A stretch of DNA of 64,000 bases, from assembly GCF_016863015.1 (NCBI RefSeq), contig NZ_BOOB01000016.1, positions 124,001 to 188,000 of the forward strand, given 5' to 3'. Shown here one piece after another: positions 1-64,000 of this stretch. Made by a program: the position numbers and the translations under genes. Numbering within the stretch: the stretch's first letter is position 1; each line of letters starts with the position of its first letter. Below the pieces are notes generated by a model that searched no databases, was not told the DNA's origin, and was given only the letters and a program-made list of their open reading frames with translations. The DNA comes from Microbispora amethystogenes (GTDB taxonomy: Bacteria > Actinomycetota > Actinomycetes > Streptosporangiales > Streptosporangiaceae).

Positions 1-2
1 CG

Positions 3-383
3 GACGAGCTCCGGCACGTGCCGTTCCACCGCGACCGGCTGCGGTGGTCCTTCCGGAGGTCGTCCCGGCTGACGCGGGCCGCGGCCGCGGCCCTGTGGTG
101 GGCCCTGCTGGCCGGCGTGGTCACCGTGGTCGTGGCCGACCACGGCGGGGCGCTGCGCGAGGTGGGGGTTTCGGGCGCCGCCTTCGTCCGGGAGGTGGCG
201 GCGAGCTTCGGCGGCGTCGTCGCCGGCGTCATGTGGCCGGCCGGGCGGACGGCCGGGGCCCGGACAGCTGAGGCCCAGGCGACTGAGGTCCGGACGACTG
301 GGGCCCGGACGGCCGGGGCGCCGGCGGCGGGTGAGGGAAACGGCGCCGCTCGGAGCCGCGGCGATCGGGGAACGGTTGGGTAG
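3..383 (+). CDS. C-terminal part of a membrane protein (left-edge partial)
   Basis: The frame is open from the left edge (codons readable from base 3) to a TAG at 381, so the GTG at 18 is probably internal and the gene begins outside the window. The visible part has a basic stretch (RRSSR) followed by one hydrophobic segment (ALWWALLAGVVTVVVAD) and then an alanine/threonine/arginine-rich tail made of imperfect repeats such as RTAGART. One membrane span with a disordered tail is all that can be said; no domain is recognised. The -10 box proposed for the next gene overlaps its stop codon. Confidence 0.45.
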   Translation, partial: DELRHVPFHRDRLRWSFRRSSRLTRAAAAALWWALLAGVVTVVVADHGGALREVGVSGAAFVREVAASFGGVVAGVMWPAGRTAGARTAEAQATEVRTTGARTAGAPAAGEGNGAARSRGDRGTVG

Positions 384-393
384 GGTGATCGGC

Positions 394-759
394 ATGCGAC
401 TCCTCCCGCTCGCCGCCGCCTGTGCCGCCGCCGTCCTGTTCGCCTCGGGCTGCGCGACCGCGGACAAGGCCCAGTCGTGCGCAGAGGCGACGAAGGTGAT
501 CAGCAGCACCGTCAGCGAGATCGGCAAGGTCGCCGACGACCCCGCCGCGATGCGCAAGAAGATCGAGGACGGTGCCGCCGACCTGGAGAACATGGCGAAC
601 AAGGCGGCCGACACCACTCTCAGGGACGCCCTGCAGGGGCTGGCCGAGAGCCTCCAGAAGCTGAACGTCGACGACGCCAACGCGGCGGTGGACGCGGCCC
701 AGAGGGTGGCGACCGACGGCGCGAAGTACCTCCGCCAGGTCAGCGAGGCCTGCATCTGA
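394..759 (+). CDS. small secreted lipoprotein
   Basis: A 121-residue protein with a lipoprotein signal peptide: MRLLPL, a hydrophobic alanine-rich core, then the lipobox FASGC with Cys at about residue 21. The mature part is helical and charged (an early DPAAMRKKIEDGAADLE stretch) and ends in Cys-Ile. It resembles small actinobacterial lipoproteins of unknown role. The ATG at 394 is chosen over an upstream in-frame start because it places the signal peptide at the N-terminus and because TAGGGT (381-386) lies 7 bases upstream, the spacing of a leaderless -10 box. Function unknown. Confidence 0.75.
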   Translation: MRLLPLAAACAAAVLFASGCATADKAQSCAEATKVISSTVSEIGKVADDPAAMRKKIEDGAADLENMANKAADTTLRDALQGLAESLQKLNVDDANAAVDAAQRVATDGAKYLRQVSEACI

Positions 760-760
760 C

Positions 761-779
761 CCGGCCGCCGAAAGGCCGG
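761..779 (+). terminator. short hairpin after the lipoprotein gene
   Basis: CCGGCC (761-766) and GGCCGG (774-779) form a 6-bp stem with a 7-base loop directly after the stop codon. There is no T run, so it is at most a weak terminator or 3' stabiliser. Confidence 0.3.
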
Positions 780-830
780 CACGGCAACCCGGGAAATCTG
801 CCGGAAAAGGGGCAGAATTAGCGTTCTCCC

Positions 831-1172
831 ATGAGAGGGAACGAGAACGAGCCAGACCCCCGCTTCGTGCTCGCCAACGAGCGCACGTTCCTCACCTGGA
901 TCAGCACCGCCCTCGCGCTGAGCGCGGGCGGCATCGCCATGGCGGTCGTCCCCGAGGACGTCTTCGTCCCGTGGGTGCGCACGCTGCTCGCCCTCGTGCT
1001 CGTGCTGCTGTCCGCCCTGGCGGCGGGCTCGGCCTACCCACGCTGGCGGCACATCGACCGCGCGCTGCGCGAGGACCGCGCGCTCCCGCCGCCCGCCCTG
1101 GCCCCCATGTTCGGGTACGGCGTCGCCGGGGTGGCCGTCCTCGCCCTGCTCCTCATCCTCGTGCCGAGGTGA
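831..1172 (+). CDS. DUF202 (YidH-type) membrane protein
   Basis: A 113-residue membrane protein. It opens with the family hallmark NERTFLTWISTALAL (about residues 17-31), followed by two further hydrophobic segments separated by a charged loop (PRWRHIDRALRED). That gives three transmembrane helices, the usual plan of DUF202/YidH proteins (about 110-120 aa). No biochemical role is established for the family. The ATG at 831 lies 6 bases after TAGCGT (819-824), consistent with leaderless transcription. It is followed 4 bases later by a second DUF202 gene, so the two are almost surely co-transcribed and may form a heteromer. Confidence 0.85.
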   Translation: MRGNENEPDPRFVLANERTFLTWISTALALSAGGIAMAVVPEDVFVPWVRTLLALVLVLLSALAAGSAYPRWRHIDRALREDRALPPPALAPMFGYGVAGVAVLALLLILVPR

Positions 1173-1176
1173 TCGC

Positions 1177-1509
1177 GTGACCACATCCGGCGGCGACCCC
1201 AGGCCGGGCCTGCACGGTGAGCGGACCCGGCTGGCCTGGGTGCGGACGGCCGTCCTGATGTCGGGGTCCGGCATCGGGGCGGCGGGGGCGGCGGTGCGGG
1301 ACGACCTGCCCGGCCTCGCCGTTCCCTTCGGGGTGGTGGCGCTCGCCGGGGCCGTCCTGCTCGTGCGCACCGGGCTGCGGCACAGCGCCCTGGAACGGGC
1401 GCTGCGGCACGGGCGCCCGCTCGGCGCCGGGCTGGACGCCCGCGTCGCCTGGGCCGGGGCGCTCGCCGCCGCGGCCGGAGCACTGGTCCTGGTGCTCCGC
1501 CTCGCCTGA
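1177..1509 (+). CDS. second DUF202 membrane protein
   Basis: A 110-residue paralogue of the upstream gene. It carries the same hallmark in variant form (ERTRLAWVRTAVLMSGSG) and three hydrophobic segments. It starts at GTG 1177, 4 bases after the preceding stop, and ends near the stop of a convergent transglycosylase gene. Tandem DUF202 pairs are common in actinobacteria; the role of the pair is unknown. The divergence between the two proteins suggests distinct subunits and not a recent duplication (inference). Confidence 0.85.
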   Translation: MTTSGGDPRPGLHGERTRLAWVRTAVLMSGSGIGAAGAAVRDDLPGLAVPFGVVALAGAVLLVRTGLRHSALERALRHGRPLGAGLDARVAWAGALAAAAGALVLVLRLA

Positions 1510-1564
1510 CGAGACCCCGGCCCGTGCGCCGGTGCCAGTTCAGCCGGTGTCAGTTCAGCCGGTG

Positions 1565-2182
1565 TCAGTACCAGTTGTGGGACCGGAAGTGGCCCCACGC
1601 GCCGCACGGCGAGCCGTAACGGCCTTTGATGTACCGCAACCCCCACCTGATCTGGGTCTGCGGGTTGAACCGCCAGTCGCGGGCGACGTAGCCCATCTTG
1701 TCGCCGGGCAGCGCCTGCGGGATGCCGTAGGCGCCGGATCCGGAGTTGTAGGCCCGATGGTCCCAGTTGCTCTCCCTGGTCCAGAGGCTGTCCAGGCACT
1801 GGAACTGCTCGCCCGACCATGTGCGGCGGGTGACGAGCCGGAAGGCGTAGGCCTTGCTGAGCACCTTCGCCGGCGCCCGGAACCTGGGTGCCTCGGGCGC
1901 CGCCCGCATCGTCCACACCCCGAGGTGCGTGACCCGGGCGTTCTGCCCGGCCGACGCACCGGCCGACTCACTGGCCGACTCATTAGCCGCCTCGCCGGTC
2001 GCCGTACGAGCCGCCTCGCCGGTCGCCGTACGAGCCGACTCACCGGCCGACTCACCGGCCGACTCACGAGCCGACTCACCGGCCCGTGCGACGCCGCCCA
2101 CGCCACCGGTCAGGGCGGCCGCGATGACCGCGGCGACTGTGCTGCGTAGAACGCTGTTGCTGTCCAAATCGGTCCTTGTCAT
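1565..2182 (-). CDS. secreted lytic transglycosylase (SLT-type)
   Basis: A 205-residue exported protein. The N-terminus (about residues 10-34) is a signal peptide ending near VARA. Residues ~35-75 are a low-complexity linker of ESAG/TATGEAA repeats. The C-terminal ~100 residues are an SLT/lysozyme-like domain with the catalytic glutamate in WTRESNW, the YGIPQALPG segment, and a family ending CGAWGHFRSHNWY. Such proteins cleave peptidoglycan glycan strands outside the membrane and resemble the catalytic part of small resuscitation or cell-wall-remodelling muralytic proteins. The start at 2182 (MTRTDLD) is preferred over an in-frame ATG 18 codons upstream because it puts the signal peptide in register. 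A GC-rich hairpin sits in the leader (2198-2219). Confidence 0.85.
   Translation of the reverse strand: MTRTDLDSNSVLRSTVAAVIAAALTGGVGGVARAGESARESAGESAGESARTATGEAARTATGEAANESASESAGASAGQNARVTHLGVWTMRAAPEAPRFRAPAKVLSKAYAFRLVTRRTWSGEQFQCLDSLWTRESNWDHRAYNSGSGAYGIPQALPGDKMGYVARDWRFNPQTQIRWGLRYIKGRYGSPCGAWGHFRSHNWY
1986..2081 (-). repeat. tandem repeats encoding the transglycosylase linker
   Basis: Two perfect 24-bp units (1986-2009 and 2010-2033) are followed by four 12-bp units of GCCGACTCACCG (2034-2081, one unit ending CGA). All are multiples of three, so copy changes keep the frame and only alter the length of the ESAG/TATGEAA linker between signal peptide and catalytic domain. Confidence 0.85.
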
Positions 2183-2511
2183 CGGGTCGCGTGCGGAAGG
2201 GGCGCGCGGCGGCGCCCCTCGCGGCCGTACGCCCATGGCGTGGGCGCGGCCGTCCGCTCGGCCCGCACCGGATCACGAAGAGCTTCCGGCGGGCACCGCG
2301 ACGGGTCCTCACGCGGATTGAAATACGGCGGCCCGCCCCGGCGGCGGCATTCGCGACACGCCGCGGACGGATCTTTGCCGATCCGCCGCCCAACGCCGAC
2401 CCTTCCCGGGGGCGCAGGTTAACCGGCGGCGACAGGGTAAAGGGGCGACACGGCGCGATCCCGGGGGCCCCTGCGCGGCGTGGCGGGGGAGACGGGACGT
2501 ATGGTGCGGAC
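2183..2511. other. 329-base intergenic region, divergent leaders
   Basis: Separates the transglycosylase (minus) from the glutathione peroxidase (plus). I see a perfect 8-bp stem hairpin AGGGGCGC/GCGCCCCT at 2198-2219 in the transglycosylase leader, about 16 bases before its ATG, and a 6-bp inverted repeat CGGATC...GATCCG at 2368-2385. TATGGT at 2500-2505 is the likely leaderless -10 of the peroxidase gene. I looked for a c-di-AMP (ydaO-type) riboswitch, common before muralytic genes, and did not recognise its conserved blocks. Confidence 0.5.
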
Positions 2512-3000
2512 ATGAGCGTTCTCGAGATCCCCGTGAACACGATCGACGGCGCGGCCACGACCGTCGGCGGCCTGCTCGGCGGGCGGGCCGCGCTGGTGGT
2601 CAACGTCGCCTCCCGGTGCGGCCTCACCCCGCAGTACGGCGGCCTGGTCGCCCTCCAGCGGGCCTACGCCGACCGCGACTTCACCGTCGTCGGCGTGCCC
2701 TGCAACCAGTTCATGGGCCAGGAGCCCGGCTCGGCGGAGGAGATCGTGGAGTTCTGCTCCACCACCTACGGCGTTGATTTCCCGCTGCTGGAGAAGACCG
2801 AGGTCAACGGCCCGGGACAGCACCCCCTCTACGCCGCGCTCACAGCCGTCCCCGACGCCTCGGGGTCGGCGGGCGACGTGGAGTGGAACTTCGAGAAGTT
2901 CCTCGTCTCCGCCGACGGCGAGGTGGTCGCCCGGTTCCGGCCCCGCGTCGCCCCCGAGTCGCCGGAGATCGCCGAGGCGATCGAGAAGGTCGTCTCCTGA
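2512..3000 (+). CDS. glutathione peroxidase-family thiol peroxidase
   Basis: A 162-residue protein of the GPx family, which reduces H2O2 and organic hydroperoxides. The catalytic set is present: peroxidatic Cys36 in NVASRCG, Gln70 in the CNQFMGQEPG loop, and Trp125-Asn126 in VEWNFEKF. It has Cys and not selenocysteine; bacterial Cys-GPx enzymes usually use thioredoxin, so the electron donor here is probably thioredoxin or another low-molecular-weight thiol system (inference). The ATG at 2512 is preceded by TATGGT (2500-2505) at 6 bases, a leaderless arrangement, which rejects the much longer open frame upstream. Six bases after its stop lies the stop of the convergent LacI gene. Confidence 0.9.
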   Translation: MSVLEIPVNTIDGAATTVGGLLGGRAALVVNVASRCGLTPQYGGLVALQRAYADRDFTVVGVPCNQFMGQEPGSAEEIVEFCSTTYGVDFPLLEKTEVNGPGQHPLYAALTAVPDASGSAGDVEWNFEKFLVSADGEVVARFRPRVAPESPEIAEAIEKVVS

Positions 3001-3006
3001 CGGAGG

Positions 3007-4014
3007 TCAGGACGACCGGCGCGGCGCGACCCTGGGCCCGCAACTCGCCCGTACGACGAGCCGCGTCGGCAGCGTGACCGTGGGGGGCCGGCGGCCCTGC
3101 CGCAGCACCAGTTCGGCGGCGCGGTACCCGATGTCCTGGGCGGGCTGGGCGATCACCGTCAGCGGCGGGGAGCACAGCTCCGCCCAGGGCACGTCGTCGA
3201 ACATGATGAGCGACACGTCCCGGGGGACCCGCACGTCCAGCTCCCGGGCGGCCAGCACGGCCGCCTCGCCGAGCACGTTGCCGCCCGCGAGGACCGCCGT
3301 GACGTCCGAGTGGTTCTGCAGCAGCCCGGCGGCGGCCGCGTAGGCGGAGTCGCGGCTCGCCCGCGCGTGCACGACCAGGTCGCGGTCGACCGGCAGTCCC
3401 AGCGACGCCGTCGCGTCCAGGAACGCGGTCACCCGCTGTGACTGCCCGTGCCGGGCGAGGAAGGCGATCCTGCGGTGGCCCAGCCCGGCGAGGTACTCCA
3501 CCGCCGTGAGCACGCCCGCCCGGTCGTCGGGCACCACGCTCGGCACGTCGGTCCGCACCCGCCGGTCGGCGAACACCACGTTGAGCCCCGCCCGCAGCGC
3601 GGGCGCCCACATGTCGCCGTCCCCCGACGGCACCGCGATGAGCCGGTCCATGCTCTGCTCGATCAGCGCGCCGATCAGCTCGGCCTCCCGCTCGGGGTCG
3701 TCGCCGGTGACCCCGATCGTCACGGGCTCGCCGTACGAGCGGGCACACGACAGCACCCCGTCGGCCAGGCGCGCGTAGAAGCTGTCGGTGATGTCGGGGA
3801 CCAGCAGGCCGACGCCGCCGGTCCGCTGGCGCCGCAGGTTGCGCCCCAGCGCGCTCGGCCGGTAGTCGAGCCTCGCCGCCGCTGCGAACACCTTCTCCCG
3901 GGTCTCGGGGCTCGCCGATCCTCCTGACAGGACGCGTGACACGGTGGCCACCCCGACCCCCGCCGCCTCCGCCACTTCCTTGATCGTTATCCGTCGCTGC
4001 GCTGGACCACTCAT
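3007..4014 (-). CDS. LacI-family transcriptional regulator
   Basis: A 335-residue repressor with the LacI helix-turn-helix at the N-terminus (TIKEVAEAAGVGVATVSRVL, residues ~10-29), the hinge YRPSALGRNLRR, and a periplasmic-binding-protein-like effector domain (LLVPDITDSFYARLADGV onward). It is divergent from an MsiK-type sugar ATPase gene and its own start codon overlaps an operator-like palindrome (4014-4027), so autorepression and control of the ATPase gene are likely. The effector is presumably a sugar, but cannot be read from the sequence. The ATG at 4014 is the only start placing the HTH at the usual position; the longer open frame upstream is antisense to the ATPase gene. Confidence 0.9.
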   Translation of the reverse strand: MSGPAQRRITIKEVAEAAGVGVATVSRVLSGGSASPETREKVFAAAARLDYRPSALGRNLRRQRTGGVGLLVPDITDSFYARLADGVLSCARSYGEPVTIGVTGDDPEREAELIGALIEQSMDRLIAVPSGDGDMWAPALRAGLNVVFADRRVRTDVPSVVPDDRAGVLTAVEYLAGLGHRRIAFLARHGQSQRVTAFLDATASLGLPVDRDLVVHARASRDSAYAAAAGLLQNHSDVTAVLAGGNVLGEAAVLAARELDVRVPRDVSLIMFDDVPWAELCSPPLTVIAQPAQDIGYRAAELVLRQGRRPPTVTLPTRLVVRASCGPRVAPRRSS

Positions 4015-4027
4015 GGAAACGATTCCA
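4014..4027. promoter_or_regulatory. LacI-type operator 1
   Basis: TGGAAACGATTCCA is a near-perfect palindrome (12 of 14 positions symmetric) with the central CG typical of LacI/GalR operators. It abuts the start codon of the divergent LacI gene. A further half-site (GATTCCA) follows at about 4032-4038. Confidence 0.7.
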
Positions 4028-4090
4028 TCATGATTCCATCCGGCAAGTGACCGAAATCTTGACAATAGGCGGCATTTCACGGGACAGTCA

Positions 4091-4104
4091 TGAAAACGTA
4101 TCCA
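4091..4104. promoter_or_regulatory. LacI-type operator 2
   Basis: TGAAAACGTATCCA matches the first operator in its TG-AAACG and TCCA positions and has the same central CG. It lies about 34 bases before the ATPase start codon, where a bound repressor would block transcription. The two sites are 77 bp apart (start to start). Confidence 0.6.
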
Positions 4105-4137
4105 CTTGCTCTTGACTCGCAAGCGCGAAGGACTGGC

Positions 4138-5358
<1,221 letters not shown>

Positions 5359-5376
5359 GCCCCGGGCTCCGGTCTC

Positions 5377-6207
5377 TCAGGCGCCGCGGCGCACACCCTG
5401 TCGCCCGCTCTGACGCCCGCTCTGGCGCACACCCAGGCGCACACCGCGGCGCGCGTCCCGTGGCACACCCCCGGGCGCGCCCCGCCATCCGCCCCCGGCC
5501 GACCGCCGGGGGCGGACGCCGTAGAGCCCGGCCCCCAGCACGAGCGCCAGCGCGGGAACCAGCATCCCGGCCGTCATCGCGGCCGGGCCGCGTCCCGCCG
5601 CGAGCGCGACCGGAAGGCAGGTCAGGGCGAAACCGGCGAACAGCGCGGCGGACGGCCCGAGACGCACCCTCCCTCGCCTCCTGCCGTACGGGAGGAACCC
5701 CAGGCAGGCGCCGGACAGGACGGCCGCGGGCACCGCGAGGGCCGGGTCGGCGAGCAGGAACGCCGCGCCGGCGAGACCCGCGCCGGTGACGGCGGCGACC
5801 CCGGCGAGCGCGCCGCCGCGCCGGTCGAGCAGCGCGTGGGCGTTGGTCATCGCGACGATCCACATCACGCTGACCGGACCGTCCGGCCAGTCGCCCGTCA
5901 GCGTGACCTGCACGCCGCACAGCACGACCCCGCCCGCCGCGACCGACTCCACGATCAGGCGCGTGGCGAGCGGCAGCGCCCCCACGTCCGCGATCAGGCC
6001 GAGCAGCGCGACCGCCGCCGCGGCCAGCAGGACCGCGCTCACCCGCCGGTCCGGCGAGCCGAGGGCTGCCAGCGTGGCGCCCGCGGTCACCGCCGCGAGC
6101 GTCATCCCGCCCAGATAGGGCACCGTACGGCGGACCGGGCGCAGGGCCGCGGCGGCGAGCAGGCAGCCGGCGGCCCCGGCGAGCGCGGAGGTCAGAAGGG
6201 GTGTCAT
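5377..6207 (-). CDS. WecA/TagO/MraY-like membrane protein, probably catalytically dead
   Basis: A 276-residue polytopic membrane protein (about 8-9 hydrophobic segments) that aligns along its length with polyprenyl-phosphate sugar-1-phosphate transferases: RTVPYLGG near the N-terminus, LLGLIADVGAL where family members have GxxDDxxxL, WIVAMTNAHALLD where they have WIVGITNxxNLLD, and FLPYGRRRGRVRLGPSAAL where they have FLPYN...GDxGSL. The key aspartates are missing: DD is AD, NLLDGxDG is ALLDRRGG, and GDxGS is GPSAA. The protein overlaps the upstream glycosyltransferase gene by 4 bases (ATGA) and is translationally coupled to it. A structural or substrate-presenting role is more likely than transferase activity (inference). 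The tail (about 45 residues) is Arg/Gly-rich. Confidence 0.75.
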   Translation of the reverse strand: MTPLLTSALAGAAGCLLAAAALRPVRRTVPYLGGMTLAAVTAGATLAALGSPDRRVSAVLLAAAAVALLGLIADVGALPLATRLIVESVAAGGVVLCGVQVTLTGDWPDGPVSVMWIVAMTNAHALLDRRGGALAGVAAVTGAGLAGAAFLLADPALAVPAAVLSGACLGFLPYGRRRGRVRLGPSAALFAGFALTCLPVALAAGRGPAAMTAGMLVPALALVLGAGLYGVRPRRSAGGGWRGAPGGVPRDARRGVRLGVRQSGRQSGRQGVRRGA

Positions 6208-7373
6208 CGGCTGCCCACCTCCGACCGCGCCGCGCCGCGGAGCGTGCGGTAGAGCGCCTCGGTGTCGGCCACCAGCCGGTCCACTCCGAACGCCCGGCAG
6301 GTCCACGCGCGGGCCGACTCGCCCATCCGCCGGGTCAGGCCGGGATCCACCAGCAGCCGCACGAGGTGGTCGGCCATCTCGTCCGCGTCGGGCTCGGTGA
6401 GGAACCCCGTTCGGCGGTCCACGACGATCTCGGGCACGCTGCCCACCCGGGTGGCCACGGCGGGCAGGCCCGCCATTCCGGCCTCCACGAGCGAGAGCGG
6501 CGTGCCCTCGCTGTCGGAGGTGAGCAGCATCACGTCCGCCGCCGCGTACACCGTCTCGACGTCGCGCCGCCAGCCGAGCAGGCGGAAGGAGTCCCACATC
6601 GGCATGACGGCCCGCTCCAGCTCCTCCTTGAGCTCGCCGCCGCCGCACACGAGGAACCGCGCGCCGGGCAGCCGCGCGAGGACCGCCCGGGCGACCTCCG
6701 CGAGCCGGTCCGGCCGCTTGGCCTTCTTCAGCCGCCCGACGTACGCCACGACCGGCGCGTCGAGCGGGACCCCCAGCGCGGCCCTCGCCCGCCCGCGGTC
6801 GGGAAGCGGGCCGAGGCGGGTACCCGGGGGGATGACCACGTACTGCTCCGGCCGGCCGATCCCGGCGGCGAGGAGGTCGTCGCGCACCCGGGCGCCGACG
6901 GTGACGATGCGGTCGGTCATCGACGCGAGGCGGCGCTCGGTGCGGGTGTAGACCGCCTGGCGCAGGCGCGAGAGCTGACCGTCCAGGAGATGGCCGTGGT
7001 AGGTGTGCACGCGGGCCGCGCCCGCGCCCGACAGGCGGGCCGCGAGGCGGCCCAGCGCGCCGGCCTTGGTGGTCCGGGTGTGCACGATGTGCGGCCGGAA
7101 CTCGCGCATCGCGTTCGCCAGCCCGAACAGGGCACGGTAGTCGTCGGCCGGTTTGATGGCCCGGCCGAGGCCAGGCACCCGGTGGACCGGGATCGTCGCG
7201 TCGCGAAGCTGCAGATGGTCGCCCTCGCCGCCGTCCACGTAGCCGGTGTAGAGCCGGTGGTCGAACTCCACCGGGCTGAGCCGCTCGCACAGCCCCGTGA
7301 CCTGGGTGGCGGGACCGCTCACGTTCATCCGGGCGATTATCTCCATGACACGAATCCGGTCGTCCGGTTTCAT
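6204..7373 (-). CDS. GT-B glycosyltransferase (CAZy GT4-like)
   Basis: A 389-residue cytoplasmic glycosyltransferase. The N-terminal Rossmann domain has the glycine-containing NVSGPATQVTGL loop and HTRTTKAGALGRLAARLSG; the C-terminal donor-binding domain has VAYVGRLKKAKRPDRL, the FRLLGWRRDVE strand and the E-x7-E type motif SEGTPLSLVEAGMAGLP. These are the features of retaining GT4-type enzymes using a nucleotide sugar and acting on a lipid or glycan acceptor at the membrane. AGGGAG stands about 9 bases upstream of the ATG at 7373. It is the first gene of a coupled pair with the WecA-like protein and is divergent from a nucleotide-sugar dehydrogenase-like gene, so a cell-surface glycan role is likely. 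Confidence 0.85.
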   Translation of the reverse strand: MKPDDRIRVMEIIARMNVSGPATQVTGLCERLSPVEFDHRLYTGYVDGGEGDHLQLRDATIPVHRVPGLGRAIKPADDYRALFGLANAMREFRPHIVHTRTTKAGALGRLAARLSGAGAARVHTYHGHLLDGQLSRLRQAVYTRTERRLASMTDRIVTVGARVRDDLLAAGIGRPEQYVVIPPGTRLGPLPDRGRARAALGVPLDAPVVAYVGRLKKAKRPDRLAEVARAVLARLPGARFLVCGGGELKEELERAVMPMWDSFRLLGWRRDVETVYAAADVMLLTSDSEGTPLSLVEAGMAGLPAVATRVGSVPEIVVDRRTGFLTEPDADEMADHLVRLLVDPGLTRRMGESARAWTCRAFGVDRLVADTEALYRTLRGAARSEVGSR

Positions 7374-7538
7374 GCCGCCTGCTCCCTGATCATGTCGGAG
7401 AAGCTAGCCCGCCCGTCCCGTCGCGACCGGACACCCAGACGGCGCCGGAAGAGACTTTTCCGTATCCGTACCCAAGCCTTACAGCGGTCCGTCCGGCAAT
7501 CGCGGGGCGGGCGGCGCGGCCGCTCCTACAGTCGTCCC

Positions 7539-8774
7539 ATGGCGGAGAAGCTGGTGGTCGTGGGCCAGGGCCCGGCCGGCCTGCCCCTCGCGACGCGCGC
7601 CGCGGAGGCCGGGTTCCGCGTGGTCGGCCTCGACGACGACGAGTGGCGGGTCAAGCGGCTGAACGCGGGGGAGCCCTGCGTGGAGGGCGTCGGCGCGGCC
7701 GAGCTCGCCGCCGCGCACGCCTCCGGCCGCTACATCGCCAGCGCCGATCCCGCCGACGCGTCCGGGTTCGACTTCTGCGTGATCACCGTCGCCGTGCGGA
7801 CGCGGGACGGCGCGCCCGACCTCGGCCCGCTCGGCACGGCCGCCGGCCGCGTCGCCCCCTTCGTCCGCCCGGGGGCGACCGTCGTGGTGGAGACCGCCGC
7901 CTACCCCGGCACCACCGAGGAGTTCGCCGGGCCGATCCTGGAACGCGGGTCGGGGCTGCGGGCGGGGGAGGACTTCCACCTCGGCCACAGCCCGCGCCGC
8001 GCCGAGCCCGGCAACCCCCGCTGGCGGATCGGGAACACGCCGAAGGTCGTGTCGGGCGTGGGCCCGGCCTCGCTGCGGGCCGTGACCTACCTCTACGGGC
8101 GGCTGGTGCGGGAGACCGTGCCGGTGTCCTCGCCCCGCGTGGCCGAGCTGTGCGCGCTGCTGGAAGCCGCCCGCGCGCACCTCGACGCCGCCCTGGCCAA
8201 CGAGCTGGCGATCTTCGCCGGGCAGCTCGGCGTCGACGTGTGGGAGGCCGCCGAGGCCGCCGCCACCACACCGTACGGCCGCTCCGGCGCGCGGCCCGGC
8301 CCGGGGCTGCCCGACTCCTGCCTGCCGGTCGACGTGGCGTACGTGCCGTGGGCGGTCAGGGGTCGCGCCGGGCGCGGGTTCCGGCTGGTCGAGGCGGCCA
8401 ACGACGTCAACGCGCACATGCCGGCGTACGTGGTGGACCGGATCGGCCTCGCGCTCAACCGGCGGTGCCGCGCGGTCCGGGGCAGCCGGATCCTGCTGCT
8501 CGGCCTGACGCCCGTGGAGGTGGCCAAGTCGCTGTGCCGGCTCGGCGCCCGGGTGCGGGCCGCCGACCCCCGGGCCGACTCCCGCGCCGGTGACCTGCTC
8601 GTGCCCGCGGGCGTCGAGGTCGTCGAGCCGGACGCCGCCGAACTGGCGCGCGCGGACGTGGTCGTGGTGCTCGGCGCGCCCGACTGCTACGACTACGCCC
8701 TGGTCCAGCGGGCGAGCAGGTTCGTCTTCGACACCCGGGGCCGCTGCCGCGGCCCGAACGTCGAGCGGCTCTGA
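7539..8774 (+). CDS. UDP-sugar dehydrogenase-family protein with altered signature residues
   Basis: A 411-residue member of the UDP-glucose/UDP-ManNAc dehydrogenase family. The NAD-binding N-terminus is clear (VVVGQGPAGLPLATRA), as are the DTRG-type C-terminal UDP-binding domain (VVVVLGAPDCYDY) and the central dimer helix. The active-site Cys is kept (PDSCLPVD, normally GGxCxPxD). However, the conserved K-x3-N in the central helix (AKLLEN type) reads CALLEA, and the GLAYKxxxxDxR signature reads LLLGLTPVEVAKSL, so the lysine, Asp and Arg are gone. Activity is therefore doubtful. TACAGT (7527-7532) is 6 bases before the ATG, a leaderless start, so the long in-frame extension upstream is not coding. 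It is divergent from the glycosyltransferase pair. Confidence 0.75.
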   Translation: MAEKLVVVGQGPAGLPLATRAAEAGFRVVGLDDDEWRVKRLNAGEPCVEGVGAAELAAAHASGRYIASADPADASGFDFCVITVAVRTRDGAPDLGPLGTAAGRVAPFVRPGATVVVETAAYPGTTEEFAGPILERGSGLRAGEDFHLGHSPRRAEPGNPRWRIGNTPKVVSGVGPASLRAVTYLYGRLVRETVPVSSPRVAELCALLEAARAHLDAALANELAIFAGQLGVDVWEAAEAAATTPYGRSGARPGPGLPDSCLPVDVAYVPWAVRGRAGRGFRLVEAANDVNAHMPAYVVDRIGLALNRRCRAVRGSRILLLGLTPVEVAKSLCRLGARVRAADPRADSRAGDLLVPAGVEVVEPDAAELARADVVVVLGAPDCYDYALVQRASRFVFDTRGRCRGPNVERL

Positions 8775-8775
8775 G

Positions 8776-9525
8776 TCACCGGTAGCGCACCCGCGCGATC
8801 CGGCCGAGCAGGTTGAGCGGCAGCAGCCGAAGAAGCGCGACGATCGCCTTGTAGCGGGCCGACGGGACGCTCACCCACGCCCCCCGGGCGAGGTCGCGCA
8901 TCGCGTCGGCGGCGACGCGGTCGGCCGACAGCCACGCGAAGGACGGCAGATGGGACATGTCGAGCCGGGCCCGGCCGTGGAACTCCGTGCGCACGAACCC
9001 CGGGCACAGCGCCATCACCCGCACGCCGTGCCGGCCGACCAGGGAGGCCGCCGAGGTGCTGTAGTTCACCACCCACGCCTTCGACGCGCTGTAGGTGCCC
9101 CCGGGCAGGAACGCCGCGACCGAGGCCACGTTGACGACCCCGCCGCGGCCCTTGGAGATCATGTACGGCAGGCCCGCCCGGGTCAGCCGCAGCACCGCCT
9201 CGCAGTGCAGCCGCAGCATCCGGACCTCGTCGTCCATGGGGGTGTCGAGGAACCCGCCGGGATGCCCGAACCCGGCGTTGTTGACCAGCAGGTCCACGCC
9301 CGAGCGCAGTCGCTCCTCGGCGGCCGCCAGCCCTTCCTCGGTGGTCAGGTCGGCGGGCAGCGTCTCGGCCGTCACGCCGTACCGCTTGTGCAGCGCCTCG
9401 GCGGAGGCGGTCAGCCGCTCCTCGTCGCGGGCCACCAGGACCAGGGAGAACCCGTCGGCTGCGAGGCGCCGGGCGAAGGCGGCGCCGATCCCGGCGGTCG
9501 CGCCGGTGATGAGTGCGGTGGGCAT
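8776..9525 (-). CDS. short-chain dehydrogenase/reductase
   Basis: A 249-residue classical SDR. Cofactor motif TGATAGIG at residues ~7-14, structural NNAG motif, catalytic Ser in NVASVAAFLPGG and the YxxxK pair in TYSASKAW. The LVARDEERL segment, with Arg after the second strand, suggests NADP(H). The C-terminal ~30 residues (YKAIVALLRLLPLNLLGRIARVRYR region) are hydrophobic and basic, hinting at peripheral membrane association as in DltE-like SDRs. TACGCT (9532-9537, complement strand) lies 6 bases before the ATG, a leaderless start. The gene is convergent with the nucleotide-sugar dehydrogenase gene; stops are one base apart. Substrate unknown. Confidence 0.88.
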   Translation of the reverse strand: MPTALITGATAGIGAAFARRLAADGFSLVLVARDEERLTASAEALHKRYGVTAETLPADLTTEEGLAAAEERLRSGVDLLVNNAGFGHPGGFLDTPMDDEVRMLRLHCEAVLRLTRAGLPYMISKGRGGVVNVASVAAFLPGGTYSASKAWVVNYSTSAASLVGRHGVRVMALCPGFVRTEFHGRARLDMSHLPSFAWLSADRVAADAMRDLARGAWVSVPSARYKAIVALLRLLPLNLLGRIARVRYR

Positions 9526-9571
9526 GACGGCAGCGTACCCATCCCGGTACCCACCCCGCGGCCGCGCCGGA

Positions 9572-9898
9572 TCACGCGCGGGCGGTGCGGCAGATCAGCC
9601 GCTCCACCTGGGCGCTGAGCCGGGCCGCCCGGGGCCATCCGGCGTACAGGGTCAGGAACACGACGGTCTCGCGCAGCTCGGCCGGGGTCAGCTCGCCCGA
9701 CCGCAGGGCGGTGTCGAGATGGCGCTCCAGCGCGTCGTCCATGCCCTGGCCCACGAGCAGGCCCACCAGCAGCAGGCGGCGGTCCCGGCCCGTGAGGACC
9801 GGCCGGGACCACACCTCCGAGAACATGCGTTCCGCCGTCGCGCCGAAGAGGCCGTCCGGCCCTTCGGCGACGCCGTCCTCTCCGTGGGCCTGCTCCAT
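9572..9898 (-). CDS. carboxymuconolactone decarboxylase-family protein
   Basis: A 108-residue, all-helical protein of the CMD/AhpD superfamily: RDRRLLLVGLLVGQGM, then LERHLDTALRSGELTPAELRETVVFLTLYAGWPRAA, the usual CMD helix pattern. The CxxC pair of AhpD is absent, so it is not a disulfide reductase of that kind; the closest role is a 4-carboxymuconolactone decarboxylase-like or uncharacterised CMD protein. ATG 9898 is preferred because GGAGGG sits about 10 bases upstream; an in-frame GTG at 9937 would add 13 residues. A perfect AGGTGT-T-ACACCT palindrome lies 65 bases upstream and may be its operator. Confidence 0.75.
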   Translation of the reverse strand: MEQAHGEDGVAEGPDGLFGATAERMFSEVWSRPVLTGRDRRLLLVGLLVGQGMDDALERHLDTALRSGELTPAELRETVVFLTLYAGWPRAARLSAQVERLICRTARA

Positions 9899-10241
9899 GG
9901 CGTCCGGTCCCTCCGCGGTGAATCTGGCGGCATGCACTCAGGTTGTCGTGTTCCGGCCGCCGAGGTGTTACACCTTCCGCCGAAGAGTTCTCGCGTCCGG
10001 ACGGCCGTCTCATGGGCCGCGGGCCGCTTCCGGCCGCTCTCCGGTGGGTATCGCCATCCGTGACGCGCCGCCCTGCCACCGGGCCGGTACGGCGCCATGC
10101 AACCTCCATGTAACAGGAGGAGTGCGGATCCGGGAAAGATTCGGTCTAGTTTTCCGAGGCGTCGCGGATCTACCGTGAGAAGGACGATTTGAGAACGGGC
10201 ACTACTACCTCGTAGACCCGCAAAGCGGAGGTTGGGCCCTG
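9899..10241. other. 343-base divergent intergenic region
   Basis: Between the CMD gene and the lipoprotein/FtsH-like operon. It holds the palindrome at 9963-9975 and, for the plus-strand operon, a plausible -10 TACCGT near 10171 and a ribosome-binding GGAGG at 10228-10232 before the GTG at 10242. No ORF here looks real. Confidence 0.5.
9963..9975. promoter_or_regulatory. perfect 13-bp palindrome AGGTGTTACACCT
   Basis: AGGTGT and ACACCT are exact inverted repeats around one T, upstream of the CMD-family gene. The size and symmetry fit a dimeric repressor site. The regulator is not identified; none is encoded next to it. Confidence 0.5.
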
Positions 10242-10943
10242 GTGGAAAGACCGCGGGTAAGGACCGGGGTGGTGGGAACGGCCGCAGGGGTGGCGATGGC
10301 CGCCTCCGTGCTGTCCGGCTGTGCCGGCCCCCAGTACACCTACGTACACGACGAGGCGGGCGACACCTACTTCAAGGTCCCCGTCTCGTGGCGTCAGATC
10401 GACCAGAAGACGATCGACGAACGGCTCTTCGGCGACACGGAGTCGGCCACCGCGCAGCTCGCGAAACAGGCCTTCTGGACGGCCGCCTTCGACGCCCATG
10501 ACCAGCCGTCGATCCTGCACCTCGTCCAGGGCCCGGTGCGCGGCGAGGACAAACCCTTCGTGTTCGCCAAGGTGGAGAAGCTCAGCGAGGACAAGCAGAA
10601 CGCGGCGTCGCTCAACCTGCTGCGCGCGTCCCCGCCGATGCCGGTGCCGCTGACGGAGGACCAGCAGAAGGAACTGGAGGGCGAGGGCCTGTCCGGCTTC
10701 GAACTGCTGGACGACGAGGTGCTGCCCATCGTGGACGGGGTCAAGGGCGTCCACACCGTCTACAACTACCGGGTGGCGGAGGGGCCGGTGCAGACGTTCG
10801 ACAAGACCGCCTACCTGTCGGCCGACGGGACGACGGCCTCCACTCTGCTCATCCGCTGCTCGCCCGCGTGCTACCGCCAGCGGGCGGCGGAGATCGCCGC
10901 GATCGTCAAGTCCTTCAAGGTCAAGCGCATCATCAATCCGTGA
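10242..10943 (+). CDS. lipoprotein paired with the FtsH-like protease
   Basis: A 233-residue predicted lipoprotein: a signal peptide (residues ~8-26) ends in the lipobox VLSGC with Cys at about 27, followed by a soluble extracytoplasmic domain (PQYTYVHDEAGDTYFKVPVSW...). Two cysteines near the end (IRCSPACYRQR) may form a disulfide. The overall look is of PsbP/LpqN-like lipoproteins that fold on a membrane-anchored partner, but this is a weak resemblance. GGAGG precedes the GTG start. The next gene begins 13 bases after its stop with its own AAGGAG, so the lipoprotein and the membrane AAA+ protease form an operon and probably work together at the membrane. Confidence 0.75.
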   Translation: MERPRVRTGVVGTAAGVAMAASVLSGCAGPQYTYVHDEAGDTYFKVPVSWRQIDQKTIDERLFGDTESATAQLAKQAFWTAAFDAHDQPSILHLVQGPVRGEDKPFVFAKVEKLSEDKQNAASLNLLRASPPMPVPLTEDQQKELEGEGLSGFELLDDEVLPIVDGVKGVHTVYNYRVAEGPVQTFDKTAYLSADGTTASTLLIRCSPACYRQRAAEIAAIVKSFKVKRIINP

Positions 10944-10956
10944 AGGAGCCCCTCAT

Positions 10957-13941
10957 ATGAGCACGGCCCTCCCACCGAAGCACCACGAGGGGCTTCGCGA
11001 ACCGGGGTCGGGTCCCGAGGACCGCGACCCGCGCACCCGGAAACGACTTCCGCTGTGGGACAGGAGCAAGTTCCTGATCCTGCTCGCCGTCGCGTTCGGC
11101 GTACTGCTCTGGAACGAGATCGCCACGTATGAGGGCATCATCTCCTTCTCCGACGCCTTCCTGCTGACGGTCCGGAACGCGACCTGGGTCCTGTGGCTGG
11201 CGGGCCTCGAGGTGCTCCGGCAGATCCACTTCCTGATCAGCGAGCGCTCGGCCGGATACCACCGCTTCTGGACGCGCGGCGTCTTCGGCGGCTGGAACCG
11301 CTGGACGCACCGCAGGTTCAACGACTGGAACCGCTACCGCATCGCACGGGCGATCAAGTGGGTCGTCTGGATCGTGGTCATCGCGCTGGTGCTCGCGAAG
11401 GTGCAGCAGACCTCGCCGCTGCAGGCGCTGTTCAACGTGCCGGCCACGGTGTGGGGCTTCCTCCCCATGGTCCTGCAGGTCATGCTGCTGATGGTGCTCG
11501 CCGTCGGGCAGTTCGTCGCGATCTTCTGGTTCCTGTCCCGCGGCGGCGTGGACGTCTACTACCCCGACGACATCAAGACGCGGTTCGCCGACGTGTGGGG
11601 CCAGGACCACGTGGTCGAGCGGGTCAAGGAGAACATCGTCTTCCTGGAGAAGCCGGACGAGATCGAGGCCAGGGGCGGCTACGTGCCGAGCGGCATCCTG
11701 CTGTGGGGCCCGCCCGGCACCGGCAAGACCCTGATGGCCGAGGCGGTCGCCGGCTCCACCGGCAAGCCGTACGTCTTCGTGGACCCCGGCGCGTTCATCA
11801 ACATGTTCTTCGGCGTCGGCGTGCTCAAGGTCAAGTCGCTGTTCCGCAAGCTGCGCAAGCTGGCCCTGCGGTACGGCGGGGTCATCGTCTTCTTCGACGA
11901 GGCCGACTCGCTCGGCAACCGCGGCGCGCTCGCCCAGGGCGGGCCCGGCGGCTGGGGGCGCTCCGTTCCCGCGCCGTTCGAGGAGGCCGGCTGCCACGGC
12001 TTCGCCTACCTCGACCCGCACACCCGCACCGTGCTCGGCCGTCACGCCGCCGGCCCGGCCGGGCCGGCGGAGCCCGCGCGGATGCCGCGCACCGGCGCCT
12101 TCGTCAACCGCCTGATGTACGGCGGGGGCATGGGCGGCGGTGGCGGGATGGGCACCCTGGAGGCGCTGCTCACCGAGATCTCCGGCCTGAAGAAGCCGCG
12201 CGGCTTCGTCAACCGGTACGTGCGCAGGCTGCTCGGCATGCGGCCGAAGCCGCCGCCGAAATACCGCATCCTCATCATGATGGCGACCAACCTGCCCGAG
12301 GCGCTGGACGAGGCGCTGCTGCGCCCCGGCCGCATCGACCGCATCTACAAGGTCGGCTACCCCTCCAAGGCGGGCCGGATCCGCACCTACCGCGGCTACT
12401 TCGACAAGGTCAGCCACCAGCTCACCGACGAGCAGATCGACAAGCTCGCCACGATCACCCCGTACGCCACCGGCGCGACGATCAAGGACCTGGTCAACGA
12501 GTCGCTGATCACCGCGATCCGGGACGGCCGGGAGTCCATCACCTGGTCGGACGTGATGCGGGCCAAGCGGCTCAAGCAGCTCGGGCCGCCGGAGGACGTC
12601 GAGTACATCGAGCGCGAGCGGCACGCCGTGGCGGTGCACGAGGCCTGTCACGCCGTCGCCGCCTACCGCACCCGCCACCACCTGGAGATCGATCTGGCGA
12701 CGATCGAGAAGGGCGCCGACTACCTCGGCATGGTGGCCAGCATCAAGCCGGAGGACCAGTTCACCCGGTGGAAGTCGGAGTACGAGGCCGACATCATGGT
12801 GTCCCTCGCCTCGCTCGCCGGGGAACGCATGTTCTTCGGGGAGGACAACTCCTCCGGCGTCTCCGGCGACCTGCAGTCCGCCACCGCCATCACCGGCATG
12901 ATGGAGGCCCACTGGGGCATGGGCATCGGGGTCGCCTCGCTGCCCGCGCTGCAGGAGCTCGGCCTGCGCGAAGGCAAGGCGGCCCAGCCGCAGCCCGGGG
13001 GCGGCGGCACGGGCACTCCGGCGGGCCCGCGCGAGGAGCTGGTGCCCGACATGCTCCCCGAGCGGATCGAGTTCAACCTCAGCCGGTTGCTGGAGAAGAC
13101 GGCCGAGCTGCTGCGGGAGAACCGCCGCGAGGTGCTGTCGGTCGCGCACGCGCTGGAACAGCACAAGACGCTCAACGGCGACGACGTGGTCGCGGTCATC
13201 GAGAACAGGATGGGGCCGCTGATCGACGGCACCGCCTACGCCTCGGACGAGTTCTACGAGGAGATCGAGACCTATCACCGGGCCGCGGTGGAGGCGCATC
13301 GCGGCCACAGCGAGGTCCCGGTCGAGCTGCCGCTTCCGAGGACGCGGACGCTGGAGGCGTCGGTCGTCGTGACCTCCTCCGGCGTGGCCTCTTCCGGCGG
13401 CGGCGCGCCGATGCTCGTCGCGCAGCCGAACGGCGTGTCCGGTGGCAACGGACATCTGCCGCAGCCGTTGCAGCCGCCCCAGCCGGACTTCGTGCCGTGG
13501 AACGGCGCGCCGCCTCCGGCGTCCGCGACGCCGTTGCCGGGGCAGACACCGTTCGGTCAGGCGCCGCACGGACAGCCGTCCGCGCCGCGGCGCCGGTCGT
13601 ACGGCGCGCTGTGGGCGGTGATCGGCCTCGCCGTGGCGGTGGTGCTGTTCGTGCTGCTCGGCGCGTTGCTGTTCGCCTCGCCGCAGGGCGCGCGGGGCGC
13701 CGCCCTCGCCGGCGGCGTCCCGGCGGGCACGGCGGTGCTGCTGACGGTCGCGCTCGTCGCGGTGGTCGGCGGCATCGCGGTGGCGATCCTGCTGGTCCGC
13801 ACGCAGCAGGCGGGACGGCGCCGGGCCGAGGAGGCGAGGGACCGGGCGGCCGAGCGGGCCCAGCTTCTCGCGGCGGCGATGGACCCGGAGGTCGCCATGC
13901 GCCTGCTCGGCTACGACGGCCGGCGGGGGCCCGAGGCCTGA
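10957..13941 (+). CDS. FtsH-like membrane AAA+ zinc metalloprotease with extra C-terminal membrane domain
   Basis: A 994-residue protein. Residues ~37-190 contain about four hydrophobic segments. The AAA+ domain has Walker A GPPGTGKT (251-258), Walker B VIVFFDEAD (309-317) and the sensor/SRH region ATNLPEALDEALLRPGRIDR (~443-462). The metalloprotease domain has the zinc motif HEACH (561-565; normally HEAGH) and a third-ligand Asp638 in GDLQSAT. Thus ATP-dependent unfolding plus proteolysis is expected. It differs from housekeeping FtsH by a ~110-residue insert between Walker B and SRH (glycine-rich MYGGGMGGGGG), a proline-rich linker, and two extra membrane helices near residues 885-955. AAGGAG precedes the ATG. 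It is probably a specialised paralogue; canonical ftsH should be elsewhere. Confidence 0.88.
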   Translation: MSTALPPKHHEGLREPGSGPEDRDPRTRKRLPLWDRSKFLILLAVAFGVLLWNEIATYEGIISFSDAFLLTVRNATWVLWLAGLEVLRQIHFLISERSAGYHRFWTRGVFGGWNRWTHRRFNDWNRYRIARAIKWVVWIVVIALVLAKVQQTSPLQALFNVPATVWGFLPMVLQVMLLMVLAVGQFVAIFWFLSRGGVDVYYPDDIKTRFADVWGQDHVVERVKENIVFLEKPDEIEARGGYVPSGILLWGPPGTGKTLMAEAVAGSTGKPYVFVDPGAFINMFFGVGVLKVKSLFRKLRKLALRYGGVIVFFDEADSLGNRGALAQGGPGGWGRSVPAPFEEAGCHGFAYLDPHTRTVLGRHAAGPAGPAEPARMPRTGAFVNRLMYGGGMGGGGGMGTLEALLTEISGLKKPRGFVNRYVRRLLGMRPKPPPKYRILIMMATNLPEALDEALLRPGRIDRIYKVGYPSKAGRIRTYRGYFDKVSHQLTDEQIDKLATITPYATGATIKDLVNESLITAIRDGRESITWSDVMRAKRLKQLGPPEDVEYIERERHAVAVHEACHAVAAYRTRHHLEIDLATIEKGADYLGMVASIKPEDQFTRWKSEYEADIMVSLASLAGERMFFGEDNSSGVSGDLQSATAITGMMEAHWGMGIGVASLPALQELGLREGKAAQPQPGGGGTGTPAGPREELVPDMLPERIEFNLSRLLEKTAELLRENRREVLSVAHALEQHKTLNGDDVVAVIENRMGPLIDGTAYASDEFYEEIETYHRAAVEAHRGHSEVPVELPLPRTRTLEASVVVTSSGVASSGGGAPMLVAQPNGVSGGNGHLPQPLQPPQPDFVPWNGAPPPASATPLPGQTPFGQAPHGQPSAPRRRSYGALWAVIGLAVAVVLFVLLGALLFASPQGARGAALAGGVPAGTAVLLTVALVAVVGGIAVAILLVRTQQAGRRRAEEARDRAAERAQLLAAAMDPEVAMRLLGYDGRRGPEA

Positions 13942-13957
13942 CCCCGCGACCTTCCGT

Positions 13958-13998
13958 ACGGCGATCCCCGGTGGGCCCTGCCCGCCGGGGATCGCCGT
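13958..13998 (+). terminator. strong hairpin terminator after the FtsH-like gene
   Basis: A perfect 14-bp stem (ACGGCGATCCCCGG at 13958-13971 with its complement at 13985-13998) and a 13-base loop, 17 bases after the stop codon, followed by a pyrimidine-rich stretch. Confidence 0.85.
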
Positions 13999-14015
13999 TC
14001 TCATCTGCTTCAGTC

Positions 14016-14027
14016 ACTTAATTAAGT
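14016..14027. promoter_or_regulatory. MarR operator candidate ACTTAATTAAGT
   Basis: A perfect 12-bp AT-rich palindrome immediately upstream of TATGTT (14034-14039), the -10 box of the marR gene. Bound protein would cover the -35/-10 spacer, so autorepression of the marR-epoxide hydrolase operon is likely. Confidence 0.65.
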
Positions 14028-14045
14028 TTCTGATATGTTCTCCGC

Positions 14046-14540
14046 GTGCCCGACCTCCCCGAGCTGAGCGTGGCCGAGCTGACCCACGTCCTCGAAGACT
14101 TCACGCGCATGCACATCCGCCTGCCCGCGGAGCGGCGGCTGAGCTTCACCACGCTGTCCGTGCTGCACACGCTGGCGGGCGGCGGTCCGAAGCGGCTCAC
14201 CGACCTGGCCGCGGGCGAGCAGGTCACGCAGTCGGCGATCACGCAGATGGTGACCAAGCTGGAGCGCGAGGGCCTGGTGGAGCGCCGTCCGGACCCGTCG
14301 GACGGCCGTGCCGTCCTCGTGCGGGTCACGGCGGCCGGCGCCGCGATCGTGGAGGGGCGGCGGAACGAGCGCACGGCCCGGCTCGCGGACCTCGCCGCCC
14401 GTCTCGCGCCCGGGGAACGGGCCGCCATCGCGGCGGCCCTCCCGGCCCTCGCCCGCATGGTCGAGCTGCACCGCACCGGCGAGGGCGTCGCCGGGGCTGA
14501 CCCCCCTTCGACGGCTGGAGGACACGATGACGAGCCATGA
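14046..14540 (+). CDS. MarR-family transcriptional regulator
   Basis: A 164-residue MarR protein. The winged HTH spans about residues 30-105: LSVLHTLAGGGPKRLTDLA, recognition region VTQSAITQMVTKLEREGLVERR, and the wing with the conserved DPSDGRAVLVRVT. Flanking helices form the dimer interface. MarR proteins usually repress neighbouring detoxification genes and are released by aromatic or electrophilic ligands. GTG 14046 is 6 bases after TATGTT, a leaderless start, with the palindrome ACTTAATTAAGT in front. The epoxide hydrolase gene starts 14 bases before this gene's stop, so the two are translationally coupled and the hydrolase is the likely target. Confidence 0.9.
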   Translation: MPDLPELSVAELTHVLEDFTRMHIRLPAERRLSFTTLSVLHTLAGGGPKRLTDLAAGEQVTQSAITQMVTKLEREGLVERRPDPSDGRAVLVRVTAAGAAIVEGRRNERTARLADLAARLAPGERAAIAAALPALARMVELHRTGEGVAGADPPSTAGGHDDEP

Positions 14541-15807
14541 GACCACCGAGACCGCCGAAACCATTGGGGCCCGCGGCGCCGGGGAGCGGCCGTTCCCGCT
14601 GGAGCCGCGGCCGATCCACGTGCCCGGCGAGGTGCTCGACGACCTGCGCCGCCGCCTGGAGCTGACCCGCCTGCCGGACGACGCGGGCGACGGCGATTGG
14701 AGCTACGGCGTGAACGGCGCCTACCTGCGGGAGCTCGTCGGCTACTGGCGCGACGGGTACGACTGGCGGGCGGCCGAGGCGGCGATCAACGCCTACGAGC
14801 ACTACCACGTGGAGATCGACGGCGTGCCGGTCCACTTCATGCGCAGGCCCGGCGCCGGGCCCGCCCCGACGCCGCTGATCCTCACCCACGGCTGGCCCTG
14901 GACGTTCTGGCACTGGTCGAAGGTGATCGACCCCCTGGCCGACCCCGGCGCGTACGGCGGCGACCCGGCCGAGGCGTTCGACGTGATCGTGCCGTCGCTG
15001 CCCGGCTTCGGGTTCTCCACCCCGCTGCTCCCCGGCCACCCGGACATGAACTTCTGGAAGATCGCCGATCTCTGGCACGTCCTGATGACCCGCGTCCTCG
15101 GTCACGACAAATACGCCGCGGCCGGATGCGACGTCGGTGCCCTGGTCACCGGCCAGCTCGGGCACAAGTACGCCGATGAACTGCTGGGCCTCCACATCGG
15201 CTCGGGGCAGAAGCTGACGTTGTTCAACGGCGACCGGGCCTGGGACCTCAGCGGGGGCCGGCCCATCCCCGACGGCCTGCCCGCCGACGTCCACGCCCGG
15301 GTCGTCGCCCTGGAGAGGCGCTTCGCCGTCCATCTCGCCGCGCACGTGCTCGCCCCGAGCACCCTCGCCCACGGGCTGTCGGACTCGCCCGCCGGGATGC
15401 TCGCCTGGATCCTGGAACGCTGGGTCACCTGGAGCGACAACGGCGGCGACGTCGAGACCGTATTCAGCAAGGACGACCTGCTCACGCACGCGATGATCTT
15501 CTGGGTGACGAACTCGATCGGCACCTCGATCCGCACGTACGCCAACAACAACCGCTATCCGTGGACCCCGTCCCACGACCGGTGGCCGGTCGTCGAGGCG
15601 CCCACCGGCATCACCTTCGTGGCCCACGAGAACCCGCCGGGCGTGAGCACCGACCAGCGGGTGGAGCACTTCCTCGGCAGCGACAGGGCCGCCTGGTACA
15701 ACCTCGTGAACCTCACCGCCCACGACCGCGGCGGCCACTTCATCCCCTGGGAGATCCCGGGCGAGTGGGTCGACGACCTGCGCCGCACCTTCCGCGGCCG
15801 GCGGTAG
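14527..15807 (+). CDS. epoxide hydrolase (EHN-domain, microsomal-type)
   Basis: A 426-residue alpha/beta-hydrolase with the N-terminal EHN domain (PIHVPGEVLDDLRRRLELTRLP) typical of microsomal-type epoxide hydrolases, followed by the catalytic domain: oxyanion motif HGWPWTFWHW, nucleophile Asp202 in AGCDVGA, and catalytic His404 in HDRGGHFIPWE. It would convert epoxides to vicinal diols in the cytoplasm. ATG 14527 has GGAGG about 7 bases upstream and overlaps the end of marR. A detoxification role for an epoxide or aromatic metabolite under MarR control is the simplest reading; a biosynthetic role cannot be excluded. The N-terminal ~25 residues (ETTETAETIGARG) are low-complexity. Confidence 0.9.
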   Translation: MTSHETTETAETIGARGAGERPFPLEPRPIHVPGEVLDDLRRRLELTRLPDDAGDGDWSYGVNGAYLRELVGYWRDGYDWRAAEAAINAYEHYHVEIDGVPVHFMRRPGAGPAPTPLILTHGWPWTFWHWSKVIDPLADPGAYGGDPAEAFDVIVPSLPGFGFSTPLLPGHPDMNFWKIADLWHVLMTRVLGHDKYAAAGCDVGALVTGQLGHKYADELLGLHIGSGQKLTLFNGDRAWDLSGGRPIPDGLPADVHARVVALERRFAVHLAAHVLAPSTLAHGLSDSPAGMLAWILERWVTWSDNGGDVETVFSKDDLLTHAMIFWVTNSIGTSIRTYANNNRYPWTPSHDRWPVVEAPTGITFVAHENPPGVSTDQRVEHFLGSDRAAWYNLVNLTAHDRGGHFIPWEIPGEWVDDLRRTFRGRR

Positions 15808-15816
15808 GTCGCGGGG

Positions 15817-17322
15817 TCAGAGCCGGAAGCCCAGGTCGGGCGTGATCTCGGCGACGTCCATCTGGGCCTTCTGCAGGCGGCCCGAGTAGTCCCAGTTCAT
15901 CGCCTGCCAGCGGGTGAACTGGTCGAGCACCCACATGCCGCTCTGCCGGCTGCCGTTGCCCGACTTGCCGTTCCCGCCGAACGGCAGGTGCGCCTCCGCC
16001 CCGGACGTCGAGTTGTTGACACTGACCATCCCGGCCGACACGCCCTCGCGGAAGCGGAACACCGCCTTCGGGTCGGAGGTGTAGATGGACGACGACAGGC
16101 CGTATCCCGGGCGGTTGGCGAGGTCGATCGCCTCATCCAGGGTGGAGAACGTGGTCACGCCCACGATCGGGCCGAACGTCTCCTCCAGGAACAGCCGGTC
16201 GTCGGGGCGGACGCCGTCCACGACCACCGGGTGGTAGTAGAGGCCCTCGCCGTCGATCCGGCCCACCGGGCCGGGCAGCACGGTGTGGTGCGGCTGGATC
16301 CAGCCCAGGTACTCCTCGTACCGTTCGGCGAACCGGTGGTCGAGCAGCGGGCCGTACAGGACGTCGCCGTTCGGGTCGCCGATCTTCGCGCTGCGCACGG
16401 CGTCGGTGAACCGGCGCAGGAACGCGTCGTGCACGTCCTCGTGCACGATGATCGTGCCCAGGGAGGTGCACCGCTGCCCGGCCGTGCCGAACCCGGAGAA
16501 CAACGCGCCCTCGGCGGCGAGGTCGAGGTCGGCGTCCGGCATCACGACCATCGGGTTCTTGCCGCCGAGCTCCAGGCAGGGCGACTGCAGGTGCCGCCCG
16601 CACAGTTCGCCGACGCGGCGGCCGACCGCGCTGGAGCCGGTGAACCCGACCTTCTGCACCAGGCCCTCTCCGAGCGCGCGGTCGAGCCCGGCGTAGGTCT
16701 GCTCGCCGTCGGCGAACACGATGCCGAGCACGCCGGCGGGCAGCCCCGCCGCGGCGAACAGGCGGTAGAGCGCGTGCGCGGACGCCGCGGCGTACTCGGC
16801 GGGCTTCCAGACCACCGCGTTCCCGCACAGCAGCGCCGGCACGAGATACCAGGAGGGCACCGCGACCGGGAAGTTGCCCGCCGTCACCACAGCGGCGACG
16901 CCGACCGGCACCCGGAAGGTGAACAGGCTCTTGTCCGGCATCTCCGACGGGATGGTCTGCCCGTAGAGGCGCCGGCCCTCGCCGAGGAAGAAGTCGCAGG
17001 TGTCCACGATCTCGCGGACCTCGCCGAGCGCCTCGGCGTACGGCTTGCCGATCTCCTCGGTCACCAGGCGGGCCAGCGCCTCGGTGTTGGCCTCGACGAG
17101 GCGGCCGATCGAGGCGATCACCCGTCCGCGCACCGGAGCCGGGACGCGCGCCCACTCCCGCTGGGCGGCCGACGCGGCGCGGCAGGCGTCCGCGAAGCCC
17201 GCCGCGTCCGTGAGCGTCACCCGCGCCACGGTCTGCGAGGGCCGCGCCGGGTTGACCGACGCGTACGGCGTGCCCGAAGTGAGCTCGTCACCCCCGACGA
17301 CGGAAACGATCTGCCGAGTCAC
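15817..17322 (-). CDS. NAD(P)-dependent aldehyde dehydrogenase
   Basis: A 501-residue ALDH-superfamily enzyme. Cofactor-binding and catalytic elements are complete: GNFPVAVPSWYLVPAL, KVGFTGSSAVGRRV, the general-base Glu in LELGGKNPMVV, the nucleophile Cys at about residue 285 in GTAGQRCTSLG, and the LEETFGPIVGV and NNSTSGAEAHLPFGG motifs. The ending WDYSGRLQKAQMD is characteristic of a subgroup that includes 2,5-dioxovalerate (alpha-ketoglutarate semialdehyde) dehydrogenases, which would fit the FAH-type dehydratase gene nearby; substrate assignment is inference. The GTG at 17322 has GGAGG 5 bases upstream. It lies 37 bases downstream of the LAL regulator gene on the same strand and is probably co-transcribed. 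Confidence 0.88.
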   Translation of the reverse strand: MTRQIVSVVGGDELTSGTPYASVNPARPSQTVARVTLTDAAGFADACRAASAAQREWARVPAPVRGRVIASIGRLVEANTEALARLVTEEIGKPYAEALGEVREIVDTCDFFLGEGRRLYGQTIPSEMPDKSLFTFRVPVGVAAVVTAGNFPVAVPSWYLVPALLCGNAVVWKPAEYAAASAHALYRLFAAAGLPAGVLGIVFADGEQTYAGLDRALGEGLVQKVGFTGSSAVGRRVGELCGRHLQSPCLELGGKNPMVVMPDADLDLAAEGALFSGFGTAGQRCTSLGTIIVHEDVHDAFLRRFTDAVRSAKIGDPNGDVLYGPLLDHRFAERYEEYLGWIQPHHTVLPGPVGRIDGEGLYYHPVVVDGVRPDDRLFLEETFGPIVGVTTFSTLDEAIDLANRPGYGLSSSIYTSDPKAVFRFREGVSAGMVSVNNSTSGAEAHLPFGGNGKSGNGSRQSGMWVLDQFTRWQAMNWDYSGRLQKAQMDVAEITPDLGFRL

Positions 17323-17359
17323 CGCAACCTCCGCGACTGTTTCTGCTCTCACGCCTCGA

Positions 17360-20300
17360 TTACACAGTATTTCCGTCTCCGGTGCCCGCCAGGCCTTCGT
17401 GGAGGGCGACCGCGGCGGCCTGGGTGCGGCTGGAGACGCCGAGCTTGGCGAGGATGTTCGAGACGTGCACGCTGACCGTCTTCTGGGAGATGAACAGCCG
17501 CTCGCCGATCTCACGGTTGGGCAGGCCGTCCGCGACGTGGGCCAGCACCTCCCGCTCGCGCGCGGTGAGCGCGGCGAGCCGCCCGGGCTCCCGGCCCGGC
17601 CCCGGCTCCCGGCCCGCCGCGGGCCCGCCGGCCTGTGCGGACGCGCCGCCGGGCCGCCCGGACGCGCCGCCTGTCGTGGTGTCACCGTCCGCCGTGCTTC
17701 CACCGGTGGGAGCGTCCGGCGCGGGGGCCGCCGCCGTCGGGTCCCGGAACCCGGCGCGCGCCCCGGACTCTCGCAGGGCGGCCAGGAGGGGCCCGGCTTT
17801 CAGCGCGGCGGCGACGGTCACCGCGCGCTCCCACTCGGCGTGGGCCGCCGCGCGGTCACCCGTCCGCAGCAGGCTCTCGGCCAGCCGGCGGCGCGACCGT
17901 GCCTCCTCGTAGACGAAGCCGAAGCCGAAGGCCTCGGTCGCGCGCCGCCACACCTCCGGGCCTGCAGTGCCGTGCGCGCGGTGCCACTCGGCCTCCGCCC
18001 GGGCCAGCCAGGCGAGACCCTCCGGGCCGAGGCGCGCCCGCGGGCCGTTGGGCCCGTTCGCCGCGGCGTGCCTGGCCCGTCGCAGCAGGTCGTCGCAGCG
18101 CTCGCCGGTCTGGCCGAGGTCGGCGAGCGCCTGCAGACCGGTCGCCGCGATCCGGATCAGGCCGGGGTCGAACGGTTCGAGCGTCGCGAGGATCGCGTCG
18201 ACGTGTTCGAGCGCCGCCTTCGGGTCGCCGTGCCACAGGGCGTGCTCGGCGGCCATCCCGCGCGCCATGTAGCTCACCAGGTCGTCGGGCCAGAACCGGG
18301 ACAGCCACCGCAACCTCTCGTCGGCTCCCGCGCGTCCCCGGCCCACCTCCACGAAGAGGGCGAACGACGAGAGCTGGGCCTCCGCCCGGGTGCCGACCCG
18401 CACGCCGAACGCGCCGGCCAGCCGCTCGGCCGCGTCCCAGTCGCCGTCCGCGTAGTGGATGAGGTAGTGGAGGAACCGCAGGTCGGTGCCGAAGGCGCTC
18501 CAGGTCAGCCCGGTCTCGGCGGCCAGCCGTACGCCCGACTCGGCGATGCGGGCGGCGTCCGCGAGATGGCCGTGCTCATAGTGGATGCGCGCATGGTTGA
18601 ACCGTGCACGCAGGTCGATGGACAGGTCGCCCGAGGGGCGGCGGGTGGCGCGCGTGAGCAGGTCGACGGCGCGTTCGACGTCGGAGGACTCCTCCGACAG
18701 CGCCAGCACGACCAGGGCGCTGGCCTCGGCGTCGCGGGCGCCGGTCGCCTGCGCGACCTCCAGCGCCCTGGCCGCCGTCGCGGTCGCCTCCTCGACCCGG
18801 TAGTTCCACCACAGCGTGCGCGCGTACGTGGCCAGGGCTCTGGCCAGCAGAGGGCTGCGCGGCGCGAGGTCCACCGCCTCCCGGGCCGACGCGGTCGCGT
18901 CGTCCCGGTCGTCGTCCGCGTCGGCCAGGTAGTAGGCGAGCCGCTCGCCGATCTCGGCGACCAGGACGGGGTCGTCCGCCTCCCGGCGCAGCCGCCGCAA
19001 CTGACCCGCGGCCCTGTGGGAGTCACCGGCGGCCGCCGCCGCGGCGGCGCTCGCCAGCGCGATCCGCGGCCGGCTCTCCCCGGCGGGGCGCCCGGAGTCC
19101 GGCACCTGGTCCCACAGCTCCAGCGCCCGCTCGAGGTGTCGGTGCGCCTCCGCCGGAGCGCCCAGGCGGGAGGCCATCCGCCCGGCCTCCACCGACGCCC
19201 GTAGCGCGGCCGGCGTGTCGTGCGCGGCGAGGTGATGGTGGGCCAGTTCGGCGGGTGAGCCGCCGCGCTCCGCGAGCAGCGCGGCGAAGGTGGCGTGCAG
19301 GCGGGTCCGCTCGCCCGGCAGCAGGTCGTCGTACACCGCCTCCTGGAGGAGCGCGTGCCGGAAGGCGTATCCGTCGCTGCCCGCGGTGAGCAGCCGCCGC
19401 GAGACGATCTCACGCAGCGCGTCCTCCAGCGGGAGGTCCCCGAGCCCGGCGGCATCGCGCAGCAGGTCGTGGCCGACCCGCCGTCCGGCCACCGCGGAGA
19501 TCCGCAGCACCTGACGGGCCGTGTCCGAGAGGGCCTCCACCCGCGCGAGCATCAGGTCGGCGAGGGTCCCCGGCAGCCGGCTGTGGTCGGTGCTGGCGGC
19601 CAGCAGCTCCTCGGCGAAGAACGGGTTGCCCCCGGCCCGCTCGATCAGGGCGCCGAAGCCGCGTTCCCGCTGCGGCCCCGCCGGGCCGTCACCGTGCCGG
19701 TCGAGGCTGGCGAGGTAGGCCGCCATGTCGTCGTCGCCCAGCGGCGGCAGTTCGACGGCGGTGACCAGCGGCAGGCGCCGCAGCTCGGCCAGGACCGGGC
19801 GGAGCGGGTGGCGGCGGTGCAGGTCGTCGGTGCGGTAGGTGCCGACGAGGCACACCCGCTCCCGCTGCAGCATCCGGGTGAGGAAGACGAGCAGGTCGCG
19901 CGTCGAGCGGTCGGCCCAGTGCAGGTCCTCGAAGACGAACAGCACCGGATGGCGCCCCGCCACCTCCGACAGCATGTCGAGGACCGACCCGAACAGACGC
20001 TGCTGGGCGAGCCCGCCGGTGGCCGTCTCCTCGGCGGGGCCCGCGTCGTCGCCGGGCAGCAGCCGCCGCAGGGCGGGCCGGGCGGCGACGGCGGGGCCGA
20101 CCGGCCCCCCGGGCTCGATGGCGGCGGTGCGCAGCGCGTCGGCCAGCGGGAGGTACGGCAACGCGTCGCCGAGCTCGGCGCACTGCCCGGCCAGCGTCAC
20201 GAACCCCCGCCGCTGCGCGAGATCGCACAGCTCGGTCACGATCCGCGTCTTGCCGATCCCCGCGTCGCCGCCCACCAGGCCGACTCCGGCGAGCCCGGCC

Positions 20301-20383
20301 GCGGCGCCGTCGAGCACGCCCACAAGCCGATCGAGCTCGGAGGAACGCCCGATCAGCACCCTTTGCGGCGTACGCGTGACCAC
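17360..20383 (-). CDS. LAL-family LuxR transcriptional activator
   Basis: A 1007-residue large ATP-binding LuxR regulator. The N-terminal AAA/NTPase domain has Walker [10 protein letters not shown] and Walker [12 protein letters not shown]; the long middle part is TPR-like helical repeats rich in alanine; after a Gly/Ala/Pro-rich linker the C-terminal LuxR HTH reads [20 protein letters not shown] with [13 protein letters not shown]. These proteins (MalT-like) activate genes on binding an inducer and ATP. The GTG at 20383 is favoured because CATACT (20391-20396, complement) lies 7 bases upstream, a leaderless arrangement; longer in-frame starts would overlap the divergent FAH-family gene. Likely targets are the downstream aldehyde dehydrogenase and the divergent dehydratase. 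Confidence 0.88.
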
Positions 20384-20551
20384 GTTCGCGAGTATGACAC
20401 GCGGCTCCGACAGAACCGTGACGACGCCGTCGGCCCCCACCCGGCGACGGGAACCCTTCCTCTCGCGGCCCGGTTCGTACACGCTGTCGTACACGCGGGG
20501 CCGCGGCACCCGCGTCACCGGAACCCCATCGACCCGTGAAGGCACACATTG

Positions 20552-21442
20552 ATGCGACTCGTACGTGGCCACCTCCCCGACGACACCGGAGGCCCGGGGC
20601 CCGCACGCTGGGCCGTCCGTGACGAGGACGGCGACCGGCCGCTGCCGGAGGACTTCTCGCTCGGGGAGGCGCTCTCGTCCGGCCTCGACCACTTCCGCCG
20701 CTCCCTCGCGGCGGCGACCGGCCCGGCCGTGACGCTGGCCTCACTCGCCGCGCCCGTGGACCGGTGGACGGAGGTCTGGGCCGCGGGCGTCACCTACCGG
20801 AGATCGCGGGAGGCGCGCAAGGAGGAGAGCCACGAGCCCGACATCTACGAGCGGGTGTACGACGCCCCCCGCCCCGAGTTGTTCTTCAAGTCGCTCGGCT
20901 GGCGCGTCCGTGGACACGGGCAGACGATCGCCGTACGGCCCGACTCGTCCTGGGACGTGCCGGAGCCGGAACTGGCCGTGGTGGTCTGCGCCAACGGGGA
21001 GATCGCGGGATACACCGTCTGCGACGACGTGAGCTCCCGCTCCATCGAGGGCGAGAACCCGCTGTATCTTCCGCAGGCCAAGATGTATCTCGGCGCCACC
21101 GCGCTGGGCCCGGGGATCCGTCCCGCCTGGGAGGTTCCCGACCCCTACGACCTCGGCATCCGGCTCGGCATCTCGCGCGGCTCCCGCGAGATCTGGGCGG
21201 GCTCGGCGAGCACCCGCCGGCTCCACCGGCGGATCGACGACCTCGTCGAGCACCTCCTGCGCGCCGACCGCTATCCGTACGGGGTGATCCTGACGACCGG
21301 CACCTGCCTCGTGCCGGAGTCGGACTTCACGCTGACGCCAGGCGACGAGGTGACCATCGAGATCGACGGCCTCGGCCGTCTGGTCACCCCTGTGAGCGCG
21401 GTGGACGGCATCGACCTGTGGCGGGAGCCGCCCGGCCGGTGA
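20552..21442 (+). CDS. FAH-superfamily enzyme, 2-keto-3-deoxy sugar-acid dehydratase-like
   Basis: A 296-residue fumarylacetoacetate-hydrolase-fold protein. The catalytic/metal core is intact: [18 protein letters not shown] (metal-ligand Glu pair), [27 protein letters not shown]. The segment [18 protein letters not shown] with a [11 protein letters not shown] continuation is what I recall for 2-dehydro-3-deoxy-D-arabinonate (or pentonate) dehydratases, not for fumarylacetoacetase itself. The product, alpha-ketoglutarate semialdehyde, would be the substrate of an aldehyde dehydrogenase like the one encoded at 15817-17322. GAAGG precedes the ATG at 20552; a TTG one codon upstream is less likely. 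Divergent from the LAL activator. Confidence 0.8.
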
Positions 21443-21480
21443 CCTTTCCCGGCCCGGCCCGCCCGTGACCGCGCGGAGCG

Positions 21481-22026
21481 TCAGTGGCCCGTGGCGCCGT
21501 CGATCCGCTCGCGGAGCAGGTCGGCGTGCCCGTTGTGGCGCGCGTACTCGGCGATCATGTCGACCATGATGCGGCGCAGCGAGATGGGCCGGCCGGTGGC
21601 GCGCTGGACGCCGGTCTCGTCCAGCGACCGGGCCGCGGCCACGATCTCGCGGGAGCGCTCGCACTCCGCGCGCCACACGGCGAACGCCTCGTCGGCGTCC
21701 CCGCCCAGGTCCTCGAAGTCCTGGTCGGGGTCGTCGTCGGAGTAGTAGAGGAGCGGGACGTCCTCACCGGCGAACTGGATGCGGAACCACCACCGCTCGA
21801 CGCCGGCGAGGTGCCGGAGGATGCCGTGGAGGCTCAGCACGGACGGCGGCACTCCCTTGTCGGACAGTCGTTCCTTCGGCACGCCGGAGCACTTGAGCGC
21901 GAACGTCTCGCGGTGCCAGTCCAGGGAGGCCGTGAGGATCTCTCGCTCGTCGCCGACGAGGACAGGAGCGGAGCGGGAGTCGCCGTCCCACTTCTTCGAG
22001 TAGTTCGCCTCGGGAATCTCGTTCAC
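21481..22026 (-). CDS. DinB/DUF664-family protein (mycothiol-transferase-like)
   Basis: A 181-residue four-helix-bundle protein. Metal-ligand histidines typical of the DinB fold are visible: LHGILRHLAGVERWWF (His in helix 2) and MIAEYARHNGHADLLRERIDG (the HxxxH-type pair in the last helix). DinB/DUF664 proteins include mycothiol- and bacillithiol-dependent S-transferases; which thiol or substrate is used here is not visible. The start is GTG 22026; CAGGGT 6 bases upstream may be a leaderless -10 but lacks the leading T. It stands alone between the convergent FAH-family gene and the divergent methyltransferase gene. Confidence 0.82.
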   Translation of the reverse strand: MNEIPEANYSKKWDGDSRSAPVLVGDEREILTASLDWHRETFALKCSGVPKERLSDKGVPPSVLSLHGILRHLAGVERWWFRIQFAGEDVPLLYYSDDDPDQDFEDLGGDADEAFAVWRAECERSREIVAAARSLDETGVQRATGRPISLRRIMVDMIAEYARHNGHADLLRERIDGATGH

Positions 22027-22162
22027 GCCTCGACCCTGCCAGACGGCACCGACAGTTCCCGGAACCGCGGCCGGAGCGGCGTTCGGCCTCGCCCGAGCCG
22101 TTCCAGGCCCCGCCGAGAGACGGCGGACGCCGAGTCGGGGCGTCCGCGGTTATGGTCGTAGC

Positions 22163-22891
22163 GTGCCTGACGCGATCTTCGCTCATCCGCGCCTCGCGGC
22201 CGTCTACGACGCCTTCGACGGCCCCCGCGACGATCTGACGGCCTACCTCGGCATCGCCGGTGAGCTGGGCGCGGAGCGTGTGCTCGACATCGGATGCGGC
22301 ACGGGGTGCCTGGCGGTCCTGCTCGCGGACAGCGGCCGTACGGTCACCGGGGTCGATCCGGCCGAGGCGTCGCTTGAGGTGGCGAGATCGAAGGACCCGG
22401 CCGGAAGAGCCACCTGGGTCCACGGCGACGCCACGGCGGTGCCCGCTCTCGGCTTCGACCTCGCGGTGATGACGGGAAACGTGGCGCAGGTCTTCCTCAC
22501 CGACGACGACTGGACGCGGACCCTCCAGGGGATCCGGTCCGCGCTCCGCCCGGGTGGTCACCTCGTGTTCGAGACGAGGCGTCCAGGATTCCGGGCCTGG
22601 GAGGAGTGGGCCGCTGACACCGCTCCGGTCACCCTGGAGATCGGGGGGATCGGACCGGTGCGGCGCCGTCAGGAGGTGACCGCGGTCACCCTGCCGCTGG
22701 TCTCCTTCCGCTACACCTTCGAATTTCTTACGGACGGCACGGTCGTCACCTCCGACTCCACACTGCGGTTTCGGGACCGCGATGAAGTGGAGACGAGCCT
22801 GCTCGGCAACGGCTACCGGGTGTGGGACGTGCGGGAGGCCCCCGACCGTCCGGGCCGCGAGTTCGTGTTCCTCGCGCGGCGCACGCCCTGA
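22163..22891 (+). CDS. class I SAM-dependent methyltransferase
   Basis: A 242-residue Rossmann-fold methyltransferase. Motif I VLDIGCGTGCLAVLL (residues ~40-54), motif II acidic residue in VTGVDPAEASLEVAR, the DATAVP adenine-binding segment, and motif post-I/IV FDLAVMTGNVAQVF are present. The YDAFDGPRDDLTAYL N-terminus is common in small-molecule methyltransferases of unknown substrate. The GTG at 22163 lies 6 bases after TATGGT (22151-22156), so the transcript is probably leaderless. A hairpin follows the stop. Confidence 0.85.
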   Translation: MPDAIFAHPRLAAVYDAFDGPRDDLTAYLGIAGELGAERVLDIGCGTGCLAVLLADSGRTVTGVDPAEASLEVARSKDPAGRATWVHGDATAVPALGFDLAVMTGNVAQVFLTDDDWTRTLQGIRSALRPGGHLVFETRRPGFRAWEEWAADTAPVTLEIGGIGPVRRRQEVTAVTLPLVSFRYTFEFLTDGTVVTSDSTLRFRDRDEVETSLLGNGYRVWDVREAPDRPGREFVFLARRTP

Positions 22892-22917
22892 GGCCATCGG
22901 GACAGACCGCGCCGGGG

Positions 22918-22949
22918 CCTCTGTTCCCCTCCGGCGCCGGAACAGGAGG
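22918..22949 (+). terminator. hairpin after the methyltransferase gene
   Basis: CCT-CTGTTCC (22918-22927) pairs with GGAACAG-G-AGG (22939-22949), a 10-bp stem with one bulged base, 26 bases after the stop. It separates the methyltransferase from the following operon. Confidence 0.5.
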
Positions 22950-23028
22950 TCCGGTGCCGTTCGTGGCGTGCCGGGCCGGGGCCCGACGCCCATCCCGCGA
23001 CGCGGACGTTTTTGTCGGCGGCGCTGGC

Positions 23029-23034
23029 TAGTCT
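23029..23034 (+). promoter_or_regulatory. -10 box of the DUF5691/MoxR/DUF5682/VWA operon
   Basis: TAGTCT ends 7 bases before the GTG at 23042. The spacing is that of actinobacterial leaderless promoters; no convincing -35 is seen. It fixes the first gene's start and shows that the SWIM-less protein is made from its own promoter. Confidence 0.55.
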
Positions 23035-23041
23035 GCGGCGC

Positions 23042-24229
23042 GTGACGCAAGGACGGAGCCGGGACCAGGCCATCGAGGCGCCCTCTGCCCCCGCCGTCGC
23101 CGGTGACAGTTCCGCAGAGGAGGCCGGGGGGCGGGCGGCGGTCAGGCGCGGGCAGGCCGAGCAGCGGGAGGGCAGGGTCGCCGCGGGACTGTCGGAGCTG
23201 GAGCGGTGGCTGGCCGATCAGATCGGGCAGGGGATCGCGCAGGCGCGCCAGACGGGCCCGGCCGGCTGGGACGACCTCGCCAGACGGCTGGTCGACGCGC
23301 AGGCGCCGGGCGTGGCGGGCATGGTCACCCGGCTGCCCCGGGTGCTCGGAGCCGAGGACTGGCCGGGTCTCCTCCTGGGGGAGTACGCGCTGCTGCATCT
23401 GCTCGCCGTCGCCCACCGCCGCGCCGGCGCGCTGCCCGGGCCGCTGCGGCAGACCGTACGGACCCGGGTCGGCTTCCCCGTCACGAGGGAGTCGGTGCTG
23501 GCCGGCCCGGTGGTGCGGGACCTCTGGGACGTCGTCGGCTGCCGGGACGAGGAGCAGGAGCGGCTGGTCGCCCGGCGCGTCTGGCTGGCGGGCCGTGCGA
23601 CCGGCCGCGCGGCGATGGTGCTGTCGTTCTCGCCGGTCGGGCAGCCGCGGGAGTCGTTCCCGCCGCCGGGCACGACGATCGACGCCGACCTCGCCTTCTA
23701 TCCGGGCGCGTCGCCGCTGCGCGCCCTCGTGGCCGTGCGGCACGGTGACGTCGAGGCGGGCCCGCCACCGGGGACGGAGATCTCCCGGGTGCCCGCGCTG
23801 ATCGCGGAGGTGCTCGCGGCCGATCCCTGGGCCGACTCCTGGCCTCTGGTGCTCGCCGGGGTCGTCCCCTGCCCGGACGGCCTCGCCGACGGCGCGGGGG
23901 CCGACGTTCTGACGGCCGAGGGTACGGGAGCCGACGGTGCAGGGGCCGAGACGGAGGGGGGCGGCGATGCGGGGGCCGACGGTTTGAGGACCGCGGGTCC
24001 GGGAGCCGACAGCGAGGGGCCCGGAGGTGAGGGGCCTGGCGACGAGGGGCCCCGCGGTGAGTGGGACGCGCTGCCGCTACACCTGCCGCTGCACCCTGCC
24101 GCGGGGGTCCCGTGGCGGCTGCTGGCCGTCTCCGGAGGGCGGCCGGTGACGGTCGCCGCCGAGTGGACGCCACGCGGGCTGCTCCCACTGACGGTCTGGG
24201 ACGAGGAGGGCGAGGTGGTGCGCCTATGA
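23042..24229 (+). CDS. protein resembling SWIM zinc-finger family C-terminal region, SWIM finger absent
   Basis: A 395-residue protein, first gene of the MoxR/VWA operon. From about residue 40 (EGRVAAGLSELERWLADQI, LVDAQAPGVAGMV, LLGEYALLHLLAVAHRR, TVRTRVGFPVTRESVLAGPVVRDLW) it matches what I know of SWIM zinc-finger proteins that precede DUF5691 genes in actinobacteria. Those carry an N-terminal SWIM finger (CxCx(n)CxH); here the first 40 residues are a Ser/Ala/Gly-rich leader with no cysteine, and 22892-23041 cannot encode the missing domain in any frame. A low-complexity Gly/Ala/Glu insert (residues ~285-340) precedes a conserved end (AVSGGRPVTVAAEW). GTG 23042 is supported by the -10 box. 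Role unknown; possibly a substrate or nucleic-acid adaptor. Confidence 0.7.
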   Translation: MTQGRSRDQAIEAPSAPAVAGDSSAEEAGGRAAVRRGQAEQREGRVAAGLSELERWLADQIGQGIAQARQTGPAGWDDLARRLVDAQAPGVAGMVTRLPRVLGAEDWPGLLLGEYALLHLLAVAHRRAGALPGPLRQTVRTRVGFPVTRESVLAGPVVRDLWDVVGCRDEEQERLVARRVWLAGRATGRAAMVLSFSPVGQPRESFPPPGTTIDADLAFYPGASPLRALVAVRHGDVEAGPPPGTEISRVPALIAEVLAADPWADSWPLVLAGVVPCPDGLADGAGADVLTAEGTGADGAGAETEGGGDAGADGLRTAGPGADSEGPGGEGPGDEGPRGEWDALPLHLPLHPAAGVPWRLLAVSGGRPVTVAAEWTPRGLLPLTVWDEEGEVVRL

Positions 24230-24441
24230 CGCCGGTTCCGATCGTGGCCGCGCCTTCGCTGGCAGCGCCCACCTTGAGGATCGCGACGCCTGCCCGGCGG
24301 CAGGGCCGTCCGGCCGCTTCTCCCGGCAGCTCGCTCCGCTTCCGGAGCGGGGCGACCGGCCTCGGCGTACGCCCATCGGTGGTGGCGGTATCCGGTGGAC
24401 GGGCCCGTGCGGTTCCGCTGGCGAGAAGGGCCGTCCGATGA
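24226..24441 (+). CDS. 71-aa ORF telescoped between two operon genes
   Basis: ATG 24226 overlaps the preceding stop (ATGA), and its own TGA overlaps the ATG of the DUF5691 gene (ATGA at 24438-24441). The 71-residue product is Ala/Arg/Pro/Ser-rich (MTPVPIVAAPSLAAPTLRIA, ending ARAVPLARRAVR) with no recognised domain. In other operons of this kind I would expect the DUF5691 start to overlap the SWIM-protein stop directly, so this may be a genuine accessory peptide, or simply an open frame that keeps ribosomes moving across a 208-base insertion. The double 4-base overlap is the only evidence for translation. Confidence 0.4.
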   Translation: MTPVPIVAAPSLAAPTLRIATPARRQGRPAASPGSSLRFRSGATGLGVRPSVVAVSGGRARAVPLARRAVR

Positions 24442-25790
24442 CCGGACCATGGGAGGAACTGGTGTCCACCGCGCTGGTGGGCGCCGGCCGCCGCGCCGTC
24501 CCGCCCGAGAGCCTGCTGGAGCGGGCGGCCGAGCAGGTGGTCCGGATGCGCGCGGGGCGAAGGCCGGGGAGGGGCACGCGGCCGGCCCCCGCCGCGGCGG
24601 AGACGCTGCCGCCCGTGCCCCGCGCCGCCGCGGACCGGCTGGCCCGGATGCTCGCCGGTGAGCAGAGCAGGCTGCTGACCGAGTGGCTGGAGACGGCGGC
24701 CGCGCGGCGGCTGCGGGTGCCGGCCGCCACGATCCCCGGGCTGCTCGACCTCGGAGCGCGAGACCGGTCGATCCGCGCGCACCTGGGGGCGGTCACCGGG
24801 GCCCGGGGCCGCTGGCTCGCCGGTCTCAACTCCACCTGGGCCTACCTCCTCGCGGAACCGGCGCACGTGCCGCCGGACGAGGTGTGGGAGCTCGGCACGA
24901 GCGGAGACAGGCGCGCCTTCCTGGCCGCCGTGCGCCGGCGTGACCCGGCGGCCGCGCGGGAACTGCTGGAACGCGGCTGGAGCGCGGAGACGCCGGAGGA
25001 CCGGGCCGCCTTCGTGGCGATCCTCGCCGACGGCCTCGACATGGCCGACGAGCCGTTCCTGGAGGCGGCGCTCGACGACCGGCGCCGCGAGGTGCGGCAG
25101 GCCGCCGCCGACCTCCTCACCCGCCTGCCAGGGTCGCGGCTGGCCCACCGGATGACCGCACGGGCGTCCCGCTTCGTGACCGGGAACGGTCCCGGGCTCC
25201 GGGCGGAGCCGCCGGCGGACTGCGACGGCGCGATGGAGCGCGACGGCGTCAGGGCCCGGCCGCCCGCCGGCATGGAGACGCGGGGCTGGTGGCTGCAGCA
25301 GGTGGTGGCGCACACTCCGCTGTCGTTCTGGCCGGGCCATCTCGGCATGCCGCCGGACGAGATCGCCCGGACGAGGATCGGCGACTGGGAGCGGGAGGTG
25401 CGCATGGGTTGGACCCGGGCCGCCATCCTGCAGCGGGACACGACGTGGGCGCGTGCCCTGTTCGAGGCCGAGCCGCTGACCGACCTGCTGGCCGTGCTCC
25501 CGCCCGAGGAGCGGTCCCGCCGGGCTGCCGAGCTGGTGGCGGGCCATCCGGTGGACGGCCAGCTGGTCATGATGCTGGGCGGGGTGCCGCGGCCGTGGGG
25601 GTCCCAGCTCGCGCGGGCCGTGCTCAAGAAGATCGTGGAGACCACGCGGACCCAGCCGTGGAACGCCGGAGAGCTGATCCGGCTCGCGGGCGAGCGGTTC
25701 GACCCCGCGGCGTACGCCCACGCGGCGGAGGTGCCCGAGCTCGCCGCGACCCTGGGGTTCCGCTTCGACATGCTGAAGGAGCTTTCGTGA
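24438..25790 (+). CDS. DUF5691 protein
   Basis: A 450-residue, mostly alpha-helical protein of the DUF5691 family, which has no known function. Recognisable blocks: MTGPWEELVSTALVGAGRR at the N-terminus, LLTEWLETAAARR, LARMLAGEQS, a HEAT-like central part (AALDDRRREVRQAAADLLTRLPGSRLAHRM), GWWLQQVVAHTPLSFW, and the ending LAATLGFRFDMLKELS. HEAT-like repeats suggest a scaffold that binds another component of the cluster (inference). The start overlaps the 71-aa ORF stop; the stop overlaps the next GTG (GTGA), so it is tightly coupled to the MoxR ATPase gene. Confidence 0.82.
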   Translation: MTGPWEELVSTALVGAGRRAVPPESLLERAAEQVVRMRAGRRPGRGTRPAPAAAETLPPVPRAAADRLARMLAGEQSRLLTEWLETAAARRLRVPAATIPGLLDLGARDRSIRAHLGAVTGARGRWLAGLNSTWAYLLAEPAHVPPDEVWELGTSGDRRAFLAAVRRRDPAAARELLERGWSAETPEDRAAFVAILADGLDMADEPFLEAALDDRRREVRQAAADLLTRLPGSRLAHRMTARASRFVTGNGPGLRAEPPADCDGAMERDGVRARPPAGMETRGWWLQQVVAHTPLSFWPGHLGMPPDEIARTRIGDWEREVRMGWTRAAILQRDTTWARALFEAEPLTDLLAVLPPEERSRRAAELVAGHPVDGQLVMMLGGVPRPWGSQLARAVLKKIVETTRTQPWNAGELIRLAGERFDPAAYAHAAEVPELAATLGFRFDMLKELS

Positions 25791-26854
25791 CCACCGTTCT
25801 GCGCCCGCACGCGGAGGACCAGTTCGCCGACGAGCTGGCGATCCTCGTGAAGACCGACGACCGGCCGCGCCCGCCGGGCTGGCGGCTTTCGCCCTGGGCG
25901 GTGACGACCTACGTGCTGGGAGACGGCGGCCAGATCACGCCGAAGTACGTCGGCCCGCGCAGGATCGTCGAGGTCGCGGTGGCGACGCTCGCCACCGACC
26001 GGGCGCTGTTGCTGCTCGGCGTGCCGGGCACGGCCAAGACCTGGCTGTCGGAGCACCTCGCCGCGGCGATCTGCGGCGACTCGACCCTGCTCGTGCAGGG
26101 CACGGCCGGCACGGCGGAGGAGGCGGTCCGCTACGGGTGGAACTACGCGCGGCTGCTGTCGGAAGGCCCCTCCCGCCAGGCGCTGACGCCGAGCCCGGTC
26201 ATGCGCGCGATGGCGGAGGGACGGCTGGCCCGGGTCGAGGAGCTCACCCGCATGCCGTCCGACGTGCAGGACGCGCTGATCACCGTGCTTTCGGAGAAGA
26301 CGCTGCCGATCCCGGAGCTGGGGGAGGAGGTGCAGGCGGCCAAGGGCTTCAACGTCATCGCCACCGCCAACGACCGCGACCGCGGCGTCAACGACCTGTC
26401 GAGCGCGCTGCGCAGGCGGTTCAACACAGTCGTGCTGCCGGTCCCGGCCAGCCTGGAGGAGGAGGTCGACATCGTGGCCCGGCGGGTGGCGCAGCTCGGC
26501 CGCTCCCTGGAGCTGCCGGAGACCGTCACCGGGCTGGCGGAGATCCGCCGGGTGGTGACGGTGTTCCGCGAACTGCGCGCGGGCGTGACCGCCGACGGGC
26601 GGACCAAGGTCAAGTCACCCACCGGCACGCTCAGCACGGCGGAGGCCATCTCGGTGGTCACCGGCGGGATCGTGCTCGCCGCCCACTTCGGCGACGGCGT
26701 GCTGCGCCCGGCCGACGTCGCGGGCGGAATCCTGGGAGCCGTGGTCCAGGACCCGGTGTCCGACCGCGTGGTGTGGCAGGAATACCTGGAGACCGTCGTC
26801 CGCGACCGCGACGACTGGCGCGACTTCTACCGGGCCTGCCGCGATGCCGGCTGA
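25787..26854 (+). CDS. MoxR-type AAA+ ATPase
   Basis: A 355-residue MoxR-family AAA+ protein. Walker A is GVPGTAKT (residues 78-85); the Walker B region reads ARVEELTRMPSDVQDALITVL, with EE in place of the usual DE; sensor 1 is in NVIATANDRDRG and the arginine-finger region in SSALRRRFNTVVLP. MoxR ATPases remodel protein complexes, normally with a VWA-domain partner, here encoded two genes downstream. AAGGAG precedes the GTG at 25787, which overlaps the DUF5691 stop. It ends inside the DUF5682 gene (11-base overlap). ATP binding seems intact; hydrolysis is possible because the second acidic residue is kept. Confidence 0.9.
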   Translation: MTTVLRPHAEDQFADELAILVKTDDRPRPPGWRLSPWAVTTYVLGDGGQITPKYVGPRRIVEVAVATLATDRALLLLGVPGTAKTWLSEHLAAAICGDSTLLVQGTAGTAEEAVRYGWNYARLLSEGPSRQALTPSPVMRAMAEGRLARVEELTRMPSDVQDALITVLSEKTLPIPELGEEVQAAKGFNVIATANDRDRGVNDLSSALRRRFNTVVLPVPASLEEEVDIVARRVAQLGRSLELPETVTGLAEIRRVVTVFRELRAGVTADGRTKVKSPTGTLSTAEAISVVTGGIVLAAHFGDGVLRPADVAGGILGAVVQDPVSDRVVWQEYLETVVRDRDDWRDFYRACRDAG

Positions 26855-29800
26855 GACCGCCGCCGCCTCGCCCGGCCCGCACCCGGCCCCGAGCAAGGCC
26901 CCAAGGGGGAACCGCGCCGAGGACACCTGCGTGGGAACGGCCGGGAGCAGGGCCGAGGGCAGGCGCGAGGACACGAGCGCGGGCGCGGGTGACAGCCGGG
27001 GCGAGGGCACCGGCGTGGGCACTGGCGAGAGCCGGGGCGAGGGCTGGGCTGAGGACACCGGCATTGGCACTGGCGAGGGCCGGTTCAGGGGCATAGGCGT
27101 GGGCGCGGATGAGAGCTGGGGCGAGGGCCGGGGCGAGGACACGAGCGCGGGCGCGGGTGACAGCCGGGGCGAGGACACCGGCGTGGGCACGACCGGGAGC
27201 AGGGCCGAGGGCAGGCGCGAGGACACGAGCGCGGGCGCGAGCGACAGCCGGGGCGAGGACAGGAGCGCGGTCCGGGCGCGGGCGTGGGTACTCGGGGTGC
27301 GGCACCATGGGCCGGGATCGGCCAGGGCGGTGCGGGACGAGCTGACCAGGATCCGGCCCGATCTCGTGCTGGTCGAGGGCCCGCCCGAGGCCGACGGCCT
27401 GGTGGCGCTCGCCGCCGACCCCGGCATGCGACCGCCGGTCGCGCTCCTGGCGTACATGCCGGGGCAGCCGTCGCGGGCCGCCTTCTGGCCGTTCGCGGAG
27501 TTCTCACCCGAGTGGCAGGCCATCCTCTACGCCACCGGGGCGGGCGCCGAGGTGCGGTTCTGCGACCTGCCAGCCGGCTGCGGCCTCGCGCTCGACGCCG
27601 ACCCCGTGCGCCGCGACCCCATCGGTGAGCTGGCCCGAGCGGCGGGGTACGACGACCCGGAACGGTGGTGGGAGGACCTGGTCGAGCACCGGGGTGAGGC
27701 CGGGACGCTCGACGTCGTCGCCGAGGCGATGCGGGCCGTACGCGACGGGCACGTCGCGGAGGGCACGGAGGCCCGGCGTGAGGCATATATGCGCAGGACG
27801 CTGCGGAAGGCGGCGCGGGAGGGTTTCACCCGCATCGCGGTGGTCTGCGGGGCCTGGCACCTGCCCGCGCTGACCCTGCCTGAGCTGACACCGCCCCATT
27901 CAGCCCTGCCCGATTCAGCCCTGCCTAGTTCGGCTGTGCCTGGTTCGGCTGTGCCTGGTTCGGCTGTGCCCGGATCGGACCTGCCCAAATCGGACCTGCC
28001 CGGATCGGGCCTGTCCGAATCGACGCCGCTTGGACCGCCACCCGGGCCGGCTGTGCCCGGTTCGGCCCTGCCCGGATCGACACCGCCCGGATCGACACCG
28101 CCCGGATCGGCGCCGCTTGGATTGCCATCAGGGCCGGCACCATCCGGGCAGGGCCTGCCGGGGCGTCGCGCCGGCGGGTCGGCTCCGCCGGCCGCGACAG
28201 ACGGGCCCGGCAGCCCGCCCTCGGCGGCGGAGGACGAGCGGCTGCTGCGCGGCCTGCCCAGGGTCAGGGTGGAGATGACGTGGGTGCCGTGGACCCATGG
28301 ACGGCTCGCGGCGGGCGCCGGCTACGGCGCGGGCGTCGCCGCGCCCGGGTGGTACGAGCACCTGTTCACGGCGCCCGACCGGCCGGTGGAGCGCTGGCTC
28401 GCCCGCGCGGCGGCGATCCTGCGCGAGGAGGACCTGCCCGTCTCGTCCGCGCACGTCATCGAGGCCGTACGGCTCGCCGAGGGGCTGGCCGCGCTGCGCG
28501 GCAGGCCGCTCGCCGGGCTGTCGGAGGTCACCGAGGCGGTCAGGGCGGTGCTGTGCGGCGGCGACGAGCTGCCGGTCGAGCTGGTCCAGCGGCGCATGGT
28601 CGTGGGGGAGCGGCTCGGCCGGGTGCCGGACTCCACGCCGATGGTGCCGCTGCGGCGGGACCTGCGCGACGAGCAGCGGCGGCTGCGCATGAAGCCGGAG
28701 GCCCTGACCGGGGAGCATGACCTCGACCTGCGCAAACCGCTCGACCTCGGCCGCAGCCGGCTGCTGCACCGGCTCACCCTGCTGGACGTGCCGTGGGGAA
28801 CCCCGCGACGGGCACGCGGCAAGGGGACGTTCAAGGAGACCTGGTCGCTGGAGTGGCGCCCCGAGCTCGACGTGGCCCTCGTCGAGGCCGCAGTCTGGGG
28901 GATCACGGTCGAGGCGGCGGCGACGGCCCGCGTCCGCGACCTCGCGGGTGGCGCGGGCCTGCCCGAACTGGCCGCGCTTGTCGAGCGCTGCTTGCCGGCC
29001 CATCTCCCCGGCGCGCTGCCGCACGTGCTGGGGATGATCGAGGACCGGGCGGCGGTCGACGGCGAGGTGCGCCACCTCATGGGTGCGCTGCCCGCGCTCG
29101 TGCGGACCCGCCGGTACGGGGACGTACGCGGCACCGAGGGCCTCGCGGGCGTCACCGAGTCGATGCTGGCGCGGATCTGCGCCGGGCTGTCCCCCGCCCT
29201 GTCGGGACTGGACGAGGACGCGGCCCGCGAGATGGCCACGCTGGTGGACGGCGTCCACGCCGCGGCCGGGCTGATGGGAGAGGGCCGGTGGCTCACGACG
29301 TTGTCCGGGATCGCCCGGCGCGACGACCTGCCGGGGTTGCTCGACGGCCGGATCGTGCGGATCCTGTTCGACGCCGGGGCGCTGGAGGACGACGTGGCCG
29401 CCCGCATGGCGCGGTCGATGTCGTCCGGCAACCCCCCGGCCCGGTCCGCGGCCTGGATGGAGGGCTTCCTGTCCGGGGGCGGCCTGCTGCTCGTCCACGA
29501 CGCGCGCCTGCTCGCCACCGTGGACGCCTGGCTCACCGGCCTGTCGCCCGAGGAGTTCGTGGACGTGCTGCCGCTGCTGCGGCGCACGTTCGGCGCCTTC
29601 CCCACGCCGGAGCGGCGGCTGATCGGCAGGCGGGTCCGCTCCGGCTCCGCGCCGGGCTCCGTGCCTGGTGGCGACGGGGCGGACTACGACGACGGGCTGG
29701 CGGCGGCGGCCGTCCGGACGGTGCGGGAGATCCTGGGCCACGGAATCTCCGGCCAGGAGATTCCCGGTCATGAGATTCCCGGTCATGAGATTCCCGGTCA

Positions 29801-30002
29801 TGAGATTCCCGGTCATGAGATTCCCGGTCATGAGATTCCGCGTCGCGAAGTCTCGGGCCGCGAGGGCACAGGAGGTGAAGTGCCGGGGAGGGGGGTCCCG
29901 GGGCCTGACAGCGCGGGGCGCCGAGTCCTGCGGCGCGAGGAACCGGAGTGTGAGGAACCGGGGCGTGAGGAACCGGGGCGTGAGTGGGATGGGGGAGCCT
30001 GA
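26844..30002 (+). CDS. DUF5682 protein with three repeat tracts
   Basis: A 1052-residue protein, unusually long for DUF5682 because of inserts. Residues 1-142 are a disordered repeat leader (EDTSAGAGDSRGE units). The core starts at V143 with VLGVRHHGPGSAR (His154-His155), Glu178 in LVEGPPEADG, and GAWH (His339): the HxxG...E...GxxH layout of TraB/TIKI/EreA-ChaN-like metal-dependent enzymes (inference from motifs). Residues ~350-440 are a PG-rich pentapeptide insert; residues ~455-950 are helical and end in KETWSLEWRPELDVALVEAA, ERCLPAHLPGALPHVLGMI and SGGGLLLVHDARLL blocks; residues 972-996 are five EIPGH repeats. The start overlaps the MoxR stop and its TGA overlaps the VWA ATG. Function unknown. 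Confidence 0.82.
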   Translation: MPAETAAASPGPHPAPSKAPRGNRAEDTCVGTAGSRAEGRREDTSAGAGDSRGEGTGVGTGESRGEGWAEDTGIGTGEGRFRGIGVGADESWGEGRGEDTSAGAGDSRGEDTGVGTTGSRAEGRREDTSAGASDSRGEDRSAVRARAWVLGVRHHGPGSARAVRDELTRIRPDLVLVEGPPEADGLVALAADPGMRPPVALLAYMPGQPSRAAFWPFAEFSPEWQAILYATGAGAEVRFCDLPAGCGLALDADPVRRDPIGELARAAGYDDPERWWEDLVEHRGEAGTLDVVAEAMRAVRDGHVAEGTEARREAYMRRTLRKAAREGFTRIAVVCGAWHLPALTLPELTPPHSALPDSALPSSAVPGSAVPGSAVPGSDLPKSDLPGSGLSESTPLGPPPGPAVPGSALPGSTPPGSTPPGSAPLGLPSGPAPSGQGLPGRRAGGSAPPAATDGPGSPPSAAEDERLLRGLPRVRVEMTWVPWTHGRLAAGAGYGAGVAAPGWYEHLFTAPDRPVERWLARAAAILREEDLPVSSAHVIEAVRLAEGLAALRGRPLAGLSEVTEAVRAVLCGGDELPVELVQRRMVVGERLGRVPDSTPMVPLRRDLRDEQRRLRMKPEALTGEHDLDLRKPLDLGRSRLLHRLTLLDVPWGTPRRARGKGTFKETWSLEWRPELDVALVEAAVWGITVEAAATARVRDLAGGAGLPELAALVERCLPAHLPGALPHVLGMIEDRAAVDGEVRHLMGALPALVRTRRYGDVRGTEGLAGVTESMLARICAGLSPALSGLDEDAAREMATLVDGVHAAAGLMGEGRWLTTLSGIARRDDLPGLLDGRIVRILFDAGALEDDVAARMARSMSSGNPPARSAAWMEGFLSGGGLLLVHDARLLATVDAWLTGLSPEEFVDVLPLLRRTFGAFPTPERRLIGRRVRSGSAPGSVPGGDGADYDDGLAAAAVRTVREILGHGISGQEIPGHEIPGHEIPGHEIPGHEIPGHEIPRREVSGREGTGGEVPGRGVPGPDSAGRRVLRREEPECEEPGREEPGREWDGGA
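26942..27239 (+). repeat. disordered-leader repeats in the DUF5682 gene
   Basis: A block of about 46 bp starting at 26942 recurs almost exactly at 27194, 252 bp (84 codons) later; the sub-unit GAGGACACGAGCGCGGGCGC occurs three times (26967, 27134, ~27219). All spacings keep the frame and give EDTSAG-type peptides. Confidence 0.8.
27890..28150 (+). repeat. 15-bp-period repeats encoding PG pentapeptides
   Basis: Imperfect tandem units of 15 bp, the clearest being three copies of GGTTCGGCTGTGCCT-like sequence around 27930-27975, encode SAVPG, SDLPG and STPPG pentapeptides inserted in the DUF5682 protein between the GAWH motif and the next conserved block. Confidence 0.8.
29757..29831 (+). repeat. 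five perfect 15-bp tandem repeats (EIPGH x5)
   Basis: GAGATTCCCGGTCAT is repeated five times without a mismatch (29757, 29772, 29787, 29802, 29817), with a degenerate copy before and a partial copy after. Perfect identity marks a recent or unstable expansion. Each unit adds Glu-Ile-Pro-Gly-His. Confidence 0.95.
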
Positions 30003-31162
30003 TGGGCGGCGAGGAGGAGCGGCTGCGCCGCTGGCGGCTGGCGCTGGGCGGCGCGGCGGCGGAGAGGGCCATGGAAGGGGGCCTGGAGACGGTGCTGGAG
30101 GGCGCCGACGCCCGGATGGACGCCGCGCTCTCGGCCCTCTACGACGAGCAGGAGCGGCGGGGCGCCGGTCTCGGCGCGTCCGCGCCGCGGGTGGCCCGCT
30201 GGCTGGGAGACATCAGGGAGCACTTCCCCGCCGGTGTCGTGCAGGTCATGCAGAAGGACGCCATCGAACGGCTCGACCTGACCCGGCTGCTGCTGGAGCC
30301 CGAGATGCTGGAGGCGGTCGAGCCCGACGTCCATCTCGTGGGCACCCTGTTGTCGCTGAACCGGCTGATGCCGGAGCGGGCCCGCGAGTCGGCCAGGGCC
30401 GTCGTCCGCACGGTCGTACGGGAGCTGGAGGCGCGGCTGACGCGTCGCACCCTGGCGGCCGTCAGCGGCGCGCTCGACCGATCGGCGAGGACCCATCGGC
30501 CCAGGAGGGCGGCCGAGGTCGACTGGGACCGTACGATCCGGGCGAACCTCGGCAACTACCTGCCCGAGCGGGGGACCGTCGTGCCGTCCCGGCTCGTCGG
30601 ATACGCCCGTGGGCAGCGGGGTGTCCGGCGGGACGTCGTGCTGGCCGTCGACCAGAGTGGTTCGATGGCGGCCTCGGTGGTGTACGCGGGCGTCTTCGCC
30701 GCGGTGCTCGCCTCGATGCGCGCGCTCAGGACCTCGCTCGTGGCCTTCGACACGTCCGTGGTGGACCTCACCGACCAGCTGCGCGACCCCGTCGAGGTGC
30801 TGTTCGGCACTCAGCTCGGCGGCGGCACCGACATCAACCGGGCCGTGGCCTACTGCCAGAACCTGGTGACCCGGCCGGCCGACACGATTCTCCTGCTGGT
30901 CAGCGACCTGTTCGAGGGAGGGCCGAGGGAGGAGATGCTGCGCCGGATCGCCACCATGACCGCCGCCGGGGTCCAGGTGATCGTGTTGCTCGCGCTGTCG
31001 GACGAGGGGGCGCCGCAGTACGACCACGAGAACGCGGCGGCCCTCGCCGCGATGGGAGTGCCGGCCTTCGCCTGCACTCCGGACGCCTTCCCCGAGCTGA
31101 TGGCGGCCGCCATCGAGCGCAGGTCCTACGACCAATGCCGGATGACGCGACCCGGGCAATGA
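30002..31162 (+). CDS. VWA-domain protein of the MoxR cluster
   Basis: A 386-residue protein with an N-terminal helical part (residues 1-~210, EEERLRRWRLALGGAAAERAM and LDRSARTHRPRRAAEVDWDRT) and a C-terminal von Willebrand A domain with a complete MIDAS: DxSxS in AVDQSGSMA (Asp217, Ser219, Ser221), Thr in GGGTDINRA, and Asp in LLVSDLFEGG. VWA proteins coded with MoxR ATPases bind the ATPase and a client via the metal site. ATG 30002 overlaps the DUF5682 stop by one base (TGATG), so it is translated as the last gene of the operon. No membrane segment or signal peptide; cytoplasmic. Confidence 0.92.
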   Translation: MGGEEERLRRWRLALGGAAAERAMEGGLETVLEGADARMDAALSALYDEQERRGAGLGASAPRVARWLGDIREHFPAGVVQVMQKDAIERLDLTRLLLEPEMLEAVEPDVHLVGTLLSLNRLMPERARESARAVVRTVVRELEARLTRRTLAAVSGALDRSARTHRPRRAAEVDWDRTIRANLGNYLPERGTVVPSRLVGYARGQRGVRRDVVLAVDQSGSMAASVVYAGVFAAVLASMRALRTSLVAFDTSVVDLTDQLRDPVEVLFGTQLGGGTDINRAVAYCQNLVTRPADTILLLVSDLFEGGPREEMLRRIATMTAAGVQVIVLLALSDEGAPQYDHENAAALAAMGVPAFACTPDAFPELMAAAIERRSYDQCRMTRPGQ

Positions 31163-31179
31163 TTTGTAAGGTCCGTATC

Positions 31180-32544
31180 ATGACTTCGGTAATGTCCGCT
31201 CCACCCGTCTTCAGCCAGCGTTACCGCTCCCTGAGTGTGGGGATCGTGGCCCTGGTGATGCTCGTGGCGTTCGAGTATCTGGCGGTGGCCACCGCGATGC
31301 CGCTGATCGGCCGGGAGCTGAACGGCTACCGCCTCTACGGCCTCGCGTTCAGCGGCGGCATGGCGGCCAACGTCATCGCCACGGTGGTCGGCGGGCGCTG
31401 GAGCGACGCGCGGGGGCCGTTCCCCGCCCTGTGGACGGGGGTCGGGGGGTTCGTCGCCGGGCTGGCCGTCTCGGGGTTCGCGCCCACCATGGAGGTCTTC
31501 CTCGCCGGCCGGTTCCTCCAGGGACTCGGCGGCGGCCTGTTCAACGTGGCGTTGTACGTCCTCGTCGCCCAGGCCTACCCCTCCGCCATGCACCCGAGGG
31601 TGTTCTCGGCGCTGGCCGCGGCCTGGGTGCTGCCGTCGGTGGTCGGCCCGGCGATCACCGGCTTCGTGGCGGAGTCCTGGAGCTGGCGCTGGATCTTCCT
31701 GGGCGTGGCGGTGCTGTCGGCCCCCGCCGCGCTGGTGATGTGGCGCGGCCTGCCCGAGCCTGCCGGGCAGCCGAGGGAGGCGATGGGCCGGGCCTTCCTG
31801 CCCCGGTTCGCCTGGGGCGTGTGCGCCGCCGTCGGCGCGGCCCTGCTGCAGTACGGCAGCGGCGCCGCGGGCGCGGGGGTCCTGCTGGCGGGCGCCGGGC
31901 TGGTGGTCCTCGCGCTGGCGCTGCCGAGACTGCTGCCCCGGGGCACGCTGCGCGCCGCCCGGGGCCTGCCCACGGTGATCGCGCTACGGGGCCTGGCCGC
32001 CGGGTCGTTCTTCGCCGCCGAGGTGTTCGTCCCGCTGATGCTGGTCCGGGAGCGGCACCTGAACACGGCCGAGGCCGGTCTCGCGCTCACCGGGGGCGCC
32101 CTGGCCTGGTCGCTCGGCTCGTGGATCCAGGGGCGCAGGCCCCACGCGCGGGCGCTGACCATCCGTCTCGGCGCGACGCTGATCGCCGCCGGCATCTGCG
32201 TCACCACCCTCGTGGTCGTCCCCGCCACGCCGGTCGTCGTGGCGTTCGCGGGCTGGCTGGTGGCGGGCCTGGGCATCGGCATGGTCTTCCCGACGCTGTC
32301 GGTGCTGGTGCTGGAGCTGTCCGCGCCGGGGGAGGCGGGCCGCAACAGCGCCTCGCTGAGCATCGGTGAATCGGTCTTCGCGGTCGTCGCCGTCGCGGTC
32401 ACCGGCGCCCTGTTCGCGGCGTACGGGGGCAGGTCGTGGGTCTACGTGACGTGCCTCGGCCTGCTGGTCGTCATGGCCGTCACGGCCGCGGTCGTGGGCG
32501 GCCGGTTCGAGCACCGCCGTGAACCGGGCACCATGGAGGTCTAG
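31180..32544 (+). CDS. MFS transporter
   Basis: A 454-residue major-facilitator protein with about 12 or more hydrophobic segments starting at VGIVALVMLVAFEYLAVATA. The helix 2-3 loop GGRWSDARGP is a variant of the MFS motif A, and RFLQGLGGGLFNVALYVLVA is the helix 4-5 region typical of drug:H+ antiporters. Substrate unknown; efflux is the likely direction. TAAGGT (31167-31172) lies 7 bases before the ATG at 31180, so it probably has its own leaderless promoter although it is only 17 bases after the VWA gene. It may still be read through from the upstream operon. Confidence 0.85.
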   Translation: MTSVMSAPPVFSQRYRSLSVGIVALVMLVAFEYLAVATAMPLIGRELNGYRLYGLAFSGGMAANVIATVVGGRWSDARGPFPALWTGVGGFVAGLAVSGFAPTMEVFLAGRFLQGLGGGLFNVALYVLVAQAYPSAMHPRVFSALAAAWVLPSVVGPAITGFVAESWSWRWIFLGVAVLSAPAALVMWRGLPEPAGQPREAMGRAFLPRFAWGVCAAVGAALLQYGSGAAGAGVLLAGAGLVVLALALPRLLPRGTLRAARGLPTVIALRGLAAGSFFAAEVFVPLMLVRERHLNTAEAGLALTGGALAWSLGSWIQGRRPHARALTIRLGATLIAAGICVTTLVVVPATPVVVAFAGWLVAGLGIGMVFPTLSVLVLELSAPGEAGRNSASLSIGESVFAVVAVAVTGALFAAYGGRSWVYVTCLGLLVVMAVTAAVVGGRFEHRREPGTMEV

Positions 32545-32641
32545 GGACTCCCGGAAATCCCGCCGCGGAGCCCGGCCGTCCGGGCGCGAAGCCCCGGAAC
32601 GGCCGCCGGCAGGGACAAGGGAAAGAAACGAGGAGATCCGA

Positions 32642-33637
32642 GTGCCGCGTGTCCGGGAGCTGGAGGTCTTCAGGATGACCCTGCCGTACGGCAGGCGTCC
32701 GGAGACCGTCCTGGTGAAGATCACGGACTACGGCGGCATGGTCGGCTGGGGCGAGGCCGTCGATCCGGCCGGTGCCGGGCCGCTGGAGCGGGCCCTGCCC
32801 GCGCTCGTCGGCCTCGACTGGGAACACCCGTCGGAGCTGGGGGACAATCCGGGCGGCGCGGCCGGTGACATGGCCTGCTGGGACCTGTGGGGCCGCATGA
32901 ACGGCGTTCCGCTCGCCCACGCCCTCGGCGGCACCCGCACGTCGCTGATCGCGACGGTCAGGCTGACGGCGGACCGCTCGCTGGAGAGCATGGTCGCCCG
33001 GGTGAACCGGCACGTCTGCGCGGGCTACGGGCACGTGACGCTGGACGTCCACCCCGGCTGGGACGTCGAGCCGCTGCGGGCCGTGCGCGCCGCCTACCCC
33101 GGCCTGGCCATCGCGGTGGACGGGCGCGGCGCCTACACCGAGATCTCCCAGCTGGAGGCGCTGGACTCCTACGGGGTGGTGGCCATCGAGCGCCCCTTCA
33201 AGGACCTGCTGACCAGCGCCGACCTGCAGGACCGGGTGTCGGCCGCAGTCGCGGTCGAGGTGGCCTCCGTGGCCGAGCTGGACGAGGCGATGCGCCTCGG
33301 CGCGGGCCGGGCGCTGCTGCTGCGGCCGGCGAAACTCGGCTCTCTCGGCACCGCGCGGCGCGCGCACGACCACGCGGCGGAGGCCGGGTGGGACATCGTC
33401 TGCGCCGGCGGCCTCGGGGCGGGACTGGCCCGGGCCGCGACGGTCGCCGTCGCCAGCCTGCCCGGCTGCACCCTGCCCAGCGACGTGGCGGAGCCGCCGC
33501 GCAGCGCTCAGGTGGTGCTTCCGCCGGTCGGCGCGTCCGGCGGGGTCGTCGCCGTGCCGCTCACCCAGCCGGGCCTCGGCCACACCGTGGACGAGGACCG
33601 CGTGCGCCGCATGGCCCGCGAGTCGTTCCACGTCTGA
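32642..33637 (+). CDS. enolase-superfamily (MenC/NAAAR-like) protein lacking catalytic lysines
   Basis: A 331-residue protein aligning with o-succinylbenzoate synthase / N-acylamino-acid racemase: LPYGRRPETVLVKITDYGG, WGEAV, GGAAGDMACWDLWGR, GYGHVTLDVHPGWDVEPLRA, ALDSYGVVAIERPF, and ASLPGCTLPSDV. Normal enzymes read KxKIKPGWD; here it is TLDVHPGWD, so both lysines of the KxK base are lost. The first metal Asp (AVDGRGAY) and the Glu of IERP remain, but the LDES third ligand reads VEVAS and the second base lysine (INIKPG) reads LLLRPAKLG. A pseudoenzyme or a changed activity is likely. GAGGAG precedes the GTG at 32642; an upstream in-frame extension overlaps the MFS gene. Confidence 0.8.
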   Translation: MPRVRELEVFRMTLPYGRRPETVLVKITDYGGMVGWGEAVDPAGAGPLERALPALVGLDWEHPSELGDNPGGAAGDMACWDLWGRMNGVPLAHALGGTRTSLIATVRLTADRSLESMVARVNRHVCAGYGHVTLDVHPGWDVEPLRAVRAAYPGLAIAVDGRGAYTEISQLEALDSYGVVAIERPFKDLLTSADLQDRVSAAVAVEVASVAELDEAMRLGAGRALLLRPAKLGSLGTARRAHDHAAEAGWDIVCAGGLGAGLARAATVAVASLPGCTLPSDVAEPPRSAQVVLPPVGASGGVVAVPLTQPGLGHTVDEDRVRRMARESFHV

Positions 33638-33794
33638 GAGCGCGGCGGAGGCCGGAAGGGTCGTGTCGACGCCCGCGTCGGCGTTTGTGTGCAGGACGTG
33701 GCCTCGAAGGGCGCCCGGGGGCCGCTGTAGAAGGTGGACATATGGGATCGACCTTCGTGATGACGCCACGAGCATAGAGCTCTGATCGCGGCGG

Positions 33795-34658
33795 TCAGAG
33801 GAGATGTCTGCTCTGGGCGAGGAGGTCGCACTGGTCACGCCAGCGGCCGTCGGCGAATCCCATGACGACGTGGGTGGCGCCTGCCGCTCGGAATTCGTTC
33901 AGGCGGTGCGCGGCCTCGTCGGGGCTGCCGACGATTGGAAGGCCGGCGGCTTCGATGCCGTACGCGTTCGCGATGGCGGCGGCGATACGGGCGCGGCCGC
34001 TTACACCGTCGCCCAGCGCTCCCGTGGTTCCGACGGCGATGTCACGGGGTGAGTCGGCCAGTTCGGCGAGCCGGGCGGCACCGGCGGCGACCTGCGCGGG
34101 CGGTATCAGTGACGGGAACCAGCCGTCACCGGCCCGTGCGGCGCGCCGGATGGCGATCGGGGAGGCGTTGCCGACCCAGATGGGCGGTCTGGTGACCGCC
34201 GGCGACAGTTCGACGTTGTGTGCGCCGATCCGTACCCGTTCACCGGCGAGCAGCGCGGGCAGCAGATCCAGGGCACGGTCGGTCCGTGGCCCGCGTTCGG
34301 CGTAGTCGACCTCGGCCGCCGCCCACTGCCTGGCATCACCTCCGGAGCCGACGCCGAGGATCAGCCGCCCGCCAGACAGGTGCTGGAGGCTCGCGACCTG
34401 TTTCGCGGCCCAGGCCAGCGGCCGGATCGCCGGGACGAAGACGCCCGCGCCGATCGAGATCCTGTCGGTGACGGCGGCCGCGGTGGCCAGCGCCGCGACG
34501 ATGTCGAGCGAGGGGCGCCCCGTCATCAGGTGATCGCCGAGCCACACGCTGTCCATGCCCGCGGCCTCCGCGTGACGCGCCGCGACGCGGAGGTCGATAC
34601 CGTCGCGCGCTTGGACCTCCAGGGACGGCAGAACGACGCCGACCTTCATTTCACCCAT
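33795..34658 (-). CDS. LLM-class (F420-type) flavin-dependent oxidoreductase
   Basis: A 287-residue luciferase-like TIM-barrel protein: VGVVLPSLE, GMDSVWLGDHLM, ISIGAGVFVPAIRPLAWAAKQVASL, LSGGRLILGVGSGGD, PIWVGNASPIAIRRAARAGDGWFP. These match actinobacterial LLM proteins that use F420 or FMN. Substrate unknown. The gene starts 8 bases after the stop of the quinone oxidoreductase gene on the same strand, so both are expected to be read from the SoxR-controlled promoter and to act in redox-cycling-compound defence. The N-terminus is MGEMKV; the second Met is an alternative start. Confidence 0.88.
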   Translation of the reverse strand: MGEMKVGVVLPSLEVQARDGIDLRVAARHAEAAGMDSVWLGDHLMTGRPSLDIVAALATAAAVTDRISIGAGVFVPAIRPLAWAAKQVASLQHLSGGRLILGVGSGGDARQWAAAEVDYAERGPRTDRALDLLPALLAGERVRIGAHNVELSPAVTRPPIWVGNASPIAIRRAARAGDGWFPSLIPPAQVAAGAARLAELADSPRDIAVGTTGALGDGVSGRARIAAAIANAYGIEAAGLPIVGSPDEAAHRLNEFRAAGATHVVMGFADGRWRDQCDLLAQSRHLL

Positions 34659-34666
34659 GGGTTCGC

Positions 34667-35590
34667 CTAGCCGACGGTCAGGACGAGCTTGCCGCGAATG
34701 TTCCCCGCCCGGTAGCGACGATGGGCCTCAGCGGCGTCCGCCAGCGGATACGTCCCGAGGATGTCGAAGGCCAGCCGCCCTTCGGCGTAGTGCGCGACGA
34801 GCTCGGCCAGCCGTTCCGCAGACCTGGCCCGAGGGGTGACCCGAATCCCAAGCCGCGGCGCCTTCTCATGCTCCACGAGGGTGAGTATTCGGCTCCTGTC
34901 GGAGATCAACTTCAGACTGTCGTCGAGAGTGTCACCGCCCACACCGTCCAGACAGGCATCGACTACACCGCGAGGAGCGGCCTGGCATACCCGATCGAGA
35001 AACCCGGCACCGTAGCCGACGGGCACGGCACCGAGCGAGCGAAGGAAGTCGTGGTGCGCCGGGCGCGCGGCACCGACGACGTCCGCGCCCCAGATCCGGC
35101 ACAGCTGAACCGCGACATGCCCGACCGCCCCGGCCGCGCCATGGATCAGTACGGTGTCGCCGGCGCCGACACGGAGCTCCTTCAACGCGATGTCCGCCGT
35201 CTGCGCCGCGGCACTGAAGCCACCGGCGACGACCCAGGGCATATTCGCTGGTTTCCTGCAGATCTGGTCGGCGCCTACGACGATGTATTCGCCATAGGCG
35301 TTGAGCGTGCCGAACCCGAGCACCTCGTCGCCAACCGCGAACCCGGCCGTGCCGCCACCGGCCTCGTCCACGACGCCGGCGAACTCGTTTCCGGGGATCC
35401 GCGGAGTCGCCAGATCGCGGTCACCCTCTTCGCGCAGGATCTGTCCCGCCACGACGGCCACGTCGAACGGCTGCACGCCGGCCGCCTTCACACGAACGCG
35501 GACCTGACCGGCACCCACGTGCGGCTCGTCCACCTCAATCAGCCGCAACACCTCCGGACCGCCATACTCGGCAATCGCAGCCGCGCGCAT
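34667..35590 (-). CDS. zeta-crystallin-like NADPH:quinone oxidoreductase
   Basis: A 307-residue medium-chain (MDR) reductase without structural zinc cysteines: YGGPEVLRLIEVDEPHVGAGQV, AAGVQPFDVAVVAGQ, PGNEFAGVVDEAGGGTAGF, GDEVLGFGTLNAYGEY, and the nucleotide-binding AGDTVLIHGAAGAVGHVAVQL. Such enzymes reduce quinones or enones with NADPH. ATG 35590 gives the family-typical MRAAAIAEYGGPE start; GTG 35602 (with GAGGGG 6 bases upstream) is an alternative adding four residues. It is divergent from soxR and its promoter has the SoxR box in a 19-bp spacer, so it is a SoxR target. The LLM oxidoreductase gene follows directly. Confidence 0.88.
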   Translation of the reverse strand: MRAAAIAEYGGPEVLRLIEVDEPHVGAGQVRVRVKAAGVQPFDVAVVAGQILREEGDRDLATPRIPGNEFAGVVDEAGGGTAGFAVGDEVLGFGTLNAYGEYIVVGADQICRKPANMPWVVAGGFSAAAQTADIALKELRVGAGDTVLIHGAAGAVGHVAVQLCRIWGADVVGAARPAHHDFLRSLGAVPVGYGAGFLDRVCQAAPRGVVDACLDGVGGDTLDDSLKLISDRSRILTLVEHEKAPRLGIRVTPRARSAERLAELVAHYAEGRLAFDILGTYPLADAAEAHRRYRAGNIRGKLVLTVG

Positions 35591-35640
35591 TCCTCTGGTC
35601 ACCTTCTGCCCCTCGCGTTGACGAAGTTCGCTTGATGTAC

Positions 35641-35671
35641 AGTGAACTTCATCAAGTGGACTTGATGTCAA
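35641..35671 (-). promoter_or_regulatory. SoxR-activated promoter with 19-bp spacer
   Basis: On the minus strand -35 is TTGACA (35671-35666) and -10 is TTCACT (35646-35641), with 19 bases between them, the over-long spacing that MerR-family activators correct. Inside it lies CATCAAGTGGACTTGATG (35650-35667), with perfect 8-bp arms, matching the known SoxR box layout. A second CTTGATG half-site sits at 35631-35637. Confidence 0.85.
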
Positions 35672-35701
35672 CGCGGTGATCCGCTCAATCCGGAGTGCGG
35701 G

Positions 35702-36151
35702 ATGCCCCAAGTCGAACCCGACATGGTCTGGCTCAAACCCGGCCAGGTCGCGGCCCGTGCCGGCGTCGCCGTCTCGGCGCTGCACTACTACGAGAGCCTC
35801 GGTCTCATCTACAGCCGCCGCACTCCGGGGGGCAGACGCGAGTACCGCCGCGACACCCTGCGCGCCATCGCGTTCATCCGAGCGGCTCAACGCGTCGGAG
35901 TCTCGCTGGAGCGCATCAAGGAAGCGCTCGACCAGCTCCCCGACCAGGGCGTGCCCACCAAGCGCGACTGGGCCCGCATCTCACGGCAGTGGCACGACGA
36001 TCTGACTCGCCGGATCGAAGAACTCATCGTGCTCCGCGACCGGTTCTCGGACTGCATCGGCTGCGGCTGCCTGTCCCTGAGATCCTGCCCGTACTCCAAC
36101 CCGGACGACGTGCTCGGACGGGATGGCCCCGGCGCGAGACGCCTCCCCTAG
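35702..36151 (+). CDS. soxR: redox-sensing regulator SoxR
   Basis: A 149-residue MerR-family regulator. N-terminal winged HTH (LKPGQVAARAGVAVSALHYYESLGLI), dimer helix (ERIKEALDQLPDQGVPTKRDW), and the [2Fe-2S] cluster motif with Cys118, Cys121, Cys123 and Cys129 (CIGCGCLSLRSC), the exact CX2CXCX5C pattern of SoxR. It senses redox-active molecules such as quinones or phenazines by cluster oxidation and activates genes directly; actinobacteria lack SoxS. The divergent quinone oxidoreductase and LLM genes are its evident targets. GGAG lies about 7 bases before the ATG at 35702. Confidence 0.95.
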   Translation: MPQVEPDMVWLKPGQVAARAGVAVSALHYYESLGLIYSRRTPGGRREYRRDTLRAIAFIRAAQRVGVSLERIKEALDQLPDQGVPTKRDWARISRQWHDDLTRRIEELIVLRDRFSDCIGCGCLSLRSCPYSNPDDVLGRDGPGARRLP

Positions 36152-36250
36152 ATGTGATGTCTCAGGACGTCGGTTCCACGAAGTCCTCGATCGCGAGTTT
36201 CTGTGGAAAGGCGTCGATCGCGCCGGTGGCCGCACGAGGGGAGGCGGGGC

Positions 36251-37768
36251 TCAGCGCGTCGACGCCGTGGGCTGCGCGCCGCAGCCGTCCTCGATCGGGC
36301 TCGGCGTCCCCGGCGACGGCGGCACGGGCGCGGGGGAGGGCGACGGCGGAGAGTGCCGATGCCGGAGCCGCCCCGGACCGGTCGAGGGGGTGGCCGGAGG
36401 GGTGGTCTGGGAGTTCAGCGAGTCGCGGATCGCCTTCGCCGTGAGCAGCCGGATCCGGTCCCAGTCGGGATAGGCGGTGTTGACCAGCGGTGGCACGAAC
36501 TGGAGGCTGGTGACCCCGGCGTGCTTGACCTTCCAGGCCAGCGGCACCAGGTGCTCCAGCATGGGCCTTGGCACGTCGGTGCTGAGGATCCTGCGGGTGG
36601 CCGCCGCGATCTGGGTGAACCGCGTGAGCACGGTTGCCGGGTCGGCCTGGCCGAGCAGCGCGCCGAGCAGGCACCGCTGGCGGTGCATCCGGTCGAAGTC
36701 GTCGCTGAGCGTGCGGGACCGGGCGTACCACAGCGCCTCGGTGCCGTTCAGGCGGCGGGTCCCGGCCCTGACCACCCCCTCGTCGTACCGGCCGTACACG
36801 ATGTCGCGGTCCACGGTGAGCACGATCCCGCCGAGAGCGTCGATCATCTTCGCCAGGCCCCAGATGTTGACCAGCGCGTACCAGTCGATCCGCAGGCCGA
36901 GGATGTAGCCGACCGTCTCCTTGAGGACCTGGGCGCCCATGTGCCGGTGGCCGCCGAACAGTTCGGGGTGGTCGTCGGCGTACTGCCACACCGAGAACAG
37001 CAGGTCCTCCCGCCAGCCGGGACGAAACTCCGGAAGACGGAACCCGAAGGGGAACCGGACGGCCATCGGGCTGCCCGGAGGGAACCGCACGTGCTCCAGG
37101 TTGCGGGGCAGGCCGAGCAGCACGGCGCGGCCCGTACGGACGTCGACGCTGGCGACGTTGATGCTGTCGGTGCGCATCCCGATCCGGTCGGCGCCCCAGT
37201 CGCCGCCGAGCAGCAGCACGTTGACCCGGTCCCGGCCCGCCCACGGATCCTGCGGCCCCGCCCCGGCGGCGCCCGCCGGGCCGCCCCCGCCGGGCGCGGT
37301 GAAGATCGCGTCGAGCGTCCGCTCGGACAGGGCGACGTACCGCGCGGCGACCGCGAACGGCACCGCGACGACGACCGCGAGCGTGCCCGCGGCCAGCCCG
37401 GTCAGGATCTGTCCCGAGCGCGGCAGCGCCGCGGGGCGCAGGACGACGTACGAGTGGACGACCAGCCAGAACCAGGCGACGGCGCAGGCCACGAAGACCA
37501 GGGAGATCTGGCTCAGCCACCCGAGGGCCCGCCCGGCGAGGCCCGCGTCGGCCCCGGCGGCGACGCCCGCGACGCAGACGACCGTGGTCAGGTAGCCGCC
37601 GAGGAGGATCAGCCCCGCGCGGCGGCGGCCCGCGCGCAGGTGCGCCGCGCCCGGCAGCACCGCCGACAGCGCCACCCAGGCGATGAGCGCGACGGCCCCG
37701 CGCGCCGGCCCGGCGCGACGCGCCGCCTGCGCGGCGCCCTTCCGGCGTGCCAGACCAGGGGTGACCAC
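36251..37768 (-). CDS. LytR-CpsA-Psr (LCP) family wall-polymer ligase
   Basis: A 505-residue membrane protein. About four or five hydrophobic segments occupy residues ~25-165, more than the single span of most LCP proteins. The extracytoplasmic LCP domain follows: VNVLLLGGDWGADRIGMRTDSIN, LLGLPRNLEHV, DALGGIVLTVDRDI, and LNGTEALWYARSR with RMHRQRCLLGAL. These hold the Arg/Asp residues that bind the polyprenyl pyrophosphate. LCP enzymes attach polyprenyl-linked glycopolymers to peptidoglycan. The C-terminal ~50 residues are a Pro/Ser-rich tail with one cysteine. GTG 37768 gives MVTPGLARRKG. Its stop is close to the end of soxR (convergent). Confidence 0.9.
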   Translation of the reverse strand: MVTPGLARRKGAAQAARRAGPARGAVALIAWVALSAVLPGAAHLRAGRRRAGLILLGGYLTTVVCVAGVAAGADAGLAGRALGWLSQISLVFVACAVAWFWLVVHSYVVLRPAALPRSGQILTGLAAGTLAVVVAVPFAVAARYVALSERTLDAIFTAPGGGGPAGAAGAGPQDPWAGRDRVNVLLLGGDWGADRIGMRTDSINVASVDVRTGRAVLLGLPRNLEHVRFPPGSPMAVRFPFGFRLPEFRPGWREDLLFSVWQYADDHPELFGGHRHMGAQVLKETVGYILGLRIDWYALVNIWGLAKMIDALGGIVLTVDRDIVYGRYDEGVVRAGTRRLNGTEALWYARSRTLSDDFDRMHRQRCLLGALLGQADPATVLTRFTQIAAATRRILSTDVPRPMLEHLVPLAWKVKHAGVTSLQFVPPLVNTAYPDWDRIRLLTAKAIRDSLNSQTTPPATPSTGPGRLRHRHSPPSPSPAPVPPSPGTPSPIEDGCGAQPTASTR

Positions 37769-37856
37769 GGCTCAATTGAAGCGACACGGACCGCGGAAAA
37801 CCCGTGACCGCCACGAGCCGGACCAGCCCTTGCCGAATCTTGACCGGGGCGCGGCC

Positions 37857-39362
37857 CTACCAGGGGAAGGCGAAAAGGCCGTAGTAGGCCGCGGTCAGGA
37901 GCAGCAGGGCCGTGCCGCCGAGCACGCCCGCGAGCACGCTCTTCTGCCAGGGCGTCGGCTCCCAGCCGTCCCGCTGGCCGGCGGCGACCGCGGCGAACGT
38001 CGCCACCGTCTGCGCCAGCATCGCGACGGCGAGCAGCCGTACGACCAGCCACCCGGCCTGTACGGCGGGCCAGGCGCCCGCCTGGTTCACCGAGAACAGC
38101 ACGATCAGCGTGATGAACGCCATGACCGCGGCGAGCTCGCCGAGCCCGATCCAGGCCATCAGGCGCAGCCGCCGCCGGATGGCCGGCCACCGCTGGACGT
38201 TGGCCTGGAACCGCAGATCGCGCCCGCGCAGGCGGACGACCATCTCGGTCACCGGCGCCGCGACGTAGCCCACCGCGGCCAGGCAGAGCGTCAGCCACAG
38301 GATCGTGCTGTCTCCCCACCACGGCGCCGCCGGCACGTCGGCCGCCTCGAAGCGCTGCACCGGCGTCGCCCCCGCGATGGGCACCGAGGGTCTCGCCGTA
38401 CGCGGCAGGTCCCTGATCCAGTTCGCGAGCGTGGGCAGGTAGCCGGCCGCGAACGTCCCGCCGTTGACCCGCATGGCGTGGTCGGCCCCGGCGAGGAAGC
38501 GGATGGTGTAGTCGGCGTCGCCGCCCTGCCGCAGCGCCCGGGTGAGGGCCTGGGTGCTCTCCACGAAGGGGATGGAAGGGTCGTCGGTGCCGTACAACGC
38601 GAGCACCGGCTGGGTGATCCCCTCTAGGGCGGGCGCCCCGTCGTAGCGCAGGAAGTCGAAGCCGACGCCGCCCATGACCCTCGTCAGCAGGTCGCGTACG
38701 CCGGTCGGGGCGTGCAGGCGCAGCAGTTGCTCGTTGAGCGCCCAGGCGACCTGCCGCAGCGGCGAGACGTTCGGCGAGGAGACGAGGACCACGAACGCCG
38801 CCCGGGGGTCGCGCGCGGCGGCGATCGGGACGACCCAGCCGCCCTCGCTCACTCCCCACAGGCCCGCGCGCGCCGGGTCGACGTCGGGCCGCTGGCGCAG
38901 CACCCGCAGCATGCGCAGGGCGTCGTCGGCGAGCAGCCCGAAGTCGCGGCTGCGAAAGGAGTAGCCGACCGTCCGCTTGTCGTAGGCGAGCGTCACGATG
39001 CCCGCCCGCGCGAGCCACTCGGCCTGCTGGGTGAACTCCCCGCCGTCGCCCGAGCCCGACCCCTGCACGAACACGAACGCGGGGTGGCGTCCGGGGGACA
39101 GCGGCGACCTGATCGTCGCCCGCAGCGTCTCGTTCCTCGCCGGCACGAGCAGTTTCTCCGTGCGGAAGGGCCCGCCGCGGAAACCCGCTCCGGCGATCGG
39201 CCGCACCTCGGCGGCGGGCTGCGCGGGGATGTCCCGGAACTGGGGCGAGGCGGGAAGCGGCGGCGGGTCGAAGGCCGGAGGGGAGAGCATGTGGCCGATG
39301 ACGGCGAGCACGACCATCAGCACACCGGCGATCACCCCGAGAGTGCCCCGGCCGATGTTCAT
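37857..39362 (-). CDS. membrane-anchored alpha/beta hydrolase with C-terminal membrane domain
   Basis: A 501-residue protein. An N-terminal helix (GTLGVIAGVLMVVLAVIGHML) anchors an external alpha/beta-hydrolase domain: FVFVQGSGSGDGGEF (oxyanion loop), nucleophile Ser in GLWGVSEGGWVVPIAAA, acid in LALYGTDDPSIPF, and catalytic His in AGADHAMRV. From about residue 365 there are four more hydrophobic segments (STILWLTLCLAAVGYVAAP, LGELAAVMAFITLIVLF, WLVVRLLAVAMLAQTV, VLAGVLGGTALLLLTAAYY). The combination of hydrolase and polytopic tail is less common than plain secreted hydrolases. GGGGAG stands 6 bases before the ATG at 39362. Substrate unknown, perhaps a peptide or lipid ester. Confidence 0.85.
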   Translation of the reverse strand: MNIGRGTLGVIAGVLMVVLAVIGHMLSPPAFDPPPLPASPQFRDIPAQPAAEVRPIAGAGFRGGPFRTEKLLVPARNETLRATIRSPLSPGRHPAFVFVQGSGSGDGGEFTQQAEWLARAGIVTLAYDKRTVGYSFRSRDFGLLADDALRMLRVLRQRPDVDPARAGLWGVSEGGWVVPIAAARDPRAAFVVLVSSPNVSPLRQVAWALNEQLLRLHAPTGVRDLLTRVMGGVGFDFLRYDGAPALEGITQPVLALYGTDDPSIPFVESTQALTRALRQGGDADYTIRFLAGADHAMRVNGGTFAAGYLPTLANWIRDLPRTARPSVPIAGATPVQRFEAADVPAAPWWGDSTILWLTLCLAAVGYVAAPVTEMVVRLRGRDLRFQANVQRWPAIRRRLRLMAWIGLGELAAVMAFITLIVLFSVNQAGAWPAVQAGWLVVRLLAVAMLAQTVATFAAVAAGQRDGWEPTPWQKSVLAGVLGGTALLLLTAAYYGLFAFPW

Positions 39363-39486
39363 GAGGCGCTCCCCATGCGATCTCGTATCCCGAACCCAGG
39401 TTAAGTCATTACTCGCTTCCTGCGCGGTGCACGGATGTGACGATTGATGCGTCGTTTGTCGGCGGGACCTGTTAGCTTCCTGCGAC

Positions 39487-40587
39487 ATGCGTGTCCTGCA
39501 CACCTCCGACTGGCATCTCGGCCGCTCCTTCCACCGGGAGAGCCTGCTCGGCGCGCAGGCCGCGTTCGTCGACCACCTCGTCGAGACCGTGCGCGCGGAG
39601 CGGGTGGAGGTCGTGCTGGTCTCCGGCGACGTCTACGACCGCGCCCTGCCCCCCGTGGACGCGGTCGCGCTGTGCAACGAGGCGCTCGCCAGGCTCAAGG
39701 CGCTGGGCGCGCACACCGTGCTGATCAGCGGCAACCACGACTCCGCCGTACGACTGGGCTTCGGCGCCGATCTCATGGAGCGCGTCCACCTGCGCACCGA
39801 CCCCGCCCGGGCCTGGGAGCCGGTCACGATCGGCGACGTCGCGTTCTTCGGCATCCCCTACCTGGAGCCCGAGCTCGTCCGGGGACCGTGGGAGCTCGCC
39901 GAGCGCAGTCACACCGCCGCGCTCTCGTACGCCATGGACCGGGTCCGCGCGCACCCGGCCGCGCGCAGGGTGGTGCTCGCGCACGCGTTCGTCACCGGAG
40001 GGGAGGCGAGCGACAGCGAGCGGGACATCAGCGTCGGCGGGGTCTCCCACGTGCCGCTGAGCGCCTTCGAGGGCGCCGACTACGTCGCCCTCGGCCACCT
40101 GCACGGGCGTCAGGTGATGAGCGAGACGGTCCGCTACAGCGGCTCGCCGATCGCCTACTCCTTCTCCGAGGCCGGTCACCTGAAGGGCTCCTGGCTCGCC
40201 GACCTGGACGGCGGGCGGACGGAGTTCGTTCCGGCTCCGGTGCCGCGCCCGGTCGCGCGAGTCCGGGGCCGCATCGACGACCTGCTGACCGACGCCCGCT
40301 TCGCCCGGCACGAGGACCACTGGCTGCAGGTGACGCTGACCGACCCGGTGCGCCCGCGCGAGGCGATGGAACGCCTGCGCGGGCGCTTCCCGCACACGCT
40401 CGCGCTCGCCTTCGAACCGGACGGCGCGACCGGGAGCCCCGCAAGCCCGCCGAGGATCGCCGGGAGGGCCGAGATCGACGTGGCGCTCGACTTCGTCGAG
40501 GCGGTGCGCGGCGAGCAGGCCGACGACGACGAACGGCGTCTGCTGGAGGAGGCGGTCGAGGCGTGCCGCATCAGGGAGAGCGTGTGA
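39487..40587 (+). CDS. sbcD: SbcD nuclease subunit
   Basis: A 366-residue Mre11-type calcineurin-like phosphoesterase. Metal motifs are complete: TSDWHLGR at the N-terminus, VSGDVYDRALPP, SGNHDSAVRLGFG, VLAHAFVTG, and ALGHLHGRQ. With SbcC it forms an ATP-dependent nuclease that cuts hairpins and protein-blocked DNA ends. ATG 39487 lies 8 bases after TAGCTT (39473-39478), probably leaderless. sbcC starts 31 bases downstream, and both are read as one unit. Confidence 0.95.
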   Translation: MRVLHTSDWHLGRSFHRESLLGAQAAFVDHLVETVRAERVEVVLVSGDVYDRALPPVDAVALCNEALARLKALGAHTVLISGNHDSAVRLGFGADLMERVHLRTDPARAWEPVTIGDVAFFGIPYLEPELVRGPWELAERSHTAALSYAMDRVRAHPAARRVVLAHAFVTGGEASDSERDISVGGVSHVPLSAFEGADYVALGHLHGRQVMSETVRYSGSPIAYSFSEAGHLKGSWLADLDGGRTEFVPAPVPRPVARVRGRIDDLLTDARFARHEDHWLQVTLTDPVRPREAMERLRGRFPHTLALAFEPDGATGSPASPPRIAGRAEIDVALDFVEAVRGEQADDDERRLLEEAVEACRIRESV

Positions 40588-40618
40588 GCGGCCGGCCCGC
40601 GCCGGGTGAGGAGGCACG

Positions 40619-43600
40619 GTGAGGCTGCATCGGCTGAGCATGGTCGCGTTCGGGTCCTTCCCCGGAACGGAGGAGGTCGACTTCGACGCGCTCGGCGAGG
40701 CGGGCCTGTTCCTGATCCACGGGCCGACCGGCGCGGGCAAGACGACGGTGCTCGACGCCGTCTGCTACGCCCTGTACGGGCGGGTGCCCGGCCAGCGGGA
40801 GAGCGCCCGCAGCCTGCGCTGCGACCACGCGCCGCCCACCCGGGGCCCGTCGGTGACGCTGGAGGCGACGATCCGGGGCAGGCGCCTGCGCGTCACCCGT
40901 TCCCCCGCGTGGATGCGGCCCAAGCTCAGGGGCTCGGGTCTGGTGGAGGAGAAGGCCAAGGCCCTGGTCGAGGAGCTGACCGAGCCCGGCGGGCAGTGGG
41001 TCGCGCGCAGCACCCGCAGCGACGAGGCCGGCGACTTCATCGGCACGCTCACGGGGATGAACGCCGCCCAGTTCTGCCAGGTGGCGCTGCTGCCGCAGGG
41101 CGACTTCGCGAAGTTCCTGCGCGCCGGGGGCGAGGAGCGGCGCGAACTGCTGGAGCGGCTCTTCTCCGTCCGGGTGTTCGGCGAGGTCGAGCGGTGGCTG
41201 GCCGACCACCGCACGCGCTCCGGGCGGGAGGCGCAGGAGCTGTCCCAGCGGGTCGACTCCGTGCTGGACCGCATGCGTGGCGCGGCGGGAGACCTGGCGC
41301 TCCCCGAGGACACGGCCGACCCGGAGGCCTGGTCGGGTGAGGTGCTGAGCCTCGCCGAGGGCGCGCTCGCCCACGCGGCGACGGCCTGCGCGGAGAGCCA
41401 GGCCGGCCTGCTGTCGGCCCGGAGCCGGCTGGAGGAGGGCAGGGCCCTCGCCGACCGGCAGCGCAGGCACGCCGCCGCCCTGGCCCGGCGCCAGGAGCTC
41501 GACGCGGCGGCCGACGAGCGATCCGACCTGGAGGCGATGCTCGACGAGGCGGCGCGCGCCGACCGGGTGCTGCCGCTCGTCCGCCAGGCCGAGCAGCGCG
41601 CGGAGGCCGTGGCGAAGGCCCGCCGGGTGGCCGCCGACGCCATGCTCCGCGCGTTCCCCGGCAACTCGGACGACGCCTCGGACAGAACCGCGCGTTGGGC
41701 CTCGGGCGGAACTCCGGAGCGGCCGGGCACCGGGCCGGGTGCGGCCCGGCCCGGCGCCCACGTGCCCGGCCCCGAACAGCACGACGGGGAGCAGCCGGAC
41801 GGAAAGCGTCTGGACCCGGAGTGGTCGAACGGGGAGCGGCTGGACCTCGAGCGGCCGGATCCGGAACGGCTGGCCGCGTTGGAGCGGGAACGGCGCGACG
41901 AGATCGCCCGGGTGCGCCAGATCCTCCCGGAGGAGACGCGCCTGCGGGAGGTGCGGGACGAGCGGGCGGGCGCCGAGCGCCTGCTGGCGGAGCTGTCCGG
42001 GGAGGAAGCCCGCCTGGCCGGACGGCTCGCCGCGCTGCCCGGGGAGCGTCTCGGCGTCGAGGAGCGGCTCGCGGCGGCGCGTCGCGCGGCGGCGAGCCTT
42101 CCGGGCCTGACCGCCGCCAGGGACGCCGCGTTGCGGCTGCGTGCGGTCACCGAGGAGGCCGCGCTGCTCGACGCGGAGCTGACCCGGCTCTCCGGCGACG
42201 AGGCGCGGGCGCGGGCCGACCAGCAGGACCTGCCCGCGGCCCTGGCCGACGCCGGGGAACGGCTCCAGGGCCTGCGCGACATGGCCGCGCGGATCCCCGC
42301 GCTGGAGGCTGACGCCCGGACGGCGGAGGAGCGGCTCGGCAGCGCGCGGCTCCGCGACACGCTGACCGCCGAGCTGGACGCGGCCGAGCGCGACCGCCGC
42401 GCGGCGGTCGACCTGGCCCAGGAGCGCCGGGACCGGCTGCAGGAGGTGCGGCAGGACCGCATCGACGGGATGGCCGCCGAGCTGGCGGCCGGGCTCGTGG
42501 ACGGCCTGCCCTGCGCCGTCTGCGGCGCCACCGGGCATCCCCGCCCGGCCGAGCCCGCCGTACGGGCCGCCACGGCCGAGGACGAGCAGGCGGCGCAGGA
42601 GGCCTTCGACGCGGCGCAGCGCGCCCGTGAGACGGCGGAGGCGAACGTCGCGGCGCTCTCCTCGCGCCTCGCCGACGCGGAGTCGCGCGCCGGGGACCTG
42701 TCCCAGGAGGCCGCCGGGGCCGCCCTGGACGAGGCCCGGGACGAGCTGTCGCGGCTGCGCTCGGCCGCTTCGGCGGTCGAGGCGGCCGAGGCGGAGGCAG
42801 GCCGGCTCGCCGCCGCCCTGGAGGACGCCCGTGAGCGGGCCATGGAGCTGGCCGGGCTGCTGACCGAGACCAGGACCAGGCGGGACGCCCTGCTCGCCGA
42901 GGGGGAGCGCCTCGCCGCACGCTTGGAGGGCGACCTCGCGGACGTGGAGGCCCGGCTCAGCCGGGCCCGGTCGGAGGCGGAGACGGAGGAGGAGCTCGCC
43001 TCCCGCGCCGTCCGGCTCACGGCCGAGCTGGAGGAGCTGGGCGAGCGGGCCGCGCGGACCGGGGCGGAGCTGGCCGAGGCCCGCGCCCACCGGGACATGC
43101 TGGAGACCGGCGAACGCCGGCTGGCCGGGGTGATCGACGCCGCGCGGGGCGCGGACCCCTCGCTCGCCGCCCGTCTCGACCGCCTCTCGGAGGAGGCCGC
43201 CCTGCTGCGTGAGGCGGCCGACGCGGCGCGGACGGCGGCGGCGGCCGGGCGCGAGAGCGAGGCCGCGCGGGCCGCGGCGGCCCGGGCCGCGTCGGGAGAG
43301 GGGTTCGCGAGCGTGGAGCACGCCGCCGCGGCGGTCCGCACCCCGGAGGACCGGGAGGCGATGACCGAGCGGCTCGCACTGCTGGACGCCGAGCGCGCCA
43401 CGGTGGAGGGCCTGCTGGCCGATCCCGAGCTGGTCGCGGCGGCCGCCGAGCCGCCCGCCGGCCTGACCGAGCTGAGCGCCGCGCACGACGCGGCCGAGCA
43501 CGAGCACGGCGTGCGCGCCTCGGCCCGCCACCGCGGGCGGAGCAGGCTCGACCAGCTCACCGCGCTCGCCGGGGAACTGGACGCCGCGGTGCGCGCCCAC

Positions 43601-44173
43601 CGGCCGGCGGAGGAGCGGCACCGCCTGGCCCGGCGTCTCGCCGAACTCGCCAACGGAACTTCCGGCGACAACCGCTGGCACATGAGGCTGTCGGCGTACG
43701 TGCTCGGCGAGCGGCTGCGGCAGGTCGTGGACGCGGCCAACGAGCGCCTCGACCACATGTCGGGCGGGCGCTACCTGCTGCGGCACGACCTGAACCGGAC
43801 CGCGGGCGACCGGGGCCGGTCCGGCGGCGGGCTGGGCCTGCGGGTGCTCGACGCATGGACCGGGGTGGAACGCGACCCCGCCACCCTGTCCGGCGGCGAG
43901 AGCTTCATCACCTCCCTCGCCCTCGCACTGGGCCTGGCCGACGTCGTGACGCAGGAGGCCGGGGGCGCGGAGATCGGCACCCTCTTCGTGGACGAGGGCT
44001 TCGGCACGCTCGACGAGGACACGCTCGACGACGTGCTCGACATCCTCGACGGGCTGCGGGAGGGCGGCCGGGCGGTCGGGGTGGTCAGCCACGTCGCCGA
44101 ACTGCGCGTGCGCATCCCCGCCCAGCTCCGCGTGCTGAAGAACCGCGGCGGCTCCACCCTGTCGCACACCTGA
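40619..44173 (+). CDS. sbcC: SbcC (Rad50-type) SMC-like ATPase
   Basis: A 1184-residue Rad50-family protein: Walker A GPTGAGKTTVLD, Q-loop QVALLPQGDF, long alanine-rich coiled coils, a zinc-hook CxxC (Cys632 and Cys635 in GLPCAVCGATGHP), ABC signature LSGGESF, Walker B LFVDEGFGTLDED, and the ATHVSE-type end VVSHVAELRVRI. It tethers DNA ends and powers SbcD. A Pro/Gly/charged insert of about 70 residues (~348-420: PERPGTGPGAARPG, GERLDLERPDPERL) interrupts the first coiled coil and is not usual in SbcC. GTG 40619 has GAGGAG upstream. A bidirectional hairpin terminator follows the stop. Confidence 0.95.
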   Translation: MRLHRLSMVAFGSFPGTEEVDFDALGEAGLFLIHGPTGAGKTTVLDAVCYALYGRVPGQRESARSLRCDHAPPTRGPSVTLEATIRGRRLRVTRSPAWMRPKLRGSGLVEEKAKALVEELTEPGGQWVARSTRSDEAGDFIGTLTGMNAAQFCQVALLPQGDFAKFLRAGGEERRELLERLFSVRVFGEVERWLADHRTRSGREAQELSQRVDSVLDRMRGAAGDLALPEDTADPEAWSGEVLSLAEGALAHAATACAESQAGLLSARSRLEEGRALADRQRRHAAALARRQELDAAADERSDLEAMLDEAARADRVLPLVRQAEQRAEAVAKARRVAADAMLRAFPGNSDDASDRTARWASGGTPERPGTGPGAARPGAHVPGPEQHDGEQPDGKRLDPEWSNGERLDLERPDPERLAALERERRDEIARVRQILPEETRLREVRDERAGAERLLAELSGEEARLAGRLAALPGERLGVEERLAAARRAAASLPGLTAARDAALRLRAVTEEAALLDAELTRLSGDEARARADQQDLPAALADAGERLQGLRDMAARIPALEADARTAEERLGSARLRDTLTAELDAAERDRRAAVDLAQERRDRLQEVRQDRIDGMAAELAAGLVDGLPCAVCGATGHPRPAEPAVRAATAEDEQAAQEAFDAAQRARETAEANVAALSSRLADAESRAGDLSQEAAGAALDEARDELSRLRSAASAVEAAEAEAGRLAAALEDARERAMELAGLLTETRTRRDALLAEGERLAARLEGDLADVEARLSRARSEAETEEELASRAVRLTAELEELGERAARTGAELAEARAHRDMLETGERRLAGVIDAARGADPSLAARLDRLSEEAALLREAADAARTAAAAGRESEAARAAAARAASGEGFASVEHAAAAVRTPEDREAMTERLALLDAERATVEGLLADPELVAAAAEPPAGLTELSAAHDAAEHEHGVRASARHRGRSRLDQLTALAGELDAAVRAHRPAEERHRLARRLAELANGTSGDNRWHMRLSAYVLGERLRQVVDAANERLDHMSGGRYLLRHDLNRTAGDRGRSGGGLGLRVLDAWTGVERDPATLSGGESFITSLALALGLADVVTQEAGGAEIGTLFVDEGFGTLDEDTLDDVLDILDGLREGGRAVGVVSHVAELRVRIPAQLRVLKNRGGSTLSHT

Positions 44174-44195
44174 CCCGGCCCCTCGCGGGGCCGGG
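44174..44195. terminator. bidirectional hairpin terminator
   Basis: CCCGGCCCC-TCGC-GGGGCCGGG, a perfect 9-bp stem with a 4-base loop, directly between the stop of sbcC and the stop of the convergent gene at 44200. Confidence 0.8.
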
Positions 44196-44199
44196 AGGC

Positions 44200-45276
44200 T
44201 CAGGGGGTCAGCAGGTAGGCGTTGTCCTTCCACCAGGTCCAGATGGTCTGCCGGTCGCCCGCCTCGGCGACGACCGCGACGTCCTCGCCGTCGAAGGTCC
44301 ACGCGGCCAGGTAGGAGCCGTTCGCGCCGGGCTTGCAGACGAGCGTCCCCGTGGCCGTTCCCTCGTGGTTCCAGAGGCTGGAGGAGTCGCCGTTGGCGCA
44401 GCCGCGCGACCCCAGGCCCGCGGACAGCCCGGCGAGCCACGCCTTCAGCGCCTTCGCGTCGATGAACCGCATCACCAGCGGGTTCCGCGCCGGGCCGGGG
44501 CGCACGACCGCGCAGTTCACCGCGGCGATCACCTTGTCGTTCTCCTGGGCGGGCGCCGGGACGCATCCGGCCAGCACCCGGGAGTCGACGCGGTCGACCA
44601 GGGCCTGCTGCCCCACCGTGAACCCCGCCGGAGCCGGCGCGATCGGCGTCGGAGGCGCGGTGCCCATGACTGCCAGGCACTCGGTCAGGCCGAGCCGCCG
44701 CGCGCCGGCCGTCCAGGACGGCATCGTGGTGCTCGCCAGCGCCTGCATCGCCGTCATCGTCGCCTGGATCTGGAGCGGGGTGCTCTGGCCCACCTGGTGG
44801 TTCACGAGGAACGTCGCGATCGTGGTGAACGTGGCCGCGAAGTTCCGGGTGTCGCGCAGGAGCCCGTCGATGTCGCGGCGATCGTATCCCTCCGGCACCG
44901 GGATCTCCGCGAAGTCGGCGCTCATCGCGCGGAACGCCGAGGCGACCTCGTCCATCGACGTCACGACCGAGGCCAGTTCGGGGCTGCGCGTGCCGGCGGG
45001 TGGCATCGCCCGTACGACCTGGGCCATCTGGAGCATGGCCGAGTGCAGCGAGGTCTGCATGTCGCCGACGTCGCGCTGGCAGATGTTGTTGGCCTTGAGA
45101 CGCCACTCGCCGATCGTCGGCCCGGGGGTCCGGTCCACCAGCGCGATCCAGAACGCGCCCACGGTGACGGCGAAGGTGATCAGGGCGCCGGCGCTCTTCC
45201 CCGCCAGCATCAGCTTCTCCCGGCCGGTGCGCGGCCGCCTCGCCGGCGGTTGCTCCGGCTCCTGGTCCGGGCTCAC
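44200..45276 (-). CDS. hypothetical membrane-anchored extracytoplasmic protein
   Basis: A 358-residue protein with a basic/proline-rich cytoplasmic start (SPDQEPEQPPARRPRTGREK), one membrane span (GKSAGALITFAVTVGAFWIALV, residues ~28-49) and an extracytoplasmic domain of ~310 residues with a helical first half (DMQTSLHSAMLQMAQVVRAM) and scattered cysteines (NNICQRD, AGCVPAP, NCAVV, RGCANGD, LVCKPG) that may pair. No family is recognised. GTG 45276 with GAGGGG about 11 bases upstream is preferred; the longer open frame upstream crosses an AT-richer non-coding stretch. It sits alone, convergent with sbcC. Confidence 0.7.
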   Translation of the reverse strand: MSPDQEPEQPPARRPRTGREKLMLAGKSAGALITFAVTVGAFWIALVDRTPGPTIGEWRLKANNICQRDVGDMQTSLHSAMLQMAQVVRAMPPAGTRSPELASVVTSMDEVASAFRAMSADFAEIPVPEGYDRRDIDGLLRDTRNFAATFTTIATFLVNHQVGQSTPLQIQATMTAMQALASTTMPSWTAGARRLGLTECLAVMGTAPPTPIAPAPAGFTVGQQALVDRVDSRVLAGCVPAPAQENDKVIAAVNCAVVRPGPARNPLVMRFIDAKALKAWLAGLSAGLGSRGCANGDSSSLWNHEGTATGTLVCKPGANGSYLAAWTFDGEDVAVVAEAGDRQTIWTWWKDNAYLLTP

Positions 45277-45649
45277 GCGACGGTCACCCCTCGCGCGCGG
45301 ACGTGCCGCCCGCCCGATCGAGGTCCGCCCGATCGAGTTCGCCTCACCACTCGTCCCTTTCCAGCCAGGCCCCGACCAGCAGACGAACCACACGTAACCA
45401 TAAAAGGGGGAGGGCCACGAGCAGAAGAAATCGAATTGTCACCAGGGATTTTCTCTTCCTGGCCTCCCCAACGAAACGCGCCCGCGAGAAAGTGCCCGAC
45501 CAGCTTACGGAGGGCCGAATCGGGAAAATTGTCGTGCCCATGGCACAAACGCGCGCAGATTTATCCCATTCGCTCCACCGCCCGGCCGCGATTCGATCAG
45601 CCATCAGGCGAAGATTTTTCCCACCTTCTGATCTACAACGTAAAGGCGC
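45277..45649. other. AT-richer intergenic stretch
   Basis: About 370 bases clearly richer in A and T than the surroundings, with short A and T runs (CCATAAAAGGGGG, GGGATTTTCTCTTCC, GATTTTTCCCACC). Apart from the tiny ORF at 45344-45442 nothing coding is convincing. It could hold the promoter of the anchored protein gene and the scar of a lost gene. Confidence 0.45.
45344..45442 (-). CDS. possible 32-aa single-span membrane peptide
   Basis: GTG 45442 opens a 32-residue frame: a strongly hydrophobic stretch (FLLLVALPLLWLRVVRLLV) followed by a charged end (ERDEW). Codons are atypical for this genome (ATT, TTT, CTT, TTA twice). The ribosome site is poor (AGGAAG about 17 bases upstream). It ends 67 bases before the anchored-protein gene on the same strand. 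Hydrophobicity with a clean positively and negatively charged flank suggests a real small membrane protein, but the evidence is thin. Confidence 0.25.
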   Translation of the reverse strand: MTIRFLLLVALPLLWLRVVRLLVGAWLERDEW

Positions 45650-45886
45650 TCAGGCGGATTCGATCACGAACGGGCCGTACCGCAGCCACAGGCCATCCTG
45701 CGACACGACGTGCGGACGGCGGGCACAGACGATCATCACGACGAGGACGCCGAGGACCGACGACCCGTCGAGCGCCAGGATCGCCAGGCGCAGCACGTCG
45801 GGCAGCCCGAAGCGGCGCAGCAACAGATCCACGGCCGCGGTCTCCGCATGCCCACGTTGAAAACCCTGATGCCGCGTCAAGCCCAA
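45650..45886 (-). pseudogene. truncated small membrane protein gene
   Basis: A 78-residue frame with one good membrane segment (DGSSVLGVLVVMIVCARRPHVV) followed by SQDGLWLRYGPFVIESA and a stop. The sequence reads like the N-terminus of a longer membrane protein with a PH-like or beta-rich domain after the span, cut off in the AT-richer stretch. The only start is a TTG at 45886, 6 bases after the stop of the M50-like gene. Either a degraded remnant or a small protein coupled to the protease gene; the former seems more likely. Confidence 0.35.
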
Positions 45887-45892
45887 CGCGTG

Positions 45893-46612
45893 CTACATCG
45901 GCAGCCAGCGGGAGGCCAGAAGGTAGCCGCCGTAGACGAGCGACGCGGTGGAGACCAGCAGGAACAGCAGCACCCAGAGCGTGCCGGGCACGTGGGTCAG
46001 CCGGGCGAGCTGGTCGGCGTCGGAGTCCGGGGCATGGCCGACCCGGCGCTTGGCCTGCAGTTCGAGGATCGGCCGCACGCCGCCGAGCAGCAGGAACCAC
46101 GCCGCGGCGTAGGCGCCGGCGGACTGCACGTCGGGCGGGGCGAACCAGGACAGCGCGAAGACCGCGCCGCCCACCACGAGCAGGGACACCGCGCCGAAGA
46201 CGTTTCTGATCATCAGCAGCATGCACGTCAGCAGCGCGAGCACGGCCCATAGCAGCAGGGTGATCCGCCCGTCCGCGACCAGCCAGGCCGCGCCGAGGCC
46301 GATCAGGGACGGCGCGACGTAGCCCGCCGCGGCGGTGGCGACCATGCCGGGCCCGGTCGGCCGGCCCCGGGTGAGCGTCACTCCGGAGGTGTCCGAGTGG
46401 AGCCGGATGCCCCGCAGCTTGCGCCGGGTGAGCACCGCCACGAGCGCGTGACCGCCCTCGTGCGCGATCGTGATCAGGCCGCGGGAATAGTGCCATGAGA
46501 TCGGATAGGCGACTACCGCCAGAGCGGCGAACCCGGACAGGACGACCAGCCAGAGCGGGGGCGCGACCTGGGTGGCGGTCAGATGGTTCCAGAGGGCCTT
46601 GAGGGGGGTCAC
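45893..46612 (-). CDS. M50B-like membrane zinc metalloprotease
   Basis: A 239-residue polytopic protein with the zinc motif HEGGHALVAVL inside a membrane segment (LITIAHEGGHALVAVL, residues ~47-62) and about six further hydrophobic segments. It matches the Peptidase_M50B group (intramembrane or membrane-associated proteases related to site-2 proteases) in length and motif position. The second S2P motif (NxxPxxxLDG) is not seen, as in other M50B proteins, so the third metal ligand is uncertain. GTG 46612 lies 7 bases after TACGAT (46620-46625, complement), a leaderless start. Divergent from the GNAT gene. Confidence 0.82.
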   Translation of the reverse strand: MTPLKALWNHLTATQVAPPLWLVVLSGFAALAVVAYPISWHYSRGLITIAHEGGHALVAVLTRRKLRGIRLHSDTSGVTLTRGRPTGPGMVATAAAGYVAPSLIGLGAAWLVADGRITLLLWAVLALLTCMLLMIRNVFGAVSLLVVGGAVFALSWFAPPDVQSAGAYAAAWFLLLGGVRPILELQAKRRVGHAPDSDADQLARLTHVPGTLWVLLFLLVSTASLVYGGYLLASRWLPM

Positions 46613-46758
46613 GCCCGGAATCGTACGGCGGCGGCTCCCGGAGTGCTCGCCGCGGGCGGCGGCGGGTCGTGGGACGGCGCCGGGTTCGCCGGCGTCAGCG
46701 CGCGGGGGCGCGCCCGGCCGGCGGGGCGCCGGCCGGGCGTGATCGTTACACTCGGGGC

Positions 46759-47250
46759 GTGGATGCCGAGCGACCCGTCGGTGTCGGTCCGGCGACGCCG
46801 GCGGACACGGAGTCGGTCCGGCGCATTCTCTCCGAGTCGTGGGGCGGCCCTTACGTCGCCGTCCACGCGGAGCTCATCGACGCGTCCGCGCAGCGAGCAC
46901 TCCTCGCCAGGGTGGCGGGGCGGCCCGTGGGACTGCTGACCTACCGCGCGGTGTCCGGCACCGAGTGGGAGATAGTGACACTCGACGCGGTGGAGGCCGG
47001 GCGGGGTGTCGGCCGGGCCCTGCTGGACGGGCTGCGGGCGGAGGCGGCATGGGAGGGCGTCACCCGGCTGTGGCTGGTCACCACCAACGAGAACGTCCGG
47101 GCCCTGCGCTTCTACCAGCGCTACGGGTTCGACCTGGTGGCCGTCCATCGGAACGCGGTCGAGGCGGCGCGCAGGCTGAAGCCCTCCATCCCCACCCACG
47201 ACGACGGCATCGCGATCCGTCACGAACTCGAACTCGAACTGCTCCTCTGA
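46759..47250 (+). CDS. GNAT-family N-acetyltransferase
   Basis: A 163-residue acetyltransferase. The fold signature is clear: VGVGPATPADTESVRRIL at the start, WEIVTLDAVEAGRGVGRALLDGLRAEA (acetyl-CoA-binding Q/RxxGxG/A region), LWLVTTNENVRALRFYQRYGFDL. Substrate unknown (amine of a small molecule or peptide). GTG 46759 is 6 bases after TACACT (46747-46752), a leaderless start, which excludes the 30 extra codons of the longer open frame. Confidence 0.9.
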   Translation: MDAERPVGVGPATPADTESVRRILSESWGGPYVAVHAELIDASAQRALLARVAGRPVGLLTYRAVSGTEWEIVTLDAVEAGRGVGRALLDGLRAEAAWEGVTRLWLVTTNENVRALRFYQRYGFDLVAVHRNAVEAARRLKPSIPTHDDGIAIRHELELELLL

Positions 47251-47459
47251 GGCGGCACGACGTTCGGCGTGCGGGTCGAGATCGAGGAGGACCGGCCTGC
47301 TCTCCGTGCCGTACGCCGGGGCCACGCGCTGTCCTCGTGCCGGCGGCTGAATCGTCGGAGATCAGCCGCCTTATCCAGGATGTAGCGGTCGTAGGGATCC
47401 GTGCGTGCCCGCGCAGGGCGGTGCGTCGGCGGCCTCGCCGGCGGGGTTACCTTCTACGT

Positions 47460-48599
47460 GTGGCTGAGCGGCGTATGCGCGGACTGCGCGGATTGAGTGG
47501 ACTCATGAGGACGAAGCCGGAGCAGGCTCCCGAACACTCCATGGACCCTCGGGCCGGCGAGCGCGAGGACTCCTTCAGGCACAGCGTGATCGACAACGCG
47601 GTGTACGTGGACGGCGAGCGGGTGGACTCGCCGCTGTCGCTCGGCGACGCGATCGCCTCGCTGCGCTCGCGGCCGGGCGCGATGGCGTGGATCGGCCTCT
47701 ACCGGCCGGAGGAGGCGGAGCTGATCAAGGCCGCCGAGGAGTTCGGCCTGCACGAGCTCGCCATCGAGGACGCCATCGTCGCCCACCAGCGGCCCAAGGC
47801 CGACCGGTATGGCGGCACGCTGTTCGTGGTGCTGCGGGCGGCGCAGTACCTCGACAAGCCGGAGAAGGTCGCCTTCGGCGAGTTGCACGTCTTCGTGGGC
47901 CCCGACTTCGTGCTGACCGTGCGGCACAGCGAGGCGCCCGACCTGTCGAAGGTGCGCCGGCGGATGGAGTCGGACCCCGACCTGCTCCGCCAGGGCCCGC
48001 AGGCCGTGCTGTACGCGATCCTCGACGCGGTGGTGGACGGCTACGCGCCGGTGGTCGCCGGGCTGCAGAACGACATCGACGAGATCGAGGTGCAGGTCTT
48101 CGGCGGCGACCCGGCCGCGCCGCGGCGCATCTACGCGCTCTCGCGTGAGGTCATCGAGTTCCAGCGGGCGACCAGCCCGCTCGTGCCGATGCTCGACGGC
48201 TTCATCGCGGGGTCGCCCAAGTATGGCGTGAACGAGGAGTTGCAGCGTTACCTGCGTGACGTGTCCGACCACGCCATCACGGTCACCGAGCGTGTGGCGG
48301 GCTTCCGGCAGATGCTCCAGGACATCCTCATCGTCAACTCCACCCTCGTGAGCCAGCAGCAGAACGAGGAGATGACCAAGCTGACGGCCACGAGCATCGC
48401 CCAGGGCGACGAGGTCAAGAAGATCTCCGCCTGGGCCGCCATCCTGTTCGCCCCGACCCTGGTCGGCACGATCTACGGGATGAACTTCGACCACATGCCC
48501 GAGCTGCACTGGTGGCTCGGCTACCCCGTGGCGATCATGCTCATGGGCCTCGTCTGCCTCACGCTCTACCTGGTCTTCAAGCGCCGCGACTGGCTGTAG
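47460..48599 (+). CDS. corA: CorA-family magnesium/divalent-cation transporter
   Basis: A 379-residue CorA protein: soluble N-terminal domain (HSVIDNAVYVDGERVDSPLSL, AIEDAIVAHQRPK), long stalk helix, and two C-terminal membrane helices with the pore motif YGMNFDHMPE between them, ending in the positively charged KRRDWL. It imports Mg2+ (or Co2+/Ni2+) as a pentamer. GTG 47460 is 6 bases after TACCTT (47448-47453), a leaderless start; the Met at 47475 and others downstream are alternatives. The N-terminal extension (RMRGLRGLSGLM) is not conserved in the family. Confidence 0.92.
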   Translation: MAERRMRGLRGLSGLMRTKPEQAPEHSMDPRAGEREDSFRHSVIDNAVYVDGERVDSPLSLGDAIASLRSRPGAMAWIGLYRPEEAELIKAAEEFGLHELAIEDAIVAHQRPKADRYGGTLFVVLRAAQYLDKPEKVAFGELHVFVGPDFVLTVRHSEAPDLSKVRRRMESDPDLLRQGPQAVLYAILDAVVDGYAPVVAGLQNDIDEIEVQVFGGDPAAPRRIYALSREVIEFQRATSPLVPMLDGFIAGSPKYGVNEELQRYLRDVSDHAITVTERVAGFRQMLQDILIVNSTLVSQQQNEEMTKLTATSIAQGDEVKKISAWAAILFAPTLVGTIYGMNFDHMPELHWWLGYPVAIMLMGLVCLTLYLVFKRRDWL

Positions 48600-48651
48600 G
48601 ACCCCTCCGCTTCGAGCACCGATGCACCGGTTCGGGCCTTGTCGGGACAAC

Positions 48652-48682
48652 TATCTAGATATATCGTTCACGTATCTCGATA
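48652..48682. promoter_or_regulatory. two PadR operator-like palindromes
   Basis: TATCTAGATA (48652-48661, perfect palindrome) and TATCTCGATA (48673-48682) are 21 bp apart, two helical turns, just upstream of the padR start and its GGAGG site. The outer AACTATC and GATAGTT bases extend the symmetry. They are the expected binding sites of the PadR protein. Confidence 0.7.
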
Positions 48683-48695
48683 GTTGGAGGTTCGC

Positions 48696-49238
48696 ATGCA
48701 CGACGATGGATGGCCCCCGCAGGCAACCCCGCCGCCGCCCCCACCTCCGCCGCACCACGGTGCCGCGCCGCCTCCGCCGCCGGTCCCGCCCGGCCTCGGC
48801 CCGCGCGTCCGGCGAGGCGACGTCCGTACGGCTCTGCTGCGCCTGCTGACCGAGGAGCCGCGCAACGGCTACCAGCTCATCGAGGAGATCGAGCGGCGCA
48901 GCGGCGGGGTCTGGCGGCCCAGCCCCGGCTCGGTCTACCCCGCCCTCCAGCAGATGGAGGACGAGGGCCTGGTGGAGGGGGAGGACGCGAGCGGCAGCCG
49001 CGCCTACCGGCTGACCGGGGAGGGCAGGAGCCACGCCGACCCGCGGGCCGAGCCGTGGGCGGACGTCCGCCGCAGCCTCCCCGAGGACCGGCACGAGCTG
49101 CGGCTGCTGTGGGGCCAGCTCGGCGAGGCGTTCGTCCACCTCACCCACGTCGCGGACGACCGCCAGGTCGCCGAGACCAAGAAACTGCTGCGGAGCACCC
49201 GGCAGGCGATGTTCCGGATCCTCGCGGAGGACACATGA
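48696..49238 (+). CDS. PadR-family transcriptional regulator
   Basis: A 180-residue PadR regulator. After a proline-rich, disordered leader (PPPPPPPPHH and PPPPPVPPG, residues ~8-32) comes the winged HTH: DVRTALLRLLTEEPRNGYQLIEEIE, PSPGSVYPALQQMEDEGLVE, SRAYRLTGEGR. The C-terminal helix (ETKKLLRSTRQAMFRIL) is for dimerisation. GGAGG lies 5 bases before the ATG at 48696. It overlaps the ABC ATPase gene by 4 bases (ATGA), so it most likely represses its own operon through the two palindromes upstream and is released by an exported drug-like ligand. Confidence 0.92.
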   Translation: MHDDGWPPQATPPPPPPPPHHGAAPPPPPVPPGLGPRVRRGDVRTALLRLLTEEPRNGYQLIEEIERRSGGVWRPSPGSVYPALQQMEDEGLVEGEDASGSRAYRLTGEGRSHADPRAEPWADVRRSLPEDRHELRLLWGQLGEAFVHLTHVADDRQVAETKKLLRSTRQAMFRILAEDT

Positions 49239-50230
49239 GCGTGAACGGGGGAGAAGTGAACGCGGCGGTGGCCGTGCGCGGGCTGCGCAAGACGTACGGC
49301 AAGGTCGAGGCCGTCAAGGGCGTCGACTTCGAGGTCGCGCCCGGCGAGGTGTTCGGCTTCCTCGGGCCGAACGGCGCGGGCAAGACCACCACGATCAGCA
49401 TGCTGTGCACGCTCGCCACCCCGACCGGCGGCACCGCCCTCGTCGCCGGGCACGACATCGTGACCGAGCGCGACGCCGTGCGCCGCAACATCGGGCTGGT
49501 CTTCCAGGACCCCACGCTGGACGGCTACCTGACCGCCGAGCAGAACCTGCGCTTCCACGCCGAGCTGTACGGCGTGCCGAAGGACCTGGTCGGCGACCGG
49601 ATGCGCCAGGTGCTGGACATGGTCGGGCTGTGGGACCGCAGGGACGGCAAGGTCATGACGTTCTCCGGCGGAATGAAGCGCCGGTTGGAGATCGCCCGCG
49701 GGCTGCTGCACTCGCCCCGGGTGCTCTTCCTGGACGAGCCCACGGTCGGCCTGGACCCGCAGACCCGCTCCGCCATCTGGGGATACATCGGCAAGCTGCG
49801 GCACAGCGAGGACATCACGATCTTCATGACGACGCACTACATGGACGAGGCCGAGTACTGCGACCGCATCGCGATCATCGACCACGGCGAGCTCGTGGTG
49901 ATCGACTCGCCGGAGGCGCTCAAGGCGAGCGTCGGCAAGGACCGCGTGCAGATCCAGACCGGCGACGACGAGCGCGCGATGGCCCTGCTCAAGGAGAACT
50001 TCGGCGTCGAGGCCGCCGTACGGGAGGGTCAGGTGACGTTCGCGGTCCCGTCGGGGGAGGAGTTCGTGCCGCGGCTGTTCGCGGGTCTCGGCGTGCCGAT
50101 CAGGTCGGTGAGCGTGTCGCGCCCCTCGCTCGACGACGTCTTCATGTCCTACACCGGCTCCACGATCCGCGACGCCGAGTCGTCGGGGACCGGCAACCAG
50201 TGGATGCGCGCGATGGCCAGGGGAAGGTGA
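49235..50230 (+). CDS. ABC exporter ATPase (DrrA-type)
   Basis: A 331-residue ABC-2 exporter ATPase: Walker A GPNGAGKTTTISML, Q-loop VFQDPTLDGYLTAEQN, signature FSGGMKRRLEIARGLL, Walker B LFLDEPTVGLDPQTR, H-loop MTTHYMDEAEYCD, and a C-terminal domain with the DrrA-family segment PSLDDVFMSYTG. With the permease encoded 4 bases downstream it would export a hydrophobic compound, such as a drug or lipid. Translationally coupled to padR. Confidence 0.93.
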   Translation: MSVNGGEVNAAVAVRGLRKTYGKVEAVKGVDFEVAPGEVFGFLGPNGAGKTTTISMLCTLATPTGGTALVAGHDIVTERDAVRRNIGLVFQDPTLDGYLTAEQNLRFHAELYGVPKDLVGDRMRQVLDMVGLWDRRDGKVMTFSGGMKRRLEIARGLLHSPRVLFLDEPTVGLDPQTRSAIWGYIGKLRHSEDITIFMTTHYMDEAEYCDRIAIIDHGELVVIDSPEALKASVGKDRVQIQTGDDERAMALLKENFGVEAAVREGQVTFAVPSGEEFVPRLFAGLGVPIRSVSVSRPSLDDVFMSYTGSTIRDAESSGTGNQWMRAMARGR

Positions 50231-50234
50231 CCTG

Positions 50235-51089
50235 ATGACGACCGATGTGGTCCGGGTGAGCGTGCCGCGGGCGGGTGGAGGCCACGACCTGCGGGCGGTC
50301 AAGGTGGTGCTGCACCGGGAGTTGCTGCGGTTCGCCAACGACCGCACGCGGATCGTGTCCTCGCTGGTCCAGCCGGTGCTGTGGCTGTTCGTGATGGGCA
50401 CCGGGCTTGGCACGCTGGTGCGCGGCTCGGTCCCCGGGGTCGACTTCCGGACGTTCATGTATCCGGGAATGATCTCGATGACCGTGATCATGACGGCGAT
50501 GTTCTCCGCGGGGTCCATCGTGTGGGACCGCGAGTTCGGGTTCCTGCGCGAGATGCTGGTCGCGCCGGTCAGCCGGGGCGCGATCGTGGTCGGCAAGTGC
50601 CTGGGCGGCGCCGTCGTCGCCACCCTGCAGGGGGTGATCATCCTCGCGCTCGCGGGGCTGGTCGGCGTGCCGTACTCGCCGGGCCTGATCCTCACCCTGC
50701 TCGGCGAGATGTTCCTCGCCGCCTTCACGATCACCGCGTTCGGCGTGACGCTCGCCGCCCGGATGCGCACCATGCAGAGCTTCTTCGGCGTGATGCAGAT
50801 GGCGATCATGCCGATGATGTTCCTGTCGGGCGCCATGTTCCCGCTGGCCGGTCTGCCGTCGTGGCTGCACGTGCTGACGACGGTCAACCCGCTGACGTAC
50901 GCCGTGGACCCGATGCGCCGGGCGGTCTTCGGCCACCTCGACGTGCCGCCGCAGGTGGACGCGATGCTCAACCCCGGCGTGAGCTGGTTCGGCCACCGGC
51001 TGCCGGTGCCGCTCGAACTCGGCCTGGTCGCCGCCGTCGGCGCGGTCCTGCTCGCCGTGGCCGTGGCCCAGTTCCGGCGTACGGACTGA
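50235..51089 (+). CDS. ABC-2 type exporter permease
   Basis: A 284-residue permease with six hydrophobic segments (VSSLVQPVLWLFVMGTGLG, FMYPGMISMTVIMTAMFSA, GGAVVATLQGVIILALAGL, LLGEMFLAAFTITAFGVTL, MQMAIMPMMFLSGAMFPLA, LGLVAAVGAVLLAVAV) and the ABC-2 hallmark WDREFGFLREMLVAPVSR before segment 3. It pairs with the DrrA-type ATPase. GTGA/ATGA spacing of 4 bases after the ATPase stop places it in the same operon. Substrate unknown. Confidence 0.93.
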   Translation: MTTDVVRVSVPRAGGGHDLRAVKVVLHRELLRFANDRTRIVSSLVQPVLWLFVMGTGLGTLVRGSVPGVDFRTFMYPGMISMTVIMTAMFSAGSIVWDREFGFLREMLVAPVSRGAIVVGKCLGGAVVATLQGVIILALAGLVGVPYSPGLILTLLGEMFLAAFTITAFGVTLAARMRTMQSFFGVMQMAIMPMMFLSGAMFPLAGLPSWLHVLTTVNPLTYAVDPMRRAVFGHLDVPPQVDAMLNPGVSWFGHRLPVPLELGLVAAVGAVLLAVAVAQFRRTD

Positions 51090-51120
51090 GCGGCTCCGGG
51101 CACGGACCGACCGGTTCGGG

Positions 51121-53079
51121 TCAGTCCTCCCGGCGCTCCCGGAAGACGGCGACGAGCACGCGCAGCGCGAGGACGGCGCTCACCACCAGCAGGTTGTAGC
51201 CGATCAGCTGGTAGAGGGTGACGGCGGCGGTCACCCGGGGCCCGCTCTCCGAGCCGAGCAGCAGCACCGCCATGAGCCCTGCGGTGGCCGCCAGCACCGT
51301 CAGGAGAGCCTGGTGCAGCAGGCCGGTCACGTGCCTGCGGTCCCGGGGGTCGGCGAACAGGCGCACGTTGACGCTGAACCTGCCGCTCTCCGCGGCTCCG
51401 ACGATGCGGTCCACACTCCGGGGCAGCCGTCGCAGCAGGGGCAGCAGGCGCACGGCCTCCTGGACCACCGCCGTACGGATCTCCTCCCGCCCGCCGGGTG
51501 GGGCCAGGCGGCGGCCGGCGAAGTCCCGCGCCTCCCGCACGATGTCGAACCCGGGCGCGAGGCGGGTGAGCGTGCCCTCGACCGTGCCGAGCGCCCGGAA
51601 CACCGCGGCCACCTCTGGCGGCACCGACAGCCCGTGGGCGAAGACCATGCGGAACAGGTCGCCGAACATCCGGGAGTCCGGGGCGACGCCGGGGATCAGG
51701 TGCCGGGCCATGAAGCGGCCGATCGCCCGCTCCAGCTCGCGCTCGTCGATCTCGTCGGGCCGGGGCACCAGTTCGAGCAGGGCGTCGCCGACGCCCGCCG
51801 GGTCGGCGCGGTCCAGTGCGGCGAGCAGGCGCTGGAGCGCGGCCCGGAGGGCGCCGTCGAGCCGCCCGACGGACCCGTAGTCGAGCAACGCGACGCTCCG
51901 GTCGGACAGCAGCATGACGTTCCCCGGATGCGGGTCGGCGTGGAACACCCCGTTGAGCAGGATTTGCTCCAGAAGCGTGTGCAGGAGGGTCCTGGCGATC
52001 TCCTCCCGCTCGGCCGCGCCGAGGCCGTCCTGGCCGGCGGCGAGCGGAACGCCGTGCAGCCGCTCCATCACCAGCATGCGGCGGCCGCTCAGCCGCGGGT
52101 ACGGCACGGGGGCCCGTACGGCCGGGTCCTTCGACGACGCGGCGACGGCGGCCATGTTCGCTGCCTCGACCCGGAAGTCGAGCTCCTCGCGCAGCGCCTC
52201 GGCGAAACCCCGGGCGAGGTCGCCGAGGCCCGCTCCGCGGGCCCAGCGCGTGCGCCGCTCCGCCGTACGGGCGAGGCGGGCCACAATGTCCAGATCCCTC
52301 TCCACGACGGGAGCGATCCCGGGACGCTGGACCTTGACCACCACCTCCTCGCCCGACCGCAGCCGCGCGAGGTGGACCTGCGCGATCGAGGCCGCCGCCA
52401 GCGGCTCCCGCTCGAACGAGGCGAAGGACTCCTCCACCGGCCCGCCGAGCTCCCCGGTGACGACCCGCTCGATCTCCGCCCAGGGTGCGGGCTCGACCTG
52501 GTCCTGCAGCAGGCGCAGTTCGTCGAGAAACTCGGGTGGCAGCAGGTCACCACGGGTCGACAGGACCTGCCCCAGCTTCACGAACGTGACCCCGCCCTCG
52601 TCGAGGGCCCTGCGCAGGGAGCGGGCCAGCCGCGCCCGGCTGGAGGGTGCGTCCAGATCGGGGTCGCGCCCGCGCAGATAGGGGCCGAGGCCGTGCCGGA
52701 CGAGGATGCGGGTGATGCGCAGGTAGCGCCGCGACCGTCCGACCCGCCGCCGTAGCGCTCCCACCGCCTGCACGGGACCCGGGACCGACCCCGACGGCAC
52801 CAGGGCTTCGGCGATCACCAGGAACACCATCGAGCCCAGCAGGGCGCAGGCGAACGCGAGCAGAAGGAACCACAAAGGGGTGATGCCGGGCTGGTTCCGC
52901 GCCACCGAGCCGACCAGGACCTGCGACACCGGACCGGCCAGCATGACGGCGAGGACGGCGCCGAGCAGGGTGCGGACCCTCCCGAAGCGCAGGCCGAGAA
53001 GCCGCCGGGCGGCCAGGGCGAACGCGGCGATCATCACGACGGCCGTCACCGCGAGAGCGGTCACTATCAACGCGTCCAA
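51121..53079 (-). CDS. AarF/UbiB-family atypical kinase-like protein
   Basis: A 652-residue ABC1/UbiB protein. Three or four N-terminal hydrophobic segments (residues ~1-110) precede the kinase-like domain: KxGQ motif in FVKLGQVLSTRGDLLPPEF, alanine-rich loop AAASIAQVH in place of the P-loop, VVVKVQRPG (ATP Lys), FHADPHPGNVMLL (catalytic loop) and LLDYGSVGRL (metal Asp; DFG reads DYG). Two hydrophobic segments end the protein. UbiB proteins support isoprenoid-quinone synthesis or lipid handling at the membrane through ATPase activity. TTG 53079 with GGGGGCGACGG upstream is the likeliest start; GTG 53064 is an alternative. TAGAGT (53116-53121, complement) is a possible -10. Confidence 0.88.
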   Translation of the reverse strand: MDALIVTALAVTAVVMIAAFALAARRLLGLRFGRVRTLLGAVLAVMLAGPVSQVLVGSVARNQPGITPLWFLLLAFACALLGSMVFLVIAEALVPSGSVPGPVQAVGALRRRVGRSRRYLRITRILVRHGLGPYLRGRDPDLDAPSSRARLARSLRRALDEGGVTFVKLGQVLSTRGDLLPPEFLDELRLLQDQVEPAPWAEIERVVTGELGGPVEESFASFEREPLAAASIAQVHLARLRSGEEVVVKVQRPGIAPVVERDLDIVARLARTAERRTRWARGAGLGDLARGFAEALREELDFRVEAANMAAVAASSKDPAVRAPVPYPRLSGRRMLVMERLHGVPLAAGQDGLGAAEREEIARTLLHTLLEQILLNGVFHADPHPGNVMLLSDRSVALLDYGSVGRLDGALRAALQRLLAALDRADPAGVGDALLELVPRPDEIDERELERAIGRFMARHLIPGVAPDSRMFGDLFRMVFAHGLSVPPEVAAVFRALGTVEGTLTRLAPGFDIVREARDFAGRRLAPPGGREEIRTAVVQEAVRLLPLLRRLPRSVDRIVGAAESGRFSVNVRLFADPRDRRHVTGLLHQALLTVLAATAGLMAVLLLGSESGPRVTAAVTLYQLIGYNLLVVSAVLALRVLVAVFRERRED

Positions 53080-53221
53080 CCGTCGCCCCCGATGCAGCGC
53101 CCACCGATGATCACCGACTCTAGCCGCCGGGACGAACCGGTAGTACGGGATTTCCGGCGCCGGTCCGCGATCACGCGGGCGGGTTCGCGCGTGCCGCACC
53201 CAACCTCTGTGGTCGGTACAG

Positions 53222-54634
53222 CTAGGGGGTCCCGGCGTACGGGCCGACCCCGCACACCCGGGGGACGGCGGCGAGCGGGACGTCCTCGTCGAGGGCGCGG
53301 ACCAGCAGCGACTCCACGCCGAGGAGCATGGCGCGGGCCGTCTCCCGGGGCAGGTAGGCGGTGTCGGCGATGAGGCTGAGCTGTCCGGTGTCGGTGGCCG
53401 CGCCCACGGTGAAGAACGCCTTGAACCGGACCCCGGGCCAGGCGTTCGTGACGTACGTGCGGGTGTTCGCGGTCAGATCGGCGATCTCGCCGGACGCGGG
53501 CCGGGGCACCCCCGGCCAGGTGCCTATGGTGCGCCGGTCGTTGAAGAACGCGTCGAGGTCCGGCTCCCGGCCGCGGAGGCGGCCGATCTCCTCGCGCATG
53601 GCCTGCATGGCGAAGGGGTCGTAGTGCGCGTTGCGGTACGCCGTGAAGGCGGCGCGGTGCGCCTCCCGGCAGGCGTCGGCGAAGCCGTCGGAGGGCGACG
53701 GGTCGAGGACGAACAGGCCGTCCTGGCCGACGTTGCCGATCATGGTCCGGGTGCGCGGGTCGCGGCGGTTGCTGTGCACGAGCTGCATGACCGCCCTCTG
53801 GCGGCCGCTCACCGTGGCGAGGACGGTCGCGCACGCGCCGAGCAGGACGCTGGTCGTGCTGATGGTCCACCGCCCGGCCAGCGTCTCGGCCGCCGCGGCG
53901 AGCGCGACCGACTCCATGCCGACCTCGATGAACCGGGGGTCCTCCGGCTCGCCCGGAGAGTGGTCGAACACGTCGAGCGGCGCCTCCTCCAGGACGGCCC
54001 GCCAGTAGCGGATCGACCTGGCCGAGCGCGCCTGGAACGACTCCTCGCGCTCCAGGGCCGCCTGGTCCATCGGATGCCAGTCGGCGGGCGGCGGATCACC
54101 CCCTCTGAGCAGGATCTTCCACTCCTCCGCGAGCAGGCTCAGGGCCTGGAAGTCCACGGCCAGGTGGGAGAAGGTCAGCGCCAGCGCCATGGGCCGCCCG
54201 GCCTTGAGGACGACGGCGCAGCGCAGCGGCAGGTCACTGTCGTGGACGAAGGCCGTCGTGCTCAGCTCGCCGGCGATCCGTTCGGCCGCCCGCAGGGCTC
54301 GCTCCTGCCCCGCCTCCACCAGGTCCACGATGAGCCGGCCGTCGCGTCTCACCCGCTGCACCGGCCCCTCCGGCGTGCCGTGGAAGGTGGTACGCAGGGT
54401 CTCGTGCCGTTCGAGCAGCACGCGCAGCGCGTCCAGCACGGTGGCGAGGTCGCGCCTGCCGTACACCGGCAGCACCCAGGGGCAGTTGAGGAAGGACTGA
54501 CTGTCGCCCATCAGGTGGACGGCGCGCCAGATCAGCCGCTGCCCCCAGGTCAGCGTCGCCTCGCCCTCCCGCGCGCCGTGGAACTCCACCGTCGCGCCCG
54601 CGGCCCGCGCCGGGGAGCCCTCCGGCGTCGTCAT
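53222..54634 (-). CDS. stand-alone condensation-domain protein
   Basis: A 470-residue protein of the NRPS condensation superfamily, without attached adenylation or carrier domains. N-terminal C-domain start (LTWGQRLIWRAVHLMGDSQSFLNCPW), ERHETLRTTFHG, the active-site motif SHLAVDF where canonical domains have HHxxxDG (second His and Asp kept, first His is Ser, Gly is Phe), the floor region MIGNVGQDGLFVL, and FFNDRRT in the latch region. It would catalyse amide or ester bond formation from a carrier-bound acyl group. The ATG at 54634 overlaps the stop of the carrier-protein gene (ATGA), so the two form a minimal pair. Substrate unknown. Confidence 0.85.
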   Translation of the reverse strand: MTTPEGSPARAAGATVEFHGAREGEATLTWGQRLIWRAVHLMGDSQSFLNCPWVLPVYGRRDLATVLDALRVLLERHETLRTTFHGTPEGPVQRVRRDGRLIVDLVEAGQERALRAAERIAGELSTTAFVHDSDLPLRCAVVLKAGRPMALALTFSHLAVDFQALSLLAEEWKILLRGGDPPPADWHPMDQAALEREESFQARSARSIRYWRAVLEEAPLDVFDHSPGEPEDPRFIEVGMESVALAAAAETLAGRWTISTTSVLLGACATVLATVSGRQRAVMQLVHSNRRDPRTRTMIGNVGQDGLFVLDPSPSDGFADACREAHRAAFTAYRNAHYDPFAMQAMREEIGRLRGREPDLDAFFNDRRTIGTWPGVPRPASGEIADLTANTRTYVTNAWPGVRFKAFFTVGAATDTGQLSLIADTAYLPRETARAMLLGVESLLVRALDEDVPLAAVPRVCGVGPYAGTP

Positions 54635-54909
54635 GCGTCTGCCGCGGTCCGGTCACCGGGCTCGGCGGCCCGGGACACCAGCACGGCGAGGGCGTCGACG
54701 CTCTCCAGCGAGGACCAGTCGCCGCCGAGGCCGACCTCGACCCCGAAGGTGTCCTCGATCGCGTCGACGAGCCGGACCCGGGCCACCGAGGTCAGGCCGA
54801 GCGCGGACAGCGACCGCTCGCCGGCGAGCGCCTCCTCGGCGCCGATCGCGCCGTCGGACACCTCGGCGACCAATTCCGCCAGGGCCCGCCTGTACCGCCC
54901 GGCCGTCAT
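54631..54909 (-). CDS. discrete acyl/peptidyl carrier protein
   Basis: A 92-residue carrier protein with the four-helix pattern and the phosphopantetheine-attachment serine in LGLTSVARVRLVDAIEDTFG (usually GxDSL; here LTSV). Preceded by a start at 54909 (MTAGRYRRAL); an in-frame ATG at 54933 has GGAGG immediately against it, too close to serve, so 54909 is preferred. It carries the acyl or aminoacyl chain for the condensation protein encoded next. No adenylation, ketosynthase or phosphopantetheinyl transferase gene is in the window, so loading must come from elsewhere. Confidence 0.8.
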   Translation of the reverse strand: MTAGRYRRALAELVAEVSDGAIGAEEALAGERSLSALGLTSVARVRLVDAIEDTFGVEVGLGGDWSSLESVDALAVLVSRAAEPGDRTAADA

Positions 54910-55022
54910 GCCGCACCGCCCGTCATCTGACATCCTCCGTGGTCGCGGGGGAACCGTGCCGACCTGGGACGGAAGCATAGGCAAATCGGTTCGGGTATGA
55001 CAACGAAACAGAAAAGACGCCG

Positions 55023-55038
55023 TCCGAAAACTTTCGGA
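55023..55038. promoter_or_regulatory. palindrome TCCGAAAACTTTCGGA
   Basis: Perfect 7-bp arms around AC, in the 198-base gap upstream of the carrier-protein gene. The AT-rich centre in a GC-rich genome makes a protein-binding site more likely than an RNA hairpin. It lies about 115 bases before the carrier-protein start, in promoter range. Confidence 0.45.
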
Positions 55039-55064
55039 AACGGGTCCTCTCCTTGGAAACGGAA

Positions 55065-55095
55065 CGGCCCGGGGCGTGACATCCGCCCCGGGCCG
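55065..55095 (-). terminator. strong hairpin terminator of the secreted-protein gene
   Basis: CGGCCCGGGGCG and CGCCCCGGGCCG form a perfect 12-bp stem with a 7-base loop, 13 bases after the stop at 55108 on the minus strand and followed there by a T-rich run (TTCCGTTTCC). Confidence 0.85.
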
Positions 55096-55107
55096 ATCGA
55101 GCATTCT

Positions 55108-56451
55108 CTAGTGCTTCACCCGAACCCGGTCGCTGCGGCTGGACGAGCGACGGGCGTCGTCGTCACCGGGGAAGACCACCTTCCAGCTCCCGGAGCGGGT
55201 CGCCTTGGTCTTGCCCCAGAACTTGCCGGAGACGTTCGTCCGCAGCGTCTTGACGTAGTGCCAGGAGCCGCCGGCCTTCTTGAACCACACGGTCACCTTC
55301 TGGTGGCCGTAGCCCTCCCAGCCGTCGTCCCACACCTGGAGTGTGCCGCGGAAGGTGAGGTATCTGCCGTACTTGACCGGTTCGGGGGAGGCGTCGAAAC
55401 GGATCACCCGGGTGTCGGCCGCGGGCGGCGGCACGGGACGGGGAGCGCGGACCGTCACGTAGTCGGACGAGCTCACCGAGCCCGTCGCGCCGGTGACGGC
55501 CTCGAACTCGGCCCGCCACCAACCGGAGGTCCTCGCCCTGACGTCCGCGGCGAAGAAACCGCGGTCGCCGGTCCAGGCGGAGGTGACGTACTGCCAGCGG
55601 TAGCCGCCGTCGGGCTTGAAGAGGATCCGCACGCGGTGGTCGGGGTAGCCGCGCCAGAAGTCCCCGCCGTCGATCTCCAGCCGGCCGCGCAGGCGCAGGG
55701 TGTCACCGGCGCGTACGGGGTCGGGGGAGGCGTCGAAGCCGGTGACGCGGGTGCGCCTGGCGGCGTCGCGTACGTCGACCCGGTCGCTGTCGCTCGTCGC
55801 GGGCTCGGCGGCGGTGGTGCCGTCGAACTCGGCGCGCCACCAGCCGGACCCGCCCGCCTTCTCGTCGGCCGAGAAGCGGCCGCGCCCGTCGGTCGTCACC
55901 CAGCCGACCCGGCCGTAGGAGCCGCCGACCGGCTTGAAGGCGAGGTACACCCGCTGGCCGGCGTACCCGCGCGACGCGCCGTAGGTGAGCGTGCCGGTCA
56001 GCCTGACGACGCCGCCGCGGTCGACCACGTCCGGCGAGGCGGCGAAGTCGAGACCGGTGCTCCAGTGAACCTGGAACTCCTTGGTGGCGGTGCCGCCCCC
56101 GGTCTTCACCTCCAGCTTCCAGGCGCCCGGCTCGTCCCTGAAGGTGAAGCCGTACCTGGCCGTGTAGGCGCCGGAGCCGGCGGAGCCGACGGCGAGGGGG
56201 ACGGCCCGGCCCGACCCGTCGAGGAGCCGGGCGGCGCCCGCGTCCGCCGCCTTGTAGGTGAAGGTCGCCGTCGTGCCCGCGCCGCCGGCGACGATCACGG
56301 GGCTGGGGGAGACGGCGAGGTCGCTCGGCGCCGGAGCCGGAGACGGCGTCGTCGCCGCGCCGGCGGTGGCCGGGAGCGCCACGGCTCCGCCCAGGGCGAC
56401 CGCTCCTCCCATGGCCGCTGCCGCGATCACGGCACGCATGCGTTTCAACAT
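55108..56451 (-). CDS. secreted three-repeat Ig-like protein
   Basis: A 447-residue exported protein with a signal peptide (MLKRMRAVIAAAAMGGAVAL to about ATAGAA) and a Pro/Ala linker. After a first domain (SDLAVSPSPVIVAGGAGTTA) come three homologous beta-rich repeats of ~95-100 residues, each with a start like FDASPDPVRAGDTLRLRG and a block like GWVTTDGRGRFSADEKAGGS plus GWWRAEFDG (WWRAEF is seen in two of them, SWKVVFPG in the last). These look like Ig-like/adhesin-type extracellular repeats, not enzymes. ATG 56451 with AGCGGA touching it is weak; ATG 56439 (MRAVIAAA) is an alternative with better spacing. The gene is divergent from the E1 gene, across a region with a 14-bp inverted repeat. 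Confidence 0.82.
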   Translation of the reverse strand: MLKRMRAVIAAAAMGGAVALGGAVALPATAGAATTPSPAPAPSDLAVSPSPVIVAGGAGTTATFTYKAADAGAARLLDGSGRAVPLAVGSAGSGAYTARYGFTFRDEPGAWKLEVKTGGGTATKEFQVHWSTGLDFAASPDVVDRGGVVRLTGTLTYGASRGYAGQRVYLAFKPVGGSYGRVGWVTTDGRGRFSADEKAGGSGWWRAEFDGTTAAEPATSDSDRVDVRDAARRTRVTGFDASPDPVRAGDTLRLRGRLEIDGGDFWRGYPDHRVRILFKPDGGYRWQYVTSAWTGDRGFFAADVRARTSGWWRAEFEAVTGATGSVSSSDYVTVRAPRPVPPPAADTRVIRFDASPEPVKYGRYLTFRGTLQVWDDGWEGYGHQKVTVWFKKAGGSWHYVKTLRTNVSGKFWGKTKATRSGSWKVVFPGDDDARRSSSRSDRVRVKH

Positions 56452-56507
56452 TCCGCTGAACCATCCTTCCCGGTGGTCGAACGGTGAACGCGGCCTGAGG
56501 GTGCCAC

Positions 56508-56560
56508 GTCATTGCTCTCAAGTAGACGGGCGATAACCGGCATAGGTTGAGAGCAATGAC
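56508..56560. promoter_or_regulatory. 14-bp perfect inverted repeat in a divergent promoter region
   Basis: GTCATTGCTCTCAA (56508-56521) and TTGAGAGCAATGAC (56547-56560) are exact complements separated by 25 bases. The AT-rich flank (56560-56590) and the TGAC-ATTC-GTCA palindrome (56557-56568) suggest a regulatory site in the leader of the secreted-protein gene. Confidence 0.6.
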
Positions 56561-56664
56561 ATTCGTCATCAAATTGTGTCAATTAAGGTGATCAATAGCC
56601 GGAACGATGCCGGGAGTTCCCACTGCGCGGGACGGGGAGAGCATCCTGCGACATAATCGGCCGT

Positions 56665-58884
56665 GTGGTACGGGAAGCAGTGGAGACCCATTTCGCCGAG
56701 GCCGTGGGGGCGCTGACCCCGGGACCCGCCGGGGACCCGGATCTGCCGGTCCGGCCCGGCTCGGGCCTCACCGGCGCCCGGTGCCGGGAACTGTTCGCGG
56801 TGCAGCTCGGCAGCCGGCTCCTGGACGTCGCCGCCCGCCTGATGCGCGGGCGCGACGAGGGCTTCTACACGATCGGGTCGTCCGGCCACGAGGGGAACGC
56901 CGCCGTGGCCGCGGCGCTCCGGGCGACCGACCCCGCGCTGCTGCACTACCGGTCGGGCGCGTTCTACCTGGCCCGCTCCGCCCAGGCCGGACGGCTGGCC
57001 GAGGAGGGGCTGCGCGACGTGCTGCTGGGGGTCGCCGCGTCGGCCGAGGAGCCGATCGCGGGCGGCCGGCACAAGGTGTTCGGCCACCCCGGCCTCGCCG
57101 TCATCCCGCAGACCTCCACGATCGCGAGCCACCTGCCGAGGGCGGTCGGCGTCGGCTTCGCGATCGAGCAGGCGCGCGCGCTGGGGCTGCCGTCGCCGTG
57201 GCCGCGCGACGCGGTCGTCGTCTGCGGATTCGGCGACGCGTCGCTGAACCACGCCTCCGCCCTCACGGGCCTCAACACCGCGGCGTACGGCAGCCATCGC
57301 GGGCTGCGGGTGCCGGTGCTGTTCGTGTGCGAGGACAACGGCCTCGGCATCAGCGTGCGGACCCCGCGTGATTGGGTCGAGCGGGCCAGGCACCCGGCGC
57401 TGGAGTATTTCCACGCCGACGGCTGCGACCTCGCCGACGCCTATGACGCCGCGACGCGCGCCGCCCGCCACGTGCGCGACAACCGCGCCCCCGCGTTCCT
57501 GCACCTGCGCACGGTGCGGCTGATGGGCCACGCGGGCTCGGACGTCGAAAGCGCCTACCGCACCCGCAAGGAGATCGCGGCCGACCTGGAGCGCGACCCC
57601 CTGGTCCGTACGGCGCGGCTGCTGGTGGAGGCGGGCCTCGCCCAGCCCGACGAACTGCTGGCGCGCTACGAGGCCGAGCGTGACCACGTCCTCAAGCTGG
57701 CGATGGAGTGCGGGCGGCGGCCGCGACTCTCCTCGGCGGCGGAGGTGATGGCGCCGCTCGCGCCGCGCGACCCTCGGGCGGTCGCGGCCGGAGCCCTGCG
57801 GGCCGCGCCCGCGCGGGAGCGCGAGCGGGCCTTCGCCGCGCCGCCGGAGTCGGAGGGCGGGCTCACGCTCGCGCAGGCCGTCAACCGCGCGCTCGCCGAC
57901 GCCATGGCGGCCGACCCCGGGGTCCTCGTATTCGGCGAGGACGTGGCCCGCAAGGGCGGGGTGTACGGCGTCACGCGCGGGTTGCTGCGCAGGTTCGGCG
58001 GCGAGCGGGTCTTCGACACGCTGCTCGACGAGCAGGCCGTCCTCGGGCTCGCGCTCGGCAGCGGGCTGGCGGGGCTGCTGCCGGTGCCGGAGATCCAATA
58101 CCTCGCCTATCTGCACAACGCCCTTGATCAGGTTCGTGGCGAGGCGTCGACCCTGCAGTTCTTCTCCAAGGGCGCGTACCGCAATCCCCTGGTCGTACGA
58201 GTCGCCTCATATGCCTATCAAAAGGGATTTGGGGGACATTTCCATAATGACAACTCAATTGCCGCGTTGCGCGATATCCCCGGTTTGATCATCGCGTCTC
58301 CGGCGCGGCCCGACGACGCGGCGGAGATGCTCCGCACGTGCCTGGCCGCCGCCCGCGTGGACGGCGGTGTGTGCGTGTTCCTGGAGCCCATCGCGCTCTA
58401 CCACACCCGCGACCTGTTCGAGGAGGGCGACGGCGGCTGGCTCGCGCCGTACGCGCCGCCGGCCCGGTGGGCGGAGACGCACGTCCCGGTCGGGCGGGCC
58501 CGCTCCTACGGCGACGGCCGCGACCTCACCATCGTCACCTACGGCAACGGGCTGCGGATGAGCCTGCGGGCGGCGGCGCGGCTCACGGCGGAGGGCATGG
58601 GCTGCCGGGTGCTCGACCTGCGGTGGCTGTCGCCCCTGCCGGTCGACGACCTCATGCGCGCGGCCGACCTCACCGGCCGGGTGCTCGTCGCCGACGAGAC
58701 CCGGCGCAGCGGCGGCGTCTCCGAGGGTGTGATGGCGGCGCTGCTCGACAACGGCTTCACGGGCCCGATCAGCCGGGTGACCTCCCGGGACAGCTTCGTG
58801 CCGCTGGGCCCGGCGGCCGACACCGTGCTGCTGTCCGAGGCCGAGATCGAGCAGGCCGCCCGCGCCCTCCTGGCCCGAAGCTGA
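56665..58884 (+). CDS. fused alpha-beta branched-chain 2-oxoacid dehydrogenase E1
   Basis: A 739-residue single-chain E1. The alpha half (residues ~30-340) has the TPP/Mg motif GFGDASLNHASALTGLNTAAY (GDxxxN type), EDNGLGISVRTPR and HLRTVRLMGHAGSDVESAYR. The beta half (from ~390) has LTLAQAVNRALADAM, FGEDVARKGGVYGVTRGLL, DTLLDEQAVLGLALG, and VPEIQYLAYLHNALDQVRGE. Most bacteria code the two as separate genes; fused forms occur in several groups. Likely reaction: oxidative decarboxylation of a branched-chain 2-oxoacid to acyl-CoA with an E2/E3 elsewhere. The GTG at 56665 lies 7 bases after CATAAT (56652-56657), probably leaderless. The leucine-catabolism genes begin 100 bases beyond its convergent neighbour. 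Confidence 0.9.
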   Translation: MVREAVETHFAEAVGALTPGPAGDPDLPVRPGSGLTGARCRELFAVQLGSRLLDVAARLMRGRDEGFYTIGSSGHEGNAAVAAALRATDPALLHYRSGAFYLARSAQAGRLAEEGLRDVLLGVAASAEEPIAGGRHKVFGHPGLAVIPQTSTIASHLPRAVGVGFAIEQARALGLPSPWPRDAVVVCGFGDASLNHASALTGLNTAAYGSHRGLRVPVLFVCEDNGLGISVRTPRDWVERARHPALEYFHADGCDLADAYDAATRAARHVRDNRAPAFLHLRTVRLMGHAGSDVESAYRTRKEIAADLERDPLVRTARLLVEAGLAQPDELLARYEAERDHVLKLAMECGRRPRLSSAAEVMAPLAPRDPRAVAAGALRAAPARERERAFAAPPESEGGLTLAQAVNRALADAMAADPGVLVFGEDVARKGGVYGVTRGLLRRFGGERVFDTLLDEQAVLGLALGSGLAGLLPVPEIQYLAYLHNALDQVRGEASTLQFFSKGAYRNPLVVRVASYAYQKGFGGHFHNDNSIAALRDIPGLIIASPARPDDAAEMLRTCLAAARVDGGVCVFLEPIALYHTRDLFEEGDGGWLAPYAPPARWAETHVPVGRARSYGDGRDLTIVTYGNGLRMSLRAAARLTAEGMGCRVLDLRWLSPLPVDDLMRAADLTGRVLVADETRRSGGVSEGVMAALLDNGFTGPISRVTSRDSFVPLGPAADTVLLSEAEIEQAARALLARS

Positions 58885-58988
58885 CCCGCCCGGCCAGAGG
58901 GCCCGGACGGGGCTGACCAGGGAAGGCCGGCCGGGGAAAGCAGCCCGGAGGAGAGCAGCCCGGGGGACCTGATCGGGACTGCCGCCGG

Positions 58989-59564
58989 TCACGCGATCTG
59001 ACACAGGGCGGCGCGGGCCATGGTGTGCAGCAGGCCGGCCATGGCCTCGGGGGAGAGCTCTCCCGCGCTGTGCGGGGTGGAGTTGAGCAGGCCGAAGACC
59101 GCGTGCGCGGCGGCGCGCAGCCGGGCCTGCGGGCAGTCGGGGTGCAGTTCGGCCAGCACGGCCACCCACTCCTCGGCGTACAGCCGCTGGAGCCGCCGGA
59201 TCGCCCGCCTCGCCTGCTCGGGCACGTTGTCGAGCTCGCGCTCCTGCACCCGGATCAGCGCCGGATGGCGCAGCGCGAACTCGATGTGCCCGGCCAGCAG
59301 CGCGTCCAGGGCCGCCTCCGCGGTGTCCGGGTCGGCGGTGGTGGCGAGCCGCGCCCCCTGCTCGCGCAGCCGCTCGCTGATCCCGAGCAGCATCTCGGTG
59401 AGCAGGGCCTCCTTGCCGCTGAAGTGCCGGTAGAGCGCGGGCCCCGACACGCCCACCGCGGCGCCGATGTCCTCGATGGACACGCCGTGGAAGCCGCGCG
59501 CCGCGAACAGGGCGGCGGCCGCGTCGAGGATCTCGGCCCGCCGATTGCGGGTAGGGGTCTTCAC
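58989..59564 (-). CDS. TetR-family regulator of the leucine-catabolism cluster
   Basis: A 191-residue TetR protein. N-terminal HTH RRAEILDAAAALFAARGFHG, SIEDIGAAVGVSGPALYRHF, SGKEALLTEML; the C-terminal ligand domain ends in ATMARAALCQIA-like sequence (HTMARAALCQIA). GTG 59564 lies 6 bases after TACCAT (59571-59576, complement), a leaderless start. It is divergent from methylcrotonyl-CoA carboxylase beta, with an operator-like inverted repeat in the shared 46-base region, so it probably represses both and senses an acyl-CoA of the pathway. Confidence 0.9.
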   Translation of the reverse strand: MKTPTRNRRAEILDAAAALFAARGFHGVSIEDIGAAVGVSGPALYRHFSGKEALLTEMLLGISERLREQGARLATTADPDTAEAALDALLAGHIEFALRHPALIRVQERELDNVPEQARRAIRRLQRLYAEEWVAVLAELHPDCPQARLRAAAHAVFGLLNSTPHSAGELSPEAMAGLLHTMARAALCQIA

Positions 59565-59610
59565 GGCACCATGGTAGACGGAGCAAGTTAACGATGACTA
59601 ACATTCCAGC
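59565..59610. promoter_or_regulatory. divergent leaderless promoters with shared operator
   Basis: The 46-base gap holds TACCAT (complement, 59571-59576) for the tetR gene and TAACAT (59599-59604) for the carboxylase gene, each 6 bases from its start codon, and GTTAACGATGACTAAC (59587-59602), whose outer four bases on each side and centre are symmetric. One bound TetR dimer would cover both promoters. Confidence 0.65.
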
Positions 59611-61185
59611 ATGAGCACAAGCGACTGGCCGGTGCTGGAGAGCCGGTGCGACCCGGGCGGCGAGGCGTACAAGCGCGACGCCGAGGCGAACGAGCGCCTG
59701 GCGGCGGAGCTGCGCGAGCGGCTCGCGGCCGCGGCGCGCGGCGGCCCGGAGCGGGCCCGCGCCCGGCACGCCGAGCGCGGCAAGCTGCTGCCCCGCGACC
59801 GCGTCGACACCCTCCTCGACCCCGGCGGGCGCTTCCTCGAACTGTCGCCGCTCGCCGCCACCGGCATGTACGACGACCAGGCCCCGGCCGCCGGGATCAT
59901 CACCGGCGTGGGCCGGGTCGGCGGCCGCGAGGTCGTGGTCGTGGCCAACGACGCCACCGTCAAGGGCGGCACCTACTACCCCATGACGGTCAAGAAGCAC
60001 CTGCGCGCCCAGGAGGTCGCGCTCCACAACAATCTGCCGTGCGTGTACCTGGTCGACTCGGGCGGGGCGTTCCTGCCGAAGCAGGACGAGGTCTTCCCCG
60101 ACCGGGAGCACTTCGGGCGCATCTTCTACAACCAGGCGACGATGTCGGCGCGGGGCATCCCGCAGATCGCGGCCGTGCTCGGCTCCTGCACCGCGGGCGG
60201 CGCCTACGTCCCGGCGATGAGCGACGAGGCGGTGATCGTCCGGAACCAGGGCACGATCTTCCTCGGCGGGCCGCCGCTGGTGAAGGCCGCGACCGGCGAG
60301 ACCGTCACGGCCGAGGAACTGGGCGGCGGCGAGGTCCACGCCCGCGTCAGCGGCGTCACCGACCACCTCGCCGAGGACGACGCGCACGCCCTGAAGATCG
60401 TGCGGGACATCGTCGGGTCGCTCGGCCCGAGAGGCCCCCGCCCCTGGGACGTCGCGCCGGCCGAGCCTCCGCTGCACGACCCGCACGACCTGTACGGGAT
60501 CGTCCCCCAGGACACCCGCCGGCCGTACGACGTGCGCGAGGTGATCGCCCGCATCGTGGACGGCAGCCGGTTCCTGGAGTTCAAGACCGAGTACGGCCCG
60601 ACCCTGGTGACCGGGTTCGCCCGCGTCCACGGCCACCCCGTCGGGATCGTGGCCAACAACGGCATCCTGTTCGGCGAGTCGGCGCTCAAGGGCGCCCACT
60701 TCATCGAGCTGTGCGACCGGCGGTCGATCCCGCTGGTGTTCCTGCAGAACATCAGCGGCTTCATGGTCGGCAAGGCGTACGAGGCCGGGGGCATCGCCAA
60801 GCACGGCGCGAAGATGGTCACGGCGGTCGCCTGCGCCCGGGTGCCGAAGTTCACCGTGATCATCGGTGGCTCGTTCGGCGCGGGCAACTACGCGATGGCC
60901 GGCCGCGCCTACTCGCCCCGCTTCCTGTGGATGTGGCCGAACGCCCGCATCTCGGTCATGGGCGGTGAGCAGGCCGCCACGGTCCTGTCCATGGTCGGCG
61001 ACGCCGACCCCGAGGAGATCCGGGCCCGCTACGAGCACCAGGGCAGCCCCTACTACTCGACCGCCCGCCTGTGGGACGACGGGGTGATCGACCCGGTGGA
61101 CACCAGGACCGTCCTCGGCCTGGCGCTCGGCGCCGCGGCCAACGCCCCCCTCGAACCCGTCGGCTACGGCGTCTTCCGGATGTGA
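59611..61185 (+). CDS. methylcrotonyl-CoA carboxylase beta (carboxyltransferase) subunit
   Basis: A 524-residue carboxyltransferase: [99 protein letters not shown], and [16 protein letters not shown]. These are the hallmarks of MCC beta (and close acetyl/propionyl-CoA carboxylases); the neighbouring HMG-CoA lyase supports the methylcrotonyl assignment. It transfers CO2 from biotin on the alpha subunit to 3-methylcrotonyl-CoA in leucine breakdown. The ATG at 59611 is leaderless (TAACAT, 6 bases). The alpha subunit gene follows 29 bases later. Confidence 0.92.
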
Positions 61186-61214
61186 GGCAGTGTGATGACT
61201 CGGGTTCTCTCGTG

Positions 61215-63167
61215 ATGTTCACCAGTGTGCTGATCGCCAACCGGGGGGAGATCGCCGTCCGGATCATCCGGACGCTGCGCGCGCTGGGCGTGCGCGCGGT
61301 CGCCGTCCACAGCGACGCCGACCGCGACGCCCGGCACGTGCGCGAGGCCGACCTCGCCGTACGGCTCCCGCGCGGCTATCTCGACGCCGACGGAATCGTT
61401 CAGGCGGCCCGGACGAGCGGCGCCGAGGCGATCCATCCCGGATACGGCTTCCTCGCCGAGAACGCCGCGTTCGCCCGCCGCTGCGCGGAAGAGGGCCTGG
61501 TGTTCGTCGGCCCGCCGCCCGAGGCGATCGAGGCGATGGGCGACAAGATCCGGGCCAAGGAGACGGTCGCCCGCGCGGGCGTGCCGGTCGTCCCCGGCGG
61601 CGCCGAGCCCCGCGACGACCTGGCCGAGGCGGCCGGGCGCATCGGCTTCCCCGTGCTGATCAAGCCGTCGGCGGGCGGAGGCGGCAAGGGCATGCTGCGG
61701 GTCGCCTCGGCGGAGGACCTGCCCGCGGCGATCGAGTCGGCCCGCCGCACCGCCGTGGCCGCCTTCGGGGACGGCACGCTGCTGCTGGAGCGGTACGTCG
61801 ACGGCCCCCGGCACATCGAGATCCAGGTCATGGCCGACGCGCACGGCAACGTCGTCCACCTCGGCGAGCGCGAGTGCAGTCTGCAGCGCAGGCACCAGAA
61901 GATCGTGGAGGAGGCGCCGTCCCCGCTGCTGGACGACGCGACGCGGGCGCGCATGGGCGCGGCGGCGGTGGAGGCCGCGCGGTCGGTCGGCTACGTCGGC
62001 GCGGGGACGGTCGAGTTCATCGTCCCGGCCGCCGACCCGGGGGGCTTCTCCTTCATGGAGATGAACACCCGGCTCCAGGTCGAGCACCCGGTGACCGAGA
62101 TGGTGACCGGCCTCGACCTCGTCGAACTGCAACTGCGGATCGCCTCCGGCGAGGCGCTGCAGTTCGGGCAGGACGAGGTGCGCCTGCGCGGCCACGCGGC
62201 CGAGGCCCGCGTGTACGCCGAGGACCCCGCCCGCGACTTCCTGCCCACCGGGGGCCGGATCCTGTCGCTGCGGGAGCCCGCCGGGCAGGGCGTCAGGTTC
62301 GACTCGGGGCTCGCCGAGGGCATGGTCGTGGGCAGCGACTACGACCCCATGCTGGCCAAGGCGGTCGCCTGGGCCCCGGACCGGGCGGGCGCGCTCGCGG
62401 CCCTGGATCGGGCGCTCGGCTCCACGGTGATCCTCGGCGTCACCACCAACGTCGGTTTCCTGCGGGCGCTGCTGGCCGATCCCGAGGTCGCGGCCGGGCG
62501 GCTCGATACCGGCCTGGTCGAGCGCCGGCTCGGCGACCTGGTGAACGGCCCTGCGGGCGGTGGCGTGCCGGACGAGGTGCTCGCCGCCGCGGCGCTCGTC
62601 TTCCACGCGGACTTCGCCGGGTCCGCCGGCGGTCCCTGGGACGTCAACGACGGCTGGCGGATCGGCGAGCCCGCCTGGGCGGTCCACCGCCTCGGCGTGC
62701 CGGTGCGGATCGCGGGATCGGCGGACGATGCCGAGGTGGAAGTTAATGGTCGTTCACTCGGCCGGGCACGGCTGACGCGGCCCGGCGACGGCGCGGCCGT
62801 CGTGTCGCTCGGCGGGGTCACCCGCCGGTACGCGGTCGCCCGCGACCGCGGCACGCTCTGGCTCGCCGAGGGCGGCCGGGCCTGGCCGGTCACCCGGCAC
62901 GAGCCCGGCGACCCGGGAGACCGGGCGGGCGGCGCGCTCGCCGGGGACGGCGTGCTCCGCAGCCCGATGCCGGGAACGGTGCTGCTGGTGAAGGCGGCCC
63001 AGGGCGACCGGGTCACCGCCGGGCAGCCGCTGGTCGTGGTGGAGGCGATGAAGATGGAACACACCCTGACGGCGCCGGACGACGGCGTGCTCGCCGAACT
63101 GCGGGTGCGGCCGGGGCAGACGGTGGACCTGGACGCGGTGCTGGCGGTGGTGACACCGTGCGAGTGA
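61215..63167 (+). CDS. methylcrotonyl-CoA carboxylase alpha (biotin carboxylase/BCCP) subunit
   Basis: A 650-residue biotin-dependent carboxylase subunit: N-terminal biotin carboxylase ([23 protein letters not shown]-grasp [46 protein letters not shown]) and C-terminal BCCP with the biotinyl-lysine in [12 protein letters not shown]. It carboxylates its biotin and passes CO2 to the beta subunit. ATG 61215 directly follows an in-frame GTG (61212), either of which could start. HMG-CoA lyase overlaps its end by 10 bases. Confidence 0.93.
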
Positions 63168-64000
63168 CGATCTACGAGGTGGGCCCGCGCGACGGCCTGC
63201 AGAACGAGTCGGCCGTCGTGCCGGTGGAGGTCAAGCGCGAGTTCGTCGCCCGCCTCGCCGAGGCCGGGCTGACCACGATCGAGACGACGAGCTTCGTCCA
63301 CCCCAAGTGGGTGCCCCAGCTCGCCGACGCGGGTGAGCTGCTGGAGAGCCTGCCCCGGGTGCCCGGAGTCCGCTACCCGGTGCTCGTCCCGAACGAGAAA
63401 GGCCTCGACCGGGCCCTGGAGGGGAATGTCACCGACATCGCGATCTTCGGCAGCGCCACCGAGTCGTTCGCGCGGCGCAACCTCAACCGTACGGTCGAGT
63501 CGCAGTTCGAGATGTTCGCGCCGGTCGTCGAGCGGGCCCTGGCCCACAGCCTGCGGGTCAGGGCGTACGTCTCGATGTGCTTCGCCGATCCCTGGGAGGG
63601 GCCGGTCGCGCCCGCGCAGGTGGCCAGGGTCGGGCGGAGGCTGCTCGACCTCGGCTGCCACGAGCTGTCGCTGGGCGACACCATCGGCGTCGGCACGCCC
63701 CGCCACGTCGAGGACCTGCTCGACGCCTTCGCCGAGGCCGGTGTCGGGCCGGAGCGGCTCGCCGTCCACTTCCACGACACCTACGGCCAGGCCCTCGCCA
63801 ACACGCTGACCGCGCTGAGGCGGGGGATCACCGTCGTCGACTCCTCCGCCGGAGGCATCGGCGGCTGCCCGTATGCCAAAAGTGCCACCGGCAACCTCGC
63901 GACCGAGGACCTGGTCTGGATGCTCGACGGCCTCGGCGTCGAGACCGGGGTGGACGTCAGGTCGCTGGCCGCCACCAGCCTGTGGCTCGCCGGAATCCTG
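63158..64000 (+). CDS. hydroxymethylglutaryl-CoA lyase (right-edge partial)
   Basis: The frame starts at GTG 63158 (or GTG 63164) inside the end of the alpha-subunit gene and is open to the window edge (281 codons visible). N-terminal [20 protein letters not shown] (metal-binding Asp), [40 protein letters not shown] (metal His pair), and the catalytic-cysteine loop [15 protein letters not shown] identify HMG-CoA lyase, which splits HMG-CoA to acetyl-CoA and acetoacetate, the last step of leucine breakdown. Downstream genes of the cluster (isovaleryl-CoA dehydrogenase, enoyl-CoA hydratase) are expected outside the window. Confidence 0.92.

Follow-up and report, generated by a model that had tools for sequence, protein, structure and literature searches.

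What protein machine is encoded by a run of overlapping frames around a MoxR ATPase gene and a VWA gene in Microbispora amethystogenes, and what might switch it on? The locus lies within a 64-kb stretch of DNA, referred to here as the window, and its features are listed in Table 1.

Organization of the operon

An earlier note had described six overlapping frames. Their coordinates and overlaps of 1–11 bases hold (4, 4, 4, 11 and 1 bases along the operon, from the sequence), but the second frame, of 71 aa, is unlikely to be a gene, since it has no credible homologue and most of it is missing in L055, the nearest relative read. The best tblastn match to this frame had an E value of 0.38 in 103 class-A loci (3 duplicates), and about 171 bases (24264–24434) are missing from L055. 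If the frame is discounted, the gap between the SWIM and DUF5691 genes is 208 bases. The operon is real, and its conserved genes are the remaining five of the six frames: SWIM-type, DUF5691, MoxR, DUF5682 and VWA. The longest version of the first frame opens at TTG 23012, and that TTG is part of the promoter motif. The Pfam matches above cut-off in the operon were DUF5691, AAA_5, DUF5682 and VWA_CoxE, and bpMoxR, at 24.2 bits, fell short of its cut-off of 27. A search of NCBIfam gave only matches below cut-off.

Table 1. Features of the operon and their positions in the window
Feature	Position	Strand	Remarks
RecA-NDp/PafBC-type promoter, TTGTCGGCG-N8-TAGTCT	23012..23034	+	7 bases from the -10 to the GTG start, leaderless; consensus from PMC5656591
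SWIM-family protein, SWIM zinc finger removed in frame	GTG 23042..24229	+	No Pfam match
71-aa open frame, unlikely to be a gene	24226..24441	+	No Pfam match; no credible homologue by tblastn
DUF5691, HEAT-like alpha-solenoid in the model	24438..25790	+	PF18944, E 1.2e-135
MoxR AAA+ ATPase, YehL type, Walker A GVPGTAKT	GTG 25787..26854	+	AAA_5, E 8.6e-39
DUF5682, N-terminal TIKI/Ere/ChaN-like domain and helical C-terminal part	26844..30002	+	PF18934, E 4.8e-255
First putative active-site motif GVRHHGP in DUF5682	27294..27314	+	G, R, H, H and P invariant in alignments A1 and A2
Second putative active-site motif GAWH in DUF5682	27849..27860	+	G and H invariant in alignments A1 and A2
VWA (CoxE-like), YehP homologue, MIDAS DQSGSM	ATG 30002 (or GTG 29984)..31162	+	VWA_CoxE, E 1.6e-55

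Conservation of the five genes and properties of their products

The five genes behave as the single unit that had been proposed. All five were present in 70 of the 80 named loci, and the other 10 loci reach a contig end. The same five genes were also found in Deinococcus and Rhizobium. When 248 genomes were searched, DUF5691 lay 1.2–3.3 kb from DUF5682 in all 22 genomes with an above-cut-off DUF5691, and the examined genomes did not show what the earlier note had named as refuting it, genes found mostly apart. SWIM and DUF5691 form a single open frame in 4 of the 80 loci and also in L055, and DUF5682 is fused to VWA in L061–L063. Computation thus supports five genes kept as one unit with fusions that pair their products. 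The fusions argue for a physical complex and back a VWA-DUF5682 and a SWIM-DUF5691 link; the earlier interpretation, with a MoxR/VWA engine that controls DUF5682, is partly supported.

The description of the first protein as SWIM-less proved apt: most relatives carry a SWIM finger resembling CxCPSRKxPCKH, and most of the window's genus has lost this finger by an in-frame removal. DUF5691 looks like a HEAT-like alpha-solenoid in its model (pLDDT 89.2), as had been suggested. Its leading structural matches were mostly to HEAT/ARM proteins, the best with a Z of 9.6 over 121 residues, although such helical matches can be coincidental, and the best Foldseek E value was 0.012. In the PDB, MoxR matched midasin and NorQ, and VWA gave only weak matches to ribosomal proteins. 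No report of MoxR together with SWIM, vWA and HEAT was found in print in a search of mostly open literature.

Relationship to E. coli yeh and other MoxR-VWA systems

The operon represents, in actinobacteria, a widespread putative protein machine of bacteria, and its counterpart in E. coli is yehLMPQ. These E. coli genes, which encode homologues of MoxR, DUF5682 and VWA and a SWIM protein, were present in 5,162 of 5,426 genomes. YehL is 42% identical to the window MoxR over 352 residues, YehM is 33% identical to DUF5682 over the N-terminal 202 residues and 26% beyond, and YehP is 37% identical to VWA. YehQ is annotated as a SWIM protein, yet it had no BLAST match to the window SWIM protein. The yeh locus also differs in having the DUF4132 gene yehI upstream, and no DUF5691 match was found there in a control search. 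In a MoxR tree of 35 rows, YehL grouped with classes A, B, C1 and C2, and RavA and an AAA_3 protein from the window's own genome (L211) fell apart from them, on saturated branches that leave the rooting weak. The earlier note mentioned neither the E. coli homologues (yehL, yehM, yehP and the SWIM protein) nor the DNA-damage type of the promoter. No functional study of yehL, yehM, yehP, yehQ or yehI was in print among the matches listed in a search of mostly open literature.

Other systems share the MoxR-VWA pair. NorQ-NorD is one such pair. RavA-ViaA is another, but RavA lies apart from the window MoxR group (on its saturated branch) and ravA-viaA has no neighbouring SWIM, DUF5691 or DUF5682 gene. 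The MoxR-vWA ternary conflict systems (Kaur et al. 2020) resemble the operon in adding a conserved third protein to the pair. Their third protein is VMAP, iSTAND, FtsH or a beta-propeller, whereas it is DUF5682 in the operon; neither SWIM nor YehL appears in the available part of the main text of that paper. Other literature was also drawn on (PMC7159879, PMC10910872, PMC3893208, PMC6254334, PMC7979712, PMC8223512, PMC6789036, PMC11804915, PMC9380542, PMC10652928).

A promoter of the DNA-damage type

The leaderless promoter that had been proposed is real. It matches the RecA-independent DNA-damage promoter targeted by PafBC, RecA-NDp, for which PMC5656591 gives the consensus tTGTCRgtg-8nt-TannnT, and departs from it at position 8, a lower-case, less conserved t. 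The motif was counted only where an in-frame start codon followed 4–10 bases downstream. Among 94 unique SWIM genes, it was exact at 49, present with at most one mismatch at 62 and with at most two at 77, compared to 0, 0 and 1 in equally long downstream stretches; 17 of the 94 lacked it even at two mismatches. These counts exclude L078, L085 and L089, which are duplicates of L041, L046 and L051; with duplicates, the numbers are 51, 65 and 80 of 97. Of 27 Streptomyces-named loci, 24 had an exact motif before the SWIM gene, and none of the 27 had more than one mismatch there.

The window's own genome contains nine exact sites, compared to one for the backward pattern, and these precede uvrA, sbcD, a YdjM-family gene and a radA-like gene, among others. 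Before sbcD, the strict motif was found at 15 sites (13 without duplicates). Three other MoxR-DUF5682 loci also have an exact motif close to their start: L062 and L174, where it is about 80 bases upstream of the first gene, and L070. An exact motif was absent from all four class-B loci in the window's genus, two of three C1 loci and 10 of 11 C2 loci, and no exact RecA-NDp motif was found in the 20-kb E. coli yeh stretch. A loose SOS-box pattern, CTG-N10-CAG, had no match before yehL and one match about 350 bases before yehI. GAACN4GTTC had one match in L058, about 1.1 kb before the DUF4132 gene, and none in L005, L059 or L060.

These data give computational support to a predicted DNA-damage promoter of the RecA-independent (PafBC) kind. 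Its match to the switch of DNA-repair genes points to a possible role in surviving DNA damage. The operon shares promoter sequence and spacing with the PafBC regulon, as do the own-genome sites at uvrA, sbcD and the radA-like gene, although that regulon is described mainly in mycobacteria. Two Pup-ligase-family genes were found in the own genome, and pafBC was not recognized in a 14-kb stretch around one of them (near pafA). According to a paper on S. venezuelae, that species does not conserve the mycobacterial PafBC motif, and the authors were unable to tell whether Streptomyces has a PafBC-type response. Membership of the operon in the PafBC regulon, or a link of PafBC to SWIM or MoxR, was not found in print among the matches listed, mostly from open literature.

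A putative hydrolase domain in DUF5682

Residues 1–204 of the DUF5682 model, a domain taken from a larger model, aligned with 7w5z_E (Z 9.3, rmsd 4.5, 174 residues aligned), ChaN 2g5g (Z 7.8, rmsd 5.4, 160 aligned) and HopBA1 5t09 (Z 7.1, rmsd 4.2, 146 aligned), Z values in a range that the alignment tool calls middling. Foldseek found no match of the model to the PDB at E ≤0.001, and the DUF5682 profile had no match to PDB sequences. With hhalign, the probability was 1.6% for Ere and 0.9% for E. coli YbaP compared to 0.1–0.3% for controls, which is not significant; the input left out 4 of 67 DUF5682 rows, and TraB was represented by YbaP alone, without L204. YbaP itself had no useful match in the PDB, and the TraB and ChaN families were each found in one genome in the phylum.

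In the DUF5682 model, H10/H11, E34 and H195 are invariant in 51 of 51 rows, and the equivalent columns in 16 of 16; the His/Glu positions are likewise invariant in E. coli YehM and in the fused class. We read them as following the TIKI/Ere/ChaN pattern of a His after strand 1, a Glu after strand 2 and a second late His. DUF5682 has no equivalently placed counterpart of the first catalytic Glu of Ere and RRSP. DUF5682 resembles the TIKI/TraB/Ere/ChaN superfamily in an alpha/beta domain (to which ChaN and HopBA1 align with the middling Z values above) and in its His/Glu positions, but there is no significant profile match and DUF5682 adds a long helical C-terminal part. The model and alignments are suggestive, not proof, of a putative hydrolase with a TIKI/Ere-like N-terminal domain, perhaps a peptidase. 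DUF5682 and DUF5691 were not found in print in mostly open literature. The label "metal-dependent" given earlier to DUF5682 is unsupported, because there is no direct evidence for it and the nearest fold relatives include Ere and RRSP, which are reported to be metal-independent, although Tiki itself is metal-dependent.

Possible functions of the operon

We give about an even chance to the explanation that the operon, as the branch of a MoxR-VWA-DUF5682 family found in actinobacteria, specifies an ATP-driven remodelling machine that is induced by DNA damage and has a putative hydrolase as its working end. Single-stranded DNA would activate PafBC and thereby switch on the operon, and the SWIM and HEAT-like proteins may recognize a target where DNA is damaged. 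Coupled through VWA, the MoxR ring would remodel this target and either present it to the DUF5682 hydrolase or switch DUF5682 on. Only tentatively do we suggest an ATP-dependent hydrolase machine of an undescribed kind, found from Actinomycetota to E. coli and induced by DNA damage, in which a MoxR ring linked by VWA to a TIKI-type peptidase, with target recognition by SWIM and HEAT-like proteins, would act on proteins at damaged DNA.

Another possible, if doubtful, explanation is a maturation chaperone, in which MoxR-VWA inserts a cofactor into its client DUF5682 or remodels it, with DNA damage as just one of the triggers that turn the genes on. NorQ/NorD and CoxD/CoxE are precedents for cofactor insertion or remodelling. 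The midasin and NorQ matches and the CoxE-like VWA fit such a chaperone, and known MoxR proteins help to mature enzyme complexes. However, it does not account for the DNA-damage promoter or for the SWIM and HEAT-like subunits, and the reported metal independence of Ere and RRSP, if not of Tiki, speaks against it. We think it unlikely that the operon encodes a stress chaperone of a general kind that has no DNA target, with the DUF5682 domain as a non-enzymatic binding module. It is reported that PafBC also controls oxidative-stress genes, that the fold relative ChaN binds haem and that PMT, another such relative, lacks the catalytic residues, but the invariant His/Glu positions argue against a non-enzymatic module.

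It seems quite unlikely that the operon serves phage defence or conflict in the manner of the MoxR-vWA ternary systems. The systems of Kaur et al. are powered by MoxR-vWA pairs, and a regulator activated by single-stranded DNA could answer infection too. DUF5682 matches occurred in 36 of 72,556 plasmid records, some of them chromosome-sized, and a class-B YehI-like protein, alone among four proteins from related loci, weakly matched PADLOC WGR_XIII (16.4 bits). However, PADLOC models matched none of the five window proteins, and none of 54 pattern matches in viral_contigs was confirmed. Together with the core status of the yeh genes in E. coli, this makes defence less likely and leaves the invader-responsive process suggested earlier with no positive evidence. 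Gene content is also stable across loci, and the promoter is common to the operon and repair genes. The only phage-labelled record was one unverified scaffold, which is probably bacterial DNA; its MoxR groups with a Fusobacterium MoxR.

The favoured explanation, a DNA-damage-induced remodelling machine, offers a testable function, a DNA-damage phenotype, for genes that belong to the E. coli core and are conserved in several phyla, and for which no function was found in print in searches of mostly open literature. In addition, the exact or nearly exact promoter at Streptomyces SWIM genes bears on the question of a PafBC-type response in Streptomyces.

Conservation and layout of the five-gene unit

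At least 586 relatives were confirmed by a search for related loci, and the best 80 were used as named loci. Since almost all of these are Actinomycetota, with one cyanobacterium in addition, the set is skewed to close relatives. All five genes were found in 70 of the 80 loci, and the remaining 10 each reach a contig end. Where a SWIM gene was present (74 loci), 42 loci were co-directional and 32 had SWIM-DUF5691 divergent from MoxR-DUF5682-VWA. Across 248 genomes sampled from the phylum, DUF5682 was found in 24 and DUF5691 in 22, not counting five DUF5691 matches below the cut-off. The two genes were 1.2–3.3 kb apart in 22/22 genomes (Fisher p 1.7e-29, ignoring shared ancestry). The refuting condition named in the earlier note, that the genes are mostly apart in other genomes, did not hold in the genomes studied. 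The same five genes are present in Deinococcus and Rhizobium. Methylosinus has four of the five annotated and no annotated VWA, and Hymenobacter has DUF5691, an ATPase, DUF5682, and VWA; its DUF5691 protein has the length (~1,000 aa) of a possible SWIM fusion.

Features of the window
Feature	Position	Strand	Remark
Operon promoter motif	23012-23034	+	RecA-NDp/PafBC type
Operon	23042-31162	+	SWIM-family (zinc finger lost), DUF5691, MoxR ATPase, DUF5682, VWA; packed
71-aa second frame	24226-24441		probably not a gene
Segment missing from L055	24264-24434		~171 bases, SWIM-DUF5691 interval
Tandem repeats	23885-24102, 26918-27284, 27893-28138, 29749-29984		periods 12-87 bases
sbcD promoter	39456-39478		second exact RecA-NDp-type motif, directly before sbcD
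sbcD and following frame	39487-44173
Long frame after sbcD	40619-44173		taken for sbcC
GAACN4GTTC sites	9821, 12823

The tight run of genes described in the earlier note stands, and adjacent frames overlap by 1–11 bases if the second frame of 71 aa is included, but the count of six probably does not. The 71-aa frame was rejected as a gene and is probably not one, because it had no credible homologue among 103 related loci (three duplicates) and ~171 of its bases are missing from L055, the nearest relative read. Once it is discounted, the gap between the SWIM gene and DUF5691 is 208 bases; in L055, a single open frame spans both. The tandem repeats add low-complexity segments that lengthen the SWIM protein and DUF5682.

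The same note had listed a SWIM-less protein, and the SWIM-family protein of the window indeed lacks the zinc finger. An alignment of ten proteins showed the finger and its surroundings excised in frame, with the remainder conserved. The CxC...CxH pattern occurs in 69 of the 74 SWIM genes of the 80 named loci, and was present in 10 and absent from 14 of 24 class-A (window-type) loci from the family and class. Within the genus (15 genomes listed; 13 loci read, our own included), only G002 keeps it. The finger is likewise missing from two loci outside the genus, L043 and L045.

A promoter motif of the DNA-damage type

The SWIM start is preceded by TTGTCGGCG-N8-TAGTCT, with GTG 7 bases further. 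The published RecA-independent DNA-damage consensus is tTGTCRgtg-8nt-TannnT (PMC5656591), PafBC works via this promoter (PMC6789036), and single-stranded DNA activates PafBC (PMC11804915). We searched for TTGTC[AG]G.G-N8-TA...T, leaving the eighth position unconstrained. The window holds two exact sites, at the operon and sbcD, and 100 shuffles gave none. Nine sites were found in the whole genome (8.1 Mb), compared to one for the backward pattern. The genes behind them are uvrA, sbcD, a YdjM-family gene (Pfam), this operon, a gene for an AAA_16 protein, two genes whose products had no Pfam match, a gene with a KaiC-type ATPase, zinc ribbon, and ChlI (Pfam) that we read as a probable radA, and a protein that we read as HNH-like, for which the Pfam search gave no match. 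Proteins that carry the motif at their start and have no Pfam match include L219/L225 and L220/L226 (C38 and C46 of this genome). The two GAACN4GTTC sites are similar to actinobacterial LexA boxes.

The motif occurred 71 times in 103 class-A loci (2.03 Mb) and the reversed control 0 times. Without three duplicated loci, 67 sites remained: 49 at SWIM starts, 13 before sbcD, 4 at SWIM-strand contig edges (three with a reading frame resembling a SWIM start), and 1 unexplained. The sbcD pairing was found again in 13 of 100 unique loci. Scoring of SWIM starts required an in-frame start codon 4–10 bases downstream. By this measure, 49 of 94 unique SWIM genes had the exact motif, 62 had it with at most one mismatch, and 77 with at most two, compared to 0, 0, and 1 in equally long downstream stretches; 17 of the 94 had no motif even at two mismatches. 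Streptomyces-named loci (among L101–L154) had the exact motif at the SWIM gene in 24/27 cases and within one mismatch in 27/27. A paper on S. venezuelae, by contrast, reports that in a first search the PafBC motif of M. smegmatis did not prove to be conserved in that species (PMC9380542); the Streptomyces evidence here comes from the SWIM gene.

Related classes and the yeh operon

The second copy in the genome, L005, belongs to class B (DUF4132-containing); its order, DUF4132-MoxR-DUF5682-VWA-SWIM, matches E. coli yehI-yehL-yehM-yehP-yehQ. Sinorhizobium has MoxR-DUF5682-DUF4132-VWA-SWIM. In class C1 (L061–L063), one protein beside MoxR fuses DUF5682 and VWA with motifs and MIDAS intact, and class C2 (11 loci read, L064–L074) combines VWA and MoxR with a distant DUF5682. 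An exact motif lies ~80 bases before the first gene in the C1 locus L062 and in L174, a plasmid DUF4132-MoxR-DUF5682 locus, and within the start of the VWA frame in the C2 locus L070. It is missing from all four class-B loci, 2/3 C1 loci, 10/11 C2 loci, and the E. coli yeh stretch.

Identity to E. coli is 42% for MoxR-YehL, 33%/26% for DUF5682-YehM, and 37% for VWA-YehP; BLAST gave no match between the window SWIM protein and YehQ. Of 5,426 E. coli genomes, 5,162 carry ≥80% of the yehLMPQ segment at a single location. The whole yeh block is missing from one genome-reduced E. coli strain (PMC10652928), and is thus dispensable in the laboratory.

One scaffold labelled 'Bacteriophage sp.', L176 (MT835988), is unverified and encodes MoxR and DUF5682; its MoxR clusters with a Fusobacterium MoxR, and the DNA is probably bacterial. 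Some "plasmid" records (L173, L178, and H11) are chromosome-sized, at 2.1, 2.8, and 11.9 Mb, which inflates the plasmid counts for this family.

Predicted structures of DUF5682 and DUF5691

In the AlphaFold model of DUF5682 (residues 145–975, mean pLDDT 82), an alpha/beta domain at the N-terminus is followed by a helical C-terminal part. Foldseek gave no match at E ≤0.001. In VIA-align, model residues 1–204 superposed on 7w5z_E (Z 9.3, rmsd 4.5, 174 aligned), and nearly the same residues on ChaN 2g5g (Z 7.8, rmsd 5.4, 160 aligned) as well as on HopBA1 5t09 (Z 7.1, rmsd 4.2, 146 aligned); the remaining rows inspected match the helical part. ChaN and HopBA1 are listed as TIKI relatives in PMC6254334. 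The essential residues of RRSP are two His and two Glu; EreC relies on H50, E78, and H289 together with E47. All 51 close and 16 wider DUF5682 sequences share G.RHH.P, the Glu of VLxEGP, RE..M, and the G/H of GxxH without change. We read putative counterparts of the RRSP/EreC His and Glu in the window's DUF5682, although the first Glu has none. Since this Glu is unmatched and the profile comparison with Ere and YbaP was not significant, we describe the modeled N-terminal domain as TIKI-like rather than as a proven member.

The DUF5691 model (pLDDT 89) is nearly all helical. HEAT/ARM proteins make up most of its leading matches, the best reaching Z 9.6 over 121 residues; at such scores, helical proteins can match by coincidence.

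Proposed function

The conserved unit, the gene fusions, and the promoter sequence were established computationally. The data suggest that DUF5682 carries a putative hydrolase domain; a less likely explanation is that DUF5682 is the client of a maturation chaperone. Less likely still, the operon could be a general stress chaperone or a defence system. Earlier papers had already named the YehL subfamily (PMC3893208) and described MoxR-vWA conflict systems with four other third components (PMC7159879). The open-licence literature yielded no publication on DUF5682 or DUF5691 and, among the matches listed, none tying this gene set to DNA damage.

SWIM and WGR domains occur in DNA-repair proteins, and the class-B YehI relative has a WGR domain. 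Most likely, the operon acts in a DNA-damage response: damage would yield single-stranded DNA, and PafBC would then turn on the leaderless operon transcript. The SWIM protein and DUF5691, which its model suggests is a HEAT-like scaffold, would recognize a target that MoxR-VWA would remodel, and DUF5682 would either cut this target or become switched on.
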